Virus record (IMG/VR): IMGVR_UViG_3300042879_002524
Location: 49,834-113,833 of that record
Direction: 5' to 3' (one strand)
DNA from: a virus
Length of the DNA stretch: 64,000 nucleotides
Below are positions 1 through 64,000 of the stretch, one piece after another. Below the pieces are notes generated by a model. The model was given only the letters and a program-made list of their open reading frames with translations. It had not been told where the DNA came from and made no database searches. Positions within the stretch are counted from its first letter, which is position 1. Every line of letters begins with the position of its first letter. Both the position numbers and the translations under genes were made by a program.

Positions 1-375
1 GTCTGCTTCAACTGTACCTTTAAGCCAACTTGGTAAATTGTCATGCATCACTCGCACTTTAGTTACTAAGTTTTTTGCTACTTCTTGCGTAGTGGCAATA
101 ACAAGCACATTGAAATCTTCTGCAAATAACATGCTCCATAAAGCAAAGCCAGCTGATAATGTTGATATACCTAACTGCCGAGATTTTAAAATAACATTGT
201 ATCGATTATCTCGCAATTCAGTTAATGAATCTTCCTGAAATGGAAACAGATTAAATTTAATCTTACCCCGTTTTGGATGTTGGATATAACAATAATTACG
301 CATAAAGAATACAGGATCTTTAGCACACATCATGTACTGTTGCTGTATTATTTGCTTTATGTTAGGTTGCGACAT
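1..375 (-). CDS. terL: Terminase large subunit (partial, N-terminal 125 residues)
   Basis: This is the ATP-driven DNA packaging motor and headful nuclease that docks on the portal. Only the N-terminus lies in the window; the gene runs off the left edge. The translation shows an FPFQ-like adenine-binding segment followed by KSRQLGIST, the deviant Walker A typical of T4 gp17-like terminases, and then a strand reading VLVIATTQEVAK, typical of the ATPase core. The ATG directly abuts the stop codon of the upstream gene at 376, so translation is probably coupled. The ATPase core assignment is firm; the nuclease domain cannot be seen. Confidence 0.88.
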   Translation of the reverse strand, partial: MSQPNIKQIIQQQYMMCAKDPVFFMRNYCYIQHPKRGKIKFNLFPFQEDSLTELRDNRYNVILKSRQLGISTLSAGFALWSMLFAEDFNVLVIATTQEVAKNLVTKVRVMHDNLPSWLKGTVEAD

Positions 376-756
376 TTATTTTAAATATTGATTGATAATT
401 ACGCCAGTAAATAACGTAGTTAAAATACCACTACCAAACCAAATTGCTTTATTATCAAACCATTTTGGCTGTAAACGCTTTTCTCGTTCAACATATAAAT
501 TTATATTTTTCTGTAATAAATCTATTTGTTGTGTTTTATATGATAATTGTATTGAATCTAATTCAATTAATTTACTTTGTTTATCAATTAAAAATTCTTG
601 TTCTATTATGATATTATCATTTATATCAATAACTTTGTAAAGTGAATCGAGTGTAAATGAAATATCTAATATTTCTTGTTCCGTAAAACAAGTATCATCA
701 ACTTCTTGTGCAAAGCAAGAAATGGGAAATATTAATAATAATAATAAACGTTTCAT
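376..756 (-). CDS. Small exported or membrane-anchored coiled-coil protein
   Basis: The 126-residue product begins with a basic residue pair and a hydrophobic stretch ending SCFAQ, which looks like a signal peptide. A long heptad-like region follows (about residues 45-95), and a C-terminal hydrophobic segment (about 103-122) could span the membrane. With the neighbouring gene at 759, also membrane plus coiled coil, it resembles the architecture of phage spanins or other envelope-spanning lysis proteins. That role is inferred from topology only; no family motif was recognised. It sits 2 bp from the neighbour and abuts terL, so it belongs to the same late operon. Confidence 0.7.
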   Translation of the reverse strand: MKRLLLLLIFPISCFAQEVDDTCFTEQEILDISFTLDSLYKVIDINDNIIIEQEFLIDKQSKLIELDSIQLSYKTQQIDLLQKNINLYVEREKRLQPKWFDNKAIWFGSGILTTLFTGVIINQYLK

Positions 757-758
757 AA

Positions 759-1115
759 CTATTTCTTTTTAGGTTTACGACCTCTGCGTGTTTTATTTAA
801 AATATTTTCTTTTGCAGCTTGTACCGTTTTAGCTTCTTCTACAACAATATTTTCTTTTTCATGTTTTAACTCTTCAATTGTCTGTTCATGTTGTTCAATT
901 TCTGTTTTAACAGATTCTCGTTGTTCTTCTATAACATCAACTTTACCTTGCAATTGATTAACTTGTTGCGTGTTGTCATCAATTTGTTTTTTTAGTTTAT
1001 CCGATTTTTTATCAGAATTTCGACGCGATGTTACTGCAAATATTCCGATAATTGCAATAATTGCTCCTACTAGTATTGCCCAATATTTTTTAATCATTTT
1101 CATTTGTTTCTCCAT
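759..1115 (-). CDS. Membrane-anchored coiled-coil protein, i-spanin-like topology
   Basis: The 118-residue protein has one N-terminal transmembrane helix (about residues 10-28), then a charged coiled coil (about 35-100) and a very basic tail rich in K and R. This N-in, single-helix, long-coil layout is that of inner-membrane spanin subunits and of some tail-chaperone-like proteins. Its start overlaps the end of the upstream gene by 26 bp. Internal methionines at residues 5 and 7 are alternative starts. A lysis role is inference from topology and from the paired membrane gene downstream. Confidence 0.68.
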   Translation of the reverse strand: MEKQMKMIKKYWAILVGAIIAIIGIFAVTSRRNSDKKSDKLKKQIDDNTQQVNQLQGKVDVIEEQRESVKTEIEQHEQTIEELKHEKENIVVEEAKTVQAAKENILNKTRRGRKPKKK

Positions 1116-1737
1116 TTAATTTTGTTAAAAAGTTTTCTTTAAATTTATCAAATTGTTTTTGTATTGTTTCTTCAAATTCCTCAGAAGTCATACGAGCTGA
1201 CCATGATTCTTTTTCGCCGGCCGAATTTGTTACGAATTCAGATGCTTGAGTATATGCTTGTTTTAACATAGCAACATCTCGTTCTGCAGAAGCTAACCAA
1301 GCTAAGGCATTTTCACGAATTTTTGTCTGTTCATATTCTGTATATTTGCCAGATTTTTTTAATTCATGTTCCATTTCAACCACACAATCAAAACACATTC
1401 CATGTATTTTTTGCATTTTTTGATCTATGGGATGTTTACCTAAACATGTACATGTTTCTTTACGGCAATTAGGAAATGAACGAACTTCGTCTCGAACTTC
1501 TTGCAATACATCACTGCTTTTTGTTTTTTTAATTCGAAACCCATCTCGTTGTTCGATTACATGGGTAATTCCGGTTGCAGAATCAGTTTCTTCCCAAACG
1601 TCTCCTATTAAACGTTTTCGATTTTTTTCAGCAGTTTCATTTGCATCAGAAAATCCAATGGTCTTTTTTGTTTGAAACTTGTGATTACCTTCCAACATTT
1701 GTTGAACGGCTTTAATGTTTTGTAACTTTTTTGACAT
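1090..1737 (-). CDS. Putative zinc-binding protein upstream of terL, function unknown
   Basis: The 215-residue product carries two cysteine clusters around residues 91-120: NCRKETCTCLGKH and then GMCFDCVVEMEH. Their spacing would suit a structural zinc site. The rest is charged and helical, ending in a long amphipathic helix. Its place a few genes before terL is where a small terminase subunit or a head-completion protein is often found, but nothing in the sequence confirms that. It overlaps the next gene by 26 bp, indicating tight operon packing. Confidence 0.72.
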   Translation of the reverse strand: MSKKLQNIKAVQQMLEGNHKFQTKKTIGFSDANETAEKNRKRLIGDVWEETDSATGITHVIEQRDGFRIKKTKSSDVLQEVRDEVRSFPNCRKETCTCLGKHPIDQKMQKIHGMCFDCVVEMEHELKKSGKYTEYEQTKIRENALAWLASAERDVAMLKQAYTQASEFVTNSAGEKESWSARMTSEEFEETIQKQFDKFKENFLTKLNGETNEND

Positions 1738-1741
1738 ATAA

Positions 1742-2596
1742 CTATTTTTTAGATTCTTTTTCTGAGCCTAATCTTTCTAATTTATTAATTGCGTATGTAC
1801 GTAATAATTGGAAGAAGTTTTTAGAATCATCATATTCTAATTCATTGGTTGCTAATTTAATTACATTAGCAATTGCTTTGATTTTTTCTACTGTACCAGG
1901 CATCATTTTTAATGATTGAACAAAACGATCGGTATCCATTGTTTTTTTAGTTTCTGGATCGACTTCTGGTTCAGGTGTTGTTTCGGCTGTAGCAGGCTCT
2001 TCAGTTGGTGTTGCAGCAGTTGGATCGGCAGCAGGTGTGGGTGTTGCAGTCATATCTGGTGCTGCAGCAGGTGTTGCAGTAGGTGTTGCAGTCGTATCAG
2101 TAGCTTCTGGTGCTTCTGGTTCGGTTGGTGTTGCTTCTGGTTCTTCTGTCGGCTGTTCTTCGTCAGTTGGTGGTGTTGCTTGTTCTGCTAATACTTTGTT
2201 AATTTTTCTTCGAATATATTCACGAACAATTTGTTCTTTTTGTTCTCGAGTTAAATTTTCAATTTTATCTTTTAACACATCCGCAGTTTCTTTTTCTTCT
2301 TTTTCAGAACGTTTATTTAGTCGTTTTGCTGCAGTTTTAGGATCATACTCACCATCTTCAATTTTTGTATAAAGACGATCATCAGCATCATACTTAATAT
2401 CCAATTTACCAGTATCAACAACTTCTTTATCCGTTTTACGTAATACACCTAATTGTTTATCTTTGGTAGATTTTGGATTTAATCCTCCATCTTTATCATC
2501 CATTGTATAATCTTTAAGATCTTTACGAGCTTTTGGTTTTTGTGATTTTTCTAGATCTTTTGGAGCTTTATACTTGCTTTTATGTTTTTGAGCCAT
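1742..2596 (-). CDS. Low-complexity virion-associated protein, unknown function
   Basis: The 284-residue protein has a lysine/aspartate-rich N-terminal half, a helical patch REYIRRKINKVLAEQ near residue 125, and then a strongly biased segment of T, P, E and A (about residues 140-215). A helical C-terminal domain of about 65 residues follows. Acid/proline-rich linkers like this occur in head and scaffold proteins, and the helical patch is of the kind seen at the ends of prohead-core and tail proteins of T4-like phages. A class L box lies 21 bp before the ATG. The reverse strand of the biased segment gives spurious cysteine- and glycine-rich frames. Confidence 0.68.
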   Translation of the reverse strand: MAQKHKSKYKAPKDLEKSQKPKARKDLKDYTMDDKDGGLNPKSTKDKQLGVLRKTDKEVVDTGKLDIKYDADDRLYTKIEDGEYDPKTAAKRLNKRSEKEEKETADVLKDKIENLTREQKEQIVREYIRRKINKVLAEQATPPTDEEQPTEEPEATPTEPEAPEATDTTATPTATPAAAPDMTATPTPAADPTAATPTEEPATAETTPEPEVDPETKKTMDTDRFVQSLKMMPGTVEKIKAIANVIKLATNELEYDDSKNFFQLLRTYAINKLERLGSEKESKK

Positions 2597-2616
2597 TTTA
2601 AATTATCCTATTTTTA

Positions 2617-2625
2617 TATAAATAT
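2617..2625 (-). promoter_or_regulatory. Class L promoter box before gene 1742-2596
   Basis: On the coding strand it reads ATATTTATA followed by TAAAAAT, about 21 nt before the ATG, with no -35 box at 17 bp. Confidence 0.6.
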
Positions 2626-5120
2626 CACCGTGCGTATTTTAATACGCCTAATATCTGATTCACTGGTGCAAATGCTCCTGTCATCTTGTATGTGTTACCT
2701 TGATATGTAAATACTATGCCTTCAGACGGTACAATTGAATCAAATCCTCCTAACTTCTGAATTCTACGAAGTTCTGACTCTAATTTACGTAACGTATCTT
2801 CATTTGGAGATCCTTGTAAATCTTTAATCAATTGTGATAATTCGGATTTAATTGCTTGCACAGTTCGGCTAGGATTTGCTGCTAAGAAATTAGATGCATT
2901 TTGCAATACTAATACACCTAAACGTAAAAAGATTGATTCAAACGGTTCTAAGTTTTGTTTACGATATTGTTTAAAATCTTTTTTATCAAATGCATCAACC
3001 CATGCAACAAATTCCGGATTATCAATTTGTTTTTTAAGTACTGATATATTTGTAGATTTATTATCAAATGCCCAGCGCTGGGTTAATGTTACTAAAATAT
3101 CATCCGGTATTTCGTATCCTACTTCATTTGCTTTTGTTTGTATTACATCACGCCACCATGCTTTATGATAATCACTTAACAAATCCGTATCTTTTAATCC
3201 ATACTTGTCTCGAAGTTGATCAATTTCATTATAAAATGCTGCTTGTTGATCTTCAAAATCATATACACGCCCTAGTTTAATACGTTGTGGCGGAATAAAT
3301 GAAAATGTATTTTGCATATGAGCATTTGCATCTTGTATGATTTTTTGCATCATTGCACCACCGGTTAAGTCAGTTTCAACAACATTGCCTTTTTCATCAT
3401 ATTCAACTAAGTTATGAAACTGAAGATGTGCTTTATCATATGCAATTACATTTTTAGTTGCTGGATAAATAATTTCCATGTTTGCAAATACTCGGCCGTT
3501 TTTAAATATACGTTCTAATTCTCCAGCTGGTAATGAAGATAATGCAGCAGTAATATCTTGTGCCATTTCCCGAAATGCATCTACTACTAGTTTATATCCT
3601 TCAGCTGCCTCAGCTCCATTTTTCTGAATTGCTTCCTGATATTTACGTTCGAAATCTGCAATCAACTGATCAGGTGTCATTGGATTAATAATAGTACCTT
3701 TATTTCTAGCAAAACCAGGCTGTCCGTTTTTCCAGGTAAACTGAATATTTTGCCCATCTGTTTTTTCTGTTACAGCTTGTTCAATATCTAAACGACCTGA
3801 TAATGCTCTAGATACAATTTCCCGAACGTCATTAAATGTTAATCCATGATCATCCCATGGATGTGCCATATGTCCTGCAGCACCACCTTCAGACAATATA
3901 CCTCCAGTTTTTAAACGAGATTCGATTGTATATATAATATCTTCTGGATTATTTGACTGCCATCGTTTTCTTTGTTTTTTAATTGTCCGCGGAATTAATT
4001 CAATCACTTTTTTACTAGGATTCCATTGCAGCATGAATGGCATATGAATTGGAATATCAAATTGATAATCAGAACCAACACCGTTTGGTCGATCTAAATG
4101 CAATTGTCTAGCAATTTTATCTCCATATTCATTTGCTAAATCTTCGAAAAAATCTCGGAGTTCATCTGTATAAATAGGTGCTTCGTTTCTTGGGTCATTT
4201 AATCGATCGATAAAATGCGTAAACTTGCCTTGAAAATCTACATCAATTCCATAATGTCTAAAAAATCCATCAACTGCTGATTCTATAGATGCCAATTCGG
4301 ACCGTGTTATATAGTTTTCTTTAATTATATTTTCTACTAATTTAGCACCATATACTGTTTTATGAAAATCATCAAAATCATATACAAAATCTTTGCCTCG
4401 ATGTTTATCTAAAAATGCACGTAATTTTTTAATTTTATCAGCATGATGTTTTTTTTCACGTGGAAACATCATTGATTCAACAACAGAATCTACATCTTCT
4501 TGTAAATTGTTTAACCACCAATCTTTAGTAAATAATGATTCTTGCATACCAGTTAATAGTTGCCAAACATTTTTTACTTTAGCTTCATCGTATTGTGGAT
4601 ATGATGCTCGAAATGTTTCATAATCATTATTAGCTAATGCCGTTCGAACAACAGTTGCTGAAACCGGTTCACCATTACGATATTGCATTGGATCTACATT
4701 AACATTTAATTCTATTGCATCTATACCGGAGGGAATCGTACGGCCTTTTTTGTCTCCGATAGTTGCGTATTTATCTACATTTGGGATAAAATCTTTTGCA
4801 CGAACATAATCATCACCTTTAGCCGATGCAGCCATTGCATACCGACCAGTCACATCTTCTGGAAGTGCAAATAAGTATTCATATGCGGCCGTTATAGGAG
4901 AATTAAATTCTGTTGGTTGTATTTCAATATTAGGATTATCATTTAAGATATTAAACATTTCAATTGTTTTATCTCGGGTAATTCCATCTCGTTCTTTAGG
5001 ACCAATTAAAAGTATAACACGATCTACATCTGCAGATTGTGCATACCGATTTGCTAAATCTAGATGAGCACCAGTTAATGGTTTAAACCCGCCAGGAAAC
5101 AGTACTGTTATTTTGTTCAT
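2625..5120 (-). CDS. Nucleotidyltransferase fused to a ligase-like nucleotidyl-transfer domain
   Basis: The 831-residue protein opens with FPGGFKPLTGAHLDLA (residues 8-23), the first signature of the cytidylyltransferase/NMN-adenylyltransferase fold (the HxGH site appears as TGAH). SATVVRTAL at about 154 matches the second, ISSTxxR-like signature. A region with GGAAGHMAHPWDDHGLTF (about 412-429) leads into EKTDGQN (lysine 453) and ARNKGT (471), which look like motifs I and III of the RNA-ligase/DNA-ligase superfamily. Similar two-part proteins occur in T4-like marine phages. The reaction is not known: end repair, NAD-related chemistry or protein nucleotidylation are all possible. The C-terminal 300 residues are unassigned. 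Confidence 0.8.
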   Translation of the reverse strand: MNKITVLFPGGFKPLTGAHLDLANRYAQSADVDRVILLIGPKERDGITRDKTIEMFNILNDNPNIEIQPTEFNSPITAAYEYLFALPEDVTGRYAMAASAKGDDYVRAKDFIPNVDKYATIGDKKGRTIPSGIDAIELNVNVDPMQYRNGEPVSATVVRTALANNDYETFRASYPQYDEAKVKNVWQLLTGMQESLFTKDWWLNNLQEDVDSVVESMMFPREKKHHADKIKKLRAFLDKHRGKDFVYDFDDFHKTVYGAKLVENIIKENYITRSELASIESAVDGFFRHYGIDVDFQGKFTHFIDRLNDPRNEAPIYTDELRDFFEDLANEYGDKIARQLHLDRPNGVGSDYQFDIPIHMPFMLQWNPSKKVIELIPRTIKKQRKRWQSNNPEDIIYTIESRLKTGGILSEGGAAGHMAHPWDDHGLTFNDVREIVSRALSGRLDIEQAVTEKTDGQNIQFTWKNGQPGFARNKGTIINPMTPDQLIADFERKYQEAIQKNGAEAAEGYKLVVDAFREMAQDITAALSSLPAGELERIFKNGRVFANMEIIYPATKNVIAYDKAHLQFHNLVEYDEKGNVVETDLTGGAMMQKIIQDANAHMQNTFSFIPPQRIKLGRVYDFEDQQAAFYNEIDQLRDKYGLKDTDLLSDYHKAWWRDVIQTKANEVGYEIPDDILVTLTQRWAFDNKSTNISVLKKQIDNPEFVAWVDAFDKKDFKQYRKQNLEPFESIFLRLGVLVLQNASNFLAANPSRTVQAIKSELSQLIKDLQGSPNEDTLRKLESELRRIQKLGGFDSIVPSEGIVFTYQGNTYKMTGAFAPVNQILGVLKYAR

Positions 5121-5134
5121 TTTATTTCTTTATA

Positions 5135-5143
5135 TATAAATAT
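5135..5143 (-). promoter_or_regulatory. Class L promoter box before gene 2625-5120
   Basis: Coding strand ATATTTATA, then TATAAAG, about 15 nt before the ATG, and no -35 box. Confidence 0.6.
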
Positions 5144-5161
5144 TATCTAATAAATTATTGA

Positions 5162-7861
5162 TTATATTTCCGGAAGTAATATTCCTATAGATCCAGTAAC
5201 GCTACCTACAACTCGACTAGTACGATATACAAAGTGTTTTAGTTTAAATTCACTCGTTCCCGACCCTAATCCCGCGTGTGATGTTAACATGTAAATTCTT
5301 ACATATTTACCCTGACATTCAGCAAAATTAGCTTTTCCAACAGTACCACCTACTACTTCTAATGTTCTAGAATTTCCTCGAATTGAAGTAACAGGTGTAA
5401 ATAATATCGGTACTGATCCGCCTGACAAAGATTTTGGAGTACTCCACATATCATATTCATTAGTCAATGGACTTAAATCTATACTACTAGCAGATTGTAT
5501 ATACCATTCACCCGATAATGTTCTATTACCTGAAGCAGAATTTATAAATTGAGCAGTTACTGATATTTGCATTCTAGTTTCGCCTGGTAAAATAAATGTT
5601 TCAAATATCGATGAAGTTACAGGTGTACCATTACTTCCAAAATTACCAGAAGCTGTAAATTCTGATCTATCAAAATATACAACCCGGCCGACATTAAATC
5701 CATCAACAAATTCTGAGTTCGAATCAAATAAAACATTACTTCCATTTACTGCAATAAATGATGATGCAGTTACATCCCCATCCGCTGTTAAATAAAATCC
5801 ACTCGATGATATTTCTAAATTACCATTACTTCCAGAAATATACTGTGAGTTAGGATCTCCAAAGAAAAATGTTTCTGTATGTACATCTAACTCGGATGGA
5901 TTTGTTGAATAACGAAAATAATTATTAGCATCTCCGTATAATTCTAAACCAACACCACTATATGGTACTCCACCTTTTGTTCCTAAAGATCCACTTAAAG
6001 CAGATCCAGACCACATTAAAAATCCAGGAAAGCCAGCAGTAAATCCTTCATAACCTAATGATCTTATATATCCGGTATTCTTATATCCAGATATCGCTAC
6101 GCCAGTTTCTAATGAGTCTGCTACATACAAAGATCCAGTAAGCATAGAATAATCGCCATCTATATAACGATTACCACCTTCCCAATTTTTATTATAAATG
6201 TAATTAATTTGTTTGCTTTTTTCGCCAGCTATATTATAATATTCTACTTTAAATGATACTTGATTATCAGCTTTATGTGGAGTTGGTACTAAACTTCGAA
6301 GACGTGTATATTGTGGTGTATATCCTGACTCATTATCAGAAGTTGTACGTACATCAGAAACTTGCCATTCTCCAGATTCTACAATAAATATTAATACACC
6401 AGTACCGGTATTATCTGCAGTAAACTCAAACGTTTCATCATCAAATCGTTGGTTGTTAGTTTGTACTTCTAATTCACCAACCCGTTTTCCAAATCGTCTG
6501 GAAAAATCTTGGTTAAAATAGTCTGTTGTATTAAAATTAAACGCACTACCTGACAAATAAACAGAAATTTTTGGATTAGTTGTACCAGTTCTAGTTCCTA
6601 ATGCATCTATCATAACTTTATATGATGCATCTTTAATAAAAATTCCGTTATATGCAGATTGCAATTCTGCAGTAGTAATAGTATTTACTGCATCAATATT
6701 AACACTACTCGAAATACGCATAGCATTATTAATAGATGCCGTTGTCCAAGTTAGTACCGGTGCTGCAATTTCTGTTTTACCTTGATACGTATGTCCTTCC
6801 CAGTATGTATTAATTACGCTTTGACTGTAAAATAATCCTAAACTCTCATATGGATATAATGATGATGTGCTAGAAACAAATATTTCCGTTTCTTCTAATT
6901 CTACATCATTTATTAATTCCCATGACCCGATAGTACCATTATTGCTAACAAATGTTTTTATTCTGGATATGTCACCAGTTGCCGGTTCTAAATCATCAAT
7001 TTGTATAAGAGCGAATGATTCAGAATTTTGTGTAGGTACATATTGCGGTGTTGCTTCATATGTTACCGAATAAGCAGAGTAATCAAATGCAGTGTATGTA
7101 TGAGATGAAATACTTTGGCTACTAAAAACCGTATACTCTGTGTTTAACAGTGCTAAACTAGGAGATAATATCTTTTTAATAGTTGTTTGATAAACCGCAT
7201 TAGATACAGTGTAATTAGGCGTAGGAGAAGGATTTTGTGGAGTGGCTACTGTTAATGTTCCGCCAATCATATCTCCGGTAAAAGATCCCCCGGTAATTTC
7301 TATAGCAGCTGCACCGTTATAATTATAATATCTTACGGTGCCGGTGTTATATGTAGGAAACTGCGTGTTATTTGCGTATACTCTGTCTAACTGAACTCCA
7401 ACCTGTTCTGATAACGTTATAGTCGGTAATGTTTCAAATATTATTTCAGTATCATTAGCTATATTAGGGTTAACAGGTACCGTACGAGTCCATTTAACAT
7501 TAGCACGATTTTGCCATTCAGATGGGGCATTAACTGCTTCACCTATCAATGTAATTCGACAATCACCCGGAGATGTATTTTCATATATATAAATTGCAAC
7601 AACTCTGGATTTATCTTCATCTAAATAATCAATAACTTCAGAATAGATAGGATCACCATTATAATCTAGTACTTCGATATTTAGATACGATCCTACTTTT
7701 AAATTCGTAGGATTTCCACGAAGTTTAAATAAATTTTTTCCAGCAGTTAACCGAAGTGGAAATTCTGAAATTTGAAAAAAATCTGGTGATGTTAATGATG
7801 TATCGTTGTATAAAACATCGATAAATTCTAAACCTTTATAAACAGCTTCTTTGCGTTTCAT
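5162..7861 (-). CDS. Large fibre-like virion protein
   Basis: The 899-residue protein is rich in S, G, T, Y and N and beta-structured throughout. A central stretch containing ISGSNGNLEISSSGFYL followed by DGDVTASSFIAVNG (about residues 675-710) is typical of tail and neck fibres and of collar structural proteins. No signal peptide, helical bundle or catalytic motif is visible. It is transcribed from its own class L box and lies between the recombination genes and the nucleotidyltransferase fusion, separate from the main baseplate block. It is most likely a tail-fibre, whisker or receptor-binding component; the fold of the tip cannot be named. Confidence 0.75.
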   Translation of the reverse strand: MKRKEAVYKGLEFIDVLYNDTSLTSPDFFQISEFPLRLTAGKNLFKLRGNPTNLKVGSYLNIEVLDYNGDPIYSEVIDYLDEDKSRVVAIYIYENTSPGDCRITLIGEAVNAPSEWQNRANVKWTRTVPVNPNIANDTEIIFETLPTITLSEQVGVQLDRVYANNTQFPTYNTGTVRYYNYNGAAAIEITGGSFTGDMIGGTLTVATPQNPSPTPNYTVSNAVYQTTIKKILSPSLALLNTEYTVFSSQSISSHTYTAFDYSAYSVTYEATPQYVPTQNSESFALIQIDDLEPATGDISRIKTFVSNNGTIGSWELINDVELEETEIFVSSTSSLYPYESLGLFYSQSVINTYWEGHTYQGKTEIAAPVLTWTTASINNAMRISSSVNIDAVNTITTAELQSAYNGIFIKDASYKVMIDALGTRTGTTNPKISVYLSGSAFNFNTTDYFNQDFSRRFGKRVGELEVQTNNQRFDDETFEFTADNTGTGVLIFIVESGEWQVSDVRTTSDNESGYTPQYTRLRSLVPTPHKADNQVSFKVEYYNIAGEKSKQINYIYNKNWEGGNRYIDGDYSMLTGSLYVADSLETGVAISGYKNTGYIRSLGYEGFTAGFPGFLMWSGSALSGSLGTKGGVPYSGVGLELYGDANNYFRYSTNPSELDVHTETFFFGDPNSQYISGSNGNLEISSSGFYLTADGDVTASSFIAVNGSNVLFDSNSEFVDGFNVGRVVYFDRSEFTASGNFGSNGTPVTSSIFETFILPGETRMQISVTAQFINSASGNRTLSGEWYIQSASSIDLSPLTNEYDMWSTPKSLSGGSVPILFTPVTSIRGNSRTLEVVGGTVGKANFAECQGKYVRIYMLTSHAGLGSGTSEFKLKHFVYRTSRVVGSVTGSIGILLPEI

Positions 7862-7879
7862 CCATTGATATTCTTTTTA

Positions 7880-7888
7880 TATAAATAT
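7880..7888 (-). promoter_or_regulatory. Class L promoter box before the fibre-like gene
   Basis: Coding strand GATATTTATATAAAAAG ending about 15 nt before the ATG; it touches the stop codon of the upstream gene. Confidence 0.62.
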
Positions 7889-10800
7889 CAAACATGATTA
7901 ATCTGGCTGAATCCGTCGATTTTATTAACTTCAATTAAATTGTCTACCATATCTCGCATAGAATCAACATGGCTGATAATAATAGAAAAGTCAAATTTAG
8001 TTCGAAAATAATCAAATAGATTTACTACTGCAGAAATATGTTCTGCATCCAATGATCCCCATCCTTCATCTATTGCAATAAAATTTGGTCGTGGTAGTGC
8101 AGATACATTGATAAGTGCTATTCGAATTGCTAATGATGATATAAAACGTTCCATACCACTTGTTAATTCCAATGGCCAAAAATTATCTTCATCATAAATA
8201 ATGTATCCATTGATATTTTTACCATCACTTTGCAACACCATATTAAAATCTACAACCTGATTTAAAACATTGTTTATTTCAGTTTCTATTTTCGGCATTG
8301 CTTTAGAAATTAATTCATATGGAATTCCATCTCGTTTTACCGTTTGTAAATAGTATTCATATGCTTTATATTCTGTTTCTAATTTATGATATGCATCTAA
8401 ACTCGTCAATGCAGATTGTTTATTTGTTTTTGCAACTTCTATAGCACCAAACAGTGATTTGATTTGTGTTTGAATAGATTTTATTTCCTCAGTAAATGCA
8501 TCGATATCTTGTTTACATTCAGTAATTTTTTCATCAATTGTTTTATTATGAGTTATAGCAGTTTCATTGTTTCGGAATAATTCTTGCCGTTCCAAACAAG
8601 TTTCAAGTTCTGATTCTTTAGTTTGCAGTTCATTTTCTGCAATCTGAAGTTGCAATTCTAATTTTTCTACAGCACTTTGTTTGGTTTGTAAATTGGTTCG
8701 AAGTGTAATTAATTCAGCATATCGTTGTTCATATTGTTGAAGCAATTCAATTTCAGCATTAATGTCTTGTTTAGTGGTTTGTAGTCCTGTTAATATGTTT
8801 CTATCCGAATCGATTGTATTTTGCGCTTCGATTGCATCTTGTACAAAAACGTTAGATGTACAATATTTGCATTTCGGATCATATTCATGTTCGGCAAGAT
8901 GATTAATTTTTTCTTGTTTAGCATTTACAACTCCTTGTTGTTTGTCAATTTGAGTTTCAATTTGTTTGAGATTGGTTTTAAAAATTTTCAATTGGTCCAA
9001 TTGTTCTAATAAACCAGGTTCATCATAAGTACGAATTTCTTTTTTAATCGTAACATGTTGTGTTTTTAAATCTTCTAAAGTTTGTTCTGATTGATCGATA
9101 TTATTTTGTAAGTCATCAATTTTTTCTGTTAAATCAGATTCAGTTTTTCGTAATTTTGTAATATCTGGTCCATCATATGTTGTTGGTAATTTTGTTTCAA
9201 TTAATGATACGATTTGATTTTGTAAATAATTTCGTCTTTCTTGAAACTCATCTTCTTGTGTTTCTAACGTTTGAATAGTTCCATGATTTGCATTTATTAT
9301 GTTGTCTGTACTAACAATTATTTCAGCAAAATCTGTTTTCTTGTATTCTTTTAATTTACCAGCAGTTTCTTTAATTTCATCTGCAGCAAGTTGATATAGT
9401 TGTTCAAATACCGTTATGTCTAAAAACTGCGATAATAGATCTTTACGTTCTCTTTGTGATTTTTCTATAAAATTGTTGTTATCAGCTTGAAGTGAAAATG
9501 CAGTTAAAATAAAATCATCATATGTTCCTAAATACCTACGAATCGATTTATTTGTATCACTTCGTTCTTCTCCATTTAAATTTTCTGTGTCGGTATAAAA
9601 ATCTACCAAAACTTTAACATGACCATTTTTTTGTTTAATACCATTACGTTCGATAATGTATTTAACACCATTCATTTCAAATGTAAATTTACCTCGGAAT
9701 GTAGCTTTTTTATTATTTAATACTTCATGTGCTTTGCCTGTTTTGCTGCATTTATCAAAAATTGTATATGTAATTGCATCGAGTAAAGATGATTTACCAG
9801 ATGTATTTGCTGCAAATAATCCACATACATCCTGCATGTTTTCGAAATTAATAACATTGCCTTCCCCATATGAAAACATGTTATCAAATTCAAATTCAAT
9901 TGGATGCCAAGTCATATGACGAACAGATTCGATAGCTGGTAGTTTAGAATTAATTGTTCGGTTAATGTGTCGAATTGCATCTGTTTCCTCCGATGTTGCT
10001 TGTGGAAAATTAACTGCAATGTAATCTGTTATCAATGTGTTTTGATATTCAACATCTCGTACGTTTCCTATAGTAAATGATGAAGAAGCTTCATTATGAA
10101 TTGAAGTAGAGTTTCGCTGTATTGTGATATCCTGTACATCATATTTTTTTCGAATAGCAGCAATCATTTTTTTCATATCAGCTGCACTAGTGTCGGAAAA
10201 TTTAATACGAACTCGGGGCTTATTCGGAATACGTGATGGTGCGTTAATAACTGTGGTGCCTTGCACATCGAGTGTTACATATCCATAATCATTGTGTATT
10301 GGAACAAACTTTGCTGAACGATCTGGCAAATCCCATACTAATATTCCGTGATCTAATGCTTCACCGTGATTTTGTTGAATTAATGATCCTGGATATGCAA
10401 TTGTTTGTTTATCATCTAAGAATTGTGCCGGCTTATGAATATCGCCTAGCAATGTAATATCATGACCAGCAAACAAATCGATTCCAACATGCTCATTAGA
10501 TATTTGATAACCAATATCAGTACGAGCAGAATTCACAGCTCCATGATGTAATGCAATTTTATATGCAGCTTCGAATTGATCAGCTCTAATATATTCAGTT
10601 GGTGCAACATCAACAGCCATGTGATTGAATACAACATTAGCAATTTGAAATAATCCATTCTCTTTAACAAAAATAATGTTAGGATTCTTAATAACATTGA
10701 TTATTGGACTAACCGCATCCGTTCGATGCATGTTGTTTAAATTCATGTCATGATTACCTAAAATAACAACCGTTGGTATCATGAATCCTTCGAAGAACTC

Positions 10801-11028
10801 AACAAGTATTTCTATTAATTCCGGAGACATATCTAATTTACTATGAACTATATCACCGGTAACAACAGCTATACTATTATTAGTTGCATGTTGTGCAATA
10901 TGATCAAATAAATTCCTAAATACCTCTCGGTATTCTCGATGGCGTTTTAATGTGCGAATATGAATGTCAGAACAATGAAAAATTGTATCTACCCATTCTT
11001 TTCCAATATCATAACGTTTTATGTCCAT
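7888..11028 (-). CDS. Fused Mre11-Rad50 type nuclease/ATPase (gp47-gp46 fusion)
   Basis: This single 1046-residue chain carries both subunits of the double-strand-break end-resection complex. Residues 1-250 are a calcineurin-like nuclease: CSDIHIR (19-25), TGDIVHS (57-63), LGNHDMN (90-96), AGHD (187-190) and GDIHKP (195-200). An SMC-type ATPase follows: Walker A AANTSGKSS (406-414), a long coiled coil with a zinc hook reading PKCKYC near residue 700, signature LTSGMERF (955) and Walker B FIAIDEGWGSLD (983-994). In T4 the two halves are separate genes 47 and 46, so the fusion is unusual. It overlaps the primase gene by 10 bp, linking recombination and replication. Confidence 0.93.
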   Translation of the reverse strand: MDIKRYDIGKEWVDTIFHCSDIHIRTLKRHREYREVFRNLFDHIAQHATNNSIAVVTGDIVHSKLDMSPELIEILVEFFEGFMIPTVVILGNHDMNLNNMHRTDAVSPIINVIKNPNIIFVKENGLFQIANVVFNHMAVDVAPTEYIRADQFEAAYKIALHHGAVNSARTDIGYQISNEHVGIDLFAGHDITLLGDIHKPAQFLDDKQTIAYPGSLIQQNHGEALDHGILVWDLPDRSAKFVPIHNDYGYVTLDVQGTTVINAPSRIPNKPRVRIKFSDTSAADMKKMIAAIRKKYDVQDITIQRNSTSIHNEASSSFTIGNVRDVEYQNTLITDYIAVNFPQATSEETDAIRHINRTINSKLPAIESVRHMTWHPIEFEFDNMFSYGEGNVINFENMQDVCGLFAANTSGKSSLLDAITYTIFDKCSKTGKAHEVLNNKKATFRGKFTFEMNGVKYIIERNGIKQKNGHVKVLVDFYTDTENLNGEERSDTNKSIRRYLGTYDDFILTAFSLQADNNNFIEKSQRERKDLLSQFLDITVFEQLYQLAADEIKETAGKLKEYKKTDFAEIIVSTDNIINANHGTIQTLETQEDEFQERRNYLQNQIVSLIETKLPTTYDGPDITKLRKTESDLTEKIDDLQNNIDQSEQTLEDLKTQHVTIKKEIRTYDEPGLLEQLDQLKIFKTNLKQIETQIDKQQGVVNAKQEKINHLAEHEYDPKCKYCTSNVFVQDAIEAQNTIDSDRNILTGLQTTKQDINAEIELLQQYEQRYAELITLRTNLQTKQSAVEKLELQLQIAENELQTKESELETCLERQELFRNNETAITHNKTIDEKITECKQDIDAFTEEIKSIQTQIKSLFGAIEVAKTNKQSALTSLDAYHKLETEYKAYEYYLQTVKRDGIPYELISKAMPKIETEINNVLNQVVDFNMVLQSDGKNINGYIIYDEDNFWPLELTSGMERFISSLAIRIALINVSALPRPNFIAIDEGWGSLDAEHISAVVNLFDYFRTKFDFSIIISHVDSMRDMVDNLIEVNKIDGFSQINHV

Positions 11029-11963
11029 ATCATTCCCATCTTTAACTGCATTAACCGTTCAAATGTTAATACATCGGTATTTTGTAAAATATTATTTATT
11101 GCATGAAATCCCAATTCAGAAGCATCTTTATCTTGTAACTCAACAAAATAAACATTTAATCCTTCTGACATGAATCGTTCAGCAATTTGTATTGCATTAC
11201 GCAAAGCGTCTGCATCTAAACAAAGATATATATCTCGTACTCGTTCTTCAATTATTTTCTTTTGAAGTGTCGGTTGTATTATTTTACCAAATAATGGTAT
11301 TGCATTTCTTTTAACAGCAATTGCATCAAATGCACCTTCACATAGTATAATAGGTTCCGCCCAATTAATAAACATTTCAAACCCAATAATATCTTTAGAT
11401 ACTTTAGGATTTTTATGTTTTTGCGAATCTGCTTTATAAAATGCTCTGCTAACAAAGTAATTTAATTGTCCTGCGCTATTGTAACTAGGAATAATTATTT
11501 TGCCTGTATACTCACCAGATTCGCAATATCCAATTCGATATTTAATTATATCAAAAACACCAATACCTCTATTTAATAAGTAGTGCATTGCATTTTTATA
11601 ATCCGGAGTATTTTTTTTTATCCATAACGGTTTATAATCTTCCGGAAGTTGCAATGTAACAACTTTAGTTTCGGTATCATTTAATGATTTATATCTAACG
11701 TTATTTAATATTTTTTGAAGTTGCTCAAAGTTTTCTTTACCTAAATTTAGTTGTTTAAATAAAGTAGCAATTGACCGACCTTTTTTATCAGAAATCCAAC
11801 AATGCCATGGATTTTCACCGGCATGATTTGTGTTAATATTAATTTCTAATTTTGGCTTGTAGTGAGAAACGAATGGAGAAAAGAATGCTATGTTATCACC
11901 AGATGTAGGTTTACCTTTACCTAATACTGATTCTAATAACTGTAATAACTTAATATTCTTCAT
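11019..11963 (-). CDS. TOPRIM DNA primase
   Basis: The 314-residue protein makes RNA primers for lagging-strand synthesis. An N-terminal part contains NPWHCWISDKKGRSIATLF (about residues 51-69), which resembles a degenerate CHC2 zinc-finger region. The TOPRIM core has PIILCEGAFDAIAVKRN (about 205-221, catalytic glutamate) and YLCLDADALRN (about 246-256, DxD). The length is close to that of T4 gp61-type primases. It directly precedes the Mre11-Rad50 fusion with an overlapping start. An AT-rich 183-bp gap lies upstream. No helicase domain is present in the protein. Confidence 0.88.
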   Translation of the reverse strand: MKNIKLLQLLESVLGKGKPTSGDNIAFFSPFVSHYKPKLEININTNHAGENPWHCWISDKKGRSIATLFKQLNLGKENFEQLQKILNNVRYKSLNDTETKVVTLQLPEDYKPLWIKKNTPDYKNAMHYLLNRGIGVFDIIKYRIGYCESGEYTGKIIIPSYNSAGQLNYFVSRAFYKADSQKHKNPKVSKDIIGFEMFINWAEPIILCEGAFDAIAVKRNAIPLFGKIIQPTLQKKIIEERVRDIYLCLDADALRNAIQIAERFMSEGLNVYFVELQDKDASELGFHAINNILQNTDVLTFERLMQLKMGMIWT

Positions 11964-12146
11964 TATTAATAATATAATTAAATTACTATACTAATCCAAT
12001 TAATTATTAATATAATATTATTAATATTAGTTAGACACATACACTACATTTCTGGTCTAACGATCGATTCAATACTGAATCAATCATTTAATTAATATAA
12101 CATTAATTTCTATGAATGTATTAAAAATATTTCACATTTCAAATCT
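11964..12146 (-). other. AT-rich non-coding gap with two inverted repeats
   Basis: There is no gene here. It holds a near-perfect AT palindrome of alternating ATTATTAATAT units (about 12002-12028) and a stronger hairpin: 10-nt arms 12062-12071 and 12076-12085 with one mismatch and loop ATAC. Neither is followed by a convincing T-run. It could be a transcript end, a protein-binding site, or an origin-like element in front of the primase. Confidence 0.5.
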
Positions 12147-12629
12147 TTATGCAAAAAATTTTCTAACATTAACTGGTTCTTCGCCATTTTTTAAACATTC
12201 CGCAAGCCATTCGCTAGGAATTTCTTTTTTTGCAACATGATGTATACCTAATTTTACAGCATAACTTTCATATGTAGTTTTACTTCCTTTAGATATTTTT
12301 TGCGTAGGAGATTGAAAAACCATGCGGATATCAATGCCAGGATTCGATGCAAGTACATGTTTCATTTTTAAACGATCAGAACTAGTCCATCGACCTTTAG
12401 TTTCAATAAACATTAAAGTACCATCTCGTTTAATAAAAACAAAATCTGGAGTATATTTTGCTTTACGTTCCGGTACTATATAATTTAATGTTTCAGTTTC
12501 ATATTTCAAAGGATATTCTGCAGATTTTATTTGTTCCGCAACCGTATGTTCTAATCCTGATTTATAACCATATTTTAATGCCGCCGCTCGTTTAGCATTA
12601 CCGGCACTATGAAAATGATTTCGTTTCAT
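12147..12629 (-). CDS. Endonuclease I-like Holliday-junction resolvase
   Basis: The 160-residue protein should cut branched DNA and debranch replicating DNA before packaging. It matches the T7 gp3 endonuclease I pattern: SGLEHTV (E27), YTPDFVF (D62), FIETKGRW (E76 and K78), then an RMVFQSPTQKISKGS-type segment and a C-terminal PSEWL. These supply the PD-(D/E)xK active site, and the length agrees with the family (about 150 residues). It sits just upstream of the primase and Mre11-Rad50 fusion, so the replication and recombination genes are clustered. T4 itself uses the unrelated endonuclease VII. Confidence 0.9.
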   Translation of the reverse strand: MKRNHFHSAGNAKRAAALKYGYKSGLEHTVAEQIKSAEYPLKYETETLNYIVPERKAKYTPDFVFIKRDGTLMFIETKGRWTSSDRLKMKHVLASNPGIDIRMVFQSPTQKISKGSKTTYESYAVKLGIHHVAKKEIPSEWLAECLKNGEEPVNVRKFFA

Positions 12630-13472
12630 TTAAAATTTTGTTTTAAATTTTGGTAACATTTTTCCATTTGCCGATTTATTCTCTAAATTAAACGATCCTA
12701 ATTCATACATTCTCATAATCATTTCATGAAATTCCGCGGCACTTCTAGGTTTTTCAAATTTGGAACTTGTATTATCGTCAGTATAATTAATAACACCATA
12801 TAAATTGCTTCGAATTTCAGCAACTACTTTATTATCAGATGACATATCTAACATTTTACCAATTGGCTGTTGTGGATTAAAAATTGAATTAATATTTTTT
12901 AAAGATGCATCTTTTGGCATATTAAAAATTGCATTTACTGAAATACTATTCAATCCGTTACTAGATAATGCATAATTATATTGTTTTTGAAATTTCATTG
13001 CTAGTTTTTGATCTATAGATCCAGGTGTGGATAATCGTAATATCCAATCAATATATACACATACCATATATGTAGAATTAGTATTATTTCGTATAATATA
13101 TTGTTTAATTAAGTTATACATTAAATCAGTATCTCGTTTACGACTAGCAGCTCCAAATTTTTGTAAAAATTCTACTGAGCTAGTTATTAACGGAATCCAT
13201 GCTTTTTTAGCAATTATAGCTACGTTCCTATCTTTAGGATCTTTAGATCCTCCTTTTAATCTACGTTCCGCATCTTCTTTTGATTTGCGTTCCGCATCTT
13301 GTTTTGCCTTTAAAGCTGCGGCATCTCTAGCTCGTTTTGCTGCATCTGCATCTCCTCCGGATTTAGGTGGTGTAGTTATCTTACCGGTACTAGTAGATTT
13401 ACTTTTTGTTGCTTGTTGTATTGCAGCATCAGCCCCAGCCCATGGATCTTCTTGTTCGTTAATTTTATACAT
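12630..13472 (-). CDS. Hypothetical protein with charged N-terminal linker, possible internal virion protein
   Basis: The 280-residue product starts MYKINEQEDPW, then has a K/A/D/E-rich low-complexity segment (about residues 20-80) and a folded helical domain from about 85 to the end. The INE tripeptide near the start could be a prohead-protease site of the type found on neighbouring proteins, but the preceding targeting helix is very short. It stands immediately upstream of the resolvase (1-bp spacing) and downstream of two proteins with clearer targeting sequences. Function unknown. Confidence 0.65.
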   Translation of the reverse strand: MYKINEQEDPWAGADAAIQQATKSKSTSTGKITTPPKSGGDADAAKRARDAAALKAKQDAERKSKEDAERRLKGGSKDPKDRNVAIIAKKAWIPLITSSVEFLQKFGAASRKRDTDLMYNLIKQYIIRNNTNSTYMVCVYIDWILRLSTPGSIDQKLAMKFQKQYNYALSSNGLNSISVNAIFNMPKDASLKNINSIFNPQQPIGKMLDMSSDNKVVAEIRSNLYGVINYTDDNTSSKFEKPRSAAEFHEMIMRMYELGSFNLENKSANGKMLPKFKTKF

Positions 13473-13476
13473 ATAG

Positions 13477-14493
13477 TTATTTCAATTTAGTTCGTAATAA
13501 ATCTATAAAATCTGATGTTACTATATCTGGATTTAAATCTTTATATTTCAAAAGATCTTTTATAACAGATATTATTTGTTGTGTACCACCTAGTTTTTTC
13601 AACACCGGCATACCATCCCAAAAATCACCACGATTTTCTTTTGTATTTAATGCATTTTTAACATTGTTATACCAAGCTTTATTTTCAACGCGTCCAATAG
13701 ATTCTGCAAATCTTAACATTAAAACTTGCACTTTATAAAATTCATTATCATCTTTTAATCCTACTTTAAATCCGCCAGCTGGCACAATAATAGAATTTAA
13801 AATTTCATTTGATATTTTATCAGGTGTTAAATCTAAAACTGGAATACCTTGTTTAGTTGTAGTTGTCGATGTTTCCGGTTGTTTAGGTGTATCACCTATC
13901 GATAAAAGTTCAGGTTTTTCTGCAGGATCTTTAATTCTAACTACCCAATCAGAAATATTAATTTTATTTATATCAAAAACCAAACCTCCTTGTTTAAACG
14001 TTTTTAACCATCCGGGCGTCGATGAATTAATCTTTACACGTTTAAATTGACTAATCATATCAGCTTTTACATAGGTACATACAACTTTATATCTTGCTCG
14101 TTTCTTTTCGTTTTTAGTATCTTTAGCATCAATATCCCCACTAATAAACCAAAAATAACCGGCACTTCGACTTCTTGCCCAAACACCACCGATACTAGTT
14201 TCTAAATAATCTAATACATCTTCTTGTAGTTGTTCCGGCGTATATAAAATTTCTGCTGTTTCATCTGGATCGACTGATACATCGCCTTTTCGTTCTATTA
14301 TAACTTGAAATCCATTAATTCTAGGATCGGTTGTTAAAGCATTTGGATTGATACCTAGTTTTGGACATACTTCTGTTTTAATAAAATTAGTAGCTTTCCC
14401 ATCTAGTAACGCTGTTTTTGTTACTAATTTTGGTTTAGTTTTAAACTGTTCTTGTAAAACTAGTTTAATAATATATTCTAGTTGTTTACTCAT
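13477..14493 (-). CDS. Putative internal virion protein with capsid-targeting N-terminus
   Basis: From the ATG at 14493 the protein is about 338 residues and begins MSKQLEYIIKLVLQEQF, an amphipathic helix ending LQE, which fits the (L/I)xE cleavage rule of T4-type prohead proteases. The upstream in-frame ATG at 14526 would start before the class L box (14508-14516) and inside the previous gene, so it is disfavoured. The body has no recognised motif; it contains a W/Y-rich central part around YFWFISGDIDA. It lies in a run of similar candidates. Confidence 0.65.
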   Translation of the reverse strand: MSKQLEYIIKLVLQEQFKTKPKLVTKTALLDGKATNFIKTEVCPKLGINPNALTTDPRINGFQVIIERKGDVSVDPDETAEILYTPEQLQEDVLDYLETSIGGVWARSRSAGYFWFISGDIDAKDTKNEKKRARYKVVCTYVKADMISQFKRVKINSSTPGWLKTFKQGGLVFDINKINISDWVVRIKDPAEKPELLSIGDTPKQPETSTTTTKQGIPVLDLTPDKISNEILNSIIVPAGGFKVGLKDDNEFYKVQVLMLRFAESIGRVENKAWYNNVKNALNTKENRGDFWDGMPVLKKLGGTQQIISVIKDLLKYKDLNPDIVTSDFIDLLRTKLK

Positions 14494-14507
14494 GTTATTC
14501 CGTTTTA

Positions 14508-14516
14508 TATAAATAT
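14508..14516 (-). promoter_or_regulatory. Class L promoter box before gene 13477-14493
   Basis: Coding strand GATATATTTATATAAAAC, 15 nt before the chosen ATG. It decides the start, because the longer reading frame would begin upstream of it. Confidence 0.6.
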
Positions 14517-14519
14517 ATC

Positions 14520-15077
14520 TCACCAATCAACCATTACTAAATTTCCATTCCATATCATGATATTATCAGAACTAAAATCTAAATCTAAATCTAGATCTGG
14601 AATATTTGTTTTAGATACATCTTGTTGTAACGCATCTAAAAAGTTTTTAACTATAGGATCAATTGCAAATACAGCATCACTATTTAAAAAATCAAAAATT
14701 GAAACTTCACCACCCTGATCATATGAATATGTTTTAAATTGATTAATGAAATCATTTATTTTATTTTTTATATTTGCCGGCAACTCCGATGCATTAGCCA
14801 TAATAATTGATTTTGAGTTTACAGAATCAATAGTACCCGCATAATATACCGGAATAAAAGTCGTATATTCAGTGTATTTGTTTTGTATTATATCGGCAAC
14901 TTCTAACTCTTGATCATCAGTTGTTATTTTTAAAACTAAATCTTCTCCATCTATTTCATATACACGGCTATTATCACCCATACCAATATATCTAAACTTT
15001 TTAGATTTAATTTTATCTAAAACACGTTTCATTGTGTCGGTAGAAATTTCAGAAAGTAAATGTTTTAAACGTATCAT
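14520..15077 (-). CDS. Kinase-like protein with capsid-targeting sequence
   Basis: The first ten residues, MIRLKHLLSE, form a short amphipathic helix ending in an (L/I)xE prohead-protease site. The body looks like a compact protein-kinase or aminoglycoside-phosphotransferase fold: glycine-rich loop IGMGDNSRVYEI (31-42), candidate ATP-binding lysine in LVLKI (K50), and a C-terminal DFSSDNIMIWNGNLVMVDW (167-185), matching the catalytic D/N and the metal-binding D of the VDW type. At 185 residues it is much shorter than normal kinases and may be minimal or inactive. If packaged in the head it would be injected with the DNA, like T4 Alt or the internal proteins. Confidence 0.7.
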   Translation of the reverse strand: MIRLKHLLSEISTDTMKRVLDKIKSKKFRYIGMGDNSRVYEIDGEDLVLKITTDDQELEVADIIQNKYTEYTTFIPVYYAGTIDSVNSKSIIMANASELPANIKNKINDFINQFKTYSYDQGGEVSIFDFLNSDAVFAIDPIVKNFLDALQQDVSKTNIPDLDLDLDFSSDNIMIWNGNLVMVDW

Positions 15078-15079
15078 AT

Positions 15080-16657
15080 TTATGCTTTCAATTGAATTGT
15101 TTTATCTAAATCAATACGAATTAAAAAATTCATATCTACATCAGATCTTTTACGAACCGGTTGTGCTAATTTTCCGATAGCTAATAATCTACCAAAATCA
15201 TCATATAAACCAATTGTAGTTATATATGGGGCAAAATCACTTCCTGATACAAAACTTTGATATGTACTATCATCATCTTTAGTAAGAGTTAAATTTGTTG
15301 ACATATTAAAATCACCAGAATCTAATTTTGTAATAACATTTAATTCGTTTATTGTTAATGTGCTACGATAACTAGAAGTATATGGTGACGATAATAAGGT
15401 GTGATATCGATAGTCAGGCGATGTTATAACAACTAAACCTTGTTTACTAAAAACATTTCCTACATTTGCAGTTTGTAAAAATGTACCACCTTCTGATCGG
15501 TCACGTAATGAATTAATATTAGATGTAGTTAATGCATTATTATAAATTCGAATTTCATCTAACGAACCATTAAAATTTAAACTTTGCGTGTCAAACCCGC
15601 CAACATATAAACCATCAAAATTATCAATTCGACCTGATGCAGTAAATGGTGAAAATGTATTAATTAATAAATTATTTGTAACAGAAGCATGCAATACATT
15701 ATTAATATACATTTGTAAACTACTTCCGGATTTTTGACAAACAACATGATTCCATGATCCGGTTAATATCAATGATGATGTTACCTGTGTTTTAAACGTA
15801 GTGCTCACCGCAGCAGAAAATACCAATTGTTTAGAACCACTTAGTTGTATATTAAATGGATATGTTGGAGATAAACTGCTTGATGCTTTGGCAATAATCA
15901 ATTCATTATTAGTTCCAATATTGGATGCTGATATAAAAAATGATATAGCATAATCATGATCTCGATCATAGTATCCATTGATACTACTTTTTAAATAGCC
16001 ATTTCCGGAAAATTTTGCAGAATACCCAACTGGTAATTGTAATCCAGATGTTGTTGGTACACCATTTTTAAATTCAATGTTTGAATACTCAAAATTAATT
16101 CTATTAATATCAAAATATTCATTAAATCCTTCATACCATTTTACATTATCTACAATACTACTAGTGTTAAACGCGATATCATATAAATTGCTGTATACAT
16201 CAGATGCTAAATTCAAAGATGATCCGGTAAATGTAAATGATGCTGGTTTAATACCTTCACCAATTTTTACTTGCGGGATTGATAATATAGATGCCGATTG
16301 AAATAAATATTTTTTAGTACGATTTAAATCAGTTGGTCCATAAGTTTTCAAAGGTTCATTTTTCCAACGATAAAATAAATGATTAATAGAAAAATATGTA
16401 ATAGTCTGTAAACTATCATCTATATTCATAGCATCATTATATGTTAATTCAGTGCCTAGAGCCGGTAATGTATTTATATCACTATAAATTCCAATTAATG
16501 GCAATGCACTACTAGTAGCACTTCCAGAAATAAACGACCATGATTTATATACTTGAAACGTATTAACAGATACATCGTTAATATCCACTTTTTTAAAAAT
16601 AGATGGATATACGCCTTGATAAGTATCTTGTTGATTATTTAATCTAGATTCTGCCAT
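15080..16657 (-). CDS. LamG-domain tail/baseplate protein
   Basis: This is a 525-residue structural protein. The middle (about residues 215-385) is a concanavalin/LamG fold: SAKFSGNGYLKS, DYAISFFISAS, GSWNHVVCQKSG, LQMYINN and GSLDEIRIYNNALT in the canonical order. The C-terminus ending YITTIGLYDDFGRLLAIGK and then LIRIDLDK is shared with the adjacent protein at 16731, suggesting a common virion-attachment module. LamG domains often bind glycans, so it may touch the host surface. It has a class L box inside a terminator loop upstream. Confidence 0.8.
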   Translation of the reverse strand: MAESRLNNQQDTYQGVYPSIFKKVDINDVSVNTFQVYKSWSFISGSATSSALPLIGIYSDINTLPALGTELTYNDAMNIDDSLQTITYFSINHLFYRWKNEPLKTYGPTDLNRTKKYLFQSASILSIPQVKIGEGIKPASFTFTGSSLNLASDVYSNLYDIAFNTSSIVDNVKWYEGFNEYFDINRINFEYSNIEFKNGVPTTSGLQLPVGYSAKFSGNGYLKSSINGYYDRDHDYAISFFISASNIGTNNELIIAKASSSLSPTYPFNIQLSGSKQLVFSAAVSTTFKTQVTSSLILTGSWNHVVCQKSGSSLQMYINNVLHASVTNNLLINTFSPFTASGRIDNFDGLYVGGFDTQSLNFNGSLDEIRIYNNALTTSNINSLRDRSEGGTFLQTANVGNVFSKQGLVVITSPDYRYHTLLSSPYTSSYRSTLTINELNVITKLDSGDFNMSTNLTLTKDDDSTYQSFVSGSDFAPYITTIGLYDDFGRLLAIGKLAQPVRKRSDVDMNFLIRIDLDKTIQLKA

Positions 16658-16667
16658 AATCAGTAAT

Positions 16668-16705
16668 AAGCCCCGCTACATTTATTAATAAATATAACAG
16701 GGCTT
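16668..16705 (-). terminator. Hairpin with embedded class L promoter between tail genes
   Basis: Arms 16668-16673 and 16700-16705 (AAGCCC/GGGCTT) enclose an AT-rich loop that contains the class L box AATAAATATA (16687-16696). On the coding strand the hairpin follows gene 16731-18038, while the box in its loop reads toward gene 15080-16657. There is no strong T-run. Confidence 0.5.
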
Positions 16706-16730
16706 AAATCTATGTATTTTTTTAACTATG

Positions 16731-18038
16731 TTAGAAATCTAACTTAACACGAATTAATGCTTCTCGTTGGAATGATTTCAATAACGGTTGACTTAATTTA
16801 GATACTGCTAATAATTCTTGAGAATCATTGTATAATCCAACGGTTGTAATATATGTTTTTGGATCACCAACAAATGTAGATTGTGCAATTTGACCAACAC
16901 TTCCCGTTGTATAGGATGGATTATTAGAAAAATTATATTCTGCATTTTTAATTCTAACAAAATAATGTGTACTAGTAATTGTTTCTGAATTACGAGCCTG
17001 GAACCCAAATGGATCGCCAGTTGCTGGATTCGTAATTAATGCCGATCCAGATATTGAACGAAATAGTGCAAAATGATTATTACCTTCTGAGCTAGAACCT
17101 GTATTTGTTTGGAAATTTAATTGTTGATCTAACATTTTCCCATCTAATACCAAAGTACCATATTGCGGATATGCTAAACCATAATAAACTGGTGCACCCG
17201 GATTATGTACTCCTGTATTAATAGATCCAGAAACAATGTTATACACAGAAACGCCACCATTTAAAGTAACAGGCGAGATAGATGAATCATCGATCAATGT
17301 AATAACTTGAGATCCAGAGACATTAACACTACCGGTTGCATTTAATGGTCTAGAACCAGAAATTGTTCGTAATGGTAATTCCCAATTGCCGGCATCTAAA
17401 CTCTCTTTAAATCGATTTCTTTTAAAGTTAACAACATAAATATAATCAGTACTTCCAGAACCTGCAGTTGTAAATCTACTATCAGTCGGACTTAATAATA
17501 ACTGTTTGTATTGTGAATACACTGCTTTTGATGGCGAATCATTTAATTGACCCTGTGAATCAGATCCACTTCCTAAAGCATGACCAAATGCCAATGAAAA
17601 TTGCACTGCAGACCCATCCGCTAACGGCGTTTCTTGCAAAACATCAACATAATATGTTCTTTGCGAATTTGTCTGTGTTGATGCTGTAAAAAAAGTTGTT
17701 AGACTTGCAAGATTATCACTCCATAATCCACCGGTAACAACTTCTAACTGATTTTGCACAACATCATTTGCCATGTCAAACTTGGTAAATATACGACCGT
17801 TCCTAGTTAATAATTGACCTTGTTGCATTTCTGCAACCATTTGGTTAGCTAGTTGTTGTGCTAATACTTGCACTTGCTCATTAACAGCATTTGCAGTAGC
17901 AGCTGCAGCATTAGCAACAGTTACACCACCAATTGAACCTTGTTGTACAGGTTGACCAGCCACATCTATCGCAATTCTATTAGTTTGACCATGTCTGGGT
18001 TGACGTTTTAATTTTTCAATTAAATTATATGTATTCAT
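16731..18038 (-). CDS. Tail/baseplate structural protein sharing a C-terminal module with its neighbour
   Basis: The 435-residue protein has an N-terminal helical part with an A/N/Q-rich coiled segment (about residues 35-75, VAQQLANQMVAEMQQGQ nearby) and a beta-rich body with many SGS turns. Its last 45 residues, YITTVGLYNDSQELLAVSKL then SQPL and IRVKLDF, align with the end of the LamG protein at 15080. It is followed by the protein at 15080 and preceded by the small structural protein at 18056, all in one direction. The exact baseplate position is unknown. Confidence 0.75.
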   Translation of the reverse strand: MNTYNLIEKLKRQPRHGQTNRIAIDVAGQPVQQGSIGGVTVANAAAATANAVNEQVQVLAQQLANQMVAEMQQGQLLTRNGRIFTKFDMANDVVQNQLEVVTGGLWSDNLASLTTFFTASTQTNSQRTYYVDVLQETPLADGSAVQFSLAFGHALGSGSDSQGQLNDSPSKAVYSQYKQLLLSPTDSRFTTAGSGSTDYIYVVNFKRNRFKESLDAGNWELPLRTISGSRPLNATGSVNVSGSQVITLIDDSSISPVTLNGGVSVYNIVSGSINTGVHNPGAPVYYGLAYPQYGTLVLDGKMLDQQLNFQTNTGSSSEGNNHFALFRSISGSALITNPATGDPFGFQARNSETITSTHYFVRIKNAEYNFSNNPSYTTGSVGQIAQSTFVGDPKTYITTVGLYNDSQELLAVSKLSQPLLKSFQREALIRVKLDF

Positions 18039-18055
18039 AATATCCTATTATTCTA

Positions 18056-18706
18056 TTATAATGTTGCAGTTGTTGCTTGTTTAATAGTTAAATTAATAGT
18101 AACACTTCCTCCGGTTTCATTACCAATAATTGTAATCGTCGCAGTTTTGTCACTTAATAATTGCGTTTTAGCTACAACACGGAATTCAAATCCTACAACT
18201 GCAACACTTTGTGCATCTTGATTATCCCCAATGAATCTTGGTGTAGTAGGAAGTACTGAATTTTGTAAAGCTCGTGTAACTTGTATATCTGCTACAGTCG
18301 AATCTGATAATATCGCAGTATATCCTAAGTTTGCATTACCACCTTGTAAATTACTTGTATTTGGTGCAATTGTCGCACTATCATTTGGAGCTAATAATGT
18401 TATCGCAGTATTTCCAACAGTTACAATTGGAATATTAGTAGTTTGTTTTGGTAATGTAATTAGTTTGTATTTTAATGCCTGCGTTTCATCCGGTATTGCT
18501 TCAGTAATAGGCATATTTTCAATAATTACCCCATAGTATGCCGTTCCCAATGGATGATCCGGATTCCATAATGTATAATCAATTTCATCATCGCCAACTG
18601 CAAATTGTGTAATATTAAAAGCATTTCCGCCTTGAGCAAGCAATTCACGACCTTTTAACGTCAAAATTGCATCAACTGTTACACTTGTATTATCTAAATA
18701 TCCCAT
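18056..18706 (-). CDS. Small tail structural protein
   Basis: The 216-residue product starts MGYLDNTSVTVDAILTLKG, followed by a segment reading FAVGDDEIDYTLW. This resembles conserved N-termini of tail structural proteins in Bacteroidota and marine T4-like phages, where the FAVGDDEIDY part is strongly conserved. The remainder is beta-rich with repeated T/V/I strands, ending in an Ig-like stretch. It lies between two large tail proteins and has a class L box 21 nt before its ATG. Confidence 0.72.
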   Translation of the reverse strand: MGYLDNTSVTVDAILTLKGRELLAQGGNAFNITQFAVGDDEIDYTLWNPDHPLGTAYYGVIIENMPITEAIPDETQALKYKLITLPKQTTNIPIVTVGNTAITLLAPNDSATIAPNTSNLQGGNANLGYTAILSDSTVADIQVTRALQNSVLPTTPRFIGDNQDAQSVAVVGFEFRVVAKTQLLSDKTATITIIGNETGGSVTINLTIKQATTATL

Positions 18707-18726
18707 ATTGTTTTAACCTTATTTTA

Positions 18727-18735
18727 TATAAATAT
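18727..18735 (-). promoter_or_regulatory. Class L promoter box before gene 18056-18706
   Basis: Coding strand GTATATTTATATAAAAT, about 21 nt before the ATG; no -35 box at 17 bp. Confidence 0.6.
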
Positions 18736-18755
18736 ACATGTTAGTAATTTTAATG

Positions 18756-21700
18756 TTAAACTAAAACAAAAGACCCTTGATCCCCTAATGTTTGATAGAT
18801 TAACTGATTTGGATTAGTAGTACGCCATTCTACGACTGGACCACCATCTACTGTTTGTGTAGAATTAATGTTAAATGCTGGCGATGACATTTTTGCACCT
18901 GAATATCGTTGGTTATCAATTCCTTGTGGTAAGTAATCTTGCACCTCAGCTAAACTTCCAGATAATCCATATGTGTATGTTGCATACGTACCAGAACCAT
19001 ATACGCCGGCTCCATATAATGATCCAATTGCATTTTCTGCTACATATGAAACAGTACCAGAAACAAAACGATATTCGGATTTTACACTTGAAATAATAGT
19101 AGGACAAAGAGCTTCACTTAACCAATATGGTGTAGATCCTGTAATCCAAGTACTTCCAGATCTTAAAATATATTCATGTGAGTATATTACCCCATCATAC
19201 TTTTCAGAATTTGAAGCAGTTAAATACATTGTATATTCTGGATCAAACTCTGCAATAACATTTAATACGTTTGCATCCAAACTTCCAGTAAATAATAAAC
19301 TATCTCCAGATCCGGATGGTACTATATTTTGTAAATTAGCATCATATACTGAATTATAACGTTCAATTTTTGGTAGTATAGAATCTTTATTTCGTTCTAA
19401 AAAGTTTGGCTGTATTAATACGCCGGTAAGTTTATCAGCACGGGCTGGTAATAATTGTTCTAGTTGTTTAAAAAATGATAAATCATACAATGAAAATATT
19501 TTTATATATGAATTAATGTCATTTCTAGTAGAATATTTTTTCCAATATTCCTGAGCTTTGTGTATTAATTCTGGGTACGCAGTTTCCTCAGTATTACCCG
19601 GGTCTCCTATATAATCATCCAACGATATATAACCATATTGAGCTATTATATCTTCATCAATCATTGTCTGTGGAGAAAAATATACTCCTAGTTTTTTACT
19701 ATCTAATGGTGCTTTATCAAATTGACTTCGTTCCGCTCTAGTTTTTACATCCAATGTTCCAATTAGTTCATTATCTTCTAAACGAATTTTATTATCATCA
19801 AACGTACCTGCACCTAAACTAGGAGAATCGTAGTAATATATTTCTTCTATGGAATCGTATGGTGTTGCTATAGTCCATCCAGAAAATGATGCTGATAATG
19901 AAGATAATTTAGGTTGTACACCAACTAAAGATCCAGTAAGATTATGGTTAATTTTTTGTGTTAATGGCAATCTAAATAGTAATTCGTTATATGGATCGGG
20001 CGAATTATATGCAGCAGGGGCTTTAACATGATTATTAAAATCAGAATCTGCTAAATTAACAGTCCAAATTCTTAATTCCTGCAATTGTCCTTCTAATCTA
20101 TTAGCACCAGTACTAGTACCACCTAAAATAATAGATCCAGTTGGATTAAATGAACCAGTGCCAGATGCTGAAACTGCTGCTACTATTTTACCATATTTTG
20201 AACGTTTTGCTGTAATTTCTAAATCGGAGCCGTTCGTACGAAGCATCGTAGATATCCATCCTCCGTCAAACATTTCAATATTAGCAGACCCCGTACCATT
20301 AACTAATATAGTACCTAACGTACCACTTGTATAATCTATTGTAACTACATTTGACCCAATGGTATATAAATGCATTGTACTAGACATAGTTGGATTAGTA
20401 ATTACATTATCTGTTCTAAATCTAAGTTCTACCGTATTAATCGATTCGGAATAATTTATAGTAACAGTACCCGCAGGATTTTGTAATAAATCTAATGCAT
20501 AATCAAAATTCAATTTTTCATATATAGGCACTCGATCAAGTCTAGGTCCACCGTATTCATTAATGGATATTATAGATTGTGGTATACCATAACAAGATAA
20601 CAATGCTTGTATACTTCGTTTAGTACCTTTAGATTTTAATAATACCGGTAAGTTATTTACAATACGTCGCCAAACGGCATATGTACGATCTCGACCAGAT
20701 ACCGATGGATCTCCTATAGTATTAGACCCAGTTAATGGAGTACCAGTTTCAGATGTTCCTAATACATATTCCCATAAATCTAATCGCTGATTCCCATCTG
20801 TTAAGTTCCATCCAAATTGTTTTGCTACCGAATATAATAATTCATTAGGCATTCCTAATTTAGGATTTTCTTCTCGCTTGTTAATTTGAGACATATGATT
20901 GATATATGAATATAATATATCGTAATGATGTCCTAACATATTAACAAATGAAGTTATACCTTCATTAGCTGTATCTAGTTTTATAAATTGTGGCAATGCA
21001 TATACTAACGCATTGTAATTCAATGTGTCATATAATGAAGCTGATACATAAATGTTATCATACCAATTAATAAACTGACTTGATGTTACTGATGCTAATG
21101 TATACGGTACTGTTGAATTTATTTTAGGGGCTGGCGTAATATAACTACCAGTAACAGATGCTACAGTAAAGTTTTCTGATAGTATTGGATTTGATGTTAA
21201 TCCAGATGATGATTGATAATATAAATATTGTTCAAATCCATCAAATCCACTTATCAAATTTGTTTTACTTGCTTGGAAATCTGCAACATTAGTTGTAGCT
21301 ACGCTACCCGATAATTGAGAAACTACTGAACTCTGAGACGTATAATACTCAATTAATTCTAATTTATATTTGAAATTTTCTAAACGTTCTGTAGCTGAAC
21401 TATAAAATATAAAATTATTAAAGTCCGAATAATCTATATTTAATTTTATTCCAGATAAACTTCCAGAAAAATATGAATCAACAATTTGTTGTGAAGTTTG
21501 TACACTTGATCCTAATAAATCTGTCCATGCCTGAAAACCGGTTTCAGTCGATGTATTATATACTGCATTTGCATACCAATTTGGATTTGCTAATGTACGA
21601 AACGTAGTTTCAATCGGCTTTGGAGAAATTGAAAGTTTATCAATATATGTTGATTTTAATTCTTCAACAACCCAACATTTAAAGTCAACATCAATATCAA

Positions 21701-22331
21701 CAGATAATGGTTCATATAGTTTAACATATAAATAGTCACCAATAACTACACTATTAACAAAAAGTACATTATTATTTCTGCTAAAATTTAATAAGTATTT
21801 TTTATAAAATTTGCTAGATGTATGTCGGACTGTCTGTATATACGATGTAATCTGTTTTAAAAATTCAGTATCTTCTGCATCGATTGCACGTAAACGTAAT
21901 TCAGTACGATCTGGTGAAATTTCATCAATTCGTAAATGTTGTCTTTCGTAACCTCCTATTAAATTTTTAAAGAAATTAACAGCAAATCTAAAATTACCAG
22001 ATGTTAGTTTTAAGTTATTAAATTCATCATATAAATTAATTGCAACCGGTCGATTTTTAATTGAAATAATCTGTTTAGTTAATTTATTACGATATTCTGG
22101 AATTTTAGATTCTAATTGTATTTTATGATTTCCAGTTATCCACGTGTCATCAGAATATACATGTAATTCAACACGAATATCTTCAGATTGTTGAGAAATT
22201 TCTGGTACTGGTACAACACGTTCATTTGCATCATAACTAAAAAATTCAGATTTTGTTTTTGCTATTCGATCAGCAGAAACTGATTTTGTAGAATTTTTAA
22301 TTTCTTCGATATTTTTATATTGTGTTAACAT
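18756..22331 (-). CDS. Very large baseplate/tail protein with a LamG-like domain
   Basis: This 1191-residue chain is the largest protein in the tail block. A helical region around residues 480-600 contains GMPNELLYSVAKQFGWNLTDG and RRIVNNLPVLLKSKGTKRS, a pattern seen in large tail proteins of related phages. A LamG-like domain follows (about 620-770), with VELRFRTDNV, GGWISTMLRTNG and GQLQELRIWT. The C-terminal third is fibrous, G/S/Y-rich. Only 3 bp separate it from the upstream structural gene. It is probably a baseplate-to-fibre connector. Confidence 0.78.
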   Translation of the reverse strand: MLTQYKNIEEIKNSTKSVSADRIAKTKSEFFSYDANERVVPVPEISQQSEDIRVELHVYSDDTWITGNHKIQLESKIPEYRNKLTKQIISIKNRPVAINLYDEFNNLKLTSGNFRFAVNFFKNLIGGYERQHLRIDEISPDRTELRLRAIDAEDTEFLKQITSYIQTVRHTSSKFYKKYLLNFSRNNNVLFVNSVVIGDYLYVKLYEPLSVDIDVDFKCWVVEELKSTYIDKLSISPKPIETTFRTLANPNWYANAVYNTSTETGFQAWTDLLGSSVQTSQQIVDSYFSGSLSGIKLNIDYSDFNNFIFYSSATERLENFKYKLELIEYYTSQSSVVSQLSGSVATTNVADFQASKTNLISGFDGFEQYLYYQSSSGLTSNPILSENFTVASVTGSYITPAPKINSTVPYTLASVTSSQFINWYDNIYVSASLYDTLNYNALVYALPQFIKLDTANEGITSFVNMLGHHYDILYSYINHMSQINKREENPKLGMPNELLYSVAKQFGWNLTDGNQRLDLWEYVLGTSETGTPLTGSNTIGDPSVSGRDRTYAVWRRIVNNLPVLLKSKGTKRSIQALLSCYGIPQSIISINEYGGPRLDRVPIYEKLNFDYALDLLQNPAGTVTINYSESINTVELRFRTDNVITNPTMSSTMHLYTIGSNVVTIDYTSGTLGTILVNGTGSANIEMFDGGWISTMLRTNGSDLEITAKRSKYGKIVAAVSASGTGSFNPTGSIILGGTSTGANRLEGQLQELRIWTVNLADSDFNNHVKAPAAYNSPDPYNELLFRLPLTQKINHNLTGSLVGVQPKLSSLSASFSGWTIATPYDSIEEIYYYDSPSLGAGTFDDNKIRLEDNELIGTLDVKTRAERSQFDKAPLDSKKLGVYFSPQTMIDEDIIAQYGYISLDDYIGDPGNTEETAYPELIHKAQEYWKKYSTRNDINSYIKIFSLYDLSFFKQLEQLLPARADKLTGVLIQPNFLERNKDSILPKIERYNSVYDANLQNIVPSGSGDSLLFTGSLDANVLNVIAEFDPEYTMYLTASNSEKYDGVIYSHEYILRSGSTWITGSTPYWLSEALCPTIISSVKSEYRFVSGTVSYVAENAIGSLYGAGVYGSGTYATYTYGLSGSLAEVQDYLPQGIDNQRYSGAKMSSPAFNINSTQTVDGGPVVEWRTTNPNQLIYQTLGDQGSFVLV

Positions 22332-22334
22332 AAA

Positions 22335-23495
22335 TTACCCAACCGGTTGATTCCATTCATCAACATTTTTTGCCGCATCTGTAACGACCATGTATGTTTG
22401 TTCTGAAAAAATTGTATGCTGATCAGGTTGTCCTGCATATGCACCTATACCAAAATAATCTCCTATATCAAATTGTGAATTTGGGATAACTTCATCAATA
22501 TATAATATTTGAGTTTCTCCAGAAGTAATAGAACCAAATATTGGTTCATCTACTTGAGCTGCTTGTAATAGTACATCTCTATATAATGTTAATACTGCAA
22601 TCGTATTATCATAATCATTTCGTAAATCTGCTAAAATAACAGCACCAGACGTAACGTTTGATATAAACAATGTTATTAAATTTGGATCGATACGATATCC
22701 AGGTATTACTACTGATTGTATATCAGTTGGTATTTTTGACTTCATTGCATCAAAATGCGTTATTAATGCAGTTTTTGGTGGCCCTGGTGGAAGTAGATTA
22801 ATTCTTGTTTTTGCAGAATCAATATATGAATTAGCTCTTGTTAAAAATTGAGATGCTCTAAAAGCAATATCATTATTATATGGATTTGCCGCGGGAGATG
22901 CATATGCTAAATTAGGACCTGGTCTAAAATAACGATTAAGCGGTTTATTAGGACCACCTTGCATCAAAGTAAAATAACATGTACCAAAGCCAGATACTGC
23001 TAAAAAGTAATGTGATATTTTAATACGTATACGAATATCCACTCCGGAATTTTTAACATCTTTAGTAATATAATATGTATTTGTAACAGTTTGAGGAACG
23101 CCTTCTACAATTTGATCTAATAATATTCCGGATGGAATTCCACCAGCATTAACCGTAGCATTTTCACTTGGTTTATATCTTGCGTATACAGGATCTATAT
23201 CTAATGTAAGATCTACATTTAAATTTAAATTATCACCAGTTTGAACTTCTACTGGGAACTTATAATACTGAAAACGAGTATCTAATACACGTAACAAAGA
23301 ATTAGTAGCAATTTGTTCTGTAACTGGATCAATTATTAATAATGGATTGTTATTAGATCCTTCAGTCATTTTAATATTACCTGCATCATCTCGCGGAATA
23401 ATATTTGTATCATTTGAAATGTATGTTAAACCATCAAGTCTATATTTTGCTTGAACTTTTTGATTAACAGGATCTAACTTTTGTATTTTAGCCAT
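22335..23495 (-). CDS. Tail structural protein, unknown fold
   Basis: The 386-residue protein lies between the 1191-residue tail protein and the DNRLRE-like protein; its start overlaps the latter's stop by one base. The N-terminal half is beta-rich (YRLDGLTYISNDTNIIPRDD) and the middle has a helical part (about residues 225-310). No catalytic motif is seen. Position and composition indicate a baseplate or fibre role. Confidence 0.7.
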   Translation of the reverse strand: MAKIQKLDPVNQKVQAKYRLDGLTYISNDTNIIPRDDAGNIKMTEGSNNNPLLIIDPVTEQIATNSLLRVLDTRFQYYKFPVEVQTGDNLNLNVDLTLDIDPVYARYKPSENATVNAGGIPSGILLDQIVEGVPQTVTNTYYITKDVKNSGVDIRIRIKISHYFLAVSGFGTCYFTLMQGGPNKPLNRYFRPGPNLAYASPAANPYNNDIAFRASQFLTRANSYIDSAKTRINLLPPGPPKTALITHFDAMKSKIPTDIQSVVIPGYRIDPNLITLFISNVTSGAVILADLRNDYDNTIAVLTLYRDVLLQAAQVDEPIFGSITSGETQILYIDEVIPNSQFDIGDYFGIGAYAGQPDQHTIFSEQTYMVVTDAAKNVDEWNQPVG

Positions 23496-24613
23496 TATCT
23501 AACTACTTTAAAATAAATTTGATCATCAACATATTGTTCTACAATTCCATCAATAATCTTTAATTCTAAACGATAGTAGCGTTCCGGCATAAAACTATTC
23601 ATATCAACATAAATAAAATTTCCCGTACTATCGCAACTAACTTTATTATAAATATTATCATATGAAATTATAGGTTCATCTGTTTGTGCATCAAATATTG
23701 CATAATATGTAGTAGATGGTAAATATTTTACAGTTTCATATGGAAATAAATTTGTTGGAGATTTTCTAGGAAACTTATCACGTGCAAATATACGTATTTT
23801 TGTTACTTCAGTGTCTTTATACTGCGGTTTAACCTGGGTATATACATCATATGAATCAATATTAACCTGGGTAAGAGATCCTGTTGTAAAAGTGCTGTTA
23901 TCCCAGTACATAGTTAATCTAGGGACATATATAGTATGAGTATCTCTACTAAAAAATCTAATATAGCCTGATACATTATCATTTTGCTCATCAGAGTCAG
24001 AAAACTGCAGTAAGAATCCATAATTTGGAATAGATGCTCCACCACTTCCACTTAACCATATTTTAACAGAATCGGTTACATCAATATTTAAATCAGTAGT
24101 ACGATATGAAAATGATTCTGATGTTATTAAACCAGCTGTGCTACCACCAGATGCTGATTGAAACATCCATGAACTACCGGTACCAGATCCTGACGCATAC
24201 AATGTACTAGAACCAATTTGTATGTTCTGACTGCTAGAATACCATGTGCTACCAGATACCGGATAATTCCATGTTATACCATCTGTAGTAGGACTTGTTT
24301 GATATCCTGTACCATTAATCCAATCTTGTGCTATTAGTTTGGAAAAGATAGAATATTCTGCTGGTAAACTTTTTGCATGAGATGTATATAATTGTAAAAT
24401 AAATTTACAGTCGTTTACCGTTTTATTATATTTTGCTAATGATGCTGAAATTTCAGACATATCAAATTTTACAACAGCTCTAGATTTTAACAATGTAGCA
24501 CCATCATCGCCTAAACGTTTGCCTATTTCTAGTATTTCATCTAAACCGGTATTTGCATTAGGAGCCGATTCATATAATGTTGCATCTTTTTCTGCATAAA
24601 AAATTCTAAACAT
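23495..24613 (-). CDS. DNRLRE-like structural protein
   Basis: The 372-residue product opens with RIFYAEKDATLYESAPNANTG, then ILEIGKR and LKSRAVVKFDMSEI. This matches the start of DNRLRE-type beta-sandwich domains found on bacterial surface proteins and phage fibres. The rest is beta-rich with aromatic strands (TRLTMYWDNS-like) and a C-terminal EQYVDDQIYFKV. It directly follows the gp6-like gene in transcription, so it is probably attached to the baseplate periphery. Confidence 0.72.
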   Translation of the reverse strand: MFRIFYAEKDATLYESAPNANTGLDEILEIGKRLGDDGATLLKSRAVVKFDMSEISASLAKYNKTVNDCKFILQLYTSHAKSLPAEYSIFSKLIAQDWINGTGYQTSPTTDGITWNYPVSGSTWYSSSQNIQIGSSTLYASGSGTGSSWMFQSASGGSTAGLITSESFSYRTTDLNIDVTDSVKIWLSGSGGASIPNYGFLLQFSDSDEQNDNVSGYIRFFSRDTHTIYVPRLTMYWDNSTFTTGSLTQVNIDSYDVYTQVKPQYKDTEVTKIRIFARDKFPRKSPTNLFPYETVKYLPSTTYYAIFDAQTDEPIISYDNIYNKVSCDSTGNFIYVDMNSFMPERYYRLELKIIDGIVEQYVDDQIYFKVVR

Positions 24614-24622
24614 GTATCACCT

Positions 24623-26503
24623 TTAATAATTTACTACTCGACCTTTAATATCTCTTGTTGAAAATTTAACTTCAAAAATACTAGGATCTAATGAAGGATA
24701 AATAATACCATTCTTAGTAGCAGAATTTAAATCATAAATGTTACCTGAATACCCAAAAGTCGTATCAAATAAATTGTTTAACGAAACTCCAATAACTGAT
24801 TGAACTCCTTTTACATTGGCTAATGTAGTAGTTATATCAGATTTAATAATTGGTTGGTTTATTTGCCATTTATCGATATCAAAAAATGATTGTAATGCAC
24901 TAATACAATTTAATAATACTTCATTGCTATTATAATTTGGTAAAACTGATATTTCAAAGTTAACACCAATATTAATTATAAATGCATCTTTAATATTAAC
25001 TGCATCTGTTAATATACGATAATAATCTAAATATGTTTTTAAATTTTCTTTAATAGCTTGATTTAATTGTACTAATTGTTTCGAAGAATTATATCCTAAA
25101 ACATACATGTTCATTGCTAATGGATTTAATACACGAGATTCCTGATAATCTTGTTGTGATAATTGATCATCTGGAACTATATATGCTTTAGCAACACTTC
25201 CATATTTTGCCGGCATTGAATATGCACGAATAATATAATCTTCACGTGTTACTAAACGATTTTGTGTAGCAAAGTATGCTAGTGCATTATTTTTTATATC
25301 TTGTGCAGTATCGGCAGTTTTAGCACCAGTTGCCGCAATTGGATTATTAACAGCTACTGTTGTTTTAACAAAATTAACTAATGCAGCGCTTAAACTACTA
25401 TTAATATCATCATTATATTCGATAAAATTAATTTGTGTTAATACATTTGCTGGTACGTTATCAACAATTCCGTTACCAACTGTATATATAACTGTTAACG
25501 TTGTGTTTGCCGGTGCTTGGCCATATGTTCTTGTATATAAAAAATTAGACGGATCTATATCGACATCTACGGCACGCCTAAAGCCGGCTAATCCATTCCC
25601 GACGTTATCTGGATTTGGTATTACTTCTTCATCATTATTATCAGAAACACCAGAACCAAATTGTATTTCTAAACGATTATCACTTCGCAATCTGGTAATA
25701 AATCGTTTTGCAGTTTTTCTAAGTTTTAATAAGCTAGGAGATGATGATCTATAAACATATAAATCCGGATCAGTTTCTGCTAAATTTGGTACATCTTCGA
25801 AGATAGTGTCTTGTGCTAAATATGGAACTTGATACCAATTATCGCCATCGGATTCGGTCATAGAAAGTATTTCTATAATATTCGTATCTGGTAATACAAC
25901 TTTATCGTATGGTATTGGAGTAGTAAAATTGTAAGATGTTGTTCGAACATCACCTGACACTGCTCGTACTTGTTTTTTAAGAAGATAATATGTTGGTAAT
26001 TTAGTGGATGGATCACTTTCATATATAGTTACTTCAGTAGTATCAAATGATGATGAAAAACCAAAATCTACGCTATCCAATGTTCTGAATATAGATGGTC
26101 CGTTTGACTGTTGTATACGCATTCCCGGTTTAATTGATAATGCATAATTATAATCAGGTTGCACATTTGCACCAGTACCTGTTGCTGGAACTAACTGAAA
26201 TATATCTAATGTAACATATGCTGGTACAACATTATTAGGCGTATAACCTAATGATTTTGCAATATCATATATATTTGTTCGTTCCGATGCTTGTTCTAAA
26301 AAAGATTCTCTTAAATTTGTATCAGCATAGTATGATAATACATCGCCAACATATGCAGCTAATTCCAGAAATATCATTCCAGGAGATGACTCGTTAAAAT
26401 CAGTGTATGTTTGTGGAAAGTATTGTTTCGTAAAATCTATTAGATTTTGTCGAAATTGACTAAAATCCTTTCCTAAGTATGATATATCTTTTTTAGTTTC
26501 CAT
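24623..26503 (-). CDS. Baseplate wedge protein, gp6-like
   Basis: The protein of about 626 residues forms the ring linking baseplate wedges. It begins METKKDISYLGKDFSQFRQ and continues with PGMIFLELAAYVGDVLSYYAD and LRESFLEQASERTNIYDIAKSLGY, the strongly conserved N-terminus of T4 gp6/baseplate-J-like proteins. The C-terminal half includes ALAYFATQNRLVTREDYI, also typical. The ATG at 26503 is preferred; two upstream in-frame codons (TTG, CTG) are not needed. It overlaps the gp25-like gene by 11 bp, and the 25-6 gene pair order is that of T4-like phages. Confidence 0.9.
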   Translation of the reverse strand: METKKDISYLGKDFSQFRQNLIDFTKQYFPQTYTDFNESSPGMIFLELAAYVGDVLSYYADTNLRESFLEQASERTNIYDIAKSLGYTPNNVVPAYVTLDIFQLVPATGTGANVQPDYNYALSIKPGMRIQQSNGPSIFRTLDSVDFGFSSSFDTTEVTIYESDPSTKLPTYYLLKKQVRAVSGDVRTTSYNFTTPIPYDKVVLPDTNIIEILSMTESDGDNWYQVPYLAQDTIFEDVPNLAETDPDLYVYRSSSPSLLKLRKTAKRFITRLRSDNRLEIQFGSGVSDNNDEEVIPNPDNVGNGLAGFRRAVDVDIDPSNFLYTRTYGQAPANTTLTVIYTVGNGIVDNVPANVLTQINFIEYNDDINSSLSAALVNFVKTTVAVNNPIAATGAKTADTAQDIKNNALAYFATQNRLVTREDYIIRAYSMPAKYGSVAKAYIVPDDQLSQQDYQESRVLNPLAMNMYVLGYNSSKQLVQLNQAIKENLKTYLDYYRILTDAVNIKDAFIINIGVNFEISVLPNYNSNEVLLNCISALQSFFDIDKWQINQPIIKSDITTTLANVKGVQSVIGVSLNNLFDTTFGYSGNIYDLNSATKNGIIYPSLDPSIFEVKFSTRDIKGRVVNY

Positions 26504-26957
26504 CAGCAATTAATAATTGGTTATCATTTGTTACATTTAATGTTATAGTTGATAATGATTCATCTGTAGTATTTGTTTGCACTTGAAACGTAATTTTTAC
26601 AGAAATATTATGATCTAAATTTGCATCATCTTCAGCAGTTACAGTAGCAATTTCTATTATATTAATATATGGTAACCAAAAATTAACTGGCTGTGTTATA
26701 ACATCATTTATATTTTGTTTAATTGCATTTGTATTAGGTTCAAATAGTAATCTAACTAAATTAGTACCAAAATTTGGCTGAAGTGGTCGTTCACCTTTAG
26801 TTGTTAACAGTAAATTTTTAAGATTACTAATTGCTTGATCGACGGTAGTATATGTCGATGAAAAAATTCCAAAAGCACCATTAAATGGTAATTGTACACC
26901 TAGTGCACGATTTTCAGTCGTATCAGATTGATTTACACTTAATACTTGATACGCCAT
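26493..26957 (-). CDS. Baseplate wedge protein, gp25-like
   Basis: The 154-residue protein belongs to the gpW/gp25 family, which starts sheath assembly from the baseplate. NLKNLLLTTKGERPLQPNFG (about residues 46-65), then LVRLLFEP and the downstream I.I..V.V are the family hallmarks (the KGER-P-P-FG motif). The length equals the usual 130-150. It overlaps the gp6-like gene, as expected for wedge partners. Confidence 0.92.
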   Translation of the reverse strand: MAYQVLSVNQSDTTENRALGVQLPFNGAFGIFSSTYTTVDQAISNLKNLLLTTKGERPLQPNFGTNLVRLLFEPNTNAIKQNINDVITQPVNFWLPYINIIEIATVTAEDDANLDHNISVKITFQVQTNTTDESLSTITLNVTNDNQLLIADGN

Positions 26958-26961
26958 TTAA

Positions 26962-27468
26962 TTATAATCCTTTCTTCTTATTCACTGCTTTCATTAAAGC
27001 CGAATAATCTCTTGTTAACGCCTTTTGAACCTCAGGCGCTACTTCATATGTTTTACCCGTTTCTGGATCTTCCATAACTGTCGGTGTTTGTGGTGCCAAT
27101 CCCATTGCCTGTTGCATATTTTGTCGCATCATACCAAATCCTTGAGCATCTGCTGAAGTGAATGATAAGTCATCTACGCCTTCATTCATTAAATCAGAAA
27201 AACTATTCATTGCTAAAGGCGCCTGTTCAACTAACGCATCTGTTTCGTTTAATATCGATGCCCATTTGTTTTCTGTGAATTGAACCGTAGATTTTTTCTT
27301 CGGTGGCGGAGGTGGATTTCGGTGGCCTGGCAAATTTGTTGTTCGCTTCGGCTGTTTCATTTCTGTAATAGTAGATTGTAATCCTTCTCGAAGAATTTCT
27401 GTTAATTCTTCTTTAATAACTTCACGTACGGCTACTTTAAGCGCTTTTATCAATGTTTTTGAATCCAT
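26962..27468 (-). CDS. Virion structural protein with helical N-terminus
   Basis: The 168-residue product begins with an amphipathic helix (KALKVAVREVIKEELTEIL), then a proline stretch (PPPPPKKK near residue 53) and a charged C-terminal part. Helical starts of this kind are common on tail-associated proteins of T4-like phages. It sits between the hub-associated coiled-coil protein and gp25 and has its own class L box. Function unknown. Confidence 0.68.
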   Translation of the reverse strand: MDSKTLIKALKVAVREVIKEELTEILREGLQSTITEMKQPKRTTNLPGHRNPPPPPKKKSTVQFTENKWASILNETDALVEQAPLAMNSFSDLMNEGVDDLSFTSADAQGFGMMRQNMQQAMGLAPQTPTVMEDPETGKTYEVAPEVQKALTRDYSALMKAVNKKKGL

Positions 27469-27481
27469 GGTATATTTTTTA

Positions 27482-27490
27482 TATAAATAT
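27482..27490 (-). promoter_or_regulatory. Class L promoter box before gene 26962-27468
   Basis: Coding strand AATATTTATATAAAAAAT, about 14 nt before the ATG. Confidence 0.6.
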
Positions 27491-27498
27491 TGTAAATA

Positions 27499-28335
27499 TT
27501 AATTTACGGGATTACCCCAATTAGTAGCAGATACTTTTGGTCCGTAAACTGTATTTGTAGTTGTATCAATATAATAATCGCCAGTTTTACCTAAATCTAC
27601 CGGTGGTATTCCAGCCTGTTGATATACTTTGCTAGGTGCTTCTTGTAACGATGTTAGTAAATCTTGTTGTTGCTGTAAAAGTTGTTCAATCTGGCCAGAT
27701 CGGTCTGTTAAATCAGAATCTGATACATTTAGTTCGTTATAGAATTCACTGTTAACTAAATCATTATAATCCGTGATATTGGCATTTTTTAATTCATCTG
27801 GTACTTCTAATGCCGGCGCTTCGCCGTTACACGCTTCTCCAATTTTAGCAATTGCTGCAATTAATGGAGGTAATAAAGTTTGTAAACGTCCTAATAATTG
27901 AGTCGGCAACGTTGCAAATTGATTTAATGACGCAATTGCATTAACAATCGTAGCATCTTGTATTGCTTGTAATTGTAATGCAATAAATAAACCAGCAGTT
28001 GCTGGATTTGAAAGTTGTGCTGCAGCTATCGTGGCTTTAATTCCTTGTGCAATATTAACAATTTGTTTAACTGCATTGATTGATTGTTGTATTACTGGTA
28101 TAGCAGCTTGTACTTGCTGAATAATTTCTTGTATTTGAGCTAATTGTTCTTTTAGTTTTTTTATACGAGGATCATCACATTGAATATTTCCTGGTAATTT
28201 AACTGATTCTTGTATGACATTCGAAGCAATTTCAGTTAATTGATCTAATTGTTGATTTAATTGATCAATTATAAATTCGGCGCCACGTGCTGGTAATTTA
28301 GGTATAAAATCTAATGGTGGTACTATTGATGGCAT
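27499..28335 (-). CDS. Coiled-coil baseplate-associated protein
   Basis: The 278-residue protein is mostly helical, with long glutamine/isoleucine-rich heptads (about residues 20-150) and a second coil around 190-240. The end, GDYYIDTTTNTVYGPK then WGNPV, is a short motif found at the tips of many phage fibre and baseplate proteins. It lies directly after the hub gene. It could be a tail-spike stalk or hub-binding rod. Confidence 0.7.
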   Translation of the reverse strand: MPSIVPPLDFIPKLPARGAEFIIDQLNQQLDQLTEIASNVIQESVKLPGNIQCDDPRIKKLKEQLAQIQEIIQQVQAAIPVIQQSINAVKQIVNIAQGIKATIAAAQLSNPATAGLFIALQLQAIQDATIVNAIASLNQFATLPTQLLGRLQTLLPPLIAAIAKIGEACNGEAPALEVPDELKNANITDYNDLVNSEFYNELNVSDSDLTDRSGQIEQLLQQQQDLLTSLQEAPSKVYQQAGIPPVDLGKTGDYYIDTTTNTVYGPKVSATNWGNPVN

Positions 28336-28343
28336 AACTTTCC

Positions 28344-29351
28344 TTAATATGTATTTTTCTTAATAAAATATGTAGAACTTAGTAATTCTTGCAATAATTG
28401 CTGGGCTCGTTGGACGTATGATCCTCCATTAGCATAACCGCCAGTGGGTGCATATGTATCTCCGACTACGATTCCTGATTGCAGTTGTAAAATAATATTT
28501 TGTAATATTGATACTAATACATCACCATGTACCATAGATTCTGTAGCATCATCACTTCCAATTTTAACTTCACCGGTGGTATTTAACACGATACCAACTG
28601 GCGCATCAATAACCGCAATATCTGTTTTTGCTTTTAATATAATACGATCAGCAACACCAATTAGTTGTGATCTAGAAAACTGTGATTCACTAGGACCAAA
28701 TTTAGTAAGTGGATTTCTTTGATTACCAACGCCTAATAATAAATTTGGAATATTTTGTGTGCTTGTTAAGTATATAGATGAAGCATCTGCCTCAACATTC
28801 TCAATAACATATGAATCTTTTGTATATGGAGTACCATTGGAAATTGCAATAATTGGATCGCCATTTATAGCACCACGCCATAGTGGACGCGTTTCATATT
28901 CGCCTCCGATAACAGTACTACCTAATCTAATAGTATTACTAAATCGACCTTCGATTAATATATCACCCTCATACGGTTGTTTAAATGATACTTCTTTTTC
29001 TTCGAATGATGTTTTTGGAATATATGGTATACTTTGTGGTTGAGAAACTCCTTGCAAAAAATTGCTATTAACATCTGAATTTAAAGCAAAACTTGAAATC
29101 CAATACCACTGTGGATATGCTGATTCTGAGTTATTTTCTGCCGATAATCCGCGCACTAATAATACATGTTCTCCGACACGCGGTATATCTTTTATATTAG
29201 AATTTAAAGGAATTGCTAATATTTCTTGTTGATTATAAAAATCAGTATATGTTTTTACAGATATTTGAAATTTATTACTATCCACATACTCATATGTAGA
29301 TACATTTGGATTTGAAATTACTTCTCCGATATGAAACTCTACATTAGACAT
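28344..29351 (-). CDS. Baseplate hub protein, gp5-like (OB fold, no lysozyme domain)
   Basis: The 335-residue protein has an N-terminal OB-like part (IGEVISNPN through PRVGEHVLLVRG, about residues 8-70). A beta region with PYEGDILIEGRFSNTIRLGST (about 123-143) resembles the gp5 hub proteins of marine T4-like phages, and a region with IGSDDATESMVHGD is compatible with the start of a spike. No lysozyme catalytic motif is present, so cell-wall digestion must come from another protein, possibly the lysozyme-like protein at 40655. It overlaps the next upstream gene by 8 bp. Confidence 0.82.
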   Translation of the reverse strand: MSNVEFHIGEVISNPNVSTYEYVDSNKFQISVKTYTDFYNQQEILAIPLNSNIKDIPRVGEHVLLVRGLSAENNSESAYPQWYWISSFALNSDVNSNFLQGVSQPQSIPYIPKTSFEEKEVSFKQPYEGDILIEGRFSNTIRLGSTVIGGEYETRPLWRGAINGDPIIAISNGTPYTKDSYVIENVEADASSIYLTSTQNIPNLLLGVGNQRNPLTKFGPSESQFSRSQLIGVADRIILKAKTDIAVIDAPVGIVLNTTGEVKIGSDDATESMVHGDVLVSILQNIILQLQSGIVVGDTYAPTGGYANGGSYVQRAQQLLQELLSSTYFIKKNTY

Positions 29352-29781
29352 TCATATCTCTTTCTTCTAATTTGTTTTTAACTGCAGTTATTTTTTGATT
29401 TAAAACTGTATCTTCATTAGTAATATCAGTTAACTCATCAGTTAATTCATCGGATAAAGTTTTTTCTGCAATTTTGAGTAATTGTTCTTTTTCTTCATCG
29501 GATAATAATCCATCAGCTCCAGCAATTGTTTGTTTAGTCGAAATAAATCGTTGCACGATTGCTGTTAGTTTAACAAGATGATCATCATTTTTTACAGCAA
29601 CATCTAAGTACTCTTTAATTAAAGGTACAATAATAGTAGCATCTGATGCATTTTTAATTAAAGGTTGTAACTGAGCGATTAGTTGATTAATTTGCCTATC
29701 TTTCTTTTTTGAGTTATGATAGACATCTGACATTAAATCCGCAAATGAAGTACCTTTAAATAGTTCATCATTTTTGTCCAT
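29344..29781 (-). CDS. Helical protein between gp55-like and hub genes
   Basis: The 145-residue, acidic, largely helical protein contains LLSDEEKEQLLKIAEKTL near residue 100. No known motif. Placed between the late sigma factor and the hub protein, with a class L box 17 nt upstream, it is likely a tail assembly or structural factor. Confidence 0.65.
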   Translation of the reverse strand: MDKNDELFKGTSFADLMSDVYHNSKKKDRQINQLIAQLQPLIKNASDATIIVPLIKEYLDVAVKNDDHLVKLTAIVQRFISTKQTIAGADGLLSDEEKEQLLKIAEKTLSDELTDELTDITNEDTVLNQKITAVKNKLEERDMNV

Positions 29782-29797
29782 AACGTAAATCCTTTAA

Positions 29798-29806
29798 TAT
29801 AAATAT
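29798..29806 (-). promoter_or_regulatory. Class L promoter box before gene 29344-29781
   Basis: Coding strand GATATTTATATTAAAGG, about 17 nt before the ATG. It overlaps the stop codon of the sigma-factor gene. Confidence 0.6.
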
Positions 29807-30504
29807 CAAAAAGGCAATTTTACGAAGTTTGTACGTTCATACATTAAGAAATTCTCATCGTATATTTGTTTTAAAGTTTTAATAACTTTAGTAATATTAG
29901 TAGTTTTTAATCCAGTTCGTTCTCGTATAAAAATATACAATGCTTTTTTATTAAAATCTTCAATATTTTCTCTAGTTTCAAAAATATGTAAAACTGAATC
30001 GGCTACATGTATATCAACTGGATTATTGAATATGTAATTTAAATTATCATAACAATGTTCGATATAAGCATTCATAAAATATTCTAATGTTTCACGCATC
30101 TCGATATTATGAATTTCAGTCATAATATTTCGTTGATCATCAACATCTAATTCTAGAGTATCTGCCTTAAGTTTATTATATGCTTTTTGATTTTCAGCAA
30201 TTAAATAATTAAAAGATGTTCTAGTATAATAAGAATAGGCTTTACCATTATTTGGATTAAACTTATTTAATCGTTCTGTCAGATATGTAACTAAATCTGT
30301 TTGTAAATCAGTAAATGTGGAATCTATATAGGTAGGTTTAACCTTATTAATTAGATTTTCCGCAAGTTTCATGAATGGAGGATAAATAAATCTGCGATAT
30401 ATCTTTTCTCGCTTTACTGTGCTGTCTGACTTGTTATATGCAGATATTGCAATGTCTGTTATTTTTGTAAAGTAAACATTACTTTTTTTCTTGCGTTTCG
30501 CCAT
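29806..30504 (-). CDS. Late-transcription sigma factor, gp55-like
   Basis: The 232-residue protein resembles T4 gp55, which replaces the host sigma factor at late promoters. The core around residues 40-100 (FMKLAENLINKVKPTYID, LVTYLTERLNKFNP, then KAYSYYTRTSFNYLIAENQKAYNKL) has the features of sigma region 2, including the aromatic patch used to melt the -10 box. There is no typical region 4, in keeping with late promoters that lack a -35 box; the class L boxes in this genome also lack one. It lies just upstream of the tail genes. Confidence 0.75.
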   Translation of the reverse strand: MAKRKKKSNVYFTKITDIAISAYNKSDSTVKREKIYRRFIYPPFMKLAENLINKVKPTYIDSTFTDLQTDLVTYLTERLNKFNPNNGKAYSYYTRTSFNYLIAENQKAYNKLKADTLELDVDDQRNIMTEIHNIEMRETLEYFMNAYIEHCYDNLNYIFNNPVDIHVADSVLHIFETRENIEDFNKKALYIFIRERTGLKTTNITKVIKTLKQIYDENFLMYERTNFVKLPF

Positions 30505-30778
30505 CGAATTGTTCTTTAAGTTCTGTGATTACTTCGTTTAATAATTGAAATGTAGTTCCTGCTTCGTCTTCAGATTCAAATGCACCTAATCGATCAATTT
30601 GTTTCATGATGTTATATGATGATTCGATTCGACTATACATGAATTGATTGGTAGATTCTAATTCTTCAATATATTCCTGAGCTTCAGCCAATGTTCCTGC
30701 TAATTGCCACATTCTAGCTCCAAAATAACCAGCAATACCTCCAGTTATTATCCATAATATTATATACAATGTTACCAT
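30479..30778 (-). CDS. Small membrane-anchored coiled-coil protein
   Basis: The 99-residue protein has an N-terminal transmembrane helix (about residues 3-22, ILWIITGGIAGYFG) and then a charged coil with an acidic end. It overlaps the sigma-factor gene by 26 bp. No family recognised. Confidence 0.65.
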   Translation of the reverse strand: MVTLYIILWIITGGIAGYFGARMWQLAGTLAEAQEYIEELESTNQFMYSRIESSYNIMKQIDRLGAFESEDEAGTTFQLLNEVITELKEQFDGETQEKK

Positions 30779-30780
30779 AA

Positions 30781-31557
30781 TTAATCCTGATTAAATGCAC
30801 TAAAAATATCTGTTAATGTTTTTTCAACATCTGGATTATTTTCTGCTAAGTTTTTAAGTCCGTTTGATTTTGTTACTTTACTTTTTTCTGCAACTGGTTT
30901 TGGAGTCACTTTATCTCGGTTTCTCCATCGCTCGTATTCAATTTGGGATGCCATATGATCTGCGTGGTGTAGAAGTAAAGGTAAATTAGTTTTTAATTTA
31001 GCTTGAGCCGATCGTGCAACAAAGTAAGGTTTATTTGCATCATCATACATTCCATCATGTATTTTAATTGCCTGATATTCAGTCCAAGACAATTTAATAC
31101 CATATTCTTGTAGCAACCAAATTGAAAGATCTGGTACCATTGTGAACGGAATATTTTCATTGTGCTTATACATTTTGTTTTGGTTTTTACGATGCCAATC
31201 CGAAGTTTCTACTTGATATACTTCATTACCATCGCCTGGAAATCCTATTTTTCCTAAATCATGATGCATTGCTGCAAATAACATTTCTTCTTCAGTATAA
31301 CCAGACATATCAGCACCCATTGACTTCCAAGTTGCATATAATGCTTTTGTGCAATCAATAACACGAAGTATATGATCTACATATCCGCCAGCAAACGCAT
31401 TATGAAAATGTGCAATTGAAGATGCTGGCATTAAAACCATTCGTTCTTCAAAATCATCATACATTCGATTTAAGGCATCTTTACGGGTAGTAAATGTTGT
31501 ATCAACAATTGCACGATACTGTTCCCAATTAGATTTTATTTTTTCTGCTTCTAACAT
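30781..31557 (-). CDS. HD-domain phosphohydrolase
   Basis: The 258-residue metal-dependent phosphohydrolase has HNAFAGGYVDHILRV (about residues 47-61, first histidine), AAMHHDLGKIGFPGDG (about 91-106, HD pair) and LLHHADHMASQ (about 195-205, last D). It likely acts on nucleotides or cyclic nucleotides, since HD proteins in large phages commonly hydrolyse dNMPs or signal nucleotides; the substrate cannot be read. The C-terminal 50 residues are a charged tail. A class L-like box lies just upstream. Confidence 0.85.
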   Translation of the reverse strand: MLEAEKIKSNWEQYRAIVDTTFTTRKDALNRMYDDFEERMVLMPASSIAHFHNAFAGGYVDHILRVIDCTKALYATWKSMGADMSGYTEEEMLFAAMHHDLGKIGFPGDGNEVYQVETSDWHRKNQNKMYKHNENIPFTMVPDLSIWLLQEYGIKLSWTEYQAIKIHDGMYDDANKPYFVARSAQAKLKTNLPLLLHHADHMASQIEYERWRNRDKVTPKPVAEKSKVTKSNGLKNLAENNPDVEKTLTDIFSAFNQD

Positions 31558-31563
31558 AGTTTA

Positions 31564-31571
31564 TATAAATA
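31564..31571 (-). promoter_or_regulatory. Class L promoter box before the HD-domain gene
   Basis: Coding strand TATTTATATAAAC, 6 nt before the ATG; unusually close to the start. Confidence 0.45.
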
Positions 31572-31579
31572 ATATAATA

Positions 31580-31744
31580 TTACTTTCGTAATTCCAATGT
31601 TTCGCCATTAACTAGTTTCAATGTGCATTTCCAACATGTAATAGCAGTTGCATTAACATCGACTCGTTCGGAGATAGTATCACAATATTTACATTGTAAC
31701 TTTTTAAAACCTTTTGGTAAAGGAGCACGTTTTGATTTTTTCAT
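31580..31744 (-). CDS. Small zinc-ribbon protein
   Basis: The 54-residue protein starts MKKSKRAPLPKGFKKLQ. It has two CxxC knuckles (CKYC at 18-21 and CWKC at 37-40) sixteen residues apart, a classic zinc ribbon. Such phage proteins often bind nucleic acid or RNA polymerase. It stands alone between the HD gene and gene 31756. This gene is below a 60-residue cut-off and easily missed. Confidence 0.7.
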   Translation of the reverse strand: MKKSKRAPLPKGFKKLQCKYCDTISERVDVNATAITCWKCTLKLVNGETLELRK

Positions 31745-31755
31745 GTGATGATTTT

Positions 31756-31935
31756 TTATTCGCGGTCAATGTAATAACGAGCCGAATCTAATTTTGTTAA
31801 AGCTCTTGCTAAATTATCTAAGGCAGAATCTTTATCAATTTTACCTTCTGTTAACATACGACCGGTGTTCCGGATAATCTCTCTTGCATCTTCAATATCA
31901 TCCGTAATTTTTGCTTTGTACTTGTAATGTGCCAT
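31756..31935 (-). CDS. Small helical protein
   Basis: The 59-residue charged helical protein (MAHYKYKAKITDDIEDAREII at the start, DNLARALTKLDSARYYID at the end) has a class L box (31953-31961) 18 nt before its ATG. No family recognised. Confidence 0.6.
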   Translation of the reverse strand: MAHYKYKAKITDDIEDAREIIRNTGRMLTEGKIDKDSALDNLARALTKLDSARYYIDRE

Positions 31936-31952
31936 AACTTTTTTTCCTTTAT

Positions 31953-31961
31953 TATAAATAT
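31953..31961 (-). promoter_or_regulatory. Class L promoter box before gene 31756-31935
   Basis: Coding strand ATATTTATAATAAAGG, 18 nt before the ATG. Confidence 0.55.
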
Positions 31962-31962
31962 A

Positions 31963-32991
31963 TTATCCTAAAATAATTGCTGGATTTTCGCGATGGCAAT
32001 CGATACCAACATTCTGAATAGCTTGCTCTTTTGCCTTAGCCTCTACTTCAACATCTAATGCATCAACACCGTAAGTATTCGGTAATTGCAAAATAAAGTC
32101 AGAATGCGCTGGTGCTTTGATCTTGCTGAACTCTTTGTACATCTTAGCAAATGTAGGCCACTTTGGTAAATCTTCTTGCGGAATACCATGTTTATCGCAA
32201 ATGCCTTCGATAAGACGTTGTGCTTCGCGTCGACGAGATTCTGAGTAATGAGTGCATTGAGTAACACCGTGACGAGTCCAAGTTTCTCGAGCCATAAAGA
32301 ATGCTTCTTGTTCGGATAAGTCACCGGTATTGAATGTATGATGCCAATAGTCAAATGTAATCGGAATAGCAATATCGCGATGCAACATTTCATACAAGTC
32401 GCGAACTGAATACATAGAAGCCTTGTCATCATTTTCAATAACAAGACGTGCCTTAAGATTATCAGACAAACGATCATAATTCTTCAACCAACGTTGTATG
32501 GTAGTTGCCTTATCGCCGTAAGTAGCACCTACGTGAATATTAATAAGATTGTCAAAGCTAGGAGCAAAGCCCATAAGATCAAACATCTCAGAATGACGTT
32601 CTAATCCAACAATACTATTTTCGACCACAACAGAATCTGGACTACCTAATATATGGAAAGGACCAGGATGTGTAGTAAGACGATGGCCATGTGCCCGAGC
32701 ATAATCGCCTGCTACGCGAAGGTGATGTGCAATCTCAGCAATATCAGGCAAATCTGCTAATTCATAATGATTCCATCGAGGAAATATTTCTGAACCAATT
32801 CGGAATAAACGTATACCTTGCTGTTCGTTCCATTGGAGTATAGGTAGTAAGTCACGAGCATTAGCTAATGAAATATCAGAAGCTAACTGCATACCGCCAG
32901 CCTTGAATTTACGTTCAATCATGGTGCGACCTGTGCGGATACCTTGAGAACTAAGTTGCATGTTAATGCAGCAATAACCAAATCTAATCAT
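31963..32991 (-). CDS. uvsE: UV-damage endonuclease (UvdE/UvsE family)
   Basis: The 342-residue protein nicks DNA 5' of UV photoproducts and some abasic sites. It is a TIM-barrel enzyme and carries the family's metal-binding pattern: MIRFGYCCIN at the start, LFRIGSEIFPRWNH (about 61-74), LTTHPGPFHILGSP (about 104-117), LVIENDDKASMYSV (about 183-196), ITFDYWHHTFN (about 210-220), THYSESR (about 247-253) and APAHSDFI (about 293-300). The length matches bacterial UvsE. It has a class E promoter (33004-33034) and is divergent from the rightward gene at 33095. A repair role in a light-exposed aquatic habitat is reasonable. Confidence 0.93.
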   Translation of the reverse strand: MIRFGYCCINMQLSSQGIRTGRTMIERKFKAGGMQLASDISLANARDLLPILQWNEQQGIRLFRIGSEIFPRWNHYELADLPDIAEIAHHLRVAGDYARAHGHRLTTHPGPFHILGSPDSVVVENSIVGLERHSEMFDLMGFAPSFDNLINIHVGATYGDKATTIQRWLKNYDRLSDNLKARLVIENDDKASMYSVRDLYEMLHRDIAIPITFDYWHHTFNTGDLSEQEAFFMARETWTRHGVTQCTHYSESRRREAQRLIEGICDKHGIPQEDLPKWPTFAKMYKEFSKIKAPAHSDFILQLPNTYGVDALDVEVEAKAKEQAIQNVGIDCHRENPAIILG

Positions 32992-33003
32992 AGTATTTTT
33001 TTA

Positions 33004-33034
33004 TTAATATAAGAAAAATTTTGTAAATAACCTA
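33004..33034 (-). promoter_or_regulatory. Class E promoter for uvsE
   Basis: -35 TAGGTT, 17 bp, -7 TATATTAA on the coding strand, just upstream of the uvsE ATG. Confidence 0.5.
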
Positions 33035-33059
33035 GAATGCAATGTTTTTATTGTAGTTT

Positions 33060-33068
33060 ATATTTATA
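33060..33068 (+). promoter_or_regulatory. Class L promoter box for the only rightward gene
   Basis: Reads ATATTTATA followed by TGAAAAG on the plus strand, 27 nt before the ATG at 33095. It shows that the motif follows gene direction. Confidence 0.6.
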
Positions 33069-33094
33069 TGAAAAGATATAATAAAGATAGTATT

Positions 33095-34582
33095 ATGAAT
33101 TTACAAAAACTACTTGCAGAAAATATGCTTAGGTTTGCACCTAAAAATTTAGATGAGACATCTATTAGTAATATTTTAACAATAATAGAACAAGCTGGTG
33201 TTTCTGGATTACCAAAAACATATGAAGAATTTATTGCATTAGATTCAGCTGACGTAACAAAAACACCAGGATATGCAGAATTATTTAAACGCGTATTTGA
33301 ATTACAATCTGGTAAAGGCGATGGGTATAACAATTCCGAACAATATGCAACTGAAACTATTGGTTGGTGGTCCGGTTCCCCACAATTAAATAATCAACAG
33401 AACCGAGCAAAAGATCAAACTGATAATGTTATTAAAAATATAGATTTTATGATTTCTAGTTTAGAATCAATTAAATCTGGTAAATTTAATATACAAATTT
33501 CAGATTTAGATAAACGACTAATGCTTTTAAAGCAAGTTCGAGCTCAACTAAATTCATTAATGTCTAAAGATATATACATAAATAATTGGCGCCCGCAAGG
33601 AGTTGATCTAGCTGGAAAAATTTATAATCTATCTACTAAAGTTTATGGTGATATCGATCGGTTATCATCTACAGTACCAGCACCATCTGATTTGCAAAAA
33701 TTTTTAACAAATATAGATGCAGAATCTGCGCCAGGCAAACAAATTTATAGTAAACAAACATATTCTTCAAAAATACCTGATACCGATAAGGTTAAACTTA
33801 TAAGTCAAGCCATACAAAAAGCAAGAAATGCAAATAAACCTTTAAGTAATGCAGATCGTATATATATAGGTCCTAAAAATACCGCAGTTTTATATTCTAA
33901 ACAAGAACAAACGACGCCGGCGGCGCCCATGGCATTTCCAATTGCATATCCACCTAAAAATCCAAATTCGCCATTAATACAAAACTTTTTCGGGGATGAT
34001 AAATATCAAGTAAGTCCAGAACAACAAGCAGGTTTTGCTAGCACATTGCAACAAGCAGTACAATATTGTAAATCTCAAGGTACTATTCTAGAAGTACAAT
34101 ATAAAGCTGGTAGTAGTACTAGTAAAGTTCCTACGAGGTTTCCTCGAGGAAATGAGGGATTGACCGATGCACGATTGAAGTCTATCGATACCGTATTAGC
34201 TTCTACTATTGCAAATAATCCAGATCTCAAAGGTATTAAAGTAACAAAACTTGATCCGGAGCGCAAAGTTGAAGTAGGTCCAGCTTATGATGGAGATACA
34301 TATTCACCAGAGAAACGAAAAGCTAATCCAGAAACACAAAAAAAGTATGATGCATTATACGGACCACATCGTGGAAGTTATGGTGAATTTGTTATTATAT
34401 ATCAACCACAACCGGAAGAACCTAGCTCGAATACAGAATATACACCAATTGGCAATTGGGCAATTAAAATAGATTGGCACAAAATTCGAATACCAAAAAT
34501 TAGTATACCAAAAATTGGAGTAATGCAACCGAAACAACGGAGAGCTAAAAATTTTAGTACAACTGACTGTTGGGCTGGTTAA
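33095..34582 (+). CDS. Putative internal virion protein with extended targeting sequence
   Basis: This is the only substantial gene on the plus strand. From ATG 33095 the product is about 495 residues and begins MNLQKLLAENMLRFAPKNL. LAE is a likely prohead-protease site, and the pattern LAENMxRFxxKNLxE also occurs at the start of the protein at 53232. An ATG at 33068 lies inside the class L box and is rejected. The body is Q/K/P-rich, with KVRAQLNS-like helices and repeated IPKI units near the end; no enzyme motif is seen. It ends at a bidirectional terminator facing the CAP-protein gene. Confidence 0.72.
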   Translation: MNLQKLLAENMLRFAPKNLDETSISNILTIIEQAGVSGLPKTYEEFIALDSADVTKTPGYAELFKRVFELQSGKGDGYNNSEQYATETIGWWSGSPQLNNQQNRAKDQTDNVIKNIDFMISSLESIKSGKFNIQISDLDKRLMLLKQVRAQLNSLMSKDIYINNWRPQGVDLAGKIYNLSTKVYGDIDRLSSTVPAPSDLQKFLTNIDAESAPGKQIYSKQTYSSKIPDTDKVKLISQAIQKARNANKPLSNADRIYIGPKNTAVLYSKQEQTTPAAPMAFPIAYPPKNPNSPLIQNFFGDDKYQVSPEQQAGFASTLQQAVQYCKSQGTILEVQYKAGSSTSKVPTRFPRGNEGLTDARLKSIDTVLASTIANNPDLKGIKVTKLDPERKVEVGPAYDGDTYSPEKRKANPETQKKYDALYGPHRGSYGEFVIIYQPQPEEPSSNTEYTPIGNWAIKIDWHKIRIPKISIPKIGVMQPKQRRAKNFSTTDCWAG

Positions 34583-34595
34583 AAAATAATTTAGT

Positions 34596-34622
34596 AAATG
34601 GGAGTTTAGGCTCCCATTTTTT
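34596..34622. terminator. Bidirectional intrinsic terminator between convergent genes
   Basis: Nine-bp stem AAATGGGAG/CTCCCATTT (34596-34604 and 34611-34619), loop TTTAGG, then a T-run to 34622; on the other strand an A/T-rich flank also serves leftward transcripts, and the stop codon of gene 34621 lies in it. Confidence 0.85.
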
Positions 34623-35226
34623 ATTTATTAGAAAACACTGTTACTGCATAAATTTTAGTATCAATTGGCGATTTGATAAACGAAATTCCAATTTTTGTAA
34701 AATTTGGATTCAATTGGGCTTGAGCATGACCTTTATTACTAGATGCCCATTGATCTAATGATTGTTGTGCTACCGTACGATTACGACCAAAGCAAATAAC
34801 TATAGGGAAACATAATGCATTTTCACTAATACGATAATCTACACAGTTATAATTTGGGTAAAATTGAAGAATTCTATCAGTCAAAGTTGGATAAATATCG
34901 CCAGAAATAACATTATTAAAATCTTGTACGTGACCGACATATTTTGTATTGACCATATAGCGACATTGGTTATCAGCCGCGGCACATAAATTTACATCTA
35001 ATTGCAACTCACCCAATCCTTTGAATTTTCGATATTGATTAAGTAAACGTAAAAATTCAATTTGAATTGATACTGAATCAAATTTCCGACTGTTAAAGGC
35101 ATTCACCGAATCCATTGAATAATATTCAATTATGGAGGTTTTACTATAATCTATAAGTTTGACTGGATTTTGACTAATAGAATTATAAGATATTATAATA
35201 CTAACAATTGTGATTATTTTTTTCAT
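34621..35226 (-). CDS. Secreted CAP/SCP-domain protein
   Basis: The 201-residue product has an N-terminal signal-like helix (MKKIITIVSIIISYNSIS), then a CAP (SCP/PR-1-like) domain: EFLRLLNQYRKFKGLGELQ (about residues 56-74), CAAADNQCRYM (about 80-90), GHVQDF (98-103), SENAL (about 132-136), QSLDQWASSNKGHAQAQLNP (about 153-172), then a final hydrophobic strand. Bacterial CAP proteins are exported and poorly understood. It has its own class E promoter. A secreted host-modifying protein is unusual cargo for a T4-like phage. Confidence 0.82.
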   Translation of the reverse strand: MKKIITIVSIIISYNSISQNPVKLIDYSKTSIIEYYSMDSVNAFNSRKFDSVSIQIEFLRLLNQYRKFKGLGELQLDVNLCAAADNQCRYMVNTKYVGHVQDFNNVISGDIYPTLTDRILQFYPNYNCVDYRISENALCFPIVICFGRNRTVAQQSLDQWASSNKGHAQAQLNPNFTKIGISFIKSPIDTKIYAVTVFSNK

Positions 35227-35246
35227 ACTCTCTTATTTTTATACTT

Positions 35247-35277
35247 TAAATATAAGAAGAATAAATCAAACGTCCAA
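35247..35277 (-). promoter_or_regulatory. Class E promoter for the CAP-domain gene
   Basis: -35 TTGGAC, 17 bp, -7 TATATTTA, about 20 nt before the ATG. Confidence 0.62.
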
Positions 35278-35284
35278 CCACCCG

Positions 35285-35866
35285 TTAATCTTTTTTTACT
35301 GGATTAGTAAAATCTAAAAAACTTCGTTGTTTTGCAATTGCCGCATCTAATTCTACATTTTTAGCAGTTTTTCGTTTTGTTGTATTGTTTCTGCCAGTTC
35401 TATCAGAGCCAAATGAAACAGCATTTGATTTGGTAGATCGCTTGGTTCTAACCTTTGTATCTTCAGCGTTATGGTTTCCATCATCTGCGTTGCCATCTTG
35501 ATCGCTAACTCGGCTTTCATTCGTTGGCCTGCTGGTGTCGATAGAAATTGTTGTAACTGTTCGACGTTTTGGGGCTGTTTGAATGCGTCTCTCAAGTTCG
35601 TCTGGTCCGATGGATATAGTGTCTTCGAAGAAGATGAATCCTGTGTTATAGCTCGTCTTTTGCCCCTTAATTTGTATACCACACGGGTAACTAACACCCA
35701 TAGTCGATTCCACCATGTACTGAATACCCCATCCAGTTTTCTTTGTTTTTGTAACATATCCGTAATATTTTTGTCCAAGCCAAGAAAAGAAAACCGCATC
35801 CCCTATTGAGAATTGCGGTTTATCAAATTTTCTTTGAAGTGCTTCTGGTATTTTTTGTTTTGCCAT
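35285..35866 (-). CDS. Hypothetical basic protein with SH3/KOW-like N-terminus
   Basis: The 193-residue protein begins with KFDKPQFSIGDAVFFSWLG, then KYYGYVTKTKKTGWGIQYMVES, a pattern of short strands like a small SH3/KOW barrel. The second half (from about 95) is polar, S/T/K/R-rich and probably disordered. Its stop and start overlap neighbouring genes by one base. A 148-residue frame on the same strand is a shadow. Confidence 0.65.
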   Translation of the reverse strand: MAKQKIPEALQRKFDKPQFSIGDAVFFSWLGQKYYGYVTKTKKTGWGIQYMVESTMGVSYPCGIQIKGQKTSYNTGFIFFEDTISIGPDELERRIQTAPKRRTVTTISIDTSRPTNESRVSDQDGNADDGNHNAEDTKVRTKRSTKSNAVSFGSDRTGRNNTTKRKTAKNVELDAAIAKQRSFLDFTNPVKKD

Positions 35867-36309
35867 TAGTTAATGCATATTGTTGAAACTTGATCTACTA
35901 TTCGAAATATTCGCAAGTACTTTGTAACTTTGTCCCGACGAAACATTTTCTCCATATTTTTATCACGAGATAAGATATATCCGGATTCAAAAAATTTATA
36001 AATTATAACACGCAATCCAATTAAACTATTTGTTTCTATCATGATGTTATCATCATCAATCATTACATCTACTTTTTCAATATCATCTGGCCAACTTTCC
36101 GGAGCTGTTTGCTGATCGATTGGATCCGATTCCTTTAAGGATTCATGCACCATGTTAAATATTTTAGATAAATCTAACCCATCGCTATGCTTTATTAAAG
36201 CAGCTTCATAGATTTCAAAAAAGAACATTACTTGATCACGCCGCGATAATTGCTTATAATAAGTATACTCGGCATAATTAACATGTAATACATCAAATAC
36301 GGTTTTCAT
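35866..36309 (-). CDS. Hypothetical protein
   Basis: From ATG 36309 the product is about 147 residues (MKTVFDVLHVNYAEYTYYKQ). It is mixed alpha/beta with an acidic centre (DDIEKVDVMIDDDN) and a C-terminal R/K-rich part. Longer in-frame starts would run through gene 36293-36472. No family recognised. Confidence 0.62.
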   Translation of the reverse strand: MKTVFDVLHVNYAEYTYYKQLSRRDQVMFFFEIYEAALIKHSDGLDLSKIFNMVHESLKESDPIDQQTAPESWPDDIEKVDVMIDDDNIMIETNSLIGLRVIIYKFFESGYILSRDKNMEKMFRRDKVTKYLRIFRIVDQVSTICIN

Positions 36310-36472
36310 ATGGCAACACCTGTTTAATTTCAAATAATTCATCAATTGCCTCACCAGACAATTGTTTTCGTTGTTTGATTAATTCACGTGCCTCGCGCAA
36401 ATCCATTGCCATTACACGTCCTATGGGTTCACAAGTAGAATCTGTCTTAAAGAAATATACATATGTGTTCAT
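36293..36472 (-). CDS. Small protein, 59 residues
   Basis: The product (MNTYVYFFKTDSTCEPIGRV at the start, REARELIKQRKQLSGEAIDELFEIKQ later) resembles small alpha/beta phage proteins. A class L box lies 14 nt before the ATG. It overlaps the next gene by 17 bp and falls below a 60-residue cut-off. Confidence 0.6.
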   Translation of the reverse strand: MNTYVYFFKTDSTCEPIGRVMAMDLREARELIKQRKQLSGEAIDELFEIKQVLPYENRI

Positions 36473-36484
36473 AGGCCTATTTTA

Positions 36485-36877
36485 TTATAAATATAAACCT
36501 ATTTCATATGCTCGTAATGAAGATGCTAATGCTTCGGATAATGTTTGTGATAACCGACCAATTTCAGTGCAAGTTAAATCAAATTTAGAACCCTTAACAG
36601 AAACTTCAAATCGATGTGTTTTATCTACTCGTTCTGAATATAAGTTTGTAGATAACGTGTCAATTGATTTTGCATATGAAATTAAGTCTTTATATTTCAT
36701 ATTAATTTTTTGATTAGCAATATGTAATTGACCAATCAATGTGTTCATTGGATCTGTTTTAAAGTGATCATTTGAAATTTTGTCTTGAAATACAAAATCC
36801 ATATCACTCCAGATTGTTCCATACCGGCTTCTGAATTTATCGCTAATTGCCCATGGATGATTAATACTTGTTGTCAT
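36485..36877 (-). CDS. Hypothetical helical protein
   Basis: The 130-residue protein starts MTTSINHPWAISDKFRSRYG. Its centre is helical (NTLIGQLHIANQKINMKYKD) and a KGSKFDLTCTEIGRLSQTL-like segment follows. No motif recognised. It is spaced 4 bp from the methyltransferase gene, so probably in one operon. Confidence 0.62.
   Translation of the reverse strand: MTTSINHPWAISDKFRSRYGTIWSDMDFVFQDKISNDHFKTDPMNTLIGQLHIANQKINMKYKDLISYAKSIDTLSTNLYSERVDKTHRFEVSVKGSKFDLTCTEIGRLSQTLSEALASSLRAYEIGLYL
36486..36494 (-). promoter_or_regulatory. Class L promoter box before gene 36293-36472
   Basis: Coding strand TATATTTATAATAAAAT, 14 nt before the ATG. Confidence 0.5.
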
Positions 36878-36881
36878 AATA

Positions 36882-37538
36882 TTATGCGTTGATTTTATAA
36901 ATTGTTACTGTGTATACATCATTTGAATAGTTATGTCGAACCGAGACATATCGATACTTTTCAATCATCATATCCATAATTAAACCTGGATGTGTATAAA
37001 AGAAACCTTCATGCAATGTGTTATTAATTGGAGATAATAAATTGAAAGATACTGCAGTTTTGGCTGCGTTATACATTAAATGCACATCGCTAAATAATTT
37101 TTGTAAATCTTCATTTTCATCGTTGCAACGACGTTGTGTAAATAAACCACTTGCAACTACCCAATCGCAACTAGGTAATTCTGCAGTTTCAAATGCATTA
37201 GTTTGAATTTCTAATGAATAACGATCGGTTGCCAATTGAGCCATTAATGGATTGTGATCGATGCCATGGTAGATAGCTGGTTGCCCGTAGAAATCATTGA
37301 TAAAATTAGATAGATCAGCACGACCACATCCAATATCCAATATACTTAATGACGGATCGTATCCCACTAATAAATTTTGAAAGATATAGTGTTGTTCTGC
37401 TGTACTATGATATCCAACAGGTTTTGGACTATATAATAAATAGTTTTCATCAGTTGGTAACAATGAATCCCATTCGTTAGCATCGATACTATTGTCTAAT
37501 ACTGACTGTATTTTATTTTGTAATTCAGATGGTTGCAT
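36882..37538 (-). CDS. Class I SAM-dependent methyltransferase
   Basis: The 218-residue protein shows motif I SILDIGCGRADLSNF (about residues 64-78), an acidic end of strand 2 in YHGIDHNPLMAQLA (about 89-102), and CDWVVASGLFTQRR (about 128-141) as motif IV. This is a Rossmann methyltransferase. The substrate is unknown; no DPPY-type DNA amino-methylase or PC-type cytosine motif is seen, so small molecule, tRNA or protein targets are as likely as DNA. Confidence 0.83.
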   Translation of the reverse strand: MQPSELQNKIQSVLDNSIDANEWDSLLPTDENYLLYSPKPVGYHSTAEQHYIFQNLLVGYDPSLSILDIGCGRADLSNFINDFYGQPAIYHGIDHNPLMAQLATDRYSLEIQTNAFETAELPSCDWVVASGLFTQRRCNDENEDLQKLFSDVHLMYNAAKTAVSFNLLSPINNTLHEGFFYTHPGLIMDMMIEKYRYVSVRHNYSNDVYTVTIYKINA

Positions 37539-37548
37539 GAACTATGAT

Positions 37549-37824
37549 TTATGCATTACAAATAGGTAAAAGATCTTCTTCTAACAATGTTTTATACGGA
37601 ATGGTTGTTTCGATCATTTTCGTATCACACAATTTAGCCGTTAATGTTTTATTAATAAACGTATTCTTTGAAGGAGCCGTAGGTACCATTACTAATGCTG
37701 TACGGTTTTCTAATAATACATTGTATACTGTTTGTTTGTTAACAATGTTTCGATCTAAAACTACACCTACGTGATTAGTTTCATGAGTTGTTACGATTAC
37801 TGTTTCACCTGCTCGGTATCCCAT
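37549..37824 (-). CDS. Hypothetical small protein
   Basis: The 91-residue product starts MGYRAGETVIVTTHETNHVG and continues in short strands, like a small beta-barrel (Hfq/SH3-like length). It overlaps the DUF4494 gene by one base. No family recognised. Confidence 0.6.
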   Translation of the reverse strand: MGYRAGETVIVTTHETNHVGVVLDRNIVNKQTVYNVLLENRTALVMVPTAPSKNTFINKTLTAKLCDTKMIETTIPYKTLLEEDLLPICNA

Positions 37825-38033
37825 TATTCTAAAATTTTAATGATTTTACTTGCAGTTACTGATTTTACTTCAAAATCGAAAGTATATCCTTTAAAGTCTT
37901 CAATAACCTTAGCTTCTGCGTCAGTAACTGACATTGCTTCTACAAGATACATTTCAGTAGTTTTTTTGATTTTTGGACCTTTCGGCGTGTCTACTTCGTC
38001 CGTTAATTGGACTTTTGCTACATAATAACTCAT
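37824..38033 (-). CDS. DUF4494 family protein
   Basis: The 69-residue protein has the pattern YYVAKVQLTDEVDTPKGPKIKKT, then EMYLVEAMSVTDAEAKVIEDF and a C-terminal strand. This is the domain found widely in Bacteroidota genomes and their phages, and it supports the host assignment. Function is unknown. It has a class E promoter upstream (38064-38094). Confidence 0.8.
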   Translation of the reverse strand: MSYYVAKVQLTDEVDTPKGPKIKKTTEMYLVEAMSVTDAEAKVIEDFKGYTFDFEVKSVTASKIIKILE

Positions 38034-38063
38034 TTGTTTTTAATTTAGATTATAACTTTTTAA

Positions 38064-38094
38064 TAAATATAAGAAAAAATATTATTGATTCAAA
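38064..38094 (-). promoter_or_regulatory. Class E promoter for the DUF4494 gene
   Basis: -35 TTTGAA, 17 bp, -7 TATATTTA on the coding strand. Confidence 0.48.
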
Positions 38095-38097
38095 GTT

Positions 38098-39687
38098 TTA
38101 TTTTGATGAAATCACCAGATTCCATTTTTTATCTGTCGATGACCATTCCCAATACCACGTTTTTCCGGATTTAATAACTTTTCCAGTTTTTTTATCAACA
38201 ACAGCCCATTTAGAATCTGGATATAATCTTGTAATTTGATTACCTTGTGTGGTTGCAGCATATACATAACCATATCCAGCTGGATCGACCCATGCATTAT
38301 ATGAATCAACTATTTTACGTACATTTTCTTTAGATTGGCCGTCTGGCATATTGACTATAAATGTATCAATATTTTTTTTGATTTGGTCTTTTGCAGCTTT
38401 ACCACGTTTAATTTTTTCTTCTTTACTTAAAGTATCTGCAAATGTTACGGGTTTAGTTTTTGTTATAGCACCACCTTTAGTAACAGCATCAGACTGATAT
38501 GGAGCTAATAATTTTAATACCCATGCCATTGAATCTGCAGATGTATATGTTGGGAAGAATTTATATGGGTTGCTTCTCATATCAGCTGATACCAGCATGC
38601 CAATTCCTTTGCTATTTAAATCAGATTGCAATTTCCATGTCATGGTTTTACTAATATCATTGCCTTCAGCATCTTTTCCGCTAACAAACGTTTCAGGCTG
38701 ATTTTCAGAAAATATATATTTAGCTACATCTGGGTCTTGTAAAATTTGTTGAATTGATTTAAATTCACTACCCAAATCGACTAAATTACTCCATTCTTTA
38801 CTAAACCAATCTTTCATGAATCTAGTAGCAGGAGCTGATTTTTGTTGAGAAGCTTGAACGGTCATATACATTATAGTACGAATTGCATCTGTGATTAAAA
38901 CTTGTCGAACTGCATTAGGCTGATTAGTTATATAAACTTTGAATGCATTAAAAAACCGTTTTTCATCCCAATCAAATTCGGATAATGATGTATCAATCAA
39001 TTTCCAAAAATTAAATGCCGTTTGTAAACTTTTATCCATAGTCAGATATTTACTTTGCAGATATTTTTTCTCTGGAGATTCATCAATTTCGTTTAACGAT
39101 CTAATAGCTTCGATTAATAAATCAGCATGTTCATTTAGATTTATTTTTGATGTTACATTTGATATTTCTTTAATTAATTTACCAGTTGGAATATAACCTG
39201 CTACTTCAGGAGCTGGTTCAGATGGTATTTCTGGCATAGGCGATTCTGCTGCAGAAGCAGCAGCGCTACTACCATCACCGCCACCAGCTTCAATTTTTTC
39301 TTTATCTTCTTTACCTAAACCTTTAACATCATCGAGTGATAATTGCAATTCGATAGTATAATCAGTATTTCTACCAAATCCTGTATAAGGTACAATTTTA
39401 ATAACTAGATTTCTTATTAAATTTAGAAGTATTCCAGGCGTTATATTTAAATCATTGCCTGATCTAGCAATAAATTCTCGTATACCTATATCAGTTGGAG
39501 AATATATTACTCCTAAATGTGTAGTACCATATGCATCAAATTTTCCTAAAAACTTTTCTTCTGCTGGAGTAAATGGTGATGTATCAGCATCAGATTTAGC
39601 ATTAGCTGTTACTCGAGCATTACTCTTTGCGTCCTGTTCTGTAATAGTTTGGAGCACTGTGTTAATGATATGGTCTATTTTTTTCAT
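38098..39687 (-). CDS. Putative internal virion protein with targeting sequence
   Basis: The 529-residue protein starts with a helix MKKIDHIINTVLQTITEQD, whose ITE matches the (L/I)xE prohead cleavage rule. It then has a polar linker with an A/S/G-rich run (about residues 135-160) and a mainly helical body. Near the end, WKLVIDKKTGKVI-like strands and KTWYWEWSSTDKKW appear. No enzymatic motif recognised. Size and start are like T4 Alt-type injected proteins, but no ADP-ribosyltransferase signature was found. Confidence 0.65.
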   Translation of the reverse strand: MKKIDHIINTVLQTITEQDAKSNARVTANAKSDADTSPFTPAEEKFLGKFDAYGTTHLGVIYSPTDIGIREFIARSGNDLNITPGILLNLIRNLVIKIVPYTGFGRNTDYTIELQLSLDDVKGLGKEDKEKIEAGGGDGSSAAASAAESPMPEIPSEPAPEVAGYIPTGKLIKEISNVTSKINLNEHADLLIEAIRSLNEIDESPEKKYLQSKYLTMDKSLQTAFNFWKLIDTSLSEFDWDEKRFFNAFKVYITNQPNAVRQVLITDAIRTIMYMTVQASQQKSAPATRFMKDWFSKEWSNLVDLGSEFKSIQQILQDPDVAKYIFSENQPETFVSGKDAEGNDISKTMTWKLQSDLNSKGIGMLVSADMRSNPYKFFPTYTSADSMAWVLKLLAPYQSDAVTKGGAITKTKPVTFADTLSKEEKIKRGKAAKDQIKKNIDTFIVNMPDGQSKENVRKIVDSYNAWVDPAGYGYVYAATTQGNQITRLYPDSKWAVVDKKTGKVIKSGKTWYWEWSSTDKKWNLVISSK

Positions 39688-39872
39688 TATACGTTTTTAG
39701 ATTCTAGTAATTGTGTTGATCTGTATTTACTAGCTAATTTTTTTAATTCATTAATGGATTTTCTAGCTGCAGCCGCGGCTTTTTTTACTTTTTTATCTTG
39801 AAATCGTTCATGATTTTCTTTAAATGATAACCAATGTGCTTCAATTTGTTCGTAGATTTCTTGTGATGTCAT
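39687..39872 (-). CDS. Small histone-like basic protein
   Basis: The 61-residue lysine- and alanine-rich helical protein (FQDKKVKKAAAAARKSINELKKL in the centre, about residues 24-46) could bind DNA or scaffold. It overlaps the next gene by one base and is preceded by the box ATATTTATTAATAAATAAAA. Confidence 0.65.
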   Translation of the reverse strand: MTSQEIYEQIEAHWLSFKENHERFQDKKVKKAAAAARKSINELKKLASKYRSTQLLESKNV

Positions 39873-39901
39873 TATTAACCTTTTTATTATTTTTATTTAT
39901 T

Positions 39902-39910
39902 AATAAATAT
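39902..39910 (-). promoter_or_regulatory. Class L promoter box before gene 39687-39872
   Basis: Coding strand ATATTTATTAATAAATAA; the ATG is about 29 nt downstream. Confidence 0.5.
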
Positions 39911-39911
39911 G

Positions 39912-40106
39912 TTATCGTACAAAACGATCCATAAATACGTTGATATTTTCATTTCTCACTTCTAATACATCATATCCAGTTAATTCTATAAATATAATCC
40001 CAGAATCTTCATAAATCTGTTGTATATGTGCTATATTCACATAACGAACCATATGGTTACCATCTTTTTGCGTAACCGTTATTGGAATAAATGTATAGGG
40101 TTTCAT
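39912..40106 (-). CDS. Hypothetical small protein
   Basis: The 64-residue beta-rich protein (YTFIPITVTQKDGNHMVRYV, then IIFIELTGYDVLEVR) overlaps the upstream gene by one base. No family recognised. Confidence 0.6.
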   Translation of the reverse strand: MKPYTFIPITVTQKDGNHMVRYVNIAHIQQIYEDSGIIFIELTGYDVLEVRNENINVFMDRFVR

Positions 40107-40633
40107 TAATCTAATCCTCTAGTACGACCCGCTGCTCGTTCGCGATCCATAAAATCTCGCATAGCATCACCACCGTATGTAGTAGGTTTTTGTCCTGCAT
40201 TCAAAAATCGTTGTATCGCAATATTAAGTTGTTCAGCTTGTTTACCAGTTAATGAGTTTACATCCATTCGGTTTACTTTTTTCAAAAACATGTCGATAAC
40301 TTCCTGTGTTCTAGCATCTCGTTGCAACATGGTATTGATACCTCGTAGATATACCCGATAAACTGAATCATATTTAGCTAATTCATAATCTGAAATATCT
40401 AAACGATCTTGCAAATTTGCAGGAATATTATCCCAATCTGATTCTTTATTATATGGATCAGCCGAATCTAAACCAGCATTTAATAATACAGTACCACGTT
40501 CTGTTTCATTCATGTTTTTCCAGATTTCATCTGCAGAATACATAGAAGATTCGGAAATTATTTTATTTATACGAGTTAATTCTTCTTTAAGAATTTTAAT
40601 ATGTCTAGGATTATTATGATCAAATATTTTCAT
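40106..40633 (-). CDS. Hypothetical helical protein, possible internal protein
   Basis: The 175-residue product has helix HIKILKEELTRINKIISESS near the start, whose ISE could be a prohead cleavage site although it lies 28 residues in. A D/N-rich helical body with RDFMDRERAAGRTRGLD at the end follows. The upstream box on the coding strand is TATAAATA, the T4 late-promoter sequence, rather than the usual class L form. Confidence 0.6.
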   Translation of the reverse strand: MKIFDHNNPRHIKILKEELTRINKIISESSMYSADEIWKNMNETERGTVLLNAGLDSADPYNKESDWDNIPANLQDRLDISDYELAKYDSVYRVYLRGINTMLQRDARTQEVIDMFLKKVNRMDVNSLTGKQAEQLNIAIQRFLNAGQKPTTYGGDAMRDFMDRERAAGRTRGLD

Positions 40634-40651
40634 ATGTTTAACTTTTTTTTT

Positions 40652-40659
40652 TATTTATA
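40652..40659 (-). promoter_or_regulatory. T4-type late box (TATAAATA) before gene 40106-40633
   Basis: On the coding strand GTATAAATAAAAAAAAAG precedes the ATG by about 19 nt. Among the boxes examined this is the one in canonical T4 late orientation. Confidence 0.45.
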
Positions 40660-41929
40660 CTAAACGGTTTACAACATCTTTTGTTATATCATTATAAATG
40701 TCTTCTGCATATTTTAAGCGACTACTAGAAATTGATGATGGTCTTTCGAAATATTTTGCAAAAATATATGCAGCGTCTCTAGGATTTGTTTGTTTTTTTA
40801 ACTGAGATAAAGCTCGAGATTCTGTTGTGTTAAGTTCGTGCCATAAAAATTCAAGTTGGGCAGTTGCGGATTTAGGATCTGCATTATTCTTGCTACTCCA
40901 GTTTAGTAATTTTTGATAACGATCCTTATGCCATTGTGCTAAACCATGGGAAGTGCCGTTATCACCGACTGCGGTTGTATTAAAACCTGACTCAACTTGT
41001 AGATTTCCAGCAATTCCAGAAGCTTGTGATGTTGTTAATCCTTTATTTTTAAAAAATTTAACAATCTGATCACCAGTTATCCGAGTACCACTATACGTTT
41101 CTGATGGTTTAGCTGTTGATTTTGCTGTTTGTGGTTGTCGGCCTAGTAATTTTTGAACAAAATCCGAAGCTAATATTCCTGAAACTAAATTTATTGCTTT
41201 TTGAGACCATGAATTATCGGCTTCAGCCTGTTTTTGTTTATTAGCTAAATCTTCAATTGCTTTTTGTGTTTTTGGACCAGACACTCCCAATTCAGTTTCG
41301 CGACCTAAGTCATATCCTAGTCGCTGTAATTTTGCTTGTGTTTTACGAATACTTGAAGTATTAGCAGAATTTCTAGAAGTTAATTGCAATAGTATTGTTT
41401 TTACTGCATCATAAATTATGTTTTGACCGTTTTGATTAAAATGAATTCGGTCTCCTAAAAAATTTGAACGGTCTTGTGTTAATAAATGTGCATCAACAAT
41501 GAAGTCAGATATGTTTTGAGAACGTATCCATTGTGCAATTGCATCGGCTCCTGGAAATTTTGATGGATCTTTAGTATGTTTTTTTGTAGGATTTGTAATA
41601 GCAATTACTAACGCGCCATTTATATGTGCTAAATTATACATAGCAGTTAAATTCTTGGCAGAAACATCAGCAGTTTTTCTCCATGCATCATTACTTCCTG
41701 CTAGAATACATACAACATCATAGCTATCATTAATAGAATTTCGCATCATCGCCAATATTTGCGAAGTATTTGCGCCGCCTTTGGCTACAACATCACCATC
41801 TACGATTCCGTTTTTTAAAAGTTTATATGCATAACTTATAGAAGACATCGCAGTCTGCGAATCTCCTAAAAATAATACACGCAACTTCTGTTGCCGATCG
41901 TCTTGTTCTATTAATTTGATGTGTTTCAT
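40655..41929 (-). CDS. SGNH hydrolase - peptidoglycan-binding - lysozyme fusion
   Basis: The 424-residue three-domain cell-wall enzyme has: (1) SGNH/GDSL hydrolase, about residues 17-185, with FLGDSQT (S24), KGGANTS, AGSNDAW and GDRIHFNQNG; (2) a peptidoglycan-binding-type repeat around 195-230, TQAKLQRLGYDLG then LGVSGPKTQKAIEDL; (3) a tail-lysozyme-like domain, about 285-424, with TTSQASGIAGNLQVESGFN (catalytic-type E) and GTSHGLAQWHKDRYQKL. The SGNH part may deacetylate wall sugars before the lysozyme cuts. The start MKHIKLIEQ is short but LIE could be a prohead site. It may be an endolysin or an injected tail/head enzyme. Confidence 0.87.
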   Translation of the reverse strand: MKHIKLIEQDDRQQKLRVLFLGDSQTAMSSISYAYKLLKNGIVDGDVVAKGGANTSQILAMMRNSINDSYDVVCILAGSNDAWRKTADVSAKNLTAMYNLAHINGALVIAITNPTKKHTKDPSKFPGADAIAQWIRSQNISDFIVDAHLLTQDRSNFLGDRIHFNQNGQNIIYDAVKTILLQLTSRNSANTSSIRKTQAKLQRLGYDLGRETELGVSGPKTQKAIEDLANKQKQAEADNSWSQKAINLVSGILASDFVQKLLGRQPQTAKSTAKPSETYSGTRITGDQIVKFFKNKGLTTSQASGIAGNLQVESGFNTTAVGDNGTSHGLAQWHKDRYQKLLNWSSKNNADPKSATAQLEFLWHELNTTESRALSQLKKQTNPRDAAYIFAKYFERPSSISSSRLKYAEDIYNDITKDVVNRLV

Positions 41930-42078
41930 TTTCCTTGTGCTACATATGGTTTAACGTAGTTAGTTGCATTTTTACTACGACTTATTTTTGTTTTAGCATG
42001 AATACCTGGTCTTTTTACTTTTGGTTTTTTAATATGTAATTTAACAGCATTCCCTTTAACTTTTTTTACTGCGGCCAT
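41926..42078 (-). CDS. Small very basic protein
   Basis: The 50-residue protein starts MAAVKKVKGNAVKLHIKKPK and is about 30 percent K/R, with almost no acidic residues. It probably binds nucleic acid or capsid. An ATGA overlap couples it to the SGNH-lysozyme gene. Not in a 60-residue cut-off list. Confidence 0.62.
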   Translation of the reverse strand: MAAVKKVKGNAVKLHIKKPKVKRPGIHAKTKISRSKNATNYVKPYVAQGK

Positions 42079-42169
42079 GTAAATCCTTTATTATAATATT
42101 AATAACATTACATAACCCAGCAAATGCCATAGAAAACATACCAATTAAAAATCCAAATAACCTGTTCAT
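42056..42169 (-). CDS. Micro membrane protein, 37 residues
   Basis: MNRLFGFLIGMFSMAFAGL begins one transmembrane helix, followed by a short basic tail. A class L box and a terminator lie directly upstream, which favours a real start. It overlaps the basic-protein gene by 23 bp. Confidence 0.45.
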   Translation of the reverse strand: MNRLFGFLIGMFSMAFAGLCNVINIIIKDLHGRSKKS

Positions 42170-42172
42170 ATT

Positions 42173-42181
42173 AATAAATAT
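42173..42181 (-). promoter_or_regulatory. Class L promoter box downstream of a terminator
   Basis: Coding strand reads TTTACTGTTTAATATTTATT: a T-run of the upstream terminator, ACTGTT, then the box. The same composite occurs at 43123 and 53567. Confidence 0.5.
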
Positions 42182-42189
42182 TAAACAGT

Positions 42190-42217
42190 AAAAAAACCTT
42201 CTTTTTAGGGAAGGTTT
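42190..42217 (-). terminator. Intrinsic terminator of gene 42240-42614
   Basis: Stem AAACCTTC/GAAGGTTT (42194-42201 and 42210-42217), followed on the minus strand by a run of seven T. Confidence 0.8.
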
Positions 42218-42239
42218 CTTACATTTATTTAACTTGCTA

Positions 42240-42614
42240 TTATTTTAAATTTTCTAACTTATAAATAGTAGTATAAATTAAATCTTTGAATGCATCTAAC
42301 TGGTTAATTATGTTAGTGTTTTCTTTTGGTATTTTATTATATGCACGATCGATATAAGTAGCTAACGCCTTAAAGTATTTCACAGCTGTTTCTTCTGAAT
42401 ATTCATCAAATCGTTCAGCAGGTACAAATCCATTTAATAATCCGTTACGGCCTTGCCATGCTTCAACTAATGCATCTAATAAATCTGGTACTGCATCATA
42501 ATATTTGCAAAGTGCTTTATGAGCAGCATACGACCCTGGACCTGTTGTTCCCCAATGAAAGATATGTGCTTGGTCTCGGGAAGCCATTAGGGTGGATACT
42601 AATTTTTCAAACAT
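42240..42614 (-). CDS. Ferritin/Dps-like helical phage protein
   Basis: The 124-residue all-helical protein starts MFEKLVSTLMASRDQAHIFHW and continues SYAAHKALCKYYDAVPDLLDALVEAWQG (about 28-55). This is a conserved phage family with the spacing of H, E and D residues seen in ferritin-like bundles; it resembles what is called DUF5856 in T4-like phages. The metal site is not certain. It ends at a clear terminator. Confidence 0.72.
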   Translation of the reverse strand: MFEKLVSTLMASRDQAHIFHWGTTGPGSYAAHKALCKYYDAVPDLLDALVEAWQGRNGLLNGFVPAERFDEYSEETAVKYFKALATYIDRAYNKIPKENTNIINQLDAFKDLIYTTIYKLENLK

Positions 42615-42622
42615 TGCGTTCC

Positions 42623-43108
42623 TTATTTATTTCCAACGTAATTTTTACGAATTCGATCTATTAATGGAGTTTCGCGTAATGCTTGAAGTCCTCCTTTAGT
42701 AATAAGAAGTGATTCATTTTGTTTTCGTTTATCAATTTCGCGATTTATTTTTTCAATATCCTCTTCGTTACCTTCATAACGAGAAAGATTAACTTTCATA
42801 TCAGTTAATGCATTAAGTGAATAATCTGAAAAATCTGAATCTTCTTTATCTGCTGCTGCTTTCTTCATTGATTCTTCTTCGTTACCATCGCCATCTAGAT
42901 CGATATAATCTGGTTTAGCTTCTTCTTCTACAGTTTCTTCTGCATCAACATCTACTTCTTCACCATCTTCAAACGGCATATTTAATTCTGCCTCTTCTTG
43001 CAGTTTACGTTCATATGCTGCGGTTGTATCAGCAAGGGTAGGTAAAGATCCATTTGCTTTACGTTCCCACGCAAAACCTTCGGCAAGTATGTTTTTAAGT
43101 TTTATCAC
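42623..43108 (-). CDS. Acidic internal-type protein with capsid-targeting sequence
   Basis: The 161-residue protein begins MIKLKNILAEGFAWERK: a targeting helix ending LAE. The middle is very acidic (EDGEEVDVDAEETVEEE), followed by PDYIDLDGDGNEEESMKKAA (about residues 67-86). That DxDGDGxxE segment resembles a calcium-binding or low-complexity linker common to targeting-sequence proteins of T4-like phages. The C-terminal part is helical. It has a class L box and a terminator immediately upstream, and is probably packaged in the head. Confidence 0.72.
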   Translation of the reverse strand: MIKLKNILAEGFAWERKANGSLPTLADTTAAYERKLQEEAELNMPFEDGEEVDVDAEETVEEEAKPDYIDLDGDGNEEESMKKAAADKEDSDFSDYSLNALTDMKVNLSRYEGNEEDIEKINREIDKRKQNESLLITKGGLQALRETPLIDRIRKNYVGNK

Positions 43109-43122
43109 GATATTCCTTTTAG

Positions 43123-43131
43123 TATAAATAT
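43123..43131 (-). promoter_or_regulatory. Class L promoter box before gene 42623-43108
   Basis: Coding strand ACTGTTCATATATTTATACT, 14 nt before the ATG, starting right behind a terminator T-run. Confidence 0.6.
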
Positions 43132-43140
43132 ATGAACAGT

Positions 43141-43162
43141 AAAAAAGCCCCTTATACGGGGC
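43141..43162 (-). terminator. Intrinsic terminator of gene 43188-43418
   Basis: GC stem GCCCC/GGGGC (43147-43151 and 43158-43162), loop of 6, then six or more T on the minus strand. Confidence 0.82.
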
Positions 43163-43187
43163 CTTAATAACTATATATAAAATCTAA

Positions 43188-43418
43188 TTAATCAAATGCA
43201 TTTTGCATTTTCTGTGTAATTGGATTTAATTCTTGCTGAACATATTTAATAACATTCTCAGATTCTGTTACTAAAGTACCATGTTCACCATGGGTAACAA
43301 TTCCACCTCGTTTCGAAGTTTTTACTTTTAGGATACCGTGTCCTAAATCGGTTACTTGCACTGTGTCGGATTCTAAACAGTGTGTGTTTGTACTAGGTTC
43401 TAAAACAACTACTTGCAT
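43188..43418 (-). CDS. Hypothetical small protein
   Basis: The 76-residue product (MQVVVLEPSTNTHCLESDT, then GGIVTHGEHGTLVTESENV) is beta-rich with a helical end. It is a single-gene unit: class E promoter upstream and a terminator 26 bp after the stop. Confidence 0.65.
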   Translation of the reverse strand: MQVVVLEPSTNTHCLESDTVQVTDLGHGILKVKTSKRGGIVTHGEHGTLVTESENVIKYVQQELNPITQKMQNAFD

Positions 43419-43443
43419 ATGATATTGATTTATGATTACTTAA

Positions 43444-43474
43444 TTAATATAATAAAATTATTTGAAATATACAA
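43444..43474 (-). promoter_or_regulatory. Class E promoter for gene 43188-43418
   Basis: -35 TTGTAT, 17 bp, -7 TATATTAA on the coding strand. Confidence 0.48.
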
Positions 43475-43482
43475 TCTAATTA

Positions 43483-44259
43483 TTAACTTTGTGCCGTTAA
43501 TAATCCAAAATACTGTTCTTTGCTTAAAGATACCATATTTCCACGTGGTTCAATATCTTCAGTTAATTCAACTAATAATATATCACCTTGACGTTTTAGT
43601 TCTTTAATAAATGGAATTAAATTTTCATGTATGAAAAATGTACGAGCAATTGCTTCTAATGGATCTGCTTTATATTGCTCATCGATCCACAGCCAATGCT
43701 CATTATCAGTCGTTGTGCACCAACATCTAACAGCATATACATCTTCACGTAATCCTAATTTTTTGCCATTAACTCGGTGTGTTTCGAAAATAACATCATA
43801 TTCACGATATCCTAAAAATTCACCGTCCTTAGAAAATTGTTTATGACGAACAGGCTGTCCTGCGGTCGCAAATCTTTTATGACCTAATTCCTTAATCATA
43901 TCTGGTACTCGTATACAACCAAACACAATAGATTTAAATAACTCAGAATTAATTTGAAAAGCTTCTGTATAACTATACGGTTTCACAGAATCATACTCTT
44001 TTCTAAACTGTGTTAGTACATTAGCTAATGGTGTTAATAATTCTGGATTATTGCACTTATTAATAGATTCTTCAATTGGAGCAACAAATCCGGCAATAAA
44101 ACGTTCGCGATTAGTATACTTGGTTTTTAAAAAACGAAGCACAGCTGAAGTTAATACGGACTGTTTATTGCTTCGCCACACAGTATCTATAACATAAAAC
44201 GTGTCATCATCTGTTTCATAGAAAAATCCTGGGGTATCTTGGAAAAAATATACTTTCAT
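43483..44259 (-). CDS. Hypothetical protein, about 258 residues
   Basis: The product starts MKVYFFQDTPGFFYETDDDT (ATG 44259; the longer frame needs a TTG). It has a helical middle and later YAVRCWCTTTDNEHWLWIDEQ (about 172-192). No known motif. It follows the small gene at 44269 with a short gap and shares its class E promoter. Confidence 0.62.
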   Translation of the reverse strand: MKVYFFQDTPGFFYETDDDTFYVIDTVWRSNKQSVLTSAVLRFLKTKYTNRERFIAGFVAPIEESINKCNNPELLTPLANVLTQFRKEYDSVKPYSYTEAFQINSELFKSIVFGCIRVPDMIKELGHKRFATAGQPVRHKQFSKDGEFLGYREYDVIFETHRVNGKKLGLREDVYAVRCWCTTTDNEHWLWIDEQYKADPLEAIARTFFIHENLIPFIKELKRQGDILLVELTEDIEPRGNMVSLSKEQYFGLLTAQS

Positions 44260-44268
44260 AACTAGCAA

Positions 44269-44502
44269 TTAAAGGTTACAATAAAATTCATGAACTACAC
44301 CTGATGTCGATGCTACAAGATGATATTCCCATAAACCAACTTGTTCACCAACTTCGAACCGACCATGCCAAGCTGCCCGTCCCGATTTCCAATAACCTGT
44401 AAATTTTCCTGTTTTTGCGTTTGGGCTATTCTTAGTTCGTCCAGGCCACCCATACAACCTCGCATTCCTTCGAGCTAACTCTTCTTCATTTTCTTTAGTC
44501 AT
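44269..44502 (-). CDS. Small MORN-like protein
   Basis: The 77-residue protein has GKFTGYWKSGRAAWHGRFEVGEQVGLWEYH (about residues 33-62; only its pattern is cited), resembling one or two MORN/YwqK-type strands. It begins MTKENEEELARRNARLYGWP, and MTKE starts recur among early genes. It has a full class E promoter and AAGAGATATG start context. Confidence 0.6.
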   Translation of the reverse strand: MTKENEEELARRNARLYGWPGRTKNSPNAKTGKFTGYWKSGRAAWHGRFEVGEQVGLWEYHLVASTSGVVHEFYCNL

Positions 44503-44524
44503 ATCTCTTATTTTTTAATATACT

Positions 44525-44555
44525 TAAAGATAAGAAAAAAAAGAACACGAGTCAA
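44525..44555 (-). promoter_or_regulatory. Class E promoter for gene 44269-44502
   Basis: -35 TTGACT, 17 bp, -7 TATCTTTA. Confidence 0.75.
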
Positions 44556-44623
44556 GCATTTTGCAAGAAAAGTTCGAAAAAAGTTTCATGGTAATAGAAC
44601 GTTAGTAAGCCCGAATAAGATAA

Positions 44624-44645
44624 GTGCGCCCTTCCAGGTCCGCAC
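44624..44645 (-). terminator. Hairpin after gene 44650-45162
   Basis: GTGCG/CGCAC arms (44624-44628 and 44641-44645) with two further G-C pairs inside; no strong T-run, so termination is only likely. Confidence 0.45.
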
Positions 44646-44649
44646 AGTA

Positions 44650-45162
44650 TTAATTCATGGCATCCGATACACCCGAAGCATCATACGCCGTTTTACGAAC
44701 TATCCACAATTTACCGTTGCGATACAACCAGGTGTACCCAGACGTAGCTAAACGTGATGCATTTGCTTGAAGCATCATTTTGTATATACGAGTCTTTTGC
44801 AGATCCTTCTCGGTGCTTGAGGTATCCGATCCAGTAATGTCAATGCTCTCAGGTTGCCAATCCGCAATGAAGTCTAACAAGGCGGCCGCCACAGTACTCA
44901 TTAAGCGTAGATAGGAAATTTGACCTGTCGCTGCACTACGGGCATGCGCCGCAGTCCATCCACCGGGCTCGCGAGTTGGAGTTAGTATGGCAAAATCCCA
45001 TTCTCTGCTGTTATGTGGTGTAAATGCAAACAAGATGCGTACGCCGTCAGCATCAATTTCTGCTTCACGATGTTCTCCGTTTTCACGCCACACGAAATTG
45101 CTCACATAGGGGTCGACACTTCCTATACCAATTTCAGTTAATAAGTCTTGCAAACGTATCAT
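44650..45162 (-). CDS. Internal-type protein A of a tandem paralogous pair
   Basis: From ATG 45162 the product is about 170 residues and starts MIRLQDLLTEIGIGSVDPYV: targeting helix ending LTE. The core has YLRLMSTVAAALLDFIADWQ and, after a short loop, RIYKMMLQANASRL. The same skeleton is in the neighbour at 45215 (MSTVVEIAKRAV then RMRLYRSYVMR), and both continue with an IGxGSxxPY start. This resembles an uncharacterised protein family of T4-like phages. GC content is visibly higher than in nearby genes, which suggests recent acquisition. Confidence 0.72.
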   Translation of the reverse strand: MIRLQDLLTEIGIGSVDPYVSNFVWRENGEHREAEIDADGVRILFAFTPHNSREWDFAILTPTREPGGWTAAHARSAATGQISYLRLMSTVAAALLDFIADWQPESIDITGSDTSSTEKDLQKTRIYKMMLQANASRLATSGYTWLYRNGKLWIVRKTAYDASGVSDAMN

Positions 45163-45166
45163 ATAC

Positions 45167-45176
45167 ACATAAATAT
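45167..45176 (-). promoter_or_regulatory. Class L-like box before gene 44650-45162
   Basis: Coding strand GATATTTATGTGTATATG: the box is only about 5 nt from the ATG, so a start further down could be considered, but the targeting sequence supports this one. Confidence 0.4.
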
Positions 45177-45214
45177 CTGTTTCCGCATAAATGCTGGAAA
45201 CGATTCACAGCCTT

Positions 45215-45682
45215 TTACTTGTCTTTAATTCCCGTCCAATCAAATCGATCCAAGAATCCACGTTTAGCCCGACGCGTTAACTCCAGAAATGATGCCGTCT
45301 CTGCCGTAACCTCATATGCTGGTAACCCGCGCATCACATAACTACGATATAGCCGCATTCTGCGTGGATCCGATTTAGCAACGCCAAACACTATTTGTGT
45401 AGGACGCAGTTTTTCCACTGCGCGCTTCGCAATCTCAACAACCGTGCTCATTACACGATACACATCAGACTCCGCCGTTTCCACATCATGGTGGAACCGT
45501 CCATCCGCACCTTTAACTGCAAAAGAAATTTCCATGATCTCATCAGACCCATATGGAAATGTGACTTGATACATTGTACCACCCGCAGTCTCGAAATAAG
45601 CTTCTCCATTGTACATTTGAAATGGATATGGGGTCGCTGAGCCTTCCCCTATTTCTGCGAGCAATTGTTTTAATCGTATCAT
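45215..45682 (-). CDS. Internal-type protein B of a tandem paralogous pair
   Basis: The 155-residue protein starts MIRLKQLLAEIGEGSATPYP, again a targeting helix (LAE). The beta-rich middle (TMYQVTFPYGSDEIMEISF, about 36-54) is followed by YRVMSTVVEIAKRAVEKLRP (about 78-97) and DPRRMRLYRSYVMRG (about 107-121). It is a diverged copy of the downstream neighbour. As there, base composition is richer in G+C than flanking genes. Role unknown, probably packaged with the genome. Confidence 0.72.
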   Translation of the reverse strand: MIRLKQLLAEIGEGSATPYPFQMYNGEAYFETAGGTMYQVTFPYGSDEIMEISFAVKGADGRFHHDVETAESDVYRVMSTVVEIAKRAVEKLRPTQIVFGVAKSDPRRMRLYRSYVMRGLPAYEVTAETASFLELTRRAKRGFLDRFDWTGIKDK

Positions 45683-45720
45683 ATTAATTCTTCGAAGAAG
45701 ATGTGTTATTTTAATAATTA

Positions 45721-46302
45721 TTAAATTAATTCGTAATAATTATTGTTTTCATCAACTATTAATATAATACCATCTGCCTGCATTATTGTCGCAGTTTTAC
45801 CTATAGGCAATATCGAGAATAATTGTGTTTTATTAACCTTTTTGCGAGTTTGCATTTTTTTTACTTTTTCGTCGTAGTTCATTTCTTGTTCCGCGAGATT
45901 CTTGTTATCATTAGTCGTTTGTTTGTTAAGATATATCTTATCGTATTGATTTAAAGAAAGATATTTACCATTAATCTTTTTATCTAACATACGATCGAAC
46001 ATTTGCAAAACTTTGCCTTTATGCAATTTATTGCGTTGCAACATTTGTTTAACTTGATCGGGAGTTAATCCTGGCTGTAACGCTGCGATAACCTTGCTAT
46101 CACTTGCATCCAGTAACTCTCCAGTTTTTGGTACATATTTTGCCGTAGCAATTCCATCGGGGTTACTAGGTCCTTTACGTAAATGATACATGTTTACTGG
46201 AACTGTTTCTAGGCTTCTAGGCTCCGGCACTTCCTTGTTAGGAATTTGGTTGGCGAATTGTTCGTTTAAGATGTTTTTAAAAATGTTTTTTAGCTTAATC
46301 AT
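45721..46302 (-). CDS. Putative internal virion protein with targeting sequence
   Basis: The 193-residue protein starts MIKLKNIFKNILNEQFANQ; LNE fits the prohead-protease rule after a slightly longer helix. It is K/Q/N-rich with TPDQVKQMLQRNKLHKGKVL (about residues 85-104). No motif recognised. A class L box stands 25 nt before the ATG. Confidence 0.65.
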   Translation of the reverse strand: MIKLKNIFKNILNEQFANQIPNKEVPEPRSLETVPVNMYHLRKGPSNPDGIATAKYVPKTGELLDASDSKVIAALQPGLTPDQVKQMLQRNKLHKGKVLQMFDRMLDKKINGKYLSLNQYDKIYLNKQTTNDNKNLAEQEMNYDEKVKKMQTRKKVNKTQLFSILPIGKTATIMQADGIILIVDENNNYYELI

Positions 46303-46326
46303 GATTATACCTTATTATTATACTAT

Positions 46327-46335
46327 AATAAATAT
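46327..46335 (-). promoter_or_regulatory. Class L promoter box before gene 45721-46302
   Basis: Coding strand CATATATTTATTATAGT; it marks the upstream edge of the targeting-sequence block. Confidence 0.52.
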
Positions 46336-46394
46336 ATGCACCGCATATTCTAATAAAGAGCATCTATATAGCAAAATTTTTACCCGTGCTAGAA

Positions 46395-46550
46395 AAACAT
46401 ATATAACCTCCTCCATATATCAGGGGGTGTTCTACCCCTTAATGAAACCCTCCCCCACCCCCCTGTTTTGGGGGGGCTACCGGGGTCAAATACGGGGGGG
46501 CTATACCCCATGTAAATAGGGGGGCTACCTACCCCCCTTTCTAGACTCTA
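46395..46550. other. Non-coding segment with long G and C runs
   Basis: There is no gene between 46303 and 46565. Three copies of G(6-7)CTA (46470-46479, 46494-46503, 46519-46527) and facing C-runs (46451-46463, 46532-46537) can form hairpins of 6 G-C pairs or G-quadruplexes on either strand. This is exceptional in an AT-rich genome and marks the border between the targeting-sequence block and the early small-gene block. Confidence 0.7.
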
Positions 46551-46565
46551 TATATGTATGGAATG

Positions 46566-46778
46566 CTATTGTGGCAACACTCCTTCTGCTATGCAGTCAC
46601 TCATTCCTAATGACGGTATGCCTAATGCAGTTCTCAATTCGAATACCGGACCCCAAGCATTGCGGCTTATCGCTGTCACCACGTGGTCCTCTCCGAATGT
46701 CTTCTTGTCGGCTTGAAGTGTTTGCCATGCTCGGGCTTCTGTGATTTGGATTGCTCGGATTAACTCTTTCTTTGTCAT
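46566..46778 (-). CDS. Hypothetical small early protein
   Basis: The 70-residue protein starts MTKKELIRAIQITEARAWQT; helical, ending in GMSDCIAEGVLPQ. The start context is AGAGAGAGTATG. It is the last gene of the unit driven from 47114-47144. No family recognised. Confidence 0.62.
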   Translation of the reverse strand: MTKKELIRAIQITEARAWQTLQADKKTFGEDHVVTAISRNAWGPVFELRTALGIPSLGMSDCIAEGVLPQ

Positions 46779-46788
46779 ACTCTCTCTT

Positions 46789-46866
46789 TTATTTTTTATT
46801 AACTTGAACTCCTAGGATAAAACCTACAATTAGGCCTATTGCTAACATTGCTGTTTCTATATGCAT
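46789..46866 (-). CDS. Micro membrane protein, 25 residues
   Basis: MHIETAMLAIGLIVGFILGV is almost entirely one transmembrane helix, then a short basic end. It has the AGAGAGATG-type start context and lies 10 bp from the next gene. Similar tiny proteins recur in this block (51971, 54266). Confidence 0.5.
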   Translation of the reverse strand: MHIETAMLAIGLIVGFILGVQVNKK

Positions 46867-46884
46867 CTCTCTCGTTATATATTA

Positions 46885-47088
46885 TTACTTACCTAATGCC
46901 TTTAAGCATTCTGCGCACCCTACTTCTTCAATGCCGGCAAATAATGCGTGATTGCTGCTTAATGCTGGAGTACCACATACATTGCCTTTGCCTAATTGGT
47001 ATGCGTGTGCCGTGCCGGTCCACACATTGCCTTTGTTACCAAAGATCATAAATCCTGCGCCTAATTCTTTTACTGCTACTTTTTTCAT
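46885..47088 (-). CDS. Small cysteine-rich protein
   Basis: The 67-residue protein has a CxxC end (VGCAECLKA, about residues 57-65) and NVCGTPALSSN (about 36-46), a pattern of small phage proteins with a likely zinc site (one C upstream, CxxC downstream). Class E promoter with a perfect TTGACA box and AAGAGATATG start context. Confidence 0.65.
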   Translation of the reverse strand: MKKVAVKELGAGFMIFGNKGNVWTGTAHAYQLGKGNVCGTPALSSNHALFAGIEEVGCAECLKALGK

Positions 47089-47113
47089 ATCTCTTTCTTT
47101 TAATTTTATAATA

Positions 47114-47144
47114 TAAAGATAAGGATAATAAGTACACGTGTCAA
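47114..47144 (-). promoter_or_regulatory. Class E promoter for gene 46885-47088
   Basis: -35 TTGACA, 17 bp, -7 TATCTTTA, with A-rich sequence upstream of -35. Confidence 0.82.
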
Positions 47145-47183
47145 CCTTTTTCCAAGAAAAGTTTAAACTTTTTTTCAGCAGAA

Positions 47184-47233
47184 ATCCGACACCATTTCTG
47201 ATGCCGGATCCTTATTTGAGAGATATGTTTACT
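47184..47233 (-). terminator. 3' element and hairpin after the AAA+ gene
   Basis: On the minus strand the stop codon is followed by TAAACATATCTCTCAA (complement of 47216-47233), then a hairpin with 8-nt arms 47184-47191 and 47202-47209 (one G-T pair). Weak T-run. The same arrangement occurs at 48742-48799 and in the RNA at 53590-53895. Confidence 0.55.
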
Positions 47234-48183
47234 TATTCTGCTGCGATGATTTGTTCTGCTATCATCTCCTCCGGATTATCAAATCCCATTGCGCATATTC
47301 TTGCTGCTTTGATAAAGCTTCTGAGGTTAACATCGATGCCGGCAAATTTGCTGTCTAGACGTTTCATAATCTCTAATGCTTGTTGCTTTGCTGCTATTGG
47401 AATGCTACGCTCCATGCCTTCCATCAATTGCTCCATTCGAGTAAACATCTGAGTGGTGTTCATTGTGATGTCTGACACAAAGCTACGTGAACGAATTGCC
47501 TCATCTAATTTGCTTTGATGGATGTTGGAGATGAATATGATGCGACCTGTAAACTCAAAGTGTGGTGGGATTGGATCGCCGTACTCATCCTTAAGTGGCT
47601 TGCTAGAGATATAAGATATCTTGCGTGTGTCATAGCTGTCTAATGCTGCCTTAAGGATATTAACTGCATCGTCATCTTTGAATACGGAGTCACAGTCATC
47701 CAACACAATAATCTTATCCGAATTTTGATACAAGGTAATAAACAATCCGGCTGCTGTGGCACGACCTTTGAAGTGAACAAAGTCTTTGGATTCTGTAAGA
47801 CCCATTCCTTTAAGAGTCTCTTTAACTAAGTGTGTCTTACCTACACCTGCCATACCTGTGATAACTAATGAAGGCTGAATACCTCTACCTACCATCTTAG
47901 TAAGACGCTCCAGGTTGCTGAACATTACTTGTGGATCTCTGCCTTCGAGTACTGTCATGAAAGACATCTTTGCTGGTGCTGCTGGTGCTACGGCTACTCC
48001 TGCCATGGCTGCTGCTACTCTGCTTACTCTGCCGTTAGCGCTTACCATTAATACTTCTCGGTTAGCTTCTGCCGTGCGTAATTGCACATCGCGGATTAAA
48101 CCCTTTGGCGCGAACTCTCCTGACTTCACATTCTTCGCCATTAACTTGCCTTTTACTCTTACTGCTTCAAATACATTCATCAT
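47233..48183 (-). CDS. AAA+ ATPase
   Basis: The 316-residue protein has Walker A VITGMAGVGKTHLVKE (about residues 108-123), Walker B KIIVLDDCDSVF (about 156-167), sensor 1 RIIFISNIHQS (about 213-223) and an arginine-finger region EAIRSRSF (about 228-235). The C-terminal lid is helical. The N-terminal 95 residues carry no known domain. Likely roles are loader, remodeller or chaperone; no protease or helicase partner domain is present. It has a strong class E promoter and is one of the larger genes of the early block, with higher GC than the late genes. Confidence 0.85.
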   Translation of the reverse strand: MMNVFEAVRVKGKLMAKNVKSGEFAPKGLIRDVQLRTAEANREVLMVSANGRVSRVAAAMAGVAVAPAAPAKMSFMTVLEGRDPQVMFSNLERLTKMVGRGIQPSLVITGMAGVGKTHLVKETLKGMGLTESKDFVHFKGRATAAGLFITLYQNSDKIIVLDDCDSVFKDDDAVNILKAALDSYDTRKISYISSKPLKDEYGDPIPPHFEFTGRIIFISNIHQSKLDEAIRSRSFVSDITMNTTQMFTRMEQLMEGMERSIPIAAKQQALEIMKRLDSKFAGIDVNLRSFIKAARICAMGFDNPEEMIAEQIIAAE

Positions 48184-48205
48184 ATCTCTCTCTTTTTAAT
48201 TTATA

Positions 48206-48236
48206 TAAAGATAAGGAAAAAAACCCTTCGTGTCAA
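48206..48236 (-). promoter_or_regulatory. Class E promoter for the AAA+ gene
   Basis: -35 TTGACA, 17 bp, -7 TATCTTTA; upstream A-tracts (AAAAAAAGTTACCAAAAAGG) resemble an UP element. Confidence 0.82.
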
Positions 48237-48271
48237 CCTTTTTGGTAACTTTTTTTAAGAAAAGTTTCCGG

Positions 48272-48526
48272 CTATTCTTCGCCGGCTACTTCCTCATGTA
48301 GATCCAATAACCACTGACGATTCATCATCTCTTGCTTGTATGTCTTAACACAATACAATTCAAATGGAGCAATCGGATCCTCTGATTTGAACTCGACATG
48401 GAATTCATCCCATACCTTGCGTGACTCCTCAAAGGTTGCTAATACATCCGCTGGAGCTATGTCTAATTCATACTGCTGAACGATCCCTCTGGTTAACTCT
48501 CCCTTTACTGTTACATTTACTTTCAT
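48272..48526 (-). CDS. Hypothetical small early protein
   Basis: The 84-residue protein starts MKVNVTVKGELTRGIVQQYE and ends WLLDLHEEVAGEE: an N-terminal beta part and helical C-terminus. It is a single-gene unit with its own class E promoter. No family recognised. Confidence 0.65.
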   Translation of the reverse strand: MKVNVTVKGELTRGIVQQYELDIAPADVLATFEESRKVWDEFHVEFKSEDPIAPFELYCVKTYKQEMMNRQWLLDLHEEVAGEE

Positions 48527-48548
48527 ATCTCTCTCTTTTTAATTTATA

Positions 48549-48579
48549 TAAAGATAAGGAAAATAAGAACACGTGTCAA
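48549..48579 (-). promoter_or_regulatory. Class E promoter for gene 48272-48526
   Basis: -35 TTGACA, 17 bp, -7 TATCTTTA. Confidence 0.82.
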
Positions 48580-48597
48580 GCATTTAGGTAACTTTTT

Positions 48598-48726
48598 TTA
48601 AACTTTTTTTACGCCGACGGTAAGAAGGATTGTGGTTGGAATTAGACCTAATAGGCCAATACAGTTACCAGTTGCTACTAATGCAAGTCCGGTGATCAAT
48701 GCTAATACTGATGTTGTTTCTTTCAT
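48598..48726 (-). CDS. Micro membrane protein, 42 residues
   Basis: The product starts MKETTSVLALITGLALVATG and is hydrophobic for about 36 residues, enough for one or two helices. It is downstream of gene 48795-49229 and separated from it by a structured 3' element (48742-48799). Confidence 0.5.
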   Translation of the reverse strand: MKETTSVLALITGLALVATGNCIGLLGLIPTTILLTVGVKKV

Positions 48727-48741
48727 ATGCTCTCTTTTTTA

Positions 48742-48799
48742 CGTCCGCAAGGGCCAACATTGCTGCTGACCCGGGACTATGTTGAGAGATATGTTTACT
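48742..48799 (-). other. Repeat 3' element and hairpin between small early genes
   Basis: The minus strand carries GTAAACATATCTCTCAA at the stop codon of gene 48795, then a GC-rich nested hairpin (outer GTCC/GGAC, inner GGGTCA/TGGCCC). Second copy of the element seen at 47184-47233. Confidence 0.55.
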
Positions 48800-49229
48800 C
48801 TTCTGGGTCGCCGTCGATTACTTCTTCGTCTTCGGCTTCTTCATCATCTTCATTGCGCTCCAACTCTACGACGTCGTCAGTTTCAACTTCCGCCTCTTCC
48901 GGCTCCTCAACGAATCTTTCTAAGGAGGCAGTGACATGATCCATTATTTCCCTCATATTGACGTCGACACTATTTAATTCGATTCGGTTATCATAAGTCA
49001 ACTCAAACTCCGCAGAATCTACATCAATCAAGTCTCTGCTATTATAATCCAAACTTCGTTCAATTCTATTAGCAATCTCTTCAGCAAAGTCTGGAGTCAA
49101 TTTGAAATCCTTCTCAACGATAACTACCGGCTCGATGCTTTGGATCAATGCAATAACATTGTCAATGCTTACTACTGAGGTTAGCGCCTTTGCTCCCTCC
49201 AACTGTGCAATTAAATTTTCTTTTGTCAT
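48795..49229 (-). CDS. Acidic early protein
   Basis: From ATG 49229 the product is about 144 residues. It starts MTKENLIAQLEGAKALTSVV and ends in an extremely acidic tail (about residues 108-144, mostly E and D). Acid tails can mimic DNA or bind polymerase and nucleoid proteins, but this is speculation here. The longer frame is rejected because it would run through the promoter. Confidence 0.68.
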   Translation of the reverse strand: MTKENLIAQLEGAKALTSVVSIDNVIALIQSIEPVVIVEKDFKLTPDFAEEIANRIERSLDYNSRDLIDVDSAEFELTYDNRIELNSVDVNMREIMDHVTASLERFVEEPEEAEVETDDVVELERNEDDEEAEDEEVIDGDPEE

Positions 49230-49254
49230 ATCTCTCTCTTTTAAATTTATAATA

Positions 49255-49285
49255 TAAAAATAATGAATTAAATAATGCGTGTCAA
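49255..49285 (-). promoter_or_regulatory. Class E promoter for gene 48795-49229
   Basis: -35 TTGACA, 17 bp, -7 TATTTTTA. The box fixes the ATG at 49229. Confidence 0.75.
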
Positions 49286-49315
49286 CCTTTTTTGAAACTT
49301 TTTTCAAACTTTTTT

Positions 49316-49507
49316 TTACTTGGATTTGCAAGGGCAAGATTCAGAGTGAACCACTCCTCCATCGTAATGGTTACCATCAAATGATAGGTACTCATGTCCT
49401 TCGAATTTAATAACCTGAATCGATCCGCCGTGATAACTAGTCTCCGGGTTTCTTTGTGATGTACATCCTACCAATGCTACTGCTAATGCCAATGCTAATG
49501 TTTTCAT
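49316..49507 (-). CDS. Small phage lipoprotein
   Basis: The 63-residue protein starts MKTLALALAVALVGCTSQRN: a signal peptide with a lipobox (LVGC) and N-terminal lipid cysteine at residue 15. The short polar domain ends HSESCPCKSK. Lipoproteins of this size in phages often block superinfection at the envelope; that role is inferred. It has its own class E promoter. Confidence 0.75.
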   Translation of the reverse strand: MKTLALALAVALVGCTSQRNPETSYHGGSIQVIKFEGHEYLSFDGNHYDGGVVHSESCPCKSK

Positions 49508-49530
49508 ATCTCTCTCTCTTTTAATTTTAA

Positions 49531-49561
49531 TAAAGATAAGGTTTTAATCAATGCGAGTCAA
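49531..49561 (-). promoter_or_regulatory. Class E promoter for the lipoprotein gene
   Basis: -35 TTGACT, 17 bp, -7 TATCTTTA. Confidence 0.78.
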
Positions 49562-49579
49562 CCTTTTTGGTAACTTTTT

Positions 49580-49744
49580 TTATCCGAAGAATCCTCCGGC
49601 ATAAAGGATCCAAATAAAGATTGCTGCATCAATTAGCTTAAAGAATATGTTATACTTGTCGGTTCTCGGTTGGCCATGCTTATAAGCATTTAGTAATAAT
49701 CCGATACCTATCATTGTCAATAAAATAATTTGTGGTGTTCCCAT
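49580..49744 (-). CDS. Small membrane protein, 54 residues
   Basis: MGTPQIILLTMIGIGLLLNA is one helix; a second hydrophobic stretch (DAAIFIWILYAGGFFG) ends the protein. This two-helix hairpin resembles small phage membrane proteins. It follows the 40-residue gene by 8 bp. Confidence 0.55.
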   Translation of the reverse strand: MGTPQIILLTMIGIGLLLNAYKHGQPRTDKYNIFFKLIDAAIFIWILYAGGFFG

Positions 49745-49752
49745 ATGTCCTA

Positions 49753-49875
49753 TTAATTAAAAATTACTGAATAAATAAATGCATTACCTGCCAACGTCTG
49801 CTGCAGACGAATCATTTCGATTTGCTGTACCTGCTTCTTTGCGGTGAGCCTTTTAAAATTGCCTTTTCCTTTCAT
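49753..49875 (-). CDS. Small basic protein, 40 residues
   Basis: MKGKGNFKRLTAKKQVQQIE begins a basic helical peptide with a class E promoter directly upstream (49898-49928). It may act as a leader or as a small nucleic-acid-binding protein. Confidence 0.5.
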   Translation of the reverse strand: MKGKGNFKRLTAKKQVQQIEMIRLQQTLAGNAFIYSVIFN

Positions 49876-49897
49876 ACCTCTTATTTTTTATTATACT

Positions 49898-49928
49898 TAA
49901 AGATACCGATAATATCAATGCGAGTCAA
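49898..49928 (-). promoter_or_regulatory. Class E promoter for genes 49753 and 49580
   Basis: -35 TTGACT, 17 bp, -7 TATCTTTA. Confidence 0.78.
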
Positions 49929-49957
49929 CCTTTTTTATAAAAAAGTTTCAGAAAAGT

Positions 49958-50698
49958 TTATAGGTATTGTTCTAGCAATTCAATGCCCGGTAGCTTTGCT
50001 AATTCGGTTTCTGCCTGGCGAACCAATTGTCTAGCTCTCTCTCCGGTTACTCCCATCTCTTCAGCAATCTGATCCATACATTGTGGATACTCTTGTCCGA
50101 TGCCGTAGAATCTGCGTATAGCTTCTTGCTGCTTCGGTTTAAGTTGTGATAAGGCTCTGTTTAAGTCATAACGGAGATCTTCTGTGTCCCGGGCTGTTTT
50201 CACACTATCCGCAGCCAAGTATCGGTCCGCATAGGTTTCTTTGTTCTCGTCATCACCTACCGGAGTGTGGATTGATTTGATGCTTTGCTCCTCAGTTGCT
50301 ACTCGATGTGATGGGATCCTAACTACTCTGGATAAGTCATTCAATGCCTTCTGCAATTCGGCTCTAATGTACCACACAGCAAATGTAATGAACTTAACAC
50401 CTTTTGTGGGATCGAATCTCTCAGCCGCTTCGAAGAGTCCTATGTTAGCAAATCCGATAAGATCCTCCAATTGTAATCCCATTCCTTGATACTGCTTTGC
50501 TACTTGCACCGCGAATCGGATATTAGCTTCCACTAACGCATTAACTGCTTTGCGGTCTCCGGATTTGATTCGGCCGGCTAACTCTTGTTCCTGCTGCCGG
50601 GTTAAGGTTGGGAGCTTCTTAATGTCTCTTAATAACTGATTGGTGCTTTCTGCGGTTGCTACAATTGCTCCGGTGCTTACATGAATTCTTTTTGCCAT
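49958..50698 (-). CDS. RpoD-like sigma-70 factor
   Basis: The 246-residue primary-type sigma factor has region 1.2/2.1 with LTRQQEQELAGRIKSGD and EANIRFAVQVAKQYQGMG (about residues 57-74), region 2.3/2.4 VKFITFAVWYIRAELQKAL (about 100-118), region 3 VVRIPSHRVATEEQSIKS, and region 4.2 MDQIAEEMGVTGERARQLVRQA (about 208-229). It resembles Bacteroidota housekeeping sigma factors and would recognise a -35 and a -7 box, matching class E promoters. It lies in an operon with gene 50744. Phage copies of a primary-type sigma factor are uncommon. Confidence 0.92.
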   Translation of the reverse strand: MAKRIHVSTGAIVATAESTNQLLRDIKKLPTLTRQQEQELAGRIKSGDRKAVNALVEANIRFAVQVAKQYQGMGLQLEDLIGFANIGLFEAAERFDPTKGVKFITFAVWYIRAELQKALNDLSRVVRIPSHRVATEEQSIKSIHTPVGDDENKETYADRYLAADSVKTARDTEDLRYDLNRALSQLKPKQQEAIRRFYGIGQEYPQCMDQIAEEMGVTGERARQLVRQAETELAKLPGIELLEQYL

Positions 50699-50743
50699 AA
50701 CTCTCTTGTGTTTTTAAATAAATGAATAACTGAATGCAACCGA

Positions 50744-50941
50744 CTACTTGCCGGTTGCTAAGAACTTGAATGATACTCGGATCGGTTTCTCAACCCGTGC
50801 CCGGTACTCTGCGTTGCGCGCTCCTTGCGTAATAGCTTGTGCTACTGTTACGGCATTGCCTCCGGTTCTTGCATCTCGACTCATTTGAGCCATTACTGCT
50901 CCTTGTCTTTCAAATCCTGAATTTCTTCCTTTTTTAGCCAT
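50744..50941 (-). CDS. Small basic protein upstream of the sigma factor
   Basis: The 65-residue protein starts MAKKGRNSGFERQGAVMAQM; it is arginine-rich with few acidic residues. It shares the class E promoter at 50968-50998 with the sigma factor. It could be an anti-sigma, a co-factor or a nucleic-acid binder; nothing in the sequence decides. Confidence 0.62.
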   Translation of the reverse strand: MAKKGRNSGFERQGAVMAQMSRDARTGGNAVTVAQAITQGARNAEYRARVEKPIRVSFKFLATGK

Positions 50942-50967
50942 CTCTCTTATTATTTAATTTCTATACT

Positions 50968-50998
50968 TAAAGATAAGCATTTTATCAATGCGTGTCAA
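50968..50998 (-). promoter_or_regulatory. Class E promoter for the sigma-factor operon
   Basis: -35 TTGACA, 17 bp, -7 TATCTTTA. The phage sigma gene may therefore stimulate its own promoter class. Confidence 0.82.
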
Positions 50999-51027
50999 CC
51001 TTTTTGTTAACTTTTTTTACTTTTTTT

Positions 51028-51213
51028 TTATAAAGGATCCACAGTGTCATCAACTACAAATCCTACAACACTTTCTAGGTACTGCTTAATATCCGTGTCG
51101 TCAAATCCATCTGCTAACAAATCCAGTGTGACGTAACGGATTGCGTCTTCCAACTTGTTTGCGACAGTGCTATTAACAAGTCCCTCAATTCTCTCAAATT
51201 TTTCAAAATCCAT
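51028..51213 (-). CDS. Hypothetical small acidic protein
   Basis: The 61-residue helical, acidic protein (MDFEKFERIEGLVNSTVANK at the start). Promoter with variant -35 TAGGAT. No family recognised. Confidence 0.6.
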   Translation of the reverse strand: MDFEKFERIEGLVNSTVANKLEDAIRYVTLDLLADGFDDTDIKQYLESVVGFVVDDTVDPL

Positions 51214-51238
51214 TTTTCTCTCTTTTTAAATTAATACT

Positions 51239-51269
51239 TAAATATAATGAAAATAATAATGCGATCCTA
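51239..51269 (-). promoter_or_regulatory. Variant class E promoter for gene 51028-51213
   Basis: -35 TAGGAT, 17 bp, -7 TATATTTA. The same variant occurs at 52617-52647. Confidence 0.58.
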
Positions 51270-51294
51270 ATAAAATGTAAAAAAAGTTTGCTGG

Positions 51295-51672
51295 CTAACT
51301 TAAGCCAACAAACCCTTTCTCTAATTCCAACTCTAACTCCTCAGCTATATCCTTAAGTCGGTAATAAGCAGCATCATCTAATTCCTGCATCACTCTATCT
51401 ACTACTTGGTTAACATCATATCCTGATCCAAACCCGTAACATGTAACTGCTGTCTGGATTCTTTTTAACTCATCACTTGCACTAACCCAATCTGCTTCAA
51501 GCATTTGATCATTATAATCAAACTCTTTGCGGAACTCTGCCATGGCAGAAATCCAAAGCTGCTTAACTTTGATTCGAACCACTACGGCTACTGCATCATT
51601 GTGGTCATACATATCGCGGCTCCATGGCTTTGTGATTTGGATTCCGTACTCTACTTTTGCTACCTTTTTCAT
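51295..51672 (-). CDS. Hypothetical early protein, 125 residues
   Basis: Starts MKKVAKVEYGIQITKPWSRD; a helical C-terminal half with DAAYYRLKDIAEELELELEKG. A full class E promoter and AGAGAGATATATG start. No family recognised. Confidence 0.65.
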   Translation of the reverse strand: MKKVAKVEYGIQITKPWSRDMYDHNDAVAVVVRIKVKQLWISAMAEFRKEFDYNDQMLEADWVSASDELKRIQTAVTCYGFGSGYDVNQVVDRVMQELDDAAYYRLKDIAEELELELEKGFVGLS

Positions 51673-51694
51673 ATATCTCTCTTTTTAATTTATA

Positions 51695-51725
51695 TAAAGA
51701 TAAGGTTTTAATCAATGCGTGTCAA
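51695..51725 (-). promoter_or_regulatory. Class E promoter for gene 51295-51672
   Basis: -35 TTGACA, 17 bp, -7 TATCTTTA. Confidence 0.82.
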
Positions 51726-51755
51726 CCTTTTTCTGAAAAAAGTTTAAAAAAAAGT

Positions 51756-51965
51756 TTATTCTGATTTAAAGATTTTGTTATAGTGATCTTCAAATGTATC
51801 ACCATGAACTGTTGTCCATTGACCATGATTGTAAAACTTCCCTAGCTGTTGCTTCTCCATGGCTTTAGCTTGGTCAATAATTAATTGCCTATCAGTCATA
51901 TCTGCAAATTTCCATTTAGATGAATTAACCTGTTGTGCAAACCATTCTATTGCTGTCTGTTTCAT
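51756..51965 (-). CDS. Small conserved phage protein (MKQTA-FKSE family), copy 1
   Basis: The 69-residue protein starts MKQTAIEWFAQQVNS and contains IIDQAKAMEKQQLGKFYNHG, ending YNKIFKSE. The protein at 58760 has the same beginning and end (MKQTAVEYL and YKETFKSE). This is a family of small proteins common in phages of aquatic Bacteroidota; function unknown. Confidence 0.7.
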   Translation of the reverse strand: MKQTAIEWFAQQVNSSKWKFADMTDRQLIIDQAKAMEKQQLGKFYNHGQWTTVHGDTFEDHYNKIFKSE

Positions 51966-51970
51966 ATCTC

Positions 51971-52048
51971 TTATTTTAAAAAATCTTTAGCTATTACTAT
52001 GATTATTGCAAACGTGATTAAACCTGTGGCTACTACTAATACTATCAT
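51971..52048 (-). CDS. Micro membrane protein, 25 residues
   Basis: MIVLVVATGLITFAIIIVIA is a single transmembrane helix followed by KDFLK. AGAGAGTATG start context; it ends just before the next gene's ribosome-binding region. Confidence 0.48.
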   Translation of the reverse strand: MIVLVVATGLITFAIIIVIAKDFLK

Positions 52049-52062
52049 ACTCTCTTTTTAAA

Positions 52063-52218
52063 TTAATATCCAATCAAATCACACAACATCTCTCCCGTGC
52101 AACGGCCATTCCGGGTAATTTCATAATTAGGATCCATGCCGGATGCTGTCACATCGCTAATCAACTCAGACAATGAGGTAAACTCTTTCTCGTAATAAAC
52201 ACAATCTAAACTATACAT
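52063..52218 (-). CDS. Small protein, 51 residues
   Basis: MYSLDCVYYEKEFTSLSELI at the start, RNGRCTGEMLCDLIGY at the end; mixed alpha/beta with three cysteines. AGAGAGAGTATG start and a class E promoter. Below a 60-residue cut-off. Confidence 0.6.
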   Translation of the reverse strand: MYSLDCVYYEKEFTSLSELISDVTASGMDPNYEITRNGRCTGEMLCDLIGY

Positions 52219-52242
52219 ACTCTCTCTTTTTAAATTATAATC

Positions 52243-52273
52243 TAAATATAAGCAAAAAAGAGATGCGTGTCAA
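52243..52273 (-). promoter_or_regulatory. Class E promoter for genes 52063, 51971 and 51756
   Basis: -35 TTGACA, 17 bp, -7 TATATTTA; the only strong promoter for this three-gene set. Confidence 0.78.
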
Positions 52274-52292
52274 GCATCTCTGTAACTTTTTT

Positions 52293-52592
52293 TTAACTTA
52301 TTTCCTCAACTCTAAATTCAATCACTTCATTTAATATTAAACACATTTCGCCATCTTCATCATAAATACAACCTTCAATCATATCATCACTCCACTCAGG
52401 AAAATTGCCATTCTCATCAACACCACACCACCACTCAACCAAATCCTTATTGCTATAACAATATTCAGCCAACTCTTCATTCTCTCTAACCTTATCAACT
52501 AAATCCACCAAATCCTTAGCCATTACATCAACAACTAAAAATGCTTCATCACCATTAAAACCATCTGCTAAACTTACTCTAAACTCTCTCAT
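52293..52592 (-). CDS. Acidic early protein, 99 residues
   Basis: From ATG 52592 the product starts MREFRVSLADGFNGDEAFLV. It is very acidic and tryptophan-containing (DLVEWWCGVDENG), ending in EVIEFRVEEIS. The longer frame starts upstream of the promoter and is rejected. No family recognised. Confidence 0.65.
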   Translation of the reverse strand: MREFRVSLADGFNGDEAFLVVDVMAKDLVDLVDKVRENEELAEYCYSNKDLVEWWCGVDENGNFPEWSDDMIEGCIYDEDGEMCLILNEVIEFRVEEIS

Positions 52593-52616
52593 TTTCTCTC
52601 TTTTTAAATTAATACT

Positions 52617-52647
52617 TAAATATAAGGATAATTTCGATCGGATCCTA
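52617..52647 (-). promoter_or_regulatory. Variant class E promoter for gene 52293-52592
   Basis: -35 TAGGAT, 17 bp, -7 TATATTTA. Confidence 0.58.
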
Positions 52648-52665
52648 ATTTTTAGCAAACTTTTT

Positions 52666-52869
52666 TTAAACTTTTTCAATTACGGTAACTGGTACATTAG
52701 GATTCATGCCATAATAACATTTAATATCGATATCCTCTAATTCGACGATACGTGCATTTTTTCTAGTTTTTACTACTTTTGCCCGTATTAATACATCCGG
52801 TTTTGTATCCCAAGCAAATTGTACAATTTGTCCTTTTGCTACAGTTCCTAATATTACTAAGTTTTCCAT
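52666..52869 (-). CDS. Small beta-barrel-like protein, tandem copy A
   Basis: The 67-residue protein contains VAKGQIVQFAWDTKP (about residues 10-24) and RAKVVKTRKNARIVELEDID (about 29-48). The neighbour at 52946 has KGQIVEFAMSNP and RAKVIKTRKNAVTVLLENIN, so the two are tandem duplicates. The strand pattern and size suit a KOW/SH3-like fold. Class E promoter. Confidence 0.65.
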   Translation of the reverse strand: MENLVILGTVAKGQIVQFAWDTKPDVLIRAKVVKTRKNARIVELEDIDIKCYYGMNPNVPVTVIEKV

Positions 52870-52893
52870 ATATCTCTTATTTTTTAATTTATA

Positions 52894-52924
52894 TAAAGAT
52901 AAGCAAAATACTTATGCGTGTCAA
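52894..52924 (-). promoter_or_regulatory. Class E promoter for gene 52666-52869
   Basis: -35 TTGACA, 17 bp, -7 TATCTTTA. Confidence 0.8.
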
Positions 52925-52945
52925 GCATTTTTTAAAAAAGTTTAA

Positions 52946-53137
52946 CTAAATATTAACTATAGTAACTAAGCTATCAGCTGGCATTATGGTCCATCCGATA
53001 TCATTAATATTTTCTAATAGTACAGTAACTGCATTTTTCCTTGTTTTTATTACTTTTGCACGTCGCACCATATTAGGATTACTCATTGCAAATTCAACTA
53101 TTTGTCCCTTTTTTACTGTTCTAACTTCTACTTGCAT
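52946..53137 (-). CDS. Small beta-barrel-like protein, tandem copy B
   Basis: From ATG 53137 the product is 63 residues and starts MQVEVRTVKKGQIVEFAMSN. It is a paralogue of the gene at 52666 (see there). Class E-type promoter with -35 TTGGTC. The longer frame crosses the promoter and is rejected. Confidence 0.65.
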   Translation of the reverse strand: MQVEVRTVKKGQIVEFAMSNPNMVRRAKVIKTRKNAVTVLLENINDIGWTIMPADSLVTIVNI

Positions 53138-53161
53138 ATCTCTTATTTTTAAATTAATACT

Positions 53162-53192
53162 TAAATATAAGTAAAAAAAGTGCGCGGACCAA
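53162..53192 (-). promoter_or_regulatory. Class E promoter for gene 52946-53137
   Basis: -35 TTGGTC, 17 bp, -7 TATATTTA. Confidence 0.6.
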
Positions 53193-53231
53193 ATTATCCA
53201 CACACTTTTTTACGATTTTTTTTATATTTTT

Positions 53232-53552
53232 TTAAACTTTGTTACGGAGCATTTTCGCGCGCAACCTGTCTATTAATTTAATATAGTCATTTATATTTGC
53301 ATCATAATATTCATCACGTACAAAGTCGTTATTCCAAAAGTTTAAATTATAATCTCCGATGAGCCATCGGCGCTTGTCGCCTGCTTTACGCATCGCATAC
53401 TGTTTTTCTGCTACTTTTTGTGCTAATGCTAAAACTCGAGGATCTTGCATATCGAGGCTTAGTAGTGTTGTTTCATCAGAATCTTCAGATAAATTCTTTG
53501 TTTTAAAACGATGCATATTCTCTGCAAGTATATTTCGATTCGTTGTCATATT
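53232..53552 (-). CDS. Small internal-type protein with extended targeting sequence
   Basis: From ATG 53552 the product is 106 residues and starts MTTNRNILAENMHRFKTKNL. LAE fits the prohead-protease site, and LAENMxRFxxKNLxE is shared with the rightward gene at 33095. The rest is helical (QKVAEKQYAMRKAGDKRRW). It is the only targeting-sequence gene inside the early block, and fittingly its promoter is class L, not class E. Confidence 0.7.
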   Translation of the reverse strand, partial: NMTTNRNILAENMHRFKTKNLSEDSDETTLLSLDMQDPRVLALAQKVAEKQYAMRKAGDKRRWLIGDYNLNFWNNDFVRDEYYDANINDYIKLIDRLRAKMLRNKV

Positions 53553-53566
53553 ACTCCGATGTTTTA

Positions 53567-53575
53567 AATAAATAT
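53567..53575 (-). promoter_or_regulatory. Class L promoter box after a terminator
   Basis: Coding strand ACTGTTTATATATTTATTTA, directly behind a terminator T-run, 15 nt before the ATG. Confidence 0.58.
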
Positions 53576-53584
53576 ATAAACAGT

Positions 53585-53623
53585 AAAAAAGGACCCGGGA
53601 ATAAGAGAGAGAAACCCGAGTCC
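53585..53623 (-). terminator. Intrinsic terminator of the candidate ncRNA
   Basis: Nine-nt arms (53591-53599 and 53615-53623, one mismatch) and a 15-nt loop, followed on the minus strand by six T. Confidence 0.78.
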
Positions 53624-53895
53624 CTACACGATTCACATCGCCTTACCTAAATCCGATCCGCCGGGAGTGTCTTGCGAGCACTACGATCCCGGACCCCGTC
53701 GGTATATTGAGAGACATGTTTGCAATACAAAGGCCCGGAGGTGTTAGCAAGTTGTGCTCCGTAGTGCTCTGATGCTTGTGGTTACCGGGCCTAATCGATC
53801 CATGTTTTATCGCGGGATGAATCTTTCCCATATCTTTGTTCGTGATCCTTCTGGCCGCCTTAAGCATTTGGTTGGATCAACCTTCCTTCTTAATT
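53590..53895 (-). ncRNA. Candidate structured non-coding RNA
   Basis: About 300 nt without a credible gene but with several stems: CCGGGA/TCCCGG (53661-53666 and 53687-53692) enclosing AGTG/CACT, and a perfect AGGCCCGG/CCGGGCCT (53731-53738 and 53785-53792). On the minus strand it ends in a strong terminator (53585-53623), and a TATATTTG box (53897-53904), the Bacteroidota -7 consensus, lies at its upstream edge. It contains the third copy of the start-codon-complementary element (53707-53723). A 74-residue frame through it looks random in composition and is not accepted. Confidence 0.55.
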
Positions 53896-53896
53896 A

Positions 53897-53904
53897 CAAA
53901 TATA
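53897..53904 (-). promoter_or_regulatory. Possible promoter of the candidate ncRNA
   Basis: TATATTTG on the minus strand equals the Bacteroidota -7 consensus TAnnTTTG. No good -35 box at 17 bp. Confidence 0.4.
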
Positions 53905-54265
53905 TAATATGAAAACTAAATCTAAAAACCAACCGTATCTAAAAATAAATCTAAAAATACATCTAAAAATAACGTGATATTGGTCTAAAAATCGTCTAAA
54001 AATAGCCTGTTCGGTTACTCCGTATAGCTAGCAAAGCAAAAGAAACCGGCCCAAAAGTGCTACTTTTCTAAAAATACGTCTAAAAATCAAACCGGATATT
54101 GAGCTAAAAATCGACTAAAAATAGCGGATTCATCTAAAAATAGCCGGGGAGCATCAGATATCCATCTAAAAATAAACCTGACAGTTACTCTGTATAATTA
54201 GCAAACCGAACGTATACGCACTATAAGAACGAATACAGGTTACTCCGTATAGCTACAGAATCGAA

Positions 54266-54331
54266 CTAACCGATTTCTCGCCAAGCAATAAACCCTATTA
54301 TTAACCCGAAAAATAACACCGATACCATCAT
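54266..54331 (-). CDS. Micro membrane protein, 21 residues
   Basis: MMVSVLFFGLIIGFIAWREI is one transmembrane helix with a short charged end. A class E promoter (54355-54385) precedes it. Similar in style to the micro-proteins at 46789 and 51971. It may instead be a leader within the control region. Confidence 0.42.
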   Translation of the reverse strand: MMVSVLFFGLIIGFIAWREIG

Positions 54332-54354
54332 ACCTCTTTAATTTAATTACACTT

Positions 54355-54385
54355 TAAATATAAGAAGAATTCGCCACATATCCAA
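54355..54385 (-). promoter_or_regulatory. Class E promoter in the control region
   Basis: -35 TTGGAT, 17 bp, -7 TATATTTA, reading toward the micro-gene and the repeat array. Confidence 0.6.
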
Positions 54386-54600
54386 CCAAAAGCAAAAATC
54401 AATCTAAAAATAGACCAAAAAGGTTGGATATTACAAGACACAGTATACGCACATATAACACGGTTTACAGTGTAACGGATATCAGTAATCCAGGCGACCC
54501 GTAATAAAGAGTCTATGCCCCCCGTATTAGTTGTATAGGGAGGGAGATATATATAACCTATCTGTCTGGATGCTACTAGACACCATTTCGTCTAAAAATA

Positions 54601-54697
54601 ACGCCCTATATCTGCGTATTTTACCTTAAAAACGACAGGGAGATGCTGAGGGAGTCTTATTACTAGACACTGAATGCGATGCGATACCAGGTACTAC
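54601..54697. other. Remainder of the control region
   Basis: No gene or strong hairpin is seen; it holds the second TACTAGACAC copy and ends at the stop codon of gene 54698. Confidence 0.5.
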
Positions 54698-54946
54698 TTA
54701 ACCTATAACACACTGCCATATCGCGTCTCCCACTGCCCACGCCATTACTCCGATTGTTATGCATCCTAGGATTACAGCTAACGCCATTATGCCTGTCAAT
54801 GTGCGTAACACGTAACCCCATATCCACACATAGTCTGGACGTTTTTCATCTAATATGTAACGTTCTGTGAGACATCCTATTAAATATACTGAGTACCATA
54901 TAGCTATTATACTCGTTATTCCTATTACAGTCTTTATTACAATCAT
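54698..54946 (-). CDS. Small integral membrane protein
   Basis: The 82-residue protein has two hydrophobic segments (about residues 3-26 and 45-80), with a charged loop ERYILDEKRPDYVWIW between. No family recognised. First gene after the control region. Confidence 0.65.
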   Translation of the reverse strand: MIVIKTVIGITSIIAIWYSVYLIGCLTERYILDEKRPDYVWIWGYVLRTLTGIMALAVILGCITIGVMAWAVGDAIWQCVIG

Positions 54947-55104
54947 TCTTACTATTATTTTTATTTAGAAGCTTATCCGTATACAGCTACATCTTCTAAT
55001 TAGTCCAGGATCCGTTAAATCTTTTTAAGTATTAAACATCCAGTTGAGTCAAGTTTTGGTATTGCTCTGTCACATAAACCATCTTCCTATCATTCTATTC
55101 TGAT

Positions 55105-55476
55105 TTAAAATTCCGGCTCTTCTGTACGTGCTAATTCTTCTGCTTTAATACGATCCTCTGCATATTCATACACTGCAAAGAAGTCAGCACGATCTTTTTG
55201 ATCTAACTCCAATAGTCTTGCACCAACTGTGTTCAAATCACAACATGCTTCATCGTCATCATAATGCAATGTAGCTACAGTGTAACATCCTTCTGGTCGA
55301 TCGAATACCGTTTCTTGTATGGCAGTATTGTTAAGTCGTAAAAACTCTCCATCGGATACCCAACCACCTTCTAAGTATTCAGCTAGCTTACCGTAATAAT
55401 GATTAGGTTGCCATTTAACTATTTCATAACGTCCTTGATCGAAACGGCATTCAATGTTGTTGATTCTTATTCTCAT
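55105..55476 (-). CDS. Hypothetical acidic protein
   Basis: The 123-residue product starts MRIRINNIECRFDQGRYEIV; beta-rich N-terminus, acidic helical end (EYAEDRIKAEELARTEEPEF). Eleven bp after gene 55487. The 158-bp gap downstream holds nothing recognisable. Confidence 0.62.
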   Translation of the reverse strand: MRIRINNIECRFDQGRYEIVKWQPNHYYGKLAEYLEGGWVSDGEFLRLNNTAIQETVFDRPEGCYTVATLHYDDDEACCDLNTVGARLLELDQKDRADFFAVYEYAEDRIKAEELARTEEPEF

Positions 55477-55486
55477 AACTCTCGTT

Positions 55487-55735
55487 TTATCGTTTTCGTT
55501 TATCTACTAGGAAAAATTCTTCGAACTCTGTTGGAGTGAAATATGTTAACTCATCATCCAGATAGTCTGCATCAAACCGTACTCCATATCTGCCAGTCAG
55601 CTTAGTAATAGTTTGCAGTGTACCAAACATCACATTGCGACTAGCGATAGCATCACCAATCTTAACATTTCCTGATTTTAAGTTAACTGGCTCGAACCCA
55701 GCTTCCAACATTTTCTTTATTGTCTGTTCTCTCAT
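55487..55735 (-). CDS. Hypothetical small protein
   Basis: The 82-residue protein starts MREQTIKKMLEAGFEPVNLK and has TKLTGRYGVRFDADYLDDEL later. It has a class E promoter 20 nt upstream. No family recognised. Confidence 0.65.
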   Translation of the reverse strand: MREQTIKKMLEAGFEPVNLKSGNVKIGDAIASRNVMFGTLQTITKLTGRYGVRFDADYLDDELTYFTPTEFEEFFLVDKRKR

Positions 55736-55755
55736 GACTCTTATTTTTTATACTT

Positions 55756-55786
55756 TAAATATAAGAATTATTTTGCAAACGTCCAA
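55756..55786 (-). promoter_or_regulatory. Class E promoter for genes 55487 and 55105
   Basis: -35 TTGGAC, 17 bp, -7 TATATTTA. Confidence 0.62.
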
Positions 55787-55794
55787 ATAACTGA

Positions 55795-56130
55795 TTAATT
55801 TAATTTGCGAAGCCGTACGGATATTCGTCCTTGAGATCGTTTTGCGATACATCCGAATGCAGCATAACTCAAATCAATTCGATTGCTGGATTTTACTCCC
55901 ATTCGGTCCGTAACTGTTACAGTGCATTTAACTGCAGTTGCTATGTTAGTTACTTCCAATATGGTGCCAAACTTTGCAAAGTTGTATGCGGCCGTTAGTG
56001 AATCTCGATGCATCCGCGTGCCTGATGCAGTGCGTCTTCCATGCATATCATACCAAGTAGCTATATGCGTTGATGTACTGGATGCTGTTAGTAATAGTGA
56101 GGCAATGCTGCCAAGTAATAGTGTTTTCAT
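55795..56130 (-). CDS. Secreted RlpA-like double-psi beta-barrel protein
   Basis: From ATG 56130 the product is about 111 residues with a signal peptide (MKTLLLGSIASLLLTASS). The mature part has IATWYDMHGRRTASGTRMHRD, TAAYNFAKFGTILEVTN, VTVTDRM and RIDLSYAAFGCIA, the order of RlpA-type barrels (G-T-A-xG, AAH-like and NDRGP-like sites, here degenerate). Such domains bind or cleave naked peptidoglycan strands. It may help lysis or wall remodelling. Confidence 0.78.
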   Translation of the reverse strand: MKTLLLGSIASLLLTASSTSTHIATWYDMHGRRTASGTRMHRDSLTAAYNFAKFGTILEVTNIATAVKCTVTVTDRMGVKSSNRIDLSYAAFGCIAKRSQGRISVRLRKLN

Positions 56131-56141
56131 TTCATTTCCTT

Positions 56142-56735
56142 TTAATCCCAACAATCATCTAATCGTTGTTCTAATAACTTAAATAGCAGTCGTCGACATC
56201 TTTGCTGATTCTCATACGCAATACACATTGCTACATGTTCTTTGTTAGTGATGTCAATTGAACTATTCGTGAGCCAGCGTATCTCGCCATTAACTACTCG
56301 TTTATACTGCCTAGGATATCGTTTAAAATACTCATCTAAATCATTTCTGAGTACCGTAGATTCCATCGTGTACCATTTGCCTGTTTCATCAGTAGGAACA
56401 AATTCAAATTCAGAATCAATATATTCTAAATACTCAGTTTCATAAGCTCCATCCTGCATCAGCCAACACAATCTGGCACATGTTAATAATACTTCGGAAG
56501 TCCGTTGAGCTGACTCATGTCGGTCTCTGGATCCGATTCCTGCAGCTTGTTGTTCCAATTTGAATTGCATTATGCGATATACATATGCTGCATCCCAATC
56601 GCGGTCCTTCCATATCACAGGCAACCATCGCCACAAATTACGTACTCCTTGTGCAAAGTCTTTGTGCCAATACTTGCCTTCGAATCGCCACCATAATGCA
56701 ATTCGTTCCCACCATGTTGTGTTTCTTGCTTTCAT
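56142..56735 (-). CDS. Conserved phage hypothetical protein
   Basis: The 197-residue tryptophan-rich protein starts MKARNTTWWERIALWWRFEG, continues IMQFKLEQQAAGIGSRDRHE and has helical repeats of charged residues. Members of this style are common in large phages and have no known function. Four-frame overlaps: one base with the next upstream gene. Confidence 0.68.
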   Translation of the reverse strand: MKARNTTWWERIALWWRFEGKYWHKDFAQGVRNLWRWLPVIWKDRDWDAAYVYRIMQFKLEQQAAGIGSRDRHESAQRTSEVLLTCARLCWLMQDGAYETEYLEYIDSEFEFVPTDETGKWYTMESTVLRNDLDEYFKRYPRQYKRVVNGEIRWLTNSSIDITNKEHVAMCIAYENQQRCRRLLFKLLEQRLDDCWD

Positions 56736-56926
56736 TAGTCGTTTCGTTTAAACCATTTAGCGGATGCAACTGGATCTACTCGTGCTAACGGTTTCTTTGA
56801 TACCTTTCCGGCGTCTTGTTGCATCCGTTGATATGCAGCACGTGCTTTCTCAGCAACCGAATCCTGATATGGCACATGTTCTTGCCGTTCATTATAAAAA
56901 TTAAGATTAGGCCGGATCGCGCTCAT
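56735..56926 (-). CDS. Small hypothetical protein
   Basis: From ATG 56926 the product is about 63 residues (MSAIRPNLNFYNERQEHVPY). It overlaps the membrane-protein gene at 56907 by 20 bp. No family recognised. Confidence 0.58.
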   Translation of the reverse strand: MSAIRPNLNFYNERQEHVPYQDSVAEKARAAYQRMQQDAGKVSKKPLARVDPVASAKWFKRND

Positions 56927-57137
56927 TTTTAAAGACTTTATCAAAGAATGATTCCCAATGCTTAAGTAATGGTCTAAAAACTAACCAGGAAAACGTAAGA
57001 GCCGGAATCCATATCCATATTTCAAACCAACTTGCTGATGCAGCAATTAGCAGTGTTATGTATCCGAGTCCAATTGCAATCCACGTGGATAATGAAACTA
57101 CAAAATCTTTTAAAACTTTAACTACAATATTTTTCAT
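56907..57137 (-). CDS. Two-helix membrane protein
   Basis: The 76-residue protein has hydrophobic segments at about residues 15-34 and 36-56 (WIAIGLGYITLLIAA, then WIWIPALTFSWLVF), and a charged C-terminal end. No family recognised. Two bp after gene 57140. Confidence 0.65.
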   Translation of the reverse strand: MKNIVVKVLKDFVVSLSTWIAIGLGYITLLIAASASWFEIWIWIPALTFSWLVFRPLLKHWESFFDKVFKNERDPA

Positions 57138-57139
57138 AA

Positions 57140-57499
57140 CTACTTGGTTAATAAATTTATTATTGAATAGTTTTTATCAAATTTATTCTTAATCAGATAA
57201 ATGTATGTTATTCGTTCCGTTTCATCCATTACAATCCAATAAGGATCTCCAGCATCATCTTTTCCTTTTGGTGTATCCATGTTTAAATCATATGAACCTA
57301 GAATTGATTCTAATTTAATTAAAACATTAACAGTTTCATCCTGGAAAAACATTTGATTCTCAAATCCTTTCCCATTTACTACGTACCAGAATCCTAGTGG
57401 CGTTTCTTTGGCATTTTTATCTACTGTTACTACACCAATTTGTGCATTAGCTGATACTGTTGCGAGAGCTAATGCTATTGTTAACATGATTTTTTTCAT
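57140..57499 (-). CDS. Small exported protein
   Basis: The 119-residue protein begins with a clear signal peptide (MKKIMLTIALALATVSANAQ, cleavage after ANA). The mature part has a beta pattern (GFWYVVNGKGFENQMFFQDE and ERITYIYLIKNKF). No family recognised; periplasmic or secreted. Confidence 0.7.
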   Translation of the reverse strand: MKKIMLTIALALATVSANAQIGVVTVDKNAKETPLGFWYVVNGKGFENQMFFQDETVNVLIKLESILGSYDLNMDTPKGKDDAGDPYWIVMDETERITYIYLIKNKFDKNYSIINLLTK

Positions 57500-57519
57500 A
57501 ATTTAATTGTTTTGATATG

Positions 57520-57798
57520 TTATTTATTTGAATTACAATTTAAAGCAAATTCTTCGATTGATGCTGCGCCACATACGCACTTTCTAGTATTAGCATCAAA
57601 CTTACAATTGGGACGACTCATTAATTTAGTTTGAATCCATACATGTTGTTCCGATTCAATCGTATTAACTCGACCAGCTGGGTACACTGTACGTGCGATA
57701 CGAAGTTTTGGTTTTTCATCTCTAGGCAATTTGCAAAGCATACCTAACCGACGAAGCAGCAATAAAGCTGATGTTTGTATGTTTCTTTTACGTTTCAT
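57520..57798 (-). CDS. Hypothetical basic protein with cysteine pair
   Basis: The 92-residue basic protein starts MKRKRNIQTSALLLLRRLGM; later CKFDANTRKCVCGAAS (about residues 65-80) with three cysteines that could bind zinc. Confidence 0.6.
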   Translation of the reverse strand: MKRKRNIQTSALLLLRRLGMLCKLPRDEKPKLRIARTVYPAGRVNTIESEQHVWIQTKLMSRPNCKFDANTRKCVCGAASIEEFALNCNSNK

Positions 57799-57868
57799 AA
57801 CTCTTTTATTTACTTAAATAATAAGAAAAATAAATATAACAACCAACCGGAGAGGATTCTTTTCTTGT

Positions 57869-58213
57869 TTATCCTTTAAGTACTTCTTTGCTTGATTTAA
57901 GTGTGCCTGTTAGTTTAGCTTCTAACTTGTCAACTCGATGGTCGACATACTGTTGCACTTGATCGGTGTGGCGATGTGCTTCATCGATTCGATTATTGAG
58001 TCGATCATACTCACTACGTACGCCATTAGCTAACACAGATTCCACCATGTTAATTTCGCGACTTAATTCTCGTTCGTCGTCTGTTAAACGTTGTTTTAAC
58101 TGCATTAAGTCTGTTGACAATTTTACTGCCTTAAGCAAACCTACAACTGAAATGATAGCAATTGTCATCACTATAACTGTAAGTGCACCTACGGCCATTG
58201 ATTCTAATATCAT
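57869..58213 (-). CDS. Membrane-anchored coiled-coil protein
   Basis: The 114-residue protein has an N-terminal transmembrane helix (about 8-29), then a long polar coiled coil (about 36-100). Topology as in i-spanins or small tethering proteins. No family recognised. Confidence 0.65.
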   Translation of the reverse strand: MILESMAVGALTVIVMTIAIISVVGLLKAVKLSTDLMQLKQRLTDDERELSREINMVESVLANGVRSEYDRLNNRIDEAHRHTDQVQQYVDHRVDKLEAKLTGTLKSSKEVLKG

Positions 58214-58214
58214 G

Positions 58215-58547
58215 TTATTCTCCTATGTTAATAGAATCCTCCCCGGTTGGTTGTGTTTCTTTGTTAGGCCAGTCGCTGAGTTTAAGTCCCCACATAAGAC
58301 TAGTCCACATCATTTCTTTTTCTGCTTGTTTAGCATATAATTTTAGGTTCTTTTGAAGATATTTCTTTCCCCAGCGTTTCCATTCGTCATGCTGAGCCTC
58401 AGTCATAGTCCATTGTGTGAACCAATCGTCTTTACGATCCTTTACATCATCATAAGTAACAGCATGTCCTGCAATCTGAAACATTGCATTGATAATATCA
58501 ATTACTGCATTGTCCCACTTTTCTTGTCGTGTTAATCTCTTTGCCAT
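58215..58547 (-). CDS. Conserved phage hypothetical protein
   Basis: From ATG 58547 the product is 110 residues and starts MAKRLTRQEKWDNAVIDIIN. KDDWFTQWTMTEAQHDEWKRWG (about 41-62) and MWTSLMWGLKLSDW (about 81-94) follow. This signature recurs in large phage genomes of several hosts; function unknown. It overlaps the upstream gene by a few bases. Confidence 0.72.
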   Translation of the reverse strand: MAKRLTRQEKWDNAVIDIINAMFQIAGHAVTYDDVKDRKDDWFTQWTMTEAQHDEWKRWGKKYLQKNLKLYAKQAEKEMMWTSLMWGLKLSDWPNKETQPTGEDSINIGE

Positions 58548-58548
58548 A

Positions 58549-58758
58549 TTATAAATCAATTTGGTATGTTTCTACTACTTTCATCATTCCTAACCAAAAT
58601 ACTACATCATCTGCAGAAGGTAATGGATAGTTTGGTATAAATGTCTCAATAAACTGAGATCGATATCTGAAAGGTACCTTAAGCATTACTAAATCGTCTT
58701 CTTGCGTTAATGCCCAGATGTTTAAATCTTTTTTGCTAAGTCTTAATCGTCTTTTCAT
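58549..58758 (-). CDS. Small hypothetical protein
   Basis: The 69-residue protein (MKRRLRLSKKDLNIWALTQE, then FIPNYPLPSADDVVFWLGMM) has an alpha/beta pattern. No family recognised. Confidence 0.6.
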   Translation of the reverse strand: MKRRLRLSKKDLNIWALTQEDDLVMLKVPFRYRSQFIETFIPNYPLPSADDVVFWLGMMKVVETYQIDL

Positions 58759-58759
58759 T

Positions 58760-59026
58760 TTATTCTGATTTAAAGGTTTCTTTGTAGTGTTGTCCTAAGT
58801 CTTCTTGTTCCGCTTCAAAGTCTAACAATTTAGGCCTCATTGGTTCTTTATTTGCTACACCATCATCATAACCTTGAGCATAGCCATAAAACGTATCAAG
58901 TTTTCGTTGACTTTCTTCCATTTCTAAAGCAGTCTCAATTAAAACATGAAGTTTAGCATCACTTACAATTTCTGTGATGCTACCTCTTAACCCATCAATT
59001 AAATATTCTACTGCTGTTTGTTTCAT
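58760..59026 (-). CDS. Small conserved phage protein (MKQTA-FKSE family), copy 2
   Basis: From ATG 59026 the product is 88 residues, MKQTAVEYLIDGLRGSI, ending YKETFKSE. It is a paralogue of gene 51756-51965. The ATG overlaps the stop of the phosphoesterase gene (ATGA), which decides the start over the ATG six bases earlier. Confidence 0.7.
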   Translation of the reverse strand: MKQTAVEYLIDGLRGSITEIVSDAKLHVLIETALEMEESQRKLDTFYGYAQGYDDGVANKEPMRPKLLDFEAEQEDLGQHYKETFKSE

Positions 59027-59763
59027 AGCCATGTTATTTTATTTGTTATATTATCCCATTCAAACGTAAATGGTGCGTGAGCGTATTTGTATCTTTCATC
59101 TAATACCGATGCATTGAAGAAATGTGTATGACCATCAAAATGGTAACCATAACTGCCATGTATATGTCCACACACATGAATCTTTGGTCGTATGGTATCT
59201 ATTCGATGCCGAAGCATTTCACAACCTACACGAACACTTTGTCCTCCTGGAATATCCAAATGACCAAATGCTGGTCCATGTGTTACGAGTATGTCGGTAT
59301 CTTCTGGTATTGCATTCCATCGTGATTGCATCTCTTCACCATTACGAGGTAAATTAAATGCCCAATTATGAAATTCAGGTTGCCATGGCGAACCATATAA
59401 TTTAATAGATGCATCTTCATCGATGTTATATAAGGCCATGCCTTCATCTTGTAGATATTCTATTGTTTTATAATAACCTTTCAATAAACTACGAGCTTCA
59501 TCTTCTGAGTCTTGCATCCACCTATCGTGATTACCCGCAATGAGTATTTTAGTATCATAATTATCAATTGCATCAAACCACTGAAAAAACATTACTGCTT
59601 CCATTGGATTGTAACCCGAAGACATAAAGTCACCTGCATGAATCAGTATATCACCACCGGGTAAATCTACGGGCTGATCAGCCTTGCGTAACGATGTTGT
59701 CGTTGTCAGCTGGGCATGCTTTGTATGCGTATCCGATATCAATGTTACTCTATGCTTTCCCAT
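59023..59763 (-). CDS. Calcineurin-like metallophosphoesterase
   Basis: The 246-residue protein has the two-metal phosphoesterase motifs in order: LISDTHTKH (about 8-16), ILIHAGDFMSSG (about 39-50), ILIAGNHDRWM (about 73-83), ILVTHGPAFG (about 158-167) and HVCGHIHGSYG (about 196-206). The length fits the MPPED/UPF0046-type family. Substrate is unknown (nucleotides, cyclic nucleotides or nucleic acid ends). Class E promoter upstream. Confidence 0.88.
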   Translation of the reverse strand: MGKHRVTLISDTHTKHAQLTTTTSLRKADQPVDLPGGDILIHAGDFMSSGYNPMEAVMFFQWFDAIDNYDTKILIAGNHDRWMQDSEDEARSLLKGYYKTIEYLQDEGMALYNIDEDASIKLYGSPWQPEFHNWAFNLPRNGEEMQSRWNAIPEDTDILVTHGPAFGHLDIPGGQSVRVGCEMLRHRIDTIRPKIHVCGHIHGSYGYHFDGHTHFFNASVLDERYKYAHAPFTFEWDNITNKITWL

Positions 59764-59766
59764 ACC

Positions 59767-59797
59767 TTAATATAAGAATAATTCTTTACTAATCCAA
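59767..59797 (-). promoter_or_regulatory. Class E promoter for the phosphoesterase operon
   Basis: -35 TTGGAT, 17 bp, -7 TATATTAA; the -35 box lies inside the 3' end of gene 59789. Confidence 0.55.
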
Positions 59798-60136
59798 ATC
59801 ATCTAGTCCATCCATCAGAGTATTATCCCAATCTGATAAGTCATCTTCATCATCAGGTTCGAATTCGCCATTCATGTATGCATTGTATAGTTCAAGTGAA
59901 GTATAGGTCGTTCCACTACCATCTGCTAGAACCCAACAAGCAAATCCATCTTTGTCATAACTATTTGCCAAGTTATGCTTTAAAATCCAATCTGCAAATT
60001 CAATTGCTGAGGAACGTTTTGCCGAGTATATAGCTGCAGCATTATGCGCTCGTTTCACATCAGCGCGAGATCGTAACTCATTCCATTCGGTATCACTCAT
60101 AGCATTAATGAGTATGTCTAAAGTTTCTTTATTCAT
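59789..60136 (-). CDS. Hypothetical acidic protein
   Basis: The 115-residue protein starts MNKETLDILINAMSDTEWNE, has KDGFACWVLADGSGTTYTSLEL later and a very acidic end (EPDDEDDLSDWDNTLMDGLD). It overlaps gene 60129 by 8 bp. No family recognised. Confidence 0.62.
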   Translation of the reverse strand: MNKETLDILINAMSDTEWNELRSRADVKRAHNAAAIYSAKRSSAIEFADWILKHNLANSYDKDGFACWVLADGSGTTYTSLELYNAYMNGEFEPDDEDDLSDWDNTLMDGLDDLD

Positions 60137-60299
60137 CTTCCATGTGAGTTTTTATAGCATCAAGTAACGTTTGTAAAGGAAAGCGGATTGGACCATATTC
60201 TTCATCTGAACAATCAAATTCAACCATATCGTCTTCTAATATTAAATATGATGATCTGCTATAAGCAGCATTACCTTTATATACTACTGTTTGTTTCAT
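60129..60299 (-). CDS. Small hypothetical protein
   Basis: From ATG 60299 the product is 56 residues (MKQTVVYKGNAAYSRSSYLI). Earlier in-frame ATGs at 60308 or 60329 also exist; all lie inside the upstream gene. Acidic centre (DDMVEFDCSDEEYGP). Confidence 0.55.
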   Translation of the reverse strand: MKQTVVYKGNAAYSRSSYLILEDDMVEFDCSDEEYGPIRFPLQTLLDAIKTHMEDE

Positions 60300-60600
60300 C
60301 TTCTTCATATAATCCTGAATCTTCATCATCGCGCATCATATCTTCTAGAGCCCGTTGCCATCGTGATCGAGAATTTAACATTGCAGTTCCCATTTGTTTT
60401 AATTCCTCAATATCCTTTTCTTCGGCATTAACTGCATTATAACATTCGAACTGGGGCGAAGATACTCCCGGATCTGTCATACACAGTACATGATAGTCAG
60501 ATAACTTTGCTTGTAGATCTTGTTGTATTTGTTCGAACTGTTCACTATTGCCTACTACTGCATGTAATGGAACTCTCCATATAAATATTGGTTTACTCAT
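60277..60600 (-). CDS. Hypothetical protein, 107 residues
   Basis: From ATG 60600 the product starts MSKPIFIWRVPLHAVVGNSE and resembles a small alpha/beta protein, ending in an acidic tail. It overlaps the upstream gene by 8 bp; the longer frame of 145 residues would run 114 bp into that gene and is rejected. Confidence 0.6.
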   Translation of the reverse strand: MSKPIFIWRVPLHAVVGNSEQFEQIQQDLQAKLSDYHVLCMTDPGVSSPQFECYNAVNAEEKDIEELKQMGTAMLNSRSRWQRALEDMMRDDEDSGLYEEDETNSSI

Positions 60601-60934
60601 TGTCTTTGATTTTAAAAAGTTCATATCTACTATTCTTCGTATCAAAACAAATATAATCTTCTCTTTGCTCTTGTATACCAGTAATAGACGTAGTTTGCCA
60701 TGTAAAGAAATCATTGAATGGAGACATTAGCAACGATCGTCCTAGATCCGGATTGTCATGTCGTGCTTTAAATCTACCGGTTTCATCCCATTCAATCCAC
60801 ATCACTTCAGCAGATTGTCTAGTTAAACCATCTCTTTCTCTTACTAGTCTCCATTTAGGTGTTTCCGGTTTTGGTAACATTTCACTTAGATTATCTAGTG
60901 TTACTGGAATCTTTGTTTGTTTTAGTTTACTCAT
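60593..60934 (-). CDS. Hypothetical protein, 113 residues
   Basis: The product starts MSKLKQTKIPVTLDNLSEML; later MWIEWDETGRFKARHDNPDL and LLMSPFNDFFTWQT. No family recognised. Three bp after the phosphoesterase at 60938. Confidence 0.62.
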   Translation of the reverse strand: MSKLKQTKIPVTLDNLSEMLPKPETPKWRLVRERDGLTRQSAEVMWIEWDETGRFKARHDNPDLGRSLLMSPFNDFFTWQTTSITGIQEQREDYICFDTKNSRYELFKIKDNE

Positions 60935-60937
60935 CGT

Positions 60938-61456
60938 TTATCTGTTTATTCCTAATTCTTTAAGAGTCTTAGGTGTGTAATTGACTTGTTCACATGATAC
61001 ACAAATGTATCGACGATCTATTCTTTTAAATATTGGAATGCCAAACAATGTGAAATCGCGTTCGACCATTTTCTCGTGAATGTGGCCGTGAATGTTATAC
61101 TTTACTCGGTAATCCATTTCCATTGGGTGAACCGGACAGTGAGATAAGAATATGCCTTTGTATTGCATCATACCGGCTACTGAATCAACGTGTTCAAGCA
61201 ATTTTCGAGTGTGGCCTAATTTATCGTGGTTTCCGAGCACTACAAACTTGCGACCATTAAGACGATCCAATATATCATAGTTGGCCTTTTCCATTGTTAC
61301 ATCCCCTAAAATGTAGGTGATATCACGCTTATGTACGGTATTGTTCCATTGAGACACAATGTATTCATCTTGTTCGGCAGCTGAAGCGAATCCTCTGTGC
61401 CGTGCCATGTTCTCATGTCCGAAGTGTAAATCTGCTATGAATCGTACCGTACTCAT
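60938..61456 (-). CDS. Calcineurin-like metallophosphoesterase (second copy)
   Basis: From ATG 61456 the product is about 172 residues. Motifs: FIADLHFGHENM (about 6-17), YILGDVTME (about 45-53), VVLGNHDKLG (about 70-79), FLSHCPVHP (about 101-109) and NIHGHIHEKM (about 119-128). This DLHFGHEN/GNHD/CPVHP layout is common for phage metallophosphoesterases of about 170-180 residues. The longer frame crosses a promoter and terminator. Possible roles include end repair or hydrolysis of signalling nucleotides. Confidence 0.88.
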   Translation of the reverse strand: MSTVRFIADLHFGHENMARHRGFASAAEQDEYIVSQWNNTVHKRDITYILGDVTMEKANYDILDRLNGRKFVVLGNHDKLGHTRKLLEHVDSVAGMMQYKGIFLSHCPVHPMEMDYRVKYNIHGHIHEKMVERDFTLFGIPIFKRIDRRYICVSCEQVNYTPKTLKELGINR

Positions 61457-61463
61457 TTTTTCT

Positions 61464-61494
61464 ATAATATAAGAAATAAAAATGAAAAACCCAA
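61464..61494 (-). promoter_or_regulatory. Class E promoter overlapping the RNA-locus terminator
   Basis: -35 TTGGGT, 17 bp, -7 TATATTAT for gene 60938. The -35 box is part of the terminator stem of the RNA locus. Confidence 0.5.
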
Positions 61495-61528
61495 GCAGTT
61501 TCTGTTGATCAGACAGTCTTACTTGGGT
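61484..61528 (-). terminator. Terminator of the RNA locus
   Basis: Perfect 7-bp stem ACCCAAG/CTTGGGT (61489-61495 and 61522-61528) with an inner CTGT/ACAG hairpin, then five T on the minus strand. Confidence 0.75.
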
Positions 61529-61797
61529 GCGATAGTTGGTTATATGAGATAAACTCAACTTCCCAATATCAAAAAAAGACCATCTGAGTGAGCAGATCTA
61601 ACGGTATGCCTGATGGTACATGACCTGCAGAATAGAATCCACAGGGGAGCAAAAGACCTACCCTGGTACGCTCGATCGGGGACACCCCAGTCCAGAAGCG
61701 TGGTAGGTACTGTCAAATTAAACTGTATCCTTTTGATACAGAGCGCAAGTGCGGCTTTGCGATGCCAGTGCTATTACCGTTAGGGTAATGCGTTTAT
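61529..61797 (-). ncRNA. Ornate structured RNA, chain of perfect hairpins
   Basis: No gene; nearly every 40-50 nt folds into a stem: ATCTG/CAGAT (61582-61586, 61593-61597); ACCTACC/GGTAGGT (61656-61662, 61702-61708) around CGCT/AGCG and GGGG-ACA-CCCC; CTGTATC/GATACAG (61723-61729, 61735-61741); CGCAA/TTGCG (61744-61748, 61757-61761); ATTACC/GGTAAT (61773-61778, 61784-61789). It ends at a terminator, and a class L box (61795-61803) stands at its upstream edge. It may continue into 61798-62052. The setting next to tRNAs in a phage recalls GOLLD-type RNAs, but identity is not established. Confidence 0.7.
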
Positions 61798-61803
61798 AAA
61801 TAT
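61795..61803 (-). promoter_or_regulatory. Class L promoter box inside the RNA locus
   Basis: Minus strand ATATTTATA between the tRNA-like element and the hairpin chain; it suggests late synthesis of the hairpin RNA. Confidence 0.45.
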
Positions 61804-61805
61804 TG

Positions 61806-61887
61806 TAGCCAGGACAGGATTCGAACCTGTAATATGCAACCATTCTGCAGGGTAGGATACCGTTTTCCTATTACGCACTACCTGACT
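61806..61887 (-). tRNA. tRNA-like element, possibly atypical tRNA-Cys (GCA)
   Basis: 82 nt with acceptor arms AGTCAGG/CCTGGCT (one G-T pair), discriminator A and a canonical T arm ACAGG-TTCGAAT-CCTGT. The D stem is GTGC/GTAT with a long loop containing GG. The anticodon stem is CTACC/GGTTG with a T-T mismatch and an enlarged 9-nt loop CTGCAGAAT, in which T precedes GCA. It is either a strange tRNA or a tRNA-like domain of a larger RNA. CCA is not encoded. Confidence 0.55.
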
Positions 61888-62052
61888 AAATTTGGTAGAG
61901 GTTTGACACCAACGTATGATCACCCATACGTCTCGTTTCTTGTGTATTTGGCACTCTACCGTTGCAAGTTCATCTTACCTTGCGCCCCCATTCGTGGAAT
62001 TATCCGACATCCCAATGAGTTTTACCGTACTATCGGAGTCAGGTAACCGCTG
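61888..62052 (-). ncRNA. Further structured RNA between the two tRNA elements
   Basis: No gene. Perfect stems GGTAGAG/CTCTACC (61894-61900, 61954-61960), ACGTATG/CATACGT (61912-61918, 61925-61931) nested in it, and GCAAG/CTTGC (61964-61968, 61979-61983). It could not be folded as a standard class II tRNA because no anticodon arm fits. Probably part of the same transcript as the hairpin chain. Confidence 0.5.
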
Positions 62053-62124
62053 TAGTCGGTACGGGATTCGAACCCGTGTGACAAGAATGAAAATCTTGTA
62101 TCCTAACCCCTAGATGAACCGACC
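62053..62124 (-). tRNA. tRNA-Glu (anticodon TTC)
   Basis: A 72-nt cloverleaf: acceptor GGTCGGT/ACCGACT, anticodon arm ACAAG-ATTTTCA-TTCTTGT region with TTC, T arm ACGGG-TTCGAAT-CCCGT, D loop with GGGGTTAGG. The sequence closely follows bacterial tRNA-Glu. CCA is not encoded. It may boost GAA/GAG decoding for acidic phage proteins. Confidence 0.9.
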
Positions 62125-62201
62125 AATTTGCAGGGTCACGCTATTAACCTGCTATGGAGTTACTAGCCACTCTTTGATGGCAATTTCCTTCCATCAGCGT
62201 T

Positions 62202-62360
62202 TTATATGCCTGTATACAATAAAAAGTCTCGATATAAACGTTTTTCTTCTTCTGTAAACATTACATCCTGACAGGCATCTAAACTTCCTTCATGCATCAC
62301 ATTGCCATTTGCTAAATCAATCAATTGATACAATCCGGATTTTGATTCGATTATTTCCAT
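62202..62360 (-). CDS. Small acidic protein, 52 residues
   Basis: MEIIESKSGLYQLIDLANGN at the start, TEEEKRLYRDFLLYTGI at the end. A class E promoter lies 19 nt before the ATG. It is directly upstream of tRNA-Glu, so transcripts may continue into the RNA locus. Below a 60-residue cut-off. Confidence 0.6.
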   Translation of the reverse strand: MEIIESKSGLYQLIDLANGNVMHEGSLDACQDVMFTEEEKRLYRDFLLYTGI

Positions 62361-62378
62361 CTTTTTATTTTTATACTA

Positions 62379-62409
62379 TAAATATAAGAAATAAATCAAT
62401 TGAATCCAA
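62379..62409 (-). promoter_or_regulatory. Class E promoter for gene 62202 and the RNA locus
   Basis: -35 TTGGAT, 17 bp, -7 TATATTTA. Confidence 0.62.
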
Positions 62410-62412
62410 CCT

Positions 62413-64000
62413 TTATCTGATAATTGTTATGTGACCATAATCGTTGTAACGAGCATCATTAACTGCATCACCAAATGTTAATTTCCATATGTAGATGCCT
62501 TCGGATACATATCGACCATTATAAGTCCCATCCCATCCCGTTAACATGTCACGCGATTCCCATATTAATTCTCCCCAACGATTGTATATTTCAAGTTGGA
62601 AATCATATGCATCGAATCCTGCAGTAAATACCGGTTTCCATGTTTGGTTGAATTCGTCGCCATCTGGTGTAAAAGAGTTTGGCATATAGTAAATAGTTTC
62701 TGGACAATTGGCAATTGATATGGTTGTTTGTTCTGGTTCTGATACACATCCGTTAGACACATGCACGGCTGTTAATGTGTAAATTCCTTCTGTTTGCCAG
62801 GTGAATAATGGAGCATTTAATAGAATAGTATCGTTTTGAAAATACCATTCGGTGGATCCTGGTATTGATGGTACTACCGAATACATAAAGGTTACCGAAT
62901 CACCATCACATATTTGATAAAACTGATCCGATGTTATGTCTAAAATAACAGGTTTCTCATTCACTTGCACCGTGATAGTATCATCAAACACACATCCACT
63001 CTGCGTATATGTATAAACTACAGCATTTGCAGCGGTATCAGCTATACCCGGACAGAATTCATCGATGTTAACTCCTGGTCCGGAATATACTCCATTGAGT
63101 GGTAATGCGGTTAATGGCACACAGTCCGAATCCGTACAGAAAGGTCCAATTTGGTCAATTTGTGGTTCTATGTTCAATACAAACAAATCAACTGACACTA
63201 GTGCACTTTCACAACCATCAGCATCCGTTGCAATAACATTAACTGCATTTGAAACCAATCCCGCAGCTGCATTAGTCCAATCTACAACAACGGCTGTCGA
63301 TCCTTGGCCAAAGGTTATGTTGCCCGAACTATTCCATGCATATGTAAATCCAGCACCTAAATCGGCAACAGAATATATTTCAGCATTTGCTTGAAAACAT
63401 GCGGTATCACTGAATACAATAGGTCCGACAATAATGGGTGGAGGATCTGTTAGTGTAACATTGGTAGTAACATCACATCCAGCAGCATCTTCAATTTCGA
63501 CTGTGTACGTACCAGCACATAGGCCTGTGATAGTTGATGTTGTTTGTCCCGTGGTCCACGTATATGTATATCCAGGAGTACCATTTAATGGTGTTACTGT
63601 GATCTCCCCATTGCAGTCTCCGATACAAACCGGATCCAACACAACTACATCCGGTGCTGATAAGTTAGGCGGACCTGGTTGTACAAACACAGTATCTGGT
63701 CCTAATCCTACAATTGCATTGCAAGAATTCCAACCGGTGTTGCATGCCGGATAAACTAGTTGGCAAGTATAATTTGCACCCGCTGCCGGTGGCGTAACAG
63801 TGATTGTGGTTCCTTGGCCTATAGGCACGGGATTGCCAACTAGATACCATGTAGGTACCGGCAATACAGCAGGGCCAGCTGGCGTATATCTCCAAGCATC
63901 ATTGTTTGCCGTCCACTGTGTTGAATTACGTCCTGGTACTGTTACTGCTGCGGTACCTGTTTGATTATGTACTCCCTGCACTGCAGTTCCACCAGCCCAT
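62413..64000 (-). CDS. Surface protein with SprB-like repeats and a type IX sorting domain (partial)
   Basis: The frame is open to the right edge, so the N-terminus is missing; over 525 residues are visible, starting AGGTAVQGVHNQTG. SprB-like repeat: GDCNGEITVTPLNGTPGYTY then TITGLCAGTYTVEIEDAAGC. Several PKD/Ig-like cysteine-paired domains follow. The last 85 residues (YMPNSFTPDGDEFNQTWKP, YDFQLEIYNRWGELIWES, GWDGTYNGRYVSEGIYIWKL, GHITIIR) form the gliding-motility-type C-terminal domain that directs type B cargo through the Bacteroidota type IX secretion system. Either a phage-borne cell-surface protein or flanking host DNA; no boundary is seen. Confidence 0.88.
   Translation of the reverse strand, partial: WAGGTAVQGVHNQTGTAAVTVPGRNSTQWTANNDAWRYTPAGPAVLPVPTWYLVGNPVPIGQGTTITVTPPAAGANYTCQLVYPACNTGWNSCNAIVGLGPDTVFVQPGPPNLSAPDVVVLDPVCIGDCNGEITVTPLNGTPGYTYTWTTGQTTSTITGLCAGTYTVEIEDAAGCDVTTNVTLTDPPPIIVGPIVFSDTACFQANAEIYSVADLGAGFTYAWNSSGNITFGQGSTAVVVDWTNAAAGLVSNAVNVIATDADGCESALVSVDLFVLNIEPQIDQIGPFCTDSDCVPLTALPLNGVYSGPGVNIDEFCPGIADTAANAVVYTYTQSGCVFDDTITVQVNEKPVILDITSDQFYQICDGDSVTFMYSVVPSIPGSTEWYFQNDTILLNAPLFTWQTEGIYTLTAVHVSNGCVSEPEQTTISIANCPETIYYMPNSFTPDGDEFNQTWKPVFTAGFDAYDFQLEIYNRWGELIWESRDMLTGWDGTYNGRYVSEGIYIWKLTFGDAVNDARYNDYGHITIIR

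Follow-up and report, generated by a model that had tools for sequence, protein, structure and literature searches.

The nearest known arrangement to the locus described here is, by analogy, the tRNA operon of phage T4, in which the RNAs rnaD and rnaC follow tRNA-Arg. The start of rnaD coincides with the end of tRNA-Arg; the last element of rnaC is a T arm (CCGGGTTCGAATCCCGG). The two, known as species 1 and 2 RNAs, belong to the late RNAs and have no known function (PMC9697503). Large structured phage RNAs of the GOLLD and ROOL classes, which contain pseudoknots, are encoded near tRNA islands, and tRNAs occur in the GOLLD linker (PMC12286853).

The locus described here shares the niche of GOLLD and ROOL, but its units differ from them: they are about 160 and 230 nt long, separable, and without an Rfam match. 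The likeness to T4 is in position: both are myophage tRNA operons in which the last tRNA is immediately followed by small and presumably stable RNAs. The T4 operon has one such RNA pair, and no array of tRNA-chassis RNAs was seen in it. The covariance models R1, R2, and R3 found no match in the T4 region (L095), and no sequence relation was shown. We know of no function for the T4 species 1 and 2 RNAs, GOLLD, or ROOL, and the locus adds independent, covariation-supported RNA classes to their niche. No literature matching RNA A, RNA BC, or the chassis RNAs was found among open-access papers.

The window, which is the whole 64,000-nucleotide stretch of DNA analysed, forms the right-hand 64 kb of a 113,833-bp IMG/VR virus record. 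Among the proteins encoded are baseplate wedge subunits, an SbcC-like nuclease, and a phage sigma factor; one protein of the record contains CHU_C and SprB domains, both characteristic of Bacteroidota. Judged by the baseplate protein, the closest phage records are those of Microcystis phage Mel-JY01 (55% amino acid identity), an uncultured phage (43%), and Flavobacterium phage immuto (42%). We infer that the virus is a myophage of Bacteroidota and distant kin of Flavobacterium Immutovirus. The tRNA and non-coding RNA unit is positioned at the end of the 113.8-kb contig and reads leftward. The gene order of phage immuto, tRNA-Glu, a small RNA, tRNA-Gln, and a calcineurin-like phosphoesterase, is close to that of the window. 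The combination of an SprB repeat with CHU_C type IX secretion signal domains, encoded at 62413-63981(-), is unusual in a phage; the protein is possibly a tail or surface protein acquired from a Bacteroidota host.

Content of the interval

The earlier note described 640 bp without a gene, and there is indeed no credible protein gene in them: the open reading frames wholly inside the interval are no longer than 70 aa. The phosphoesterase reading frame that enters from the left starts at the ATG at 61456, where its alignment with relatives begins. A homologue search seeded with this flanking phosphoesterase gave 22 viral loci, and their comparison revealed three conserved pieces (A, B, and C) in the supposedly empty interval. 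Further homologues were collected by pattern scans of viral contigs, nhmmer, and covariance models. Nearly all of the IMG/VR loci with A, B, or C are within phage tRNA arrays. The interval holds not one giant RNA but at least four: tRNA-Glu, RNA A, a tRNA-like RNA, and RNA BC (Table 1).

Table 1. Positions of RNA elements and promoter-like motifs in the window.
Feature	Position	Strand	Support or remark
Promoter-like 12-mer ATTTCTTATATT	62381..62392	(-)	Exact match; precedes 52-aa ORF 62202-62360
tRNA-Glu (UUC)	62052..62124	(-)	ARAGORN; Rfam 57.8 bits
RNA A (~160 nt)	61889..62053	(-)	Model R2 175.5 bits; alignment A3; pair counts; boundaries
Kissing strand 1 of A, TCCGATA, P1 loop	62031..62037	(-)	Pairs with 62003-62009; compensated in relatives
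Kissing strand 2 of A, TGTCGGA, P2 loop	62003..62009	(-)	Pairs with 62031-62037; compensated in relatives
tRNA-chassis RNA (82 nt)	61806..61887	(-)	Rfam tRNA 28.7 bits; family of at least 204; fold; relatives L097:9713 and L141
Spacer; two or three hairpins, of which that at 61741-61723 is terminator-like	61717..61805	(-)	No conserved counterpart found
Module B, P1-P2-P3, invariant ACGC / GGA / GCGTACCAGG	61646..61716	(-)	Model R1 94.8 bits, E 8e-21; alignment A1; pair counts
Module C	61484..61652	(-)	nhmmer E 7e-40; alignment A2; pair counts
Second copy of 12-mer ATTTCTTATATT	61466..61477	(-)	Between BC terminator and phosphoesterase start 61456

The fold of the 645-nt leftward strand is more stable than those of 20 out of 20 dinucleotide shuffles (z -3.06), and that of the 411-nt 3' part beats 100 out of 100 shuffles (z -3.18). 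The perfect stems described earlier reflect an interval that is structured, but some of them are in the spacer, where no conservation was found. In the single-sequence minimum free energy fold of the 645 nt, the BC region is paired to the tRNA-like RNA, a pairing that the comparative structure does not support, and this fold was dropped.

The canonical tRNA-Glu recognised in the earlier note is the sole Rfam match in the window interval at gathering scores, and nothing credible besides two tRNA matches appears in an 851-nt stretch at E<=10. GOLLD and ROOL have no Rfam match at E<=10 in this stretch or at E<=1 in six homologous loci. A tmRNA was rejected, with no Rfam match in the window or the six loci and no ARAGORN tmRNA call in the window, as were introns, with no match to an Rfam intron family in the same sequences. 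The suggestion of one large, ornate RNA of GOLLD or ROOL type was not supported, as the locus lacks an Rfam match, is modular, and has tRNAs or tRNA-like RNAs between its parts. What stands of the earlier description is a structured, leftward phage RNA locus that adjoins a tRNA and is outside the known classes.

RNA A and RNA BC

RNA A is composed of hairpins P1 and P2, linked by a kissing helix of 6-7 bp, a hairpin P3, and the closing stem P4 (GGTAGAG/CTCTACC). It is present in 14 loci among the IMG/VR homologues. The 5' end of A in the window is directly at the discriminator base of tRNA-Glu. In 13 of the 14 loci, A begins exactly at the discriminator base of a tRNA or tRNA-like RNA. The T4 species 1 and 2 RNAs hold the same position in a myophage tRNA operon, adjoining the 3' end of a tRNA. 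The downstream end stops a few bases short of the next tRNA or tRNA-like RNA, also in 13 of 14 loci, and the identity of the bordering tRNAs varies between loci.

The kissing helix is the strongest single item of covariation. The window sequence TCCGATA/TGTCGGA is replaced by TCCTATA/TATAGGA in L070, ACTTGC/GCAAGT in L131, and TCAAAT/ATTTGG in L200. The strands of L131 and L200 are wholly different in sequence and still complementary, and both loci were detected by a covariance model that lacked the kissing helix. Changes on both sides affect 11 pairs of A (6.5 in shuffled alignments) and 34 cells (10.6 shuffled). A structure-free scan of all column pairs placed structural pairs near the top, including the kissing pair 21-51 of A, among other correlated columns.

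Module B was found in 29 loci (E<=2e-13), plus two diverged ones; 27 of the loci are from distinct patterns, or fewer without copies, and 26 are in the alignment. ARAGORN detects tRNA genes in 24 of the 26 distinct aligned loci, and a tRNA is often directly before B (L005, L046, L075, and L085). In the records searched whole, B has one copy wherever it is found. The alignment contains 26 invariant columns. Helix 1 is paired in 100% of cells, with C-G, U-A, and A-U exchanges, and there are 33 double-change cells versus 11.6 in shuffled alignments. Column pair 29-44 alternates between U-G and C-A, which is an isosteric exchange.

Module C, found in about 20 distinct loci, is formed by a hairpin, a second domain related to B, a multibranch domain (GATATTGG/CCAACTATC) that is short in the window, and a terminal hairpin followed by a T run. 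Both sides change in 28 of the 44 pairs of C (17.2 shuffled) and in 113 cells (36.2 shuffled), and the covariation score is 0.433 versus 0.172. When the partner is slid by one column, pairing drops from 97% to 34-43%. The covariation in the homologues, which the earlier note had named as a check, is strong in A, B, and C, well beyond controls. The shuffles among these controls leave relatedness in place, an objection that weighs less on the slid controls and on helices whose sequence is replaced entirely.

Together, B and C form RNA BC of about 230 nt, which ends in a decorated terminator hairpin. The terminator claimed in the earlier note is real in its stem, ACCCAAG..CTTGGGT followed by TTTTT, which was recovered by the alignment fold and pair counts across 19 loci. 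An internal loop interrupts the stem, and a simple terminator scan misses the 3' stem for this reason. The B model match in L097 falls inside the C match, which makes it probable that B and the second domain of C arose as copies of a single module. The GGCATACCGTAAGATCTGCTC motif of the second domain also recurs in other settings, and there is a shorter variant of B with the loop TACCCATNAGAACA (L112:4453, L143:6791, L117:1657, L097:2637, and L135:5589 for the motif or the variant).

The modules combine in several ways. A was found but BC was not in L007, L030, and L131, and the reverse holds for L042, L043, and L073; contig ends or locus limits could hide partners in both groups. B is joined to other 3' modules in L046, L075, and L085, and to only the terminal hairpin of C in L077. 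The RNA between tRNA-Glu and tRNA-Gln of phage immuto contains GGACTGGGGTGTCCCCGGTCG, in which 20 of 21 bases are identical to P3 of the window B; the full B model found no match in this phage. A blastn search with BC found no match in 50,697 phage records, and the strict B pattern had none in one genome per species of 84,980 bacterial and archaeal species.

The tRNA-chassis RNA and its relatives

The atypical tRNA-like fold described earlier was recovered as an RNA with a score just under the Rfam tRNA gathering score of 29 and without an ARAGORN call. It has a 7-bp acceptor (AGTCAGG/CCTGGCT) and a T arm (ACAGGTTCGAATCCTGT) as in a tRNA, whereas the anticodon region is replaced and includes a hairpin, TAGGA/TCCTA; no 5-bp anticodon stem with U33 could be drawn by hand. 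In two 121-nt relatives the hairpin is fully compensated, with TGTGA/TCACA and TGAGA/TCTCA.

Viral loci were searched for further chassis RNAs by requiring a T arm followed by CCTG[AG]CT, with [AG]GTC[AG]GG upstream. The family has at least 204 distinct members, and nearly all of them measure 66 to 191 nt; the search pattern itself accounts in part for the constancy of their acceptor and T arm. The D arm is present in 161 of the 203 chassis RNAs examined, and its stem occurs in the compensated forms GCG/CGC, GTG/CAC, GCT/AGC, and GGT/ACC. ARAGORN calls only 40 of the at least 204 members, with many different anticodons. Among the matches listed, 154 inserts fall into 128 groups, 111 of them singletons, and up to seven copies are found in one locus. 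Several copies each, with a constant AGTCAGG/CCTGACT acceptor, are present in L104, L110, L125, L151, and L210. In the set of genomes from 84,980 species, the chassis 5' end was found in three contigs of <=8 kb in metagenome-assembled genomes (L238, L239, and L240).

The inserts were considered as antisense guides and as tag reading frames, and both ideas were rejected. Their longest exact match to the flanking DNA of their own locus averages 9.8 nt versus 9.9 nt for shuffled inserts, and their stop frequency equals that of shuffles. Since folding of the inserts is weak (mean z -0.6), insert folds are claimed only where relatives show compensation.

Chassis RNAs resemble class II tRNAs of the Leu type in keeping the acceptor, the T arm, and mostly a Leu-type D arm (GTGGCGGAATTGGTAGACGC), and they differ from tRNAs in that most have no anticodon arm recognised by ARAGORN. 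The tRNA-like domain of tmRNA likewise has an insert in place of the anticodon part; however, the acceptor pair 3-70 is G-U in tmRNA and, as read from the sequence, U-A in the chassis, and the inserts carry no sign of coding. Mimicry of tRNA is also shared with the bacterial Y RNA YrlA, but the one chassis RNA that scores with this model (L002) reaches 26 bits, far under the gathering score of 69. A YrlA/Ro60 particle was rejected for the window phage, as there is no Rfam YrlA match in the window and no TROVE/Ro60 gene in the 113.8-kb record, which may be incomplete.

According to ARAGORN, some chassis RNAs have stop-reading anticodons (CUA and UCA) and others Leu(UAA); these are at L183:4133(+), L030:816(+), L148:4813, L154:6895, and L181:4390. 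Those with CUA or UCA may be suppressor tRNAs or resemble them by chance. Long tRNA-like RNAs of a second kind, of 125 and 151 nt, are found at L036:11796 and L070:485 (minus-strand numbering); they share a GGTCGCTCC..GAGTGG motif, and their acceptor is AGCTCCA/TGGAGCT or GGCTCTA/TAGAGCT.

Proposed expression and alternative readings

The 12-mer ATTTCTTATATT has eight matches in the window at <=1 mismatch versus 3.0 expected, a number reached by none of 100 shuffles. It is a candidate phage promoter, and its copy ahead of the 52-aa reading frame a candidate leftward start. The 12-mer also occurs in L232 near 735, and it is positioned just upstream of genes in the window and in phage immuto. 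The boundaries of A and B, the genes after BC, and the positions of the 12-mer suggest one leftward unit from about 62.38 to 61.48 kb. The terminator-like hairpin of the spacer counts against a single unit, as it might set BC apart from the tRNA portion.

Points at tRNA boundaries such as the ends of A are exactly where RNase Z and RNase P cut. As A is bounded by a tRNA 3' end and the next tRNA or tRNA-like RNA, the two enzymes should release it. A leftward precursor would carry tRNA-Glu, RNA A, the tRNA-chassis RNA, and RNA BC, and host tRNA enzymes would separate the parts. RNase Z, cutting after the discriminator of tRNA-Glu, would set the 5' end of A, RNase P, cutting ahead of the chassis RNA, would free its 3' side, and the terminal hairpin of BC would terminate transcription. 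The freed RNAs are predicted to fold, A through its kissing-loop pseudoknot and BC as two related modules with a multibranch domain. In infected cells, A, the chassis RNA, and BC may then be trans-acting, comparable to the species 1 and 2 RNAs of the T4 tRNA operon, with tRNA-handling or defence factors as putative targets that would be bound or decoyed. We give a probability of about 0.6 to the reading of the locus, made from sequence comparison, as a phage tRNA and non-coding RNA unit that yields trans-acting stable RNAs. A decoy role towards tRNA-handling or defence factors is a conjecture that we hold to be rather doubtful. Slightly less doubtful, and still tentative, is the idea that large phages of Bacteroidota possess a chassis system, in which a constant acceptor and T arm carry a hypervariable insert and A, B, and BC are partners, so that the RNAs could serve as interchangeable decoys or adapters against host factors. 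Such RNAs might be matured and stabilised as tRNAs and would form a natural arsenal of RNAs on a tRNA scaffold.

A and BC could instead be parts of a single RNA in the style of GOLLD and ROOL that forms homo-oligomers, with A as the 5' domain, BC as the conserved 3' domain, and a tRNA or tRNA-like RNA in a variable linker. In GOLLD, which is found near phage tRNA islands, the 3' region is conserved, the 5' region is less so, and the linker sometimes contains tRNAs (PMC12286853). A is upstream of B in the window and in L005, L036, L053, L070, L090, and L094. However, neither GOLLD nor ROOL is matched, A and BC are also found apart, canonical tRNAs with processing-type boundaries lie between them in L005 and L036, and about 700 nt separate them in L094, which makes this alternative unlikely. 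We consider it equally unlikely that A, B, and C are spacers, processing signals, or terminators that act in cis in the tRNA operon without a function of their own. Their location between tRNAs and the terminator formed by the last hairpin of C would fit, but spacers need not keep a kissing pseudoknot or invariant loop bases such as those in the 26 invariant columns of B, and most tRNAs in these arrays have no such element between them.

Somewhat less probable again is that the tRNA-like RNA is simply a decaying or intron-bearing tRNA gene, as suggested by its near-threshold score and by chassis members that resemble plain tRNAs, for example Lys(UUU) in L125. Against this, at least 204 distinct members keep the acceptor and T arm, in part because of the search; the D arm persists in several compensated stem forms in 161 of them; the window hairpin is compensated in two relatives; and no intron family matches. 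The sharply conserved internal loops and the terminator at the end would suit a riboswitch that controls the downstream gene in cis. BC is followed by a phosphoesterase, a small membrane protein, or a tRNA, depending on the phage, which renders a cis-switch unlikely, and the next gene in the window has a separate promoter-like motif ahead of it; we regard the riboswitch as highly improbable. The reading as a unit producing trans-acting RNAs is the one that we prefer.

The locus contains real, previously unannotated structured phage RNAs, which constitute new RNA classes of a known kind; the chassis family could be new. That dozens of related viruses conserve the folds points to a set of such RNAs in use by phages. 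The tRNA boundaries of the new RNAs predict how they are made, and the covariance models allow their annotation. Their function can be tested in culture, since Flavobacterium phage immuto, which infects Flavobacterium sp. LMO8, is a relative that carries a B-like RNA. If chassis RNAs were variable decoys on a tRNA frame, they would represent a strategy new to phages and account for many of the odd tRNA calls in phage genomes.

Additional conserved intergenic pieces of tRNA arrays are probably more RNA families. One is upstream of B in L036, L043, and L044 (TTTGACARTTAAGAG..AACTCTCC..GGTGGCATCGGTGACC), another is upstream of B in L042, L048, L051, and L092 (GCAAAAAACAYGG..GATGGGTTTTA), and a third adjoins tRNA-Leu in L002 and L006 (AAAGGAAGCACAAGAGAGTCC).
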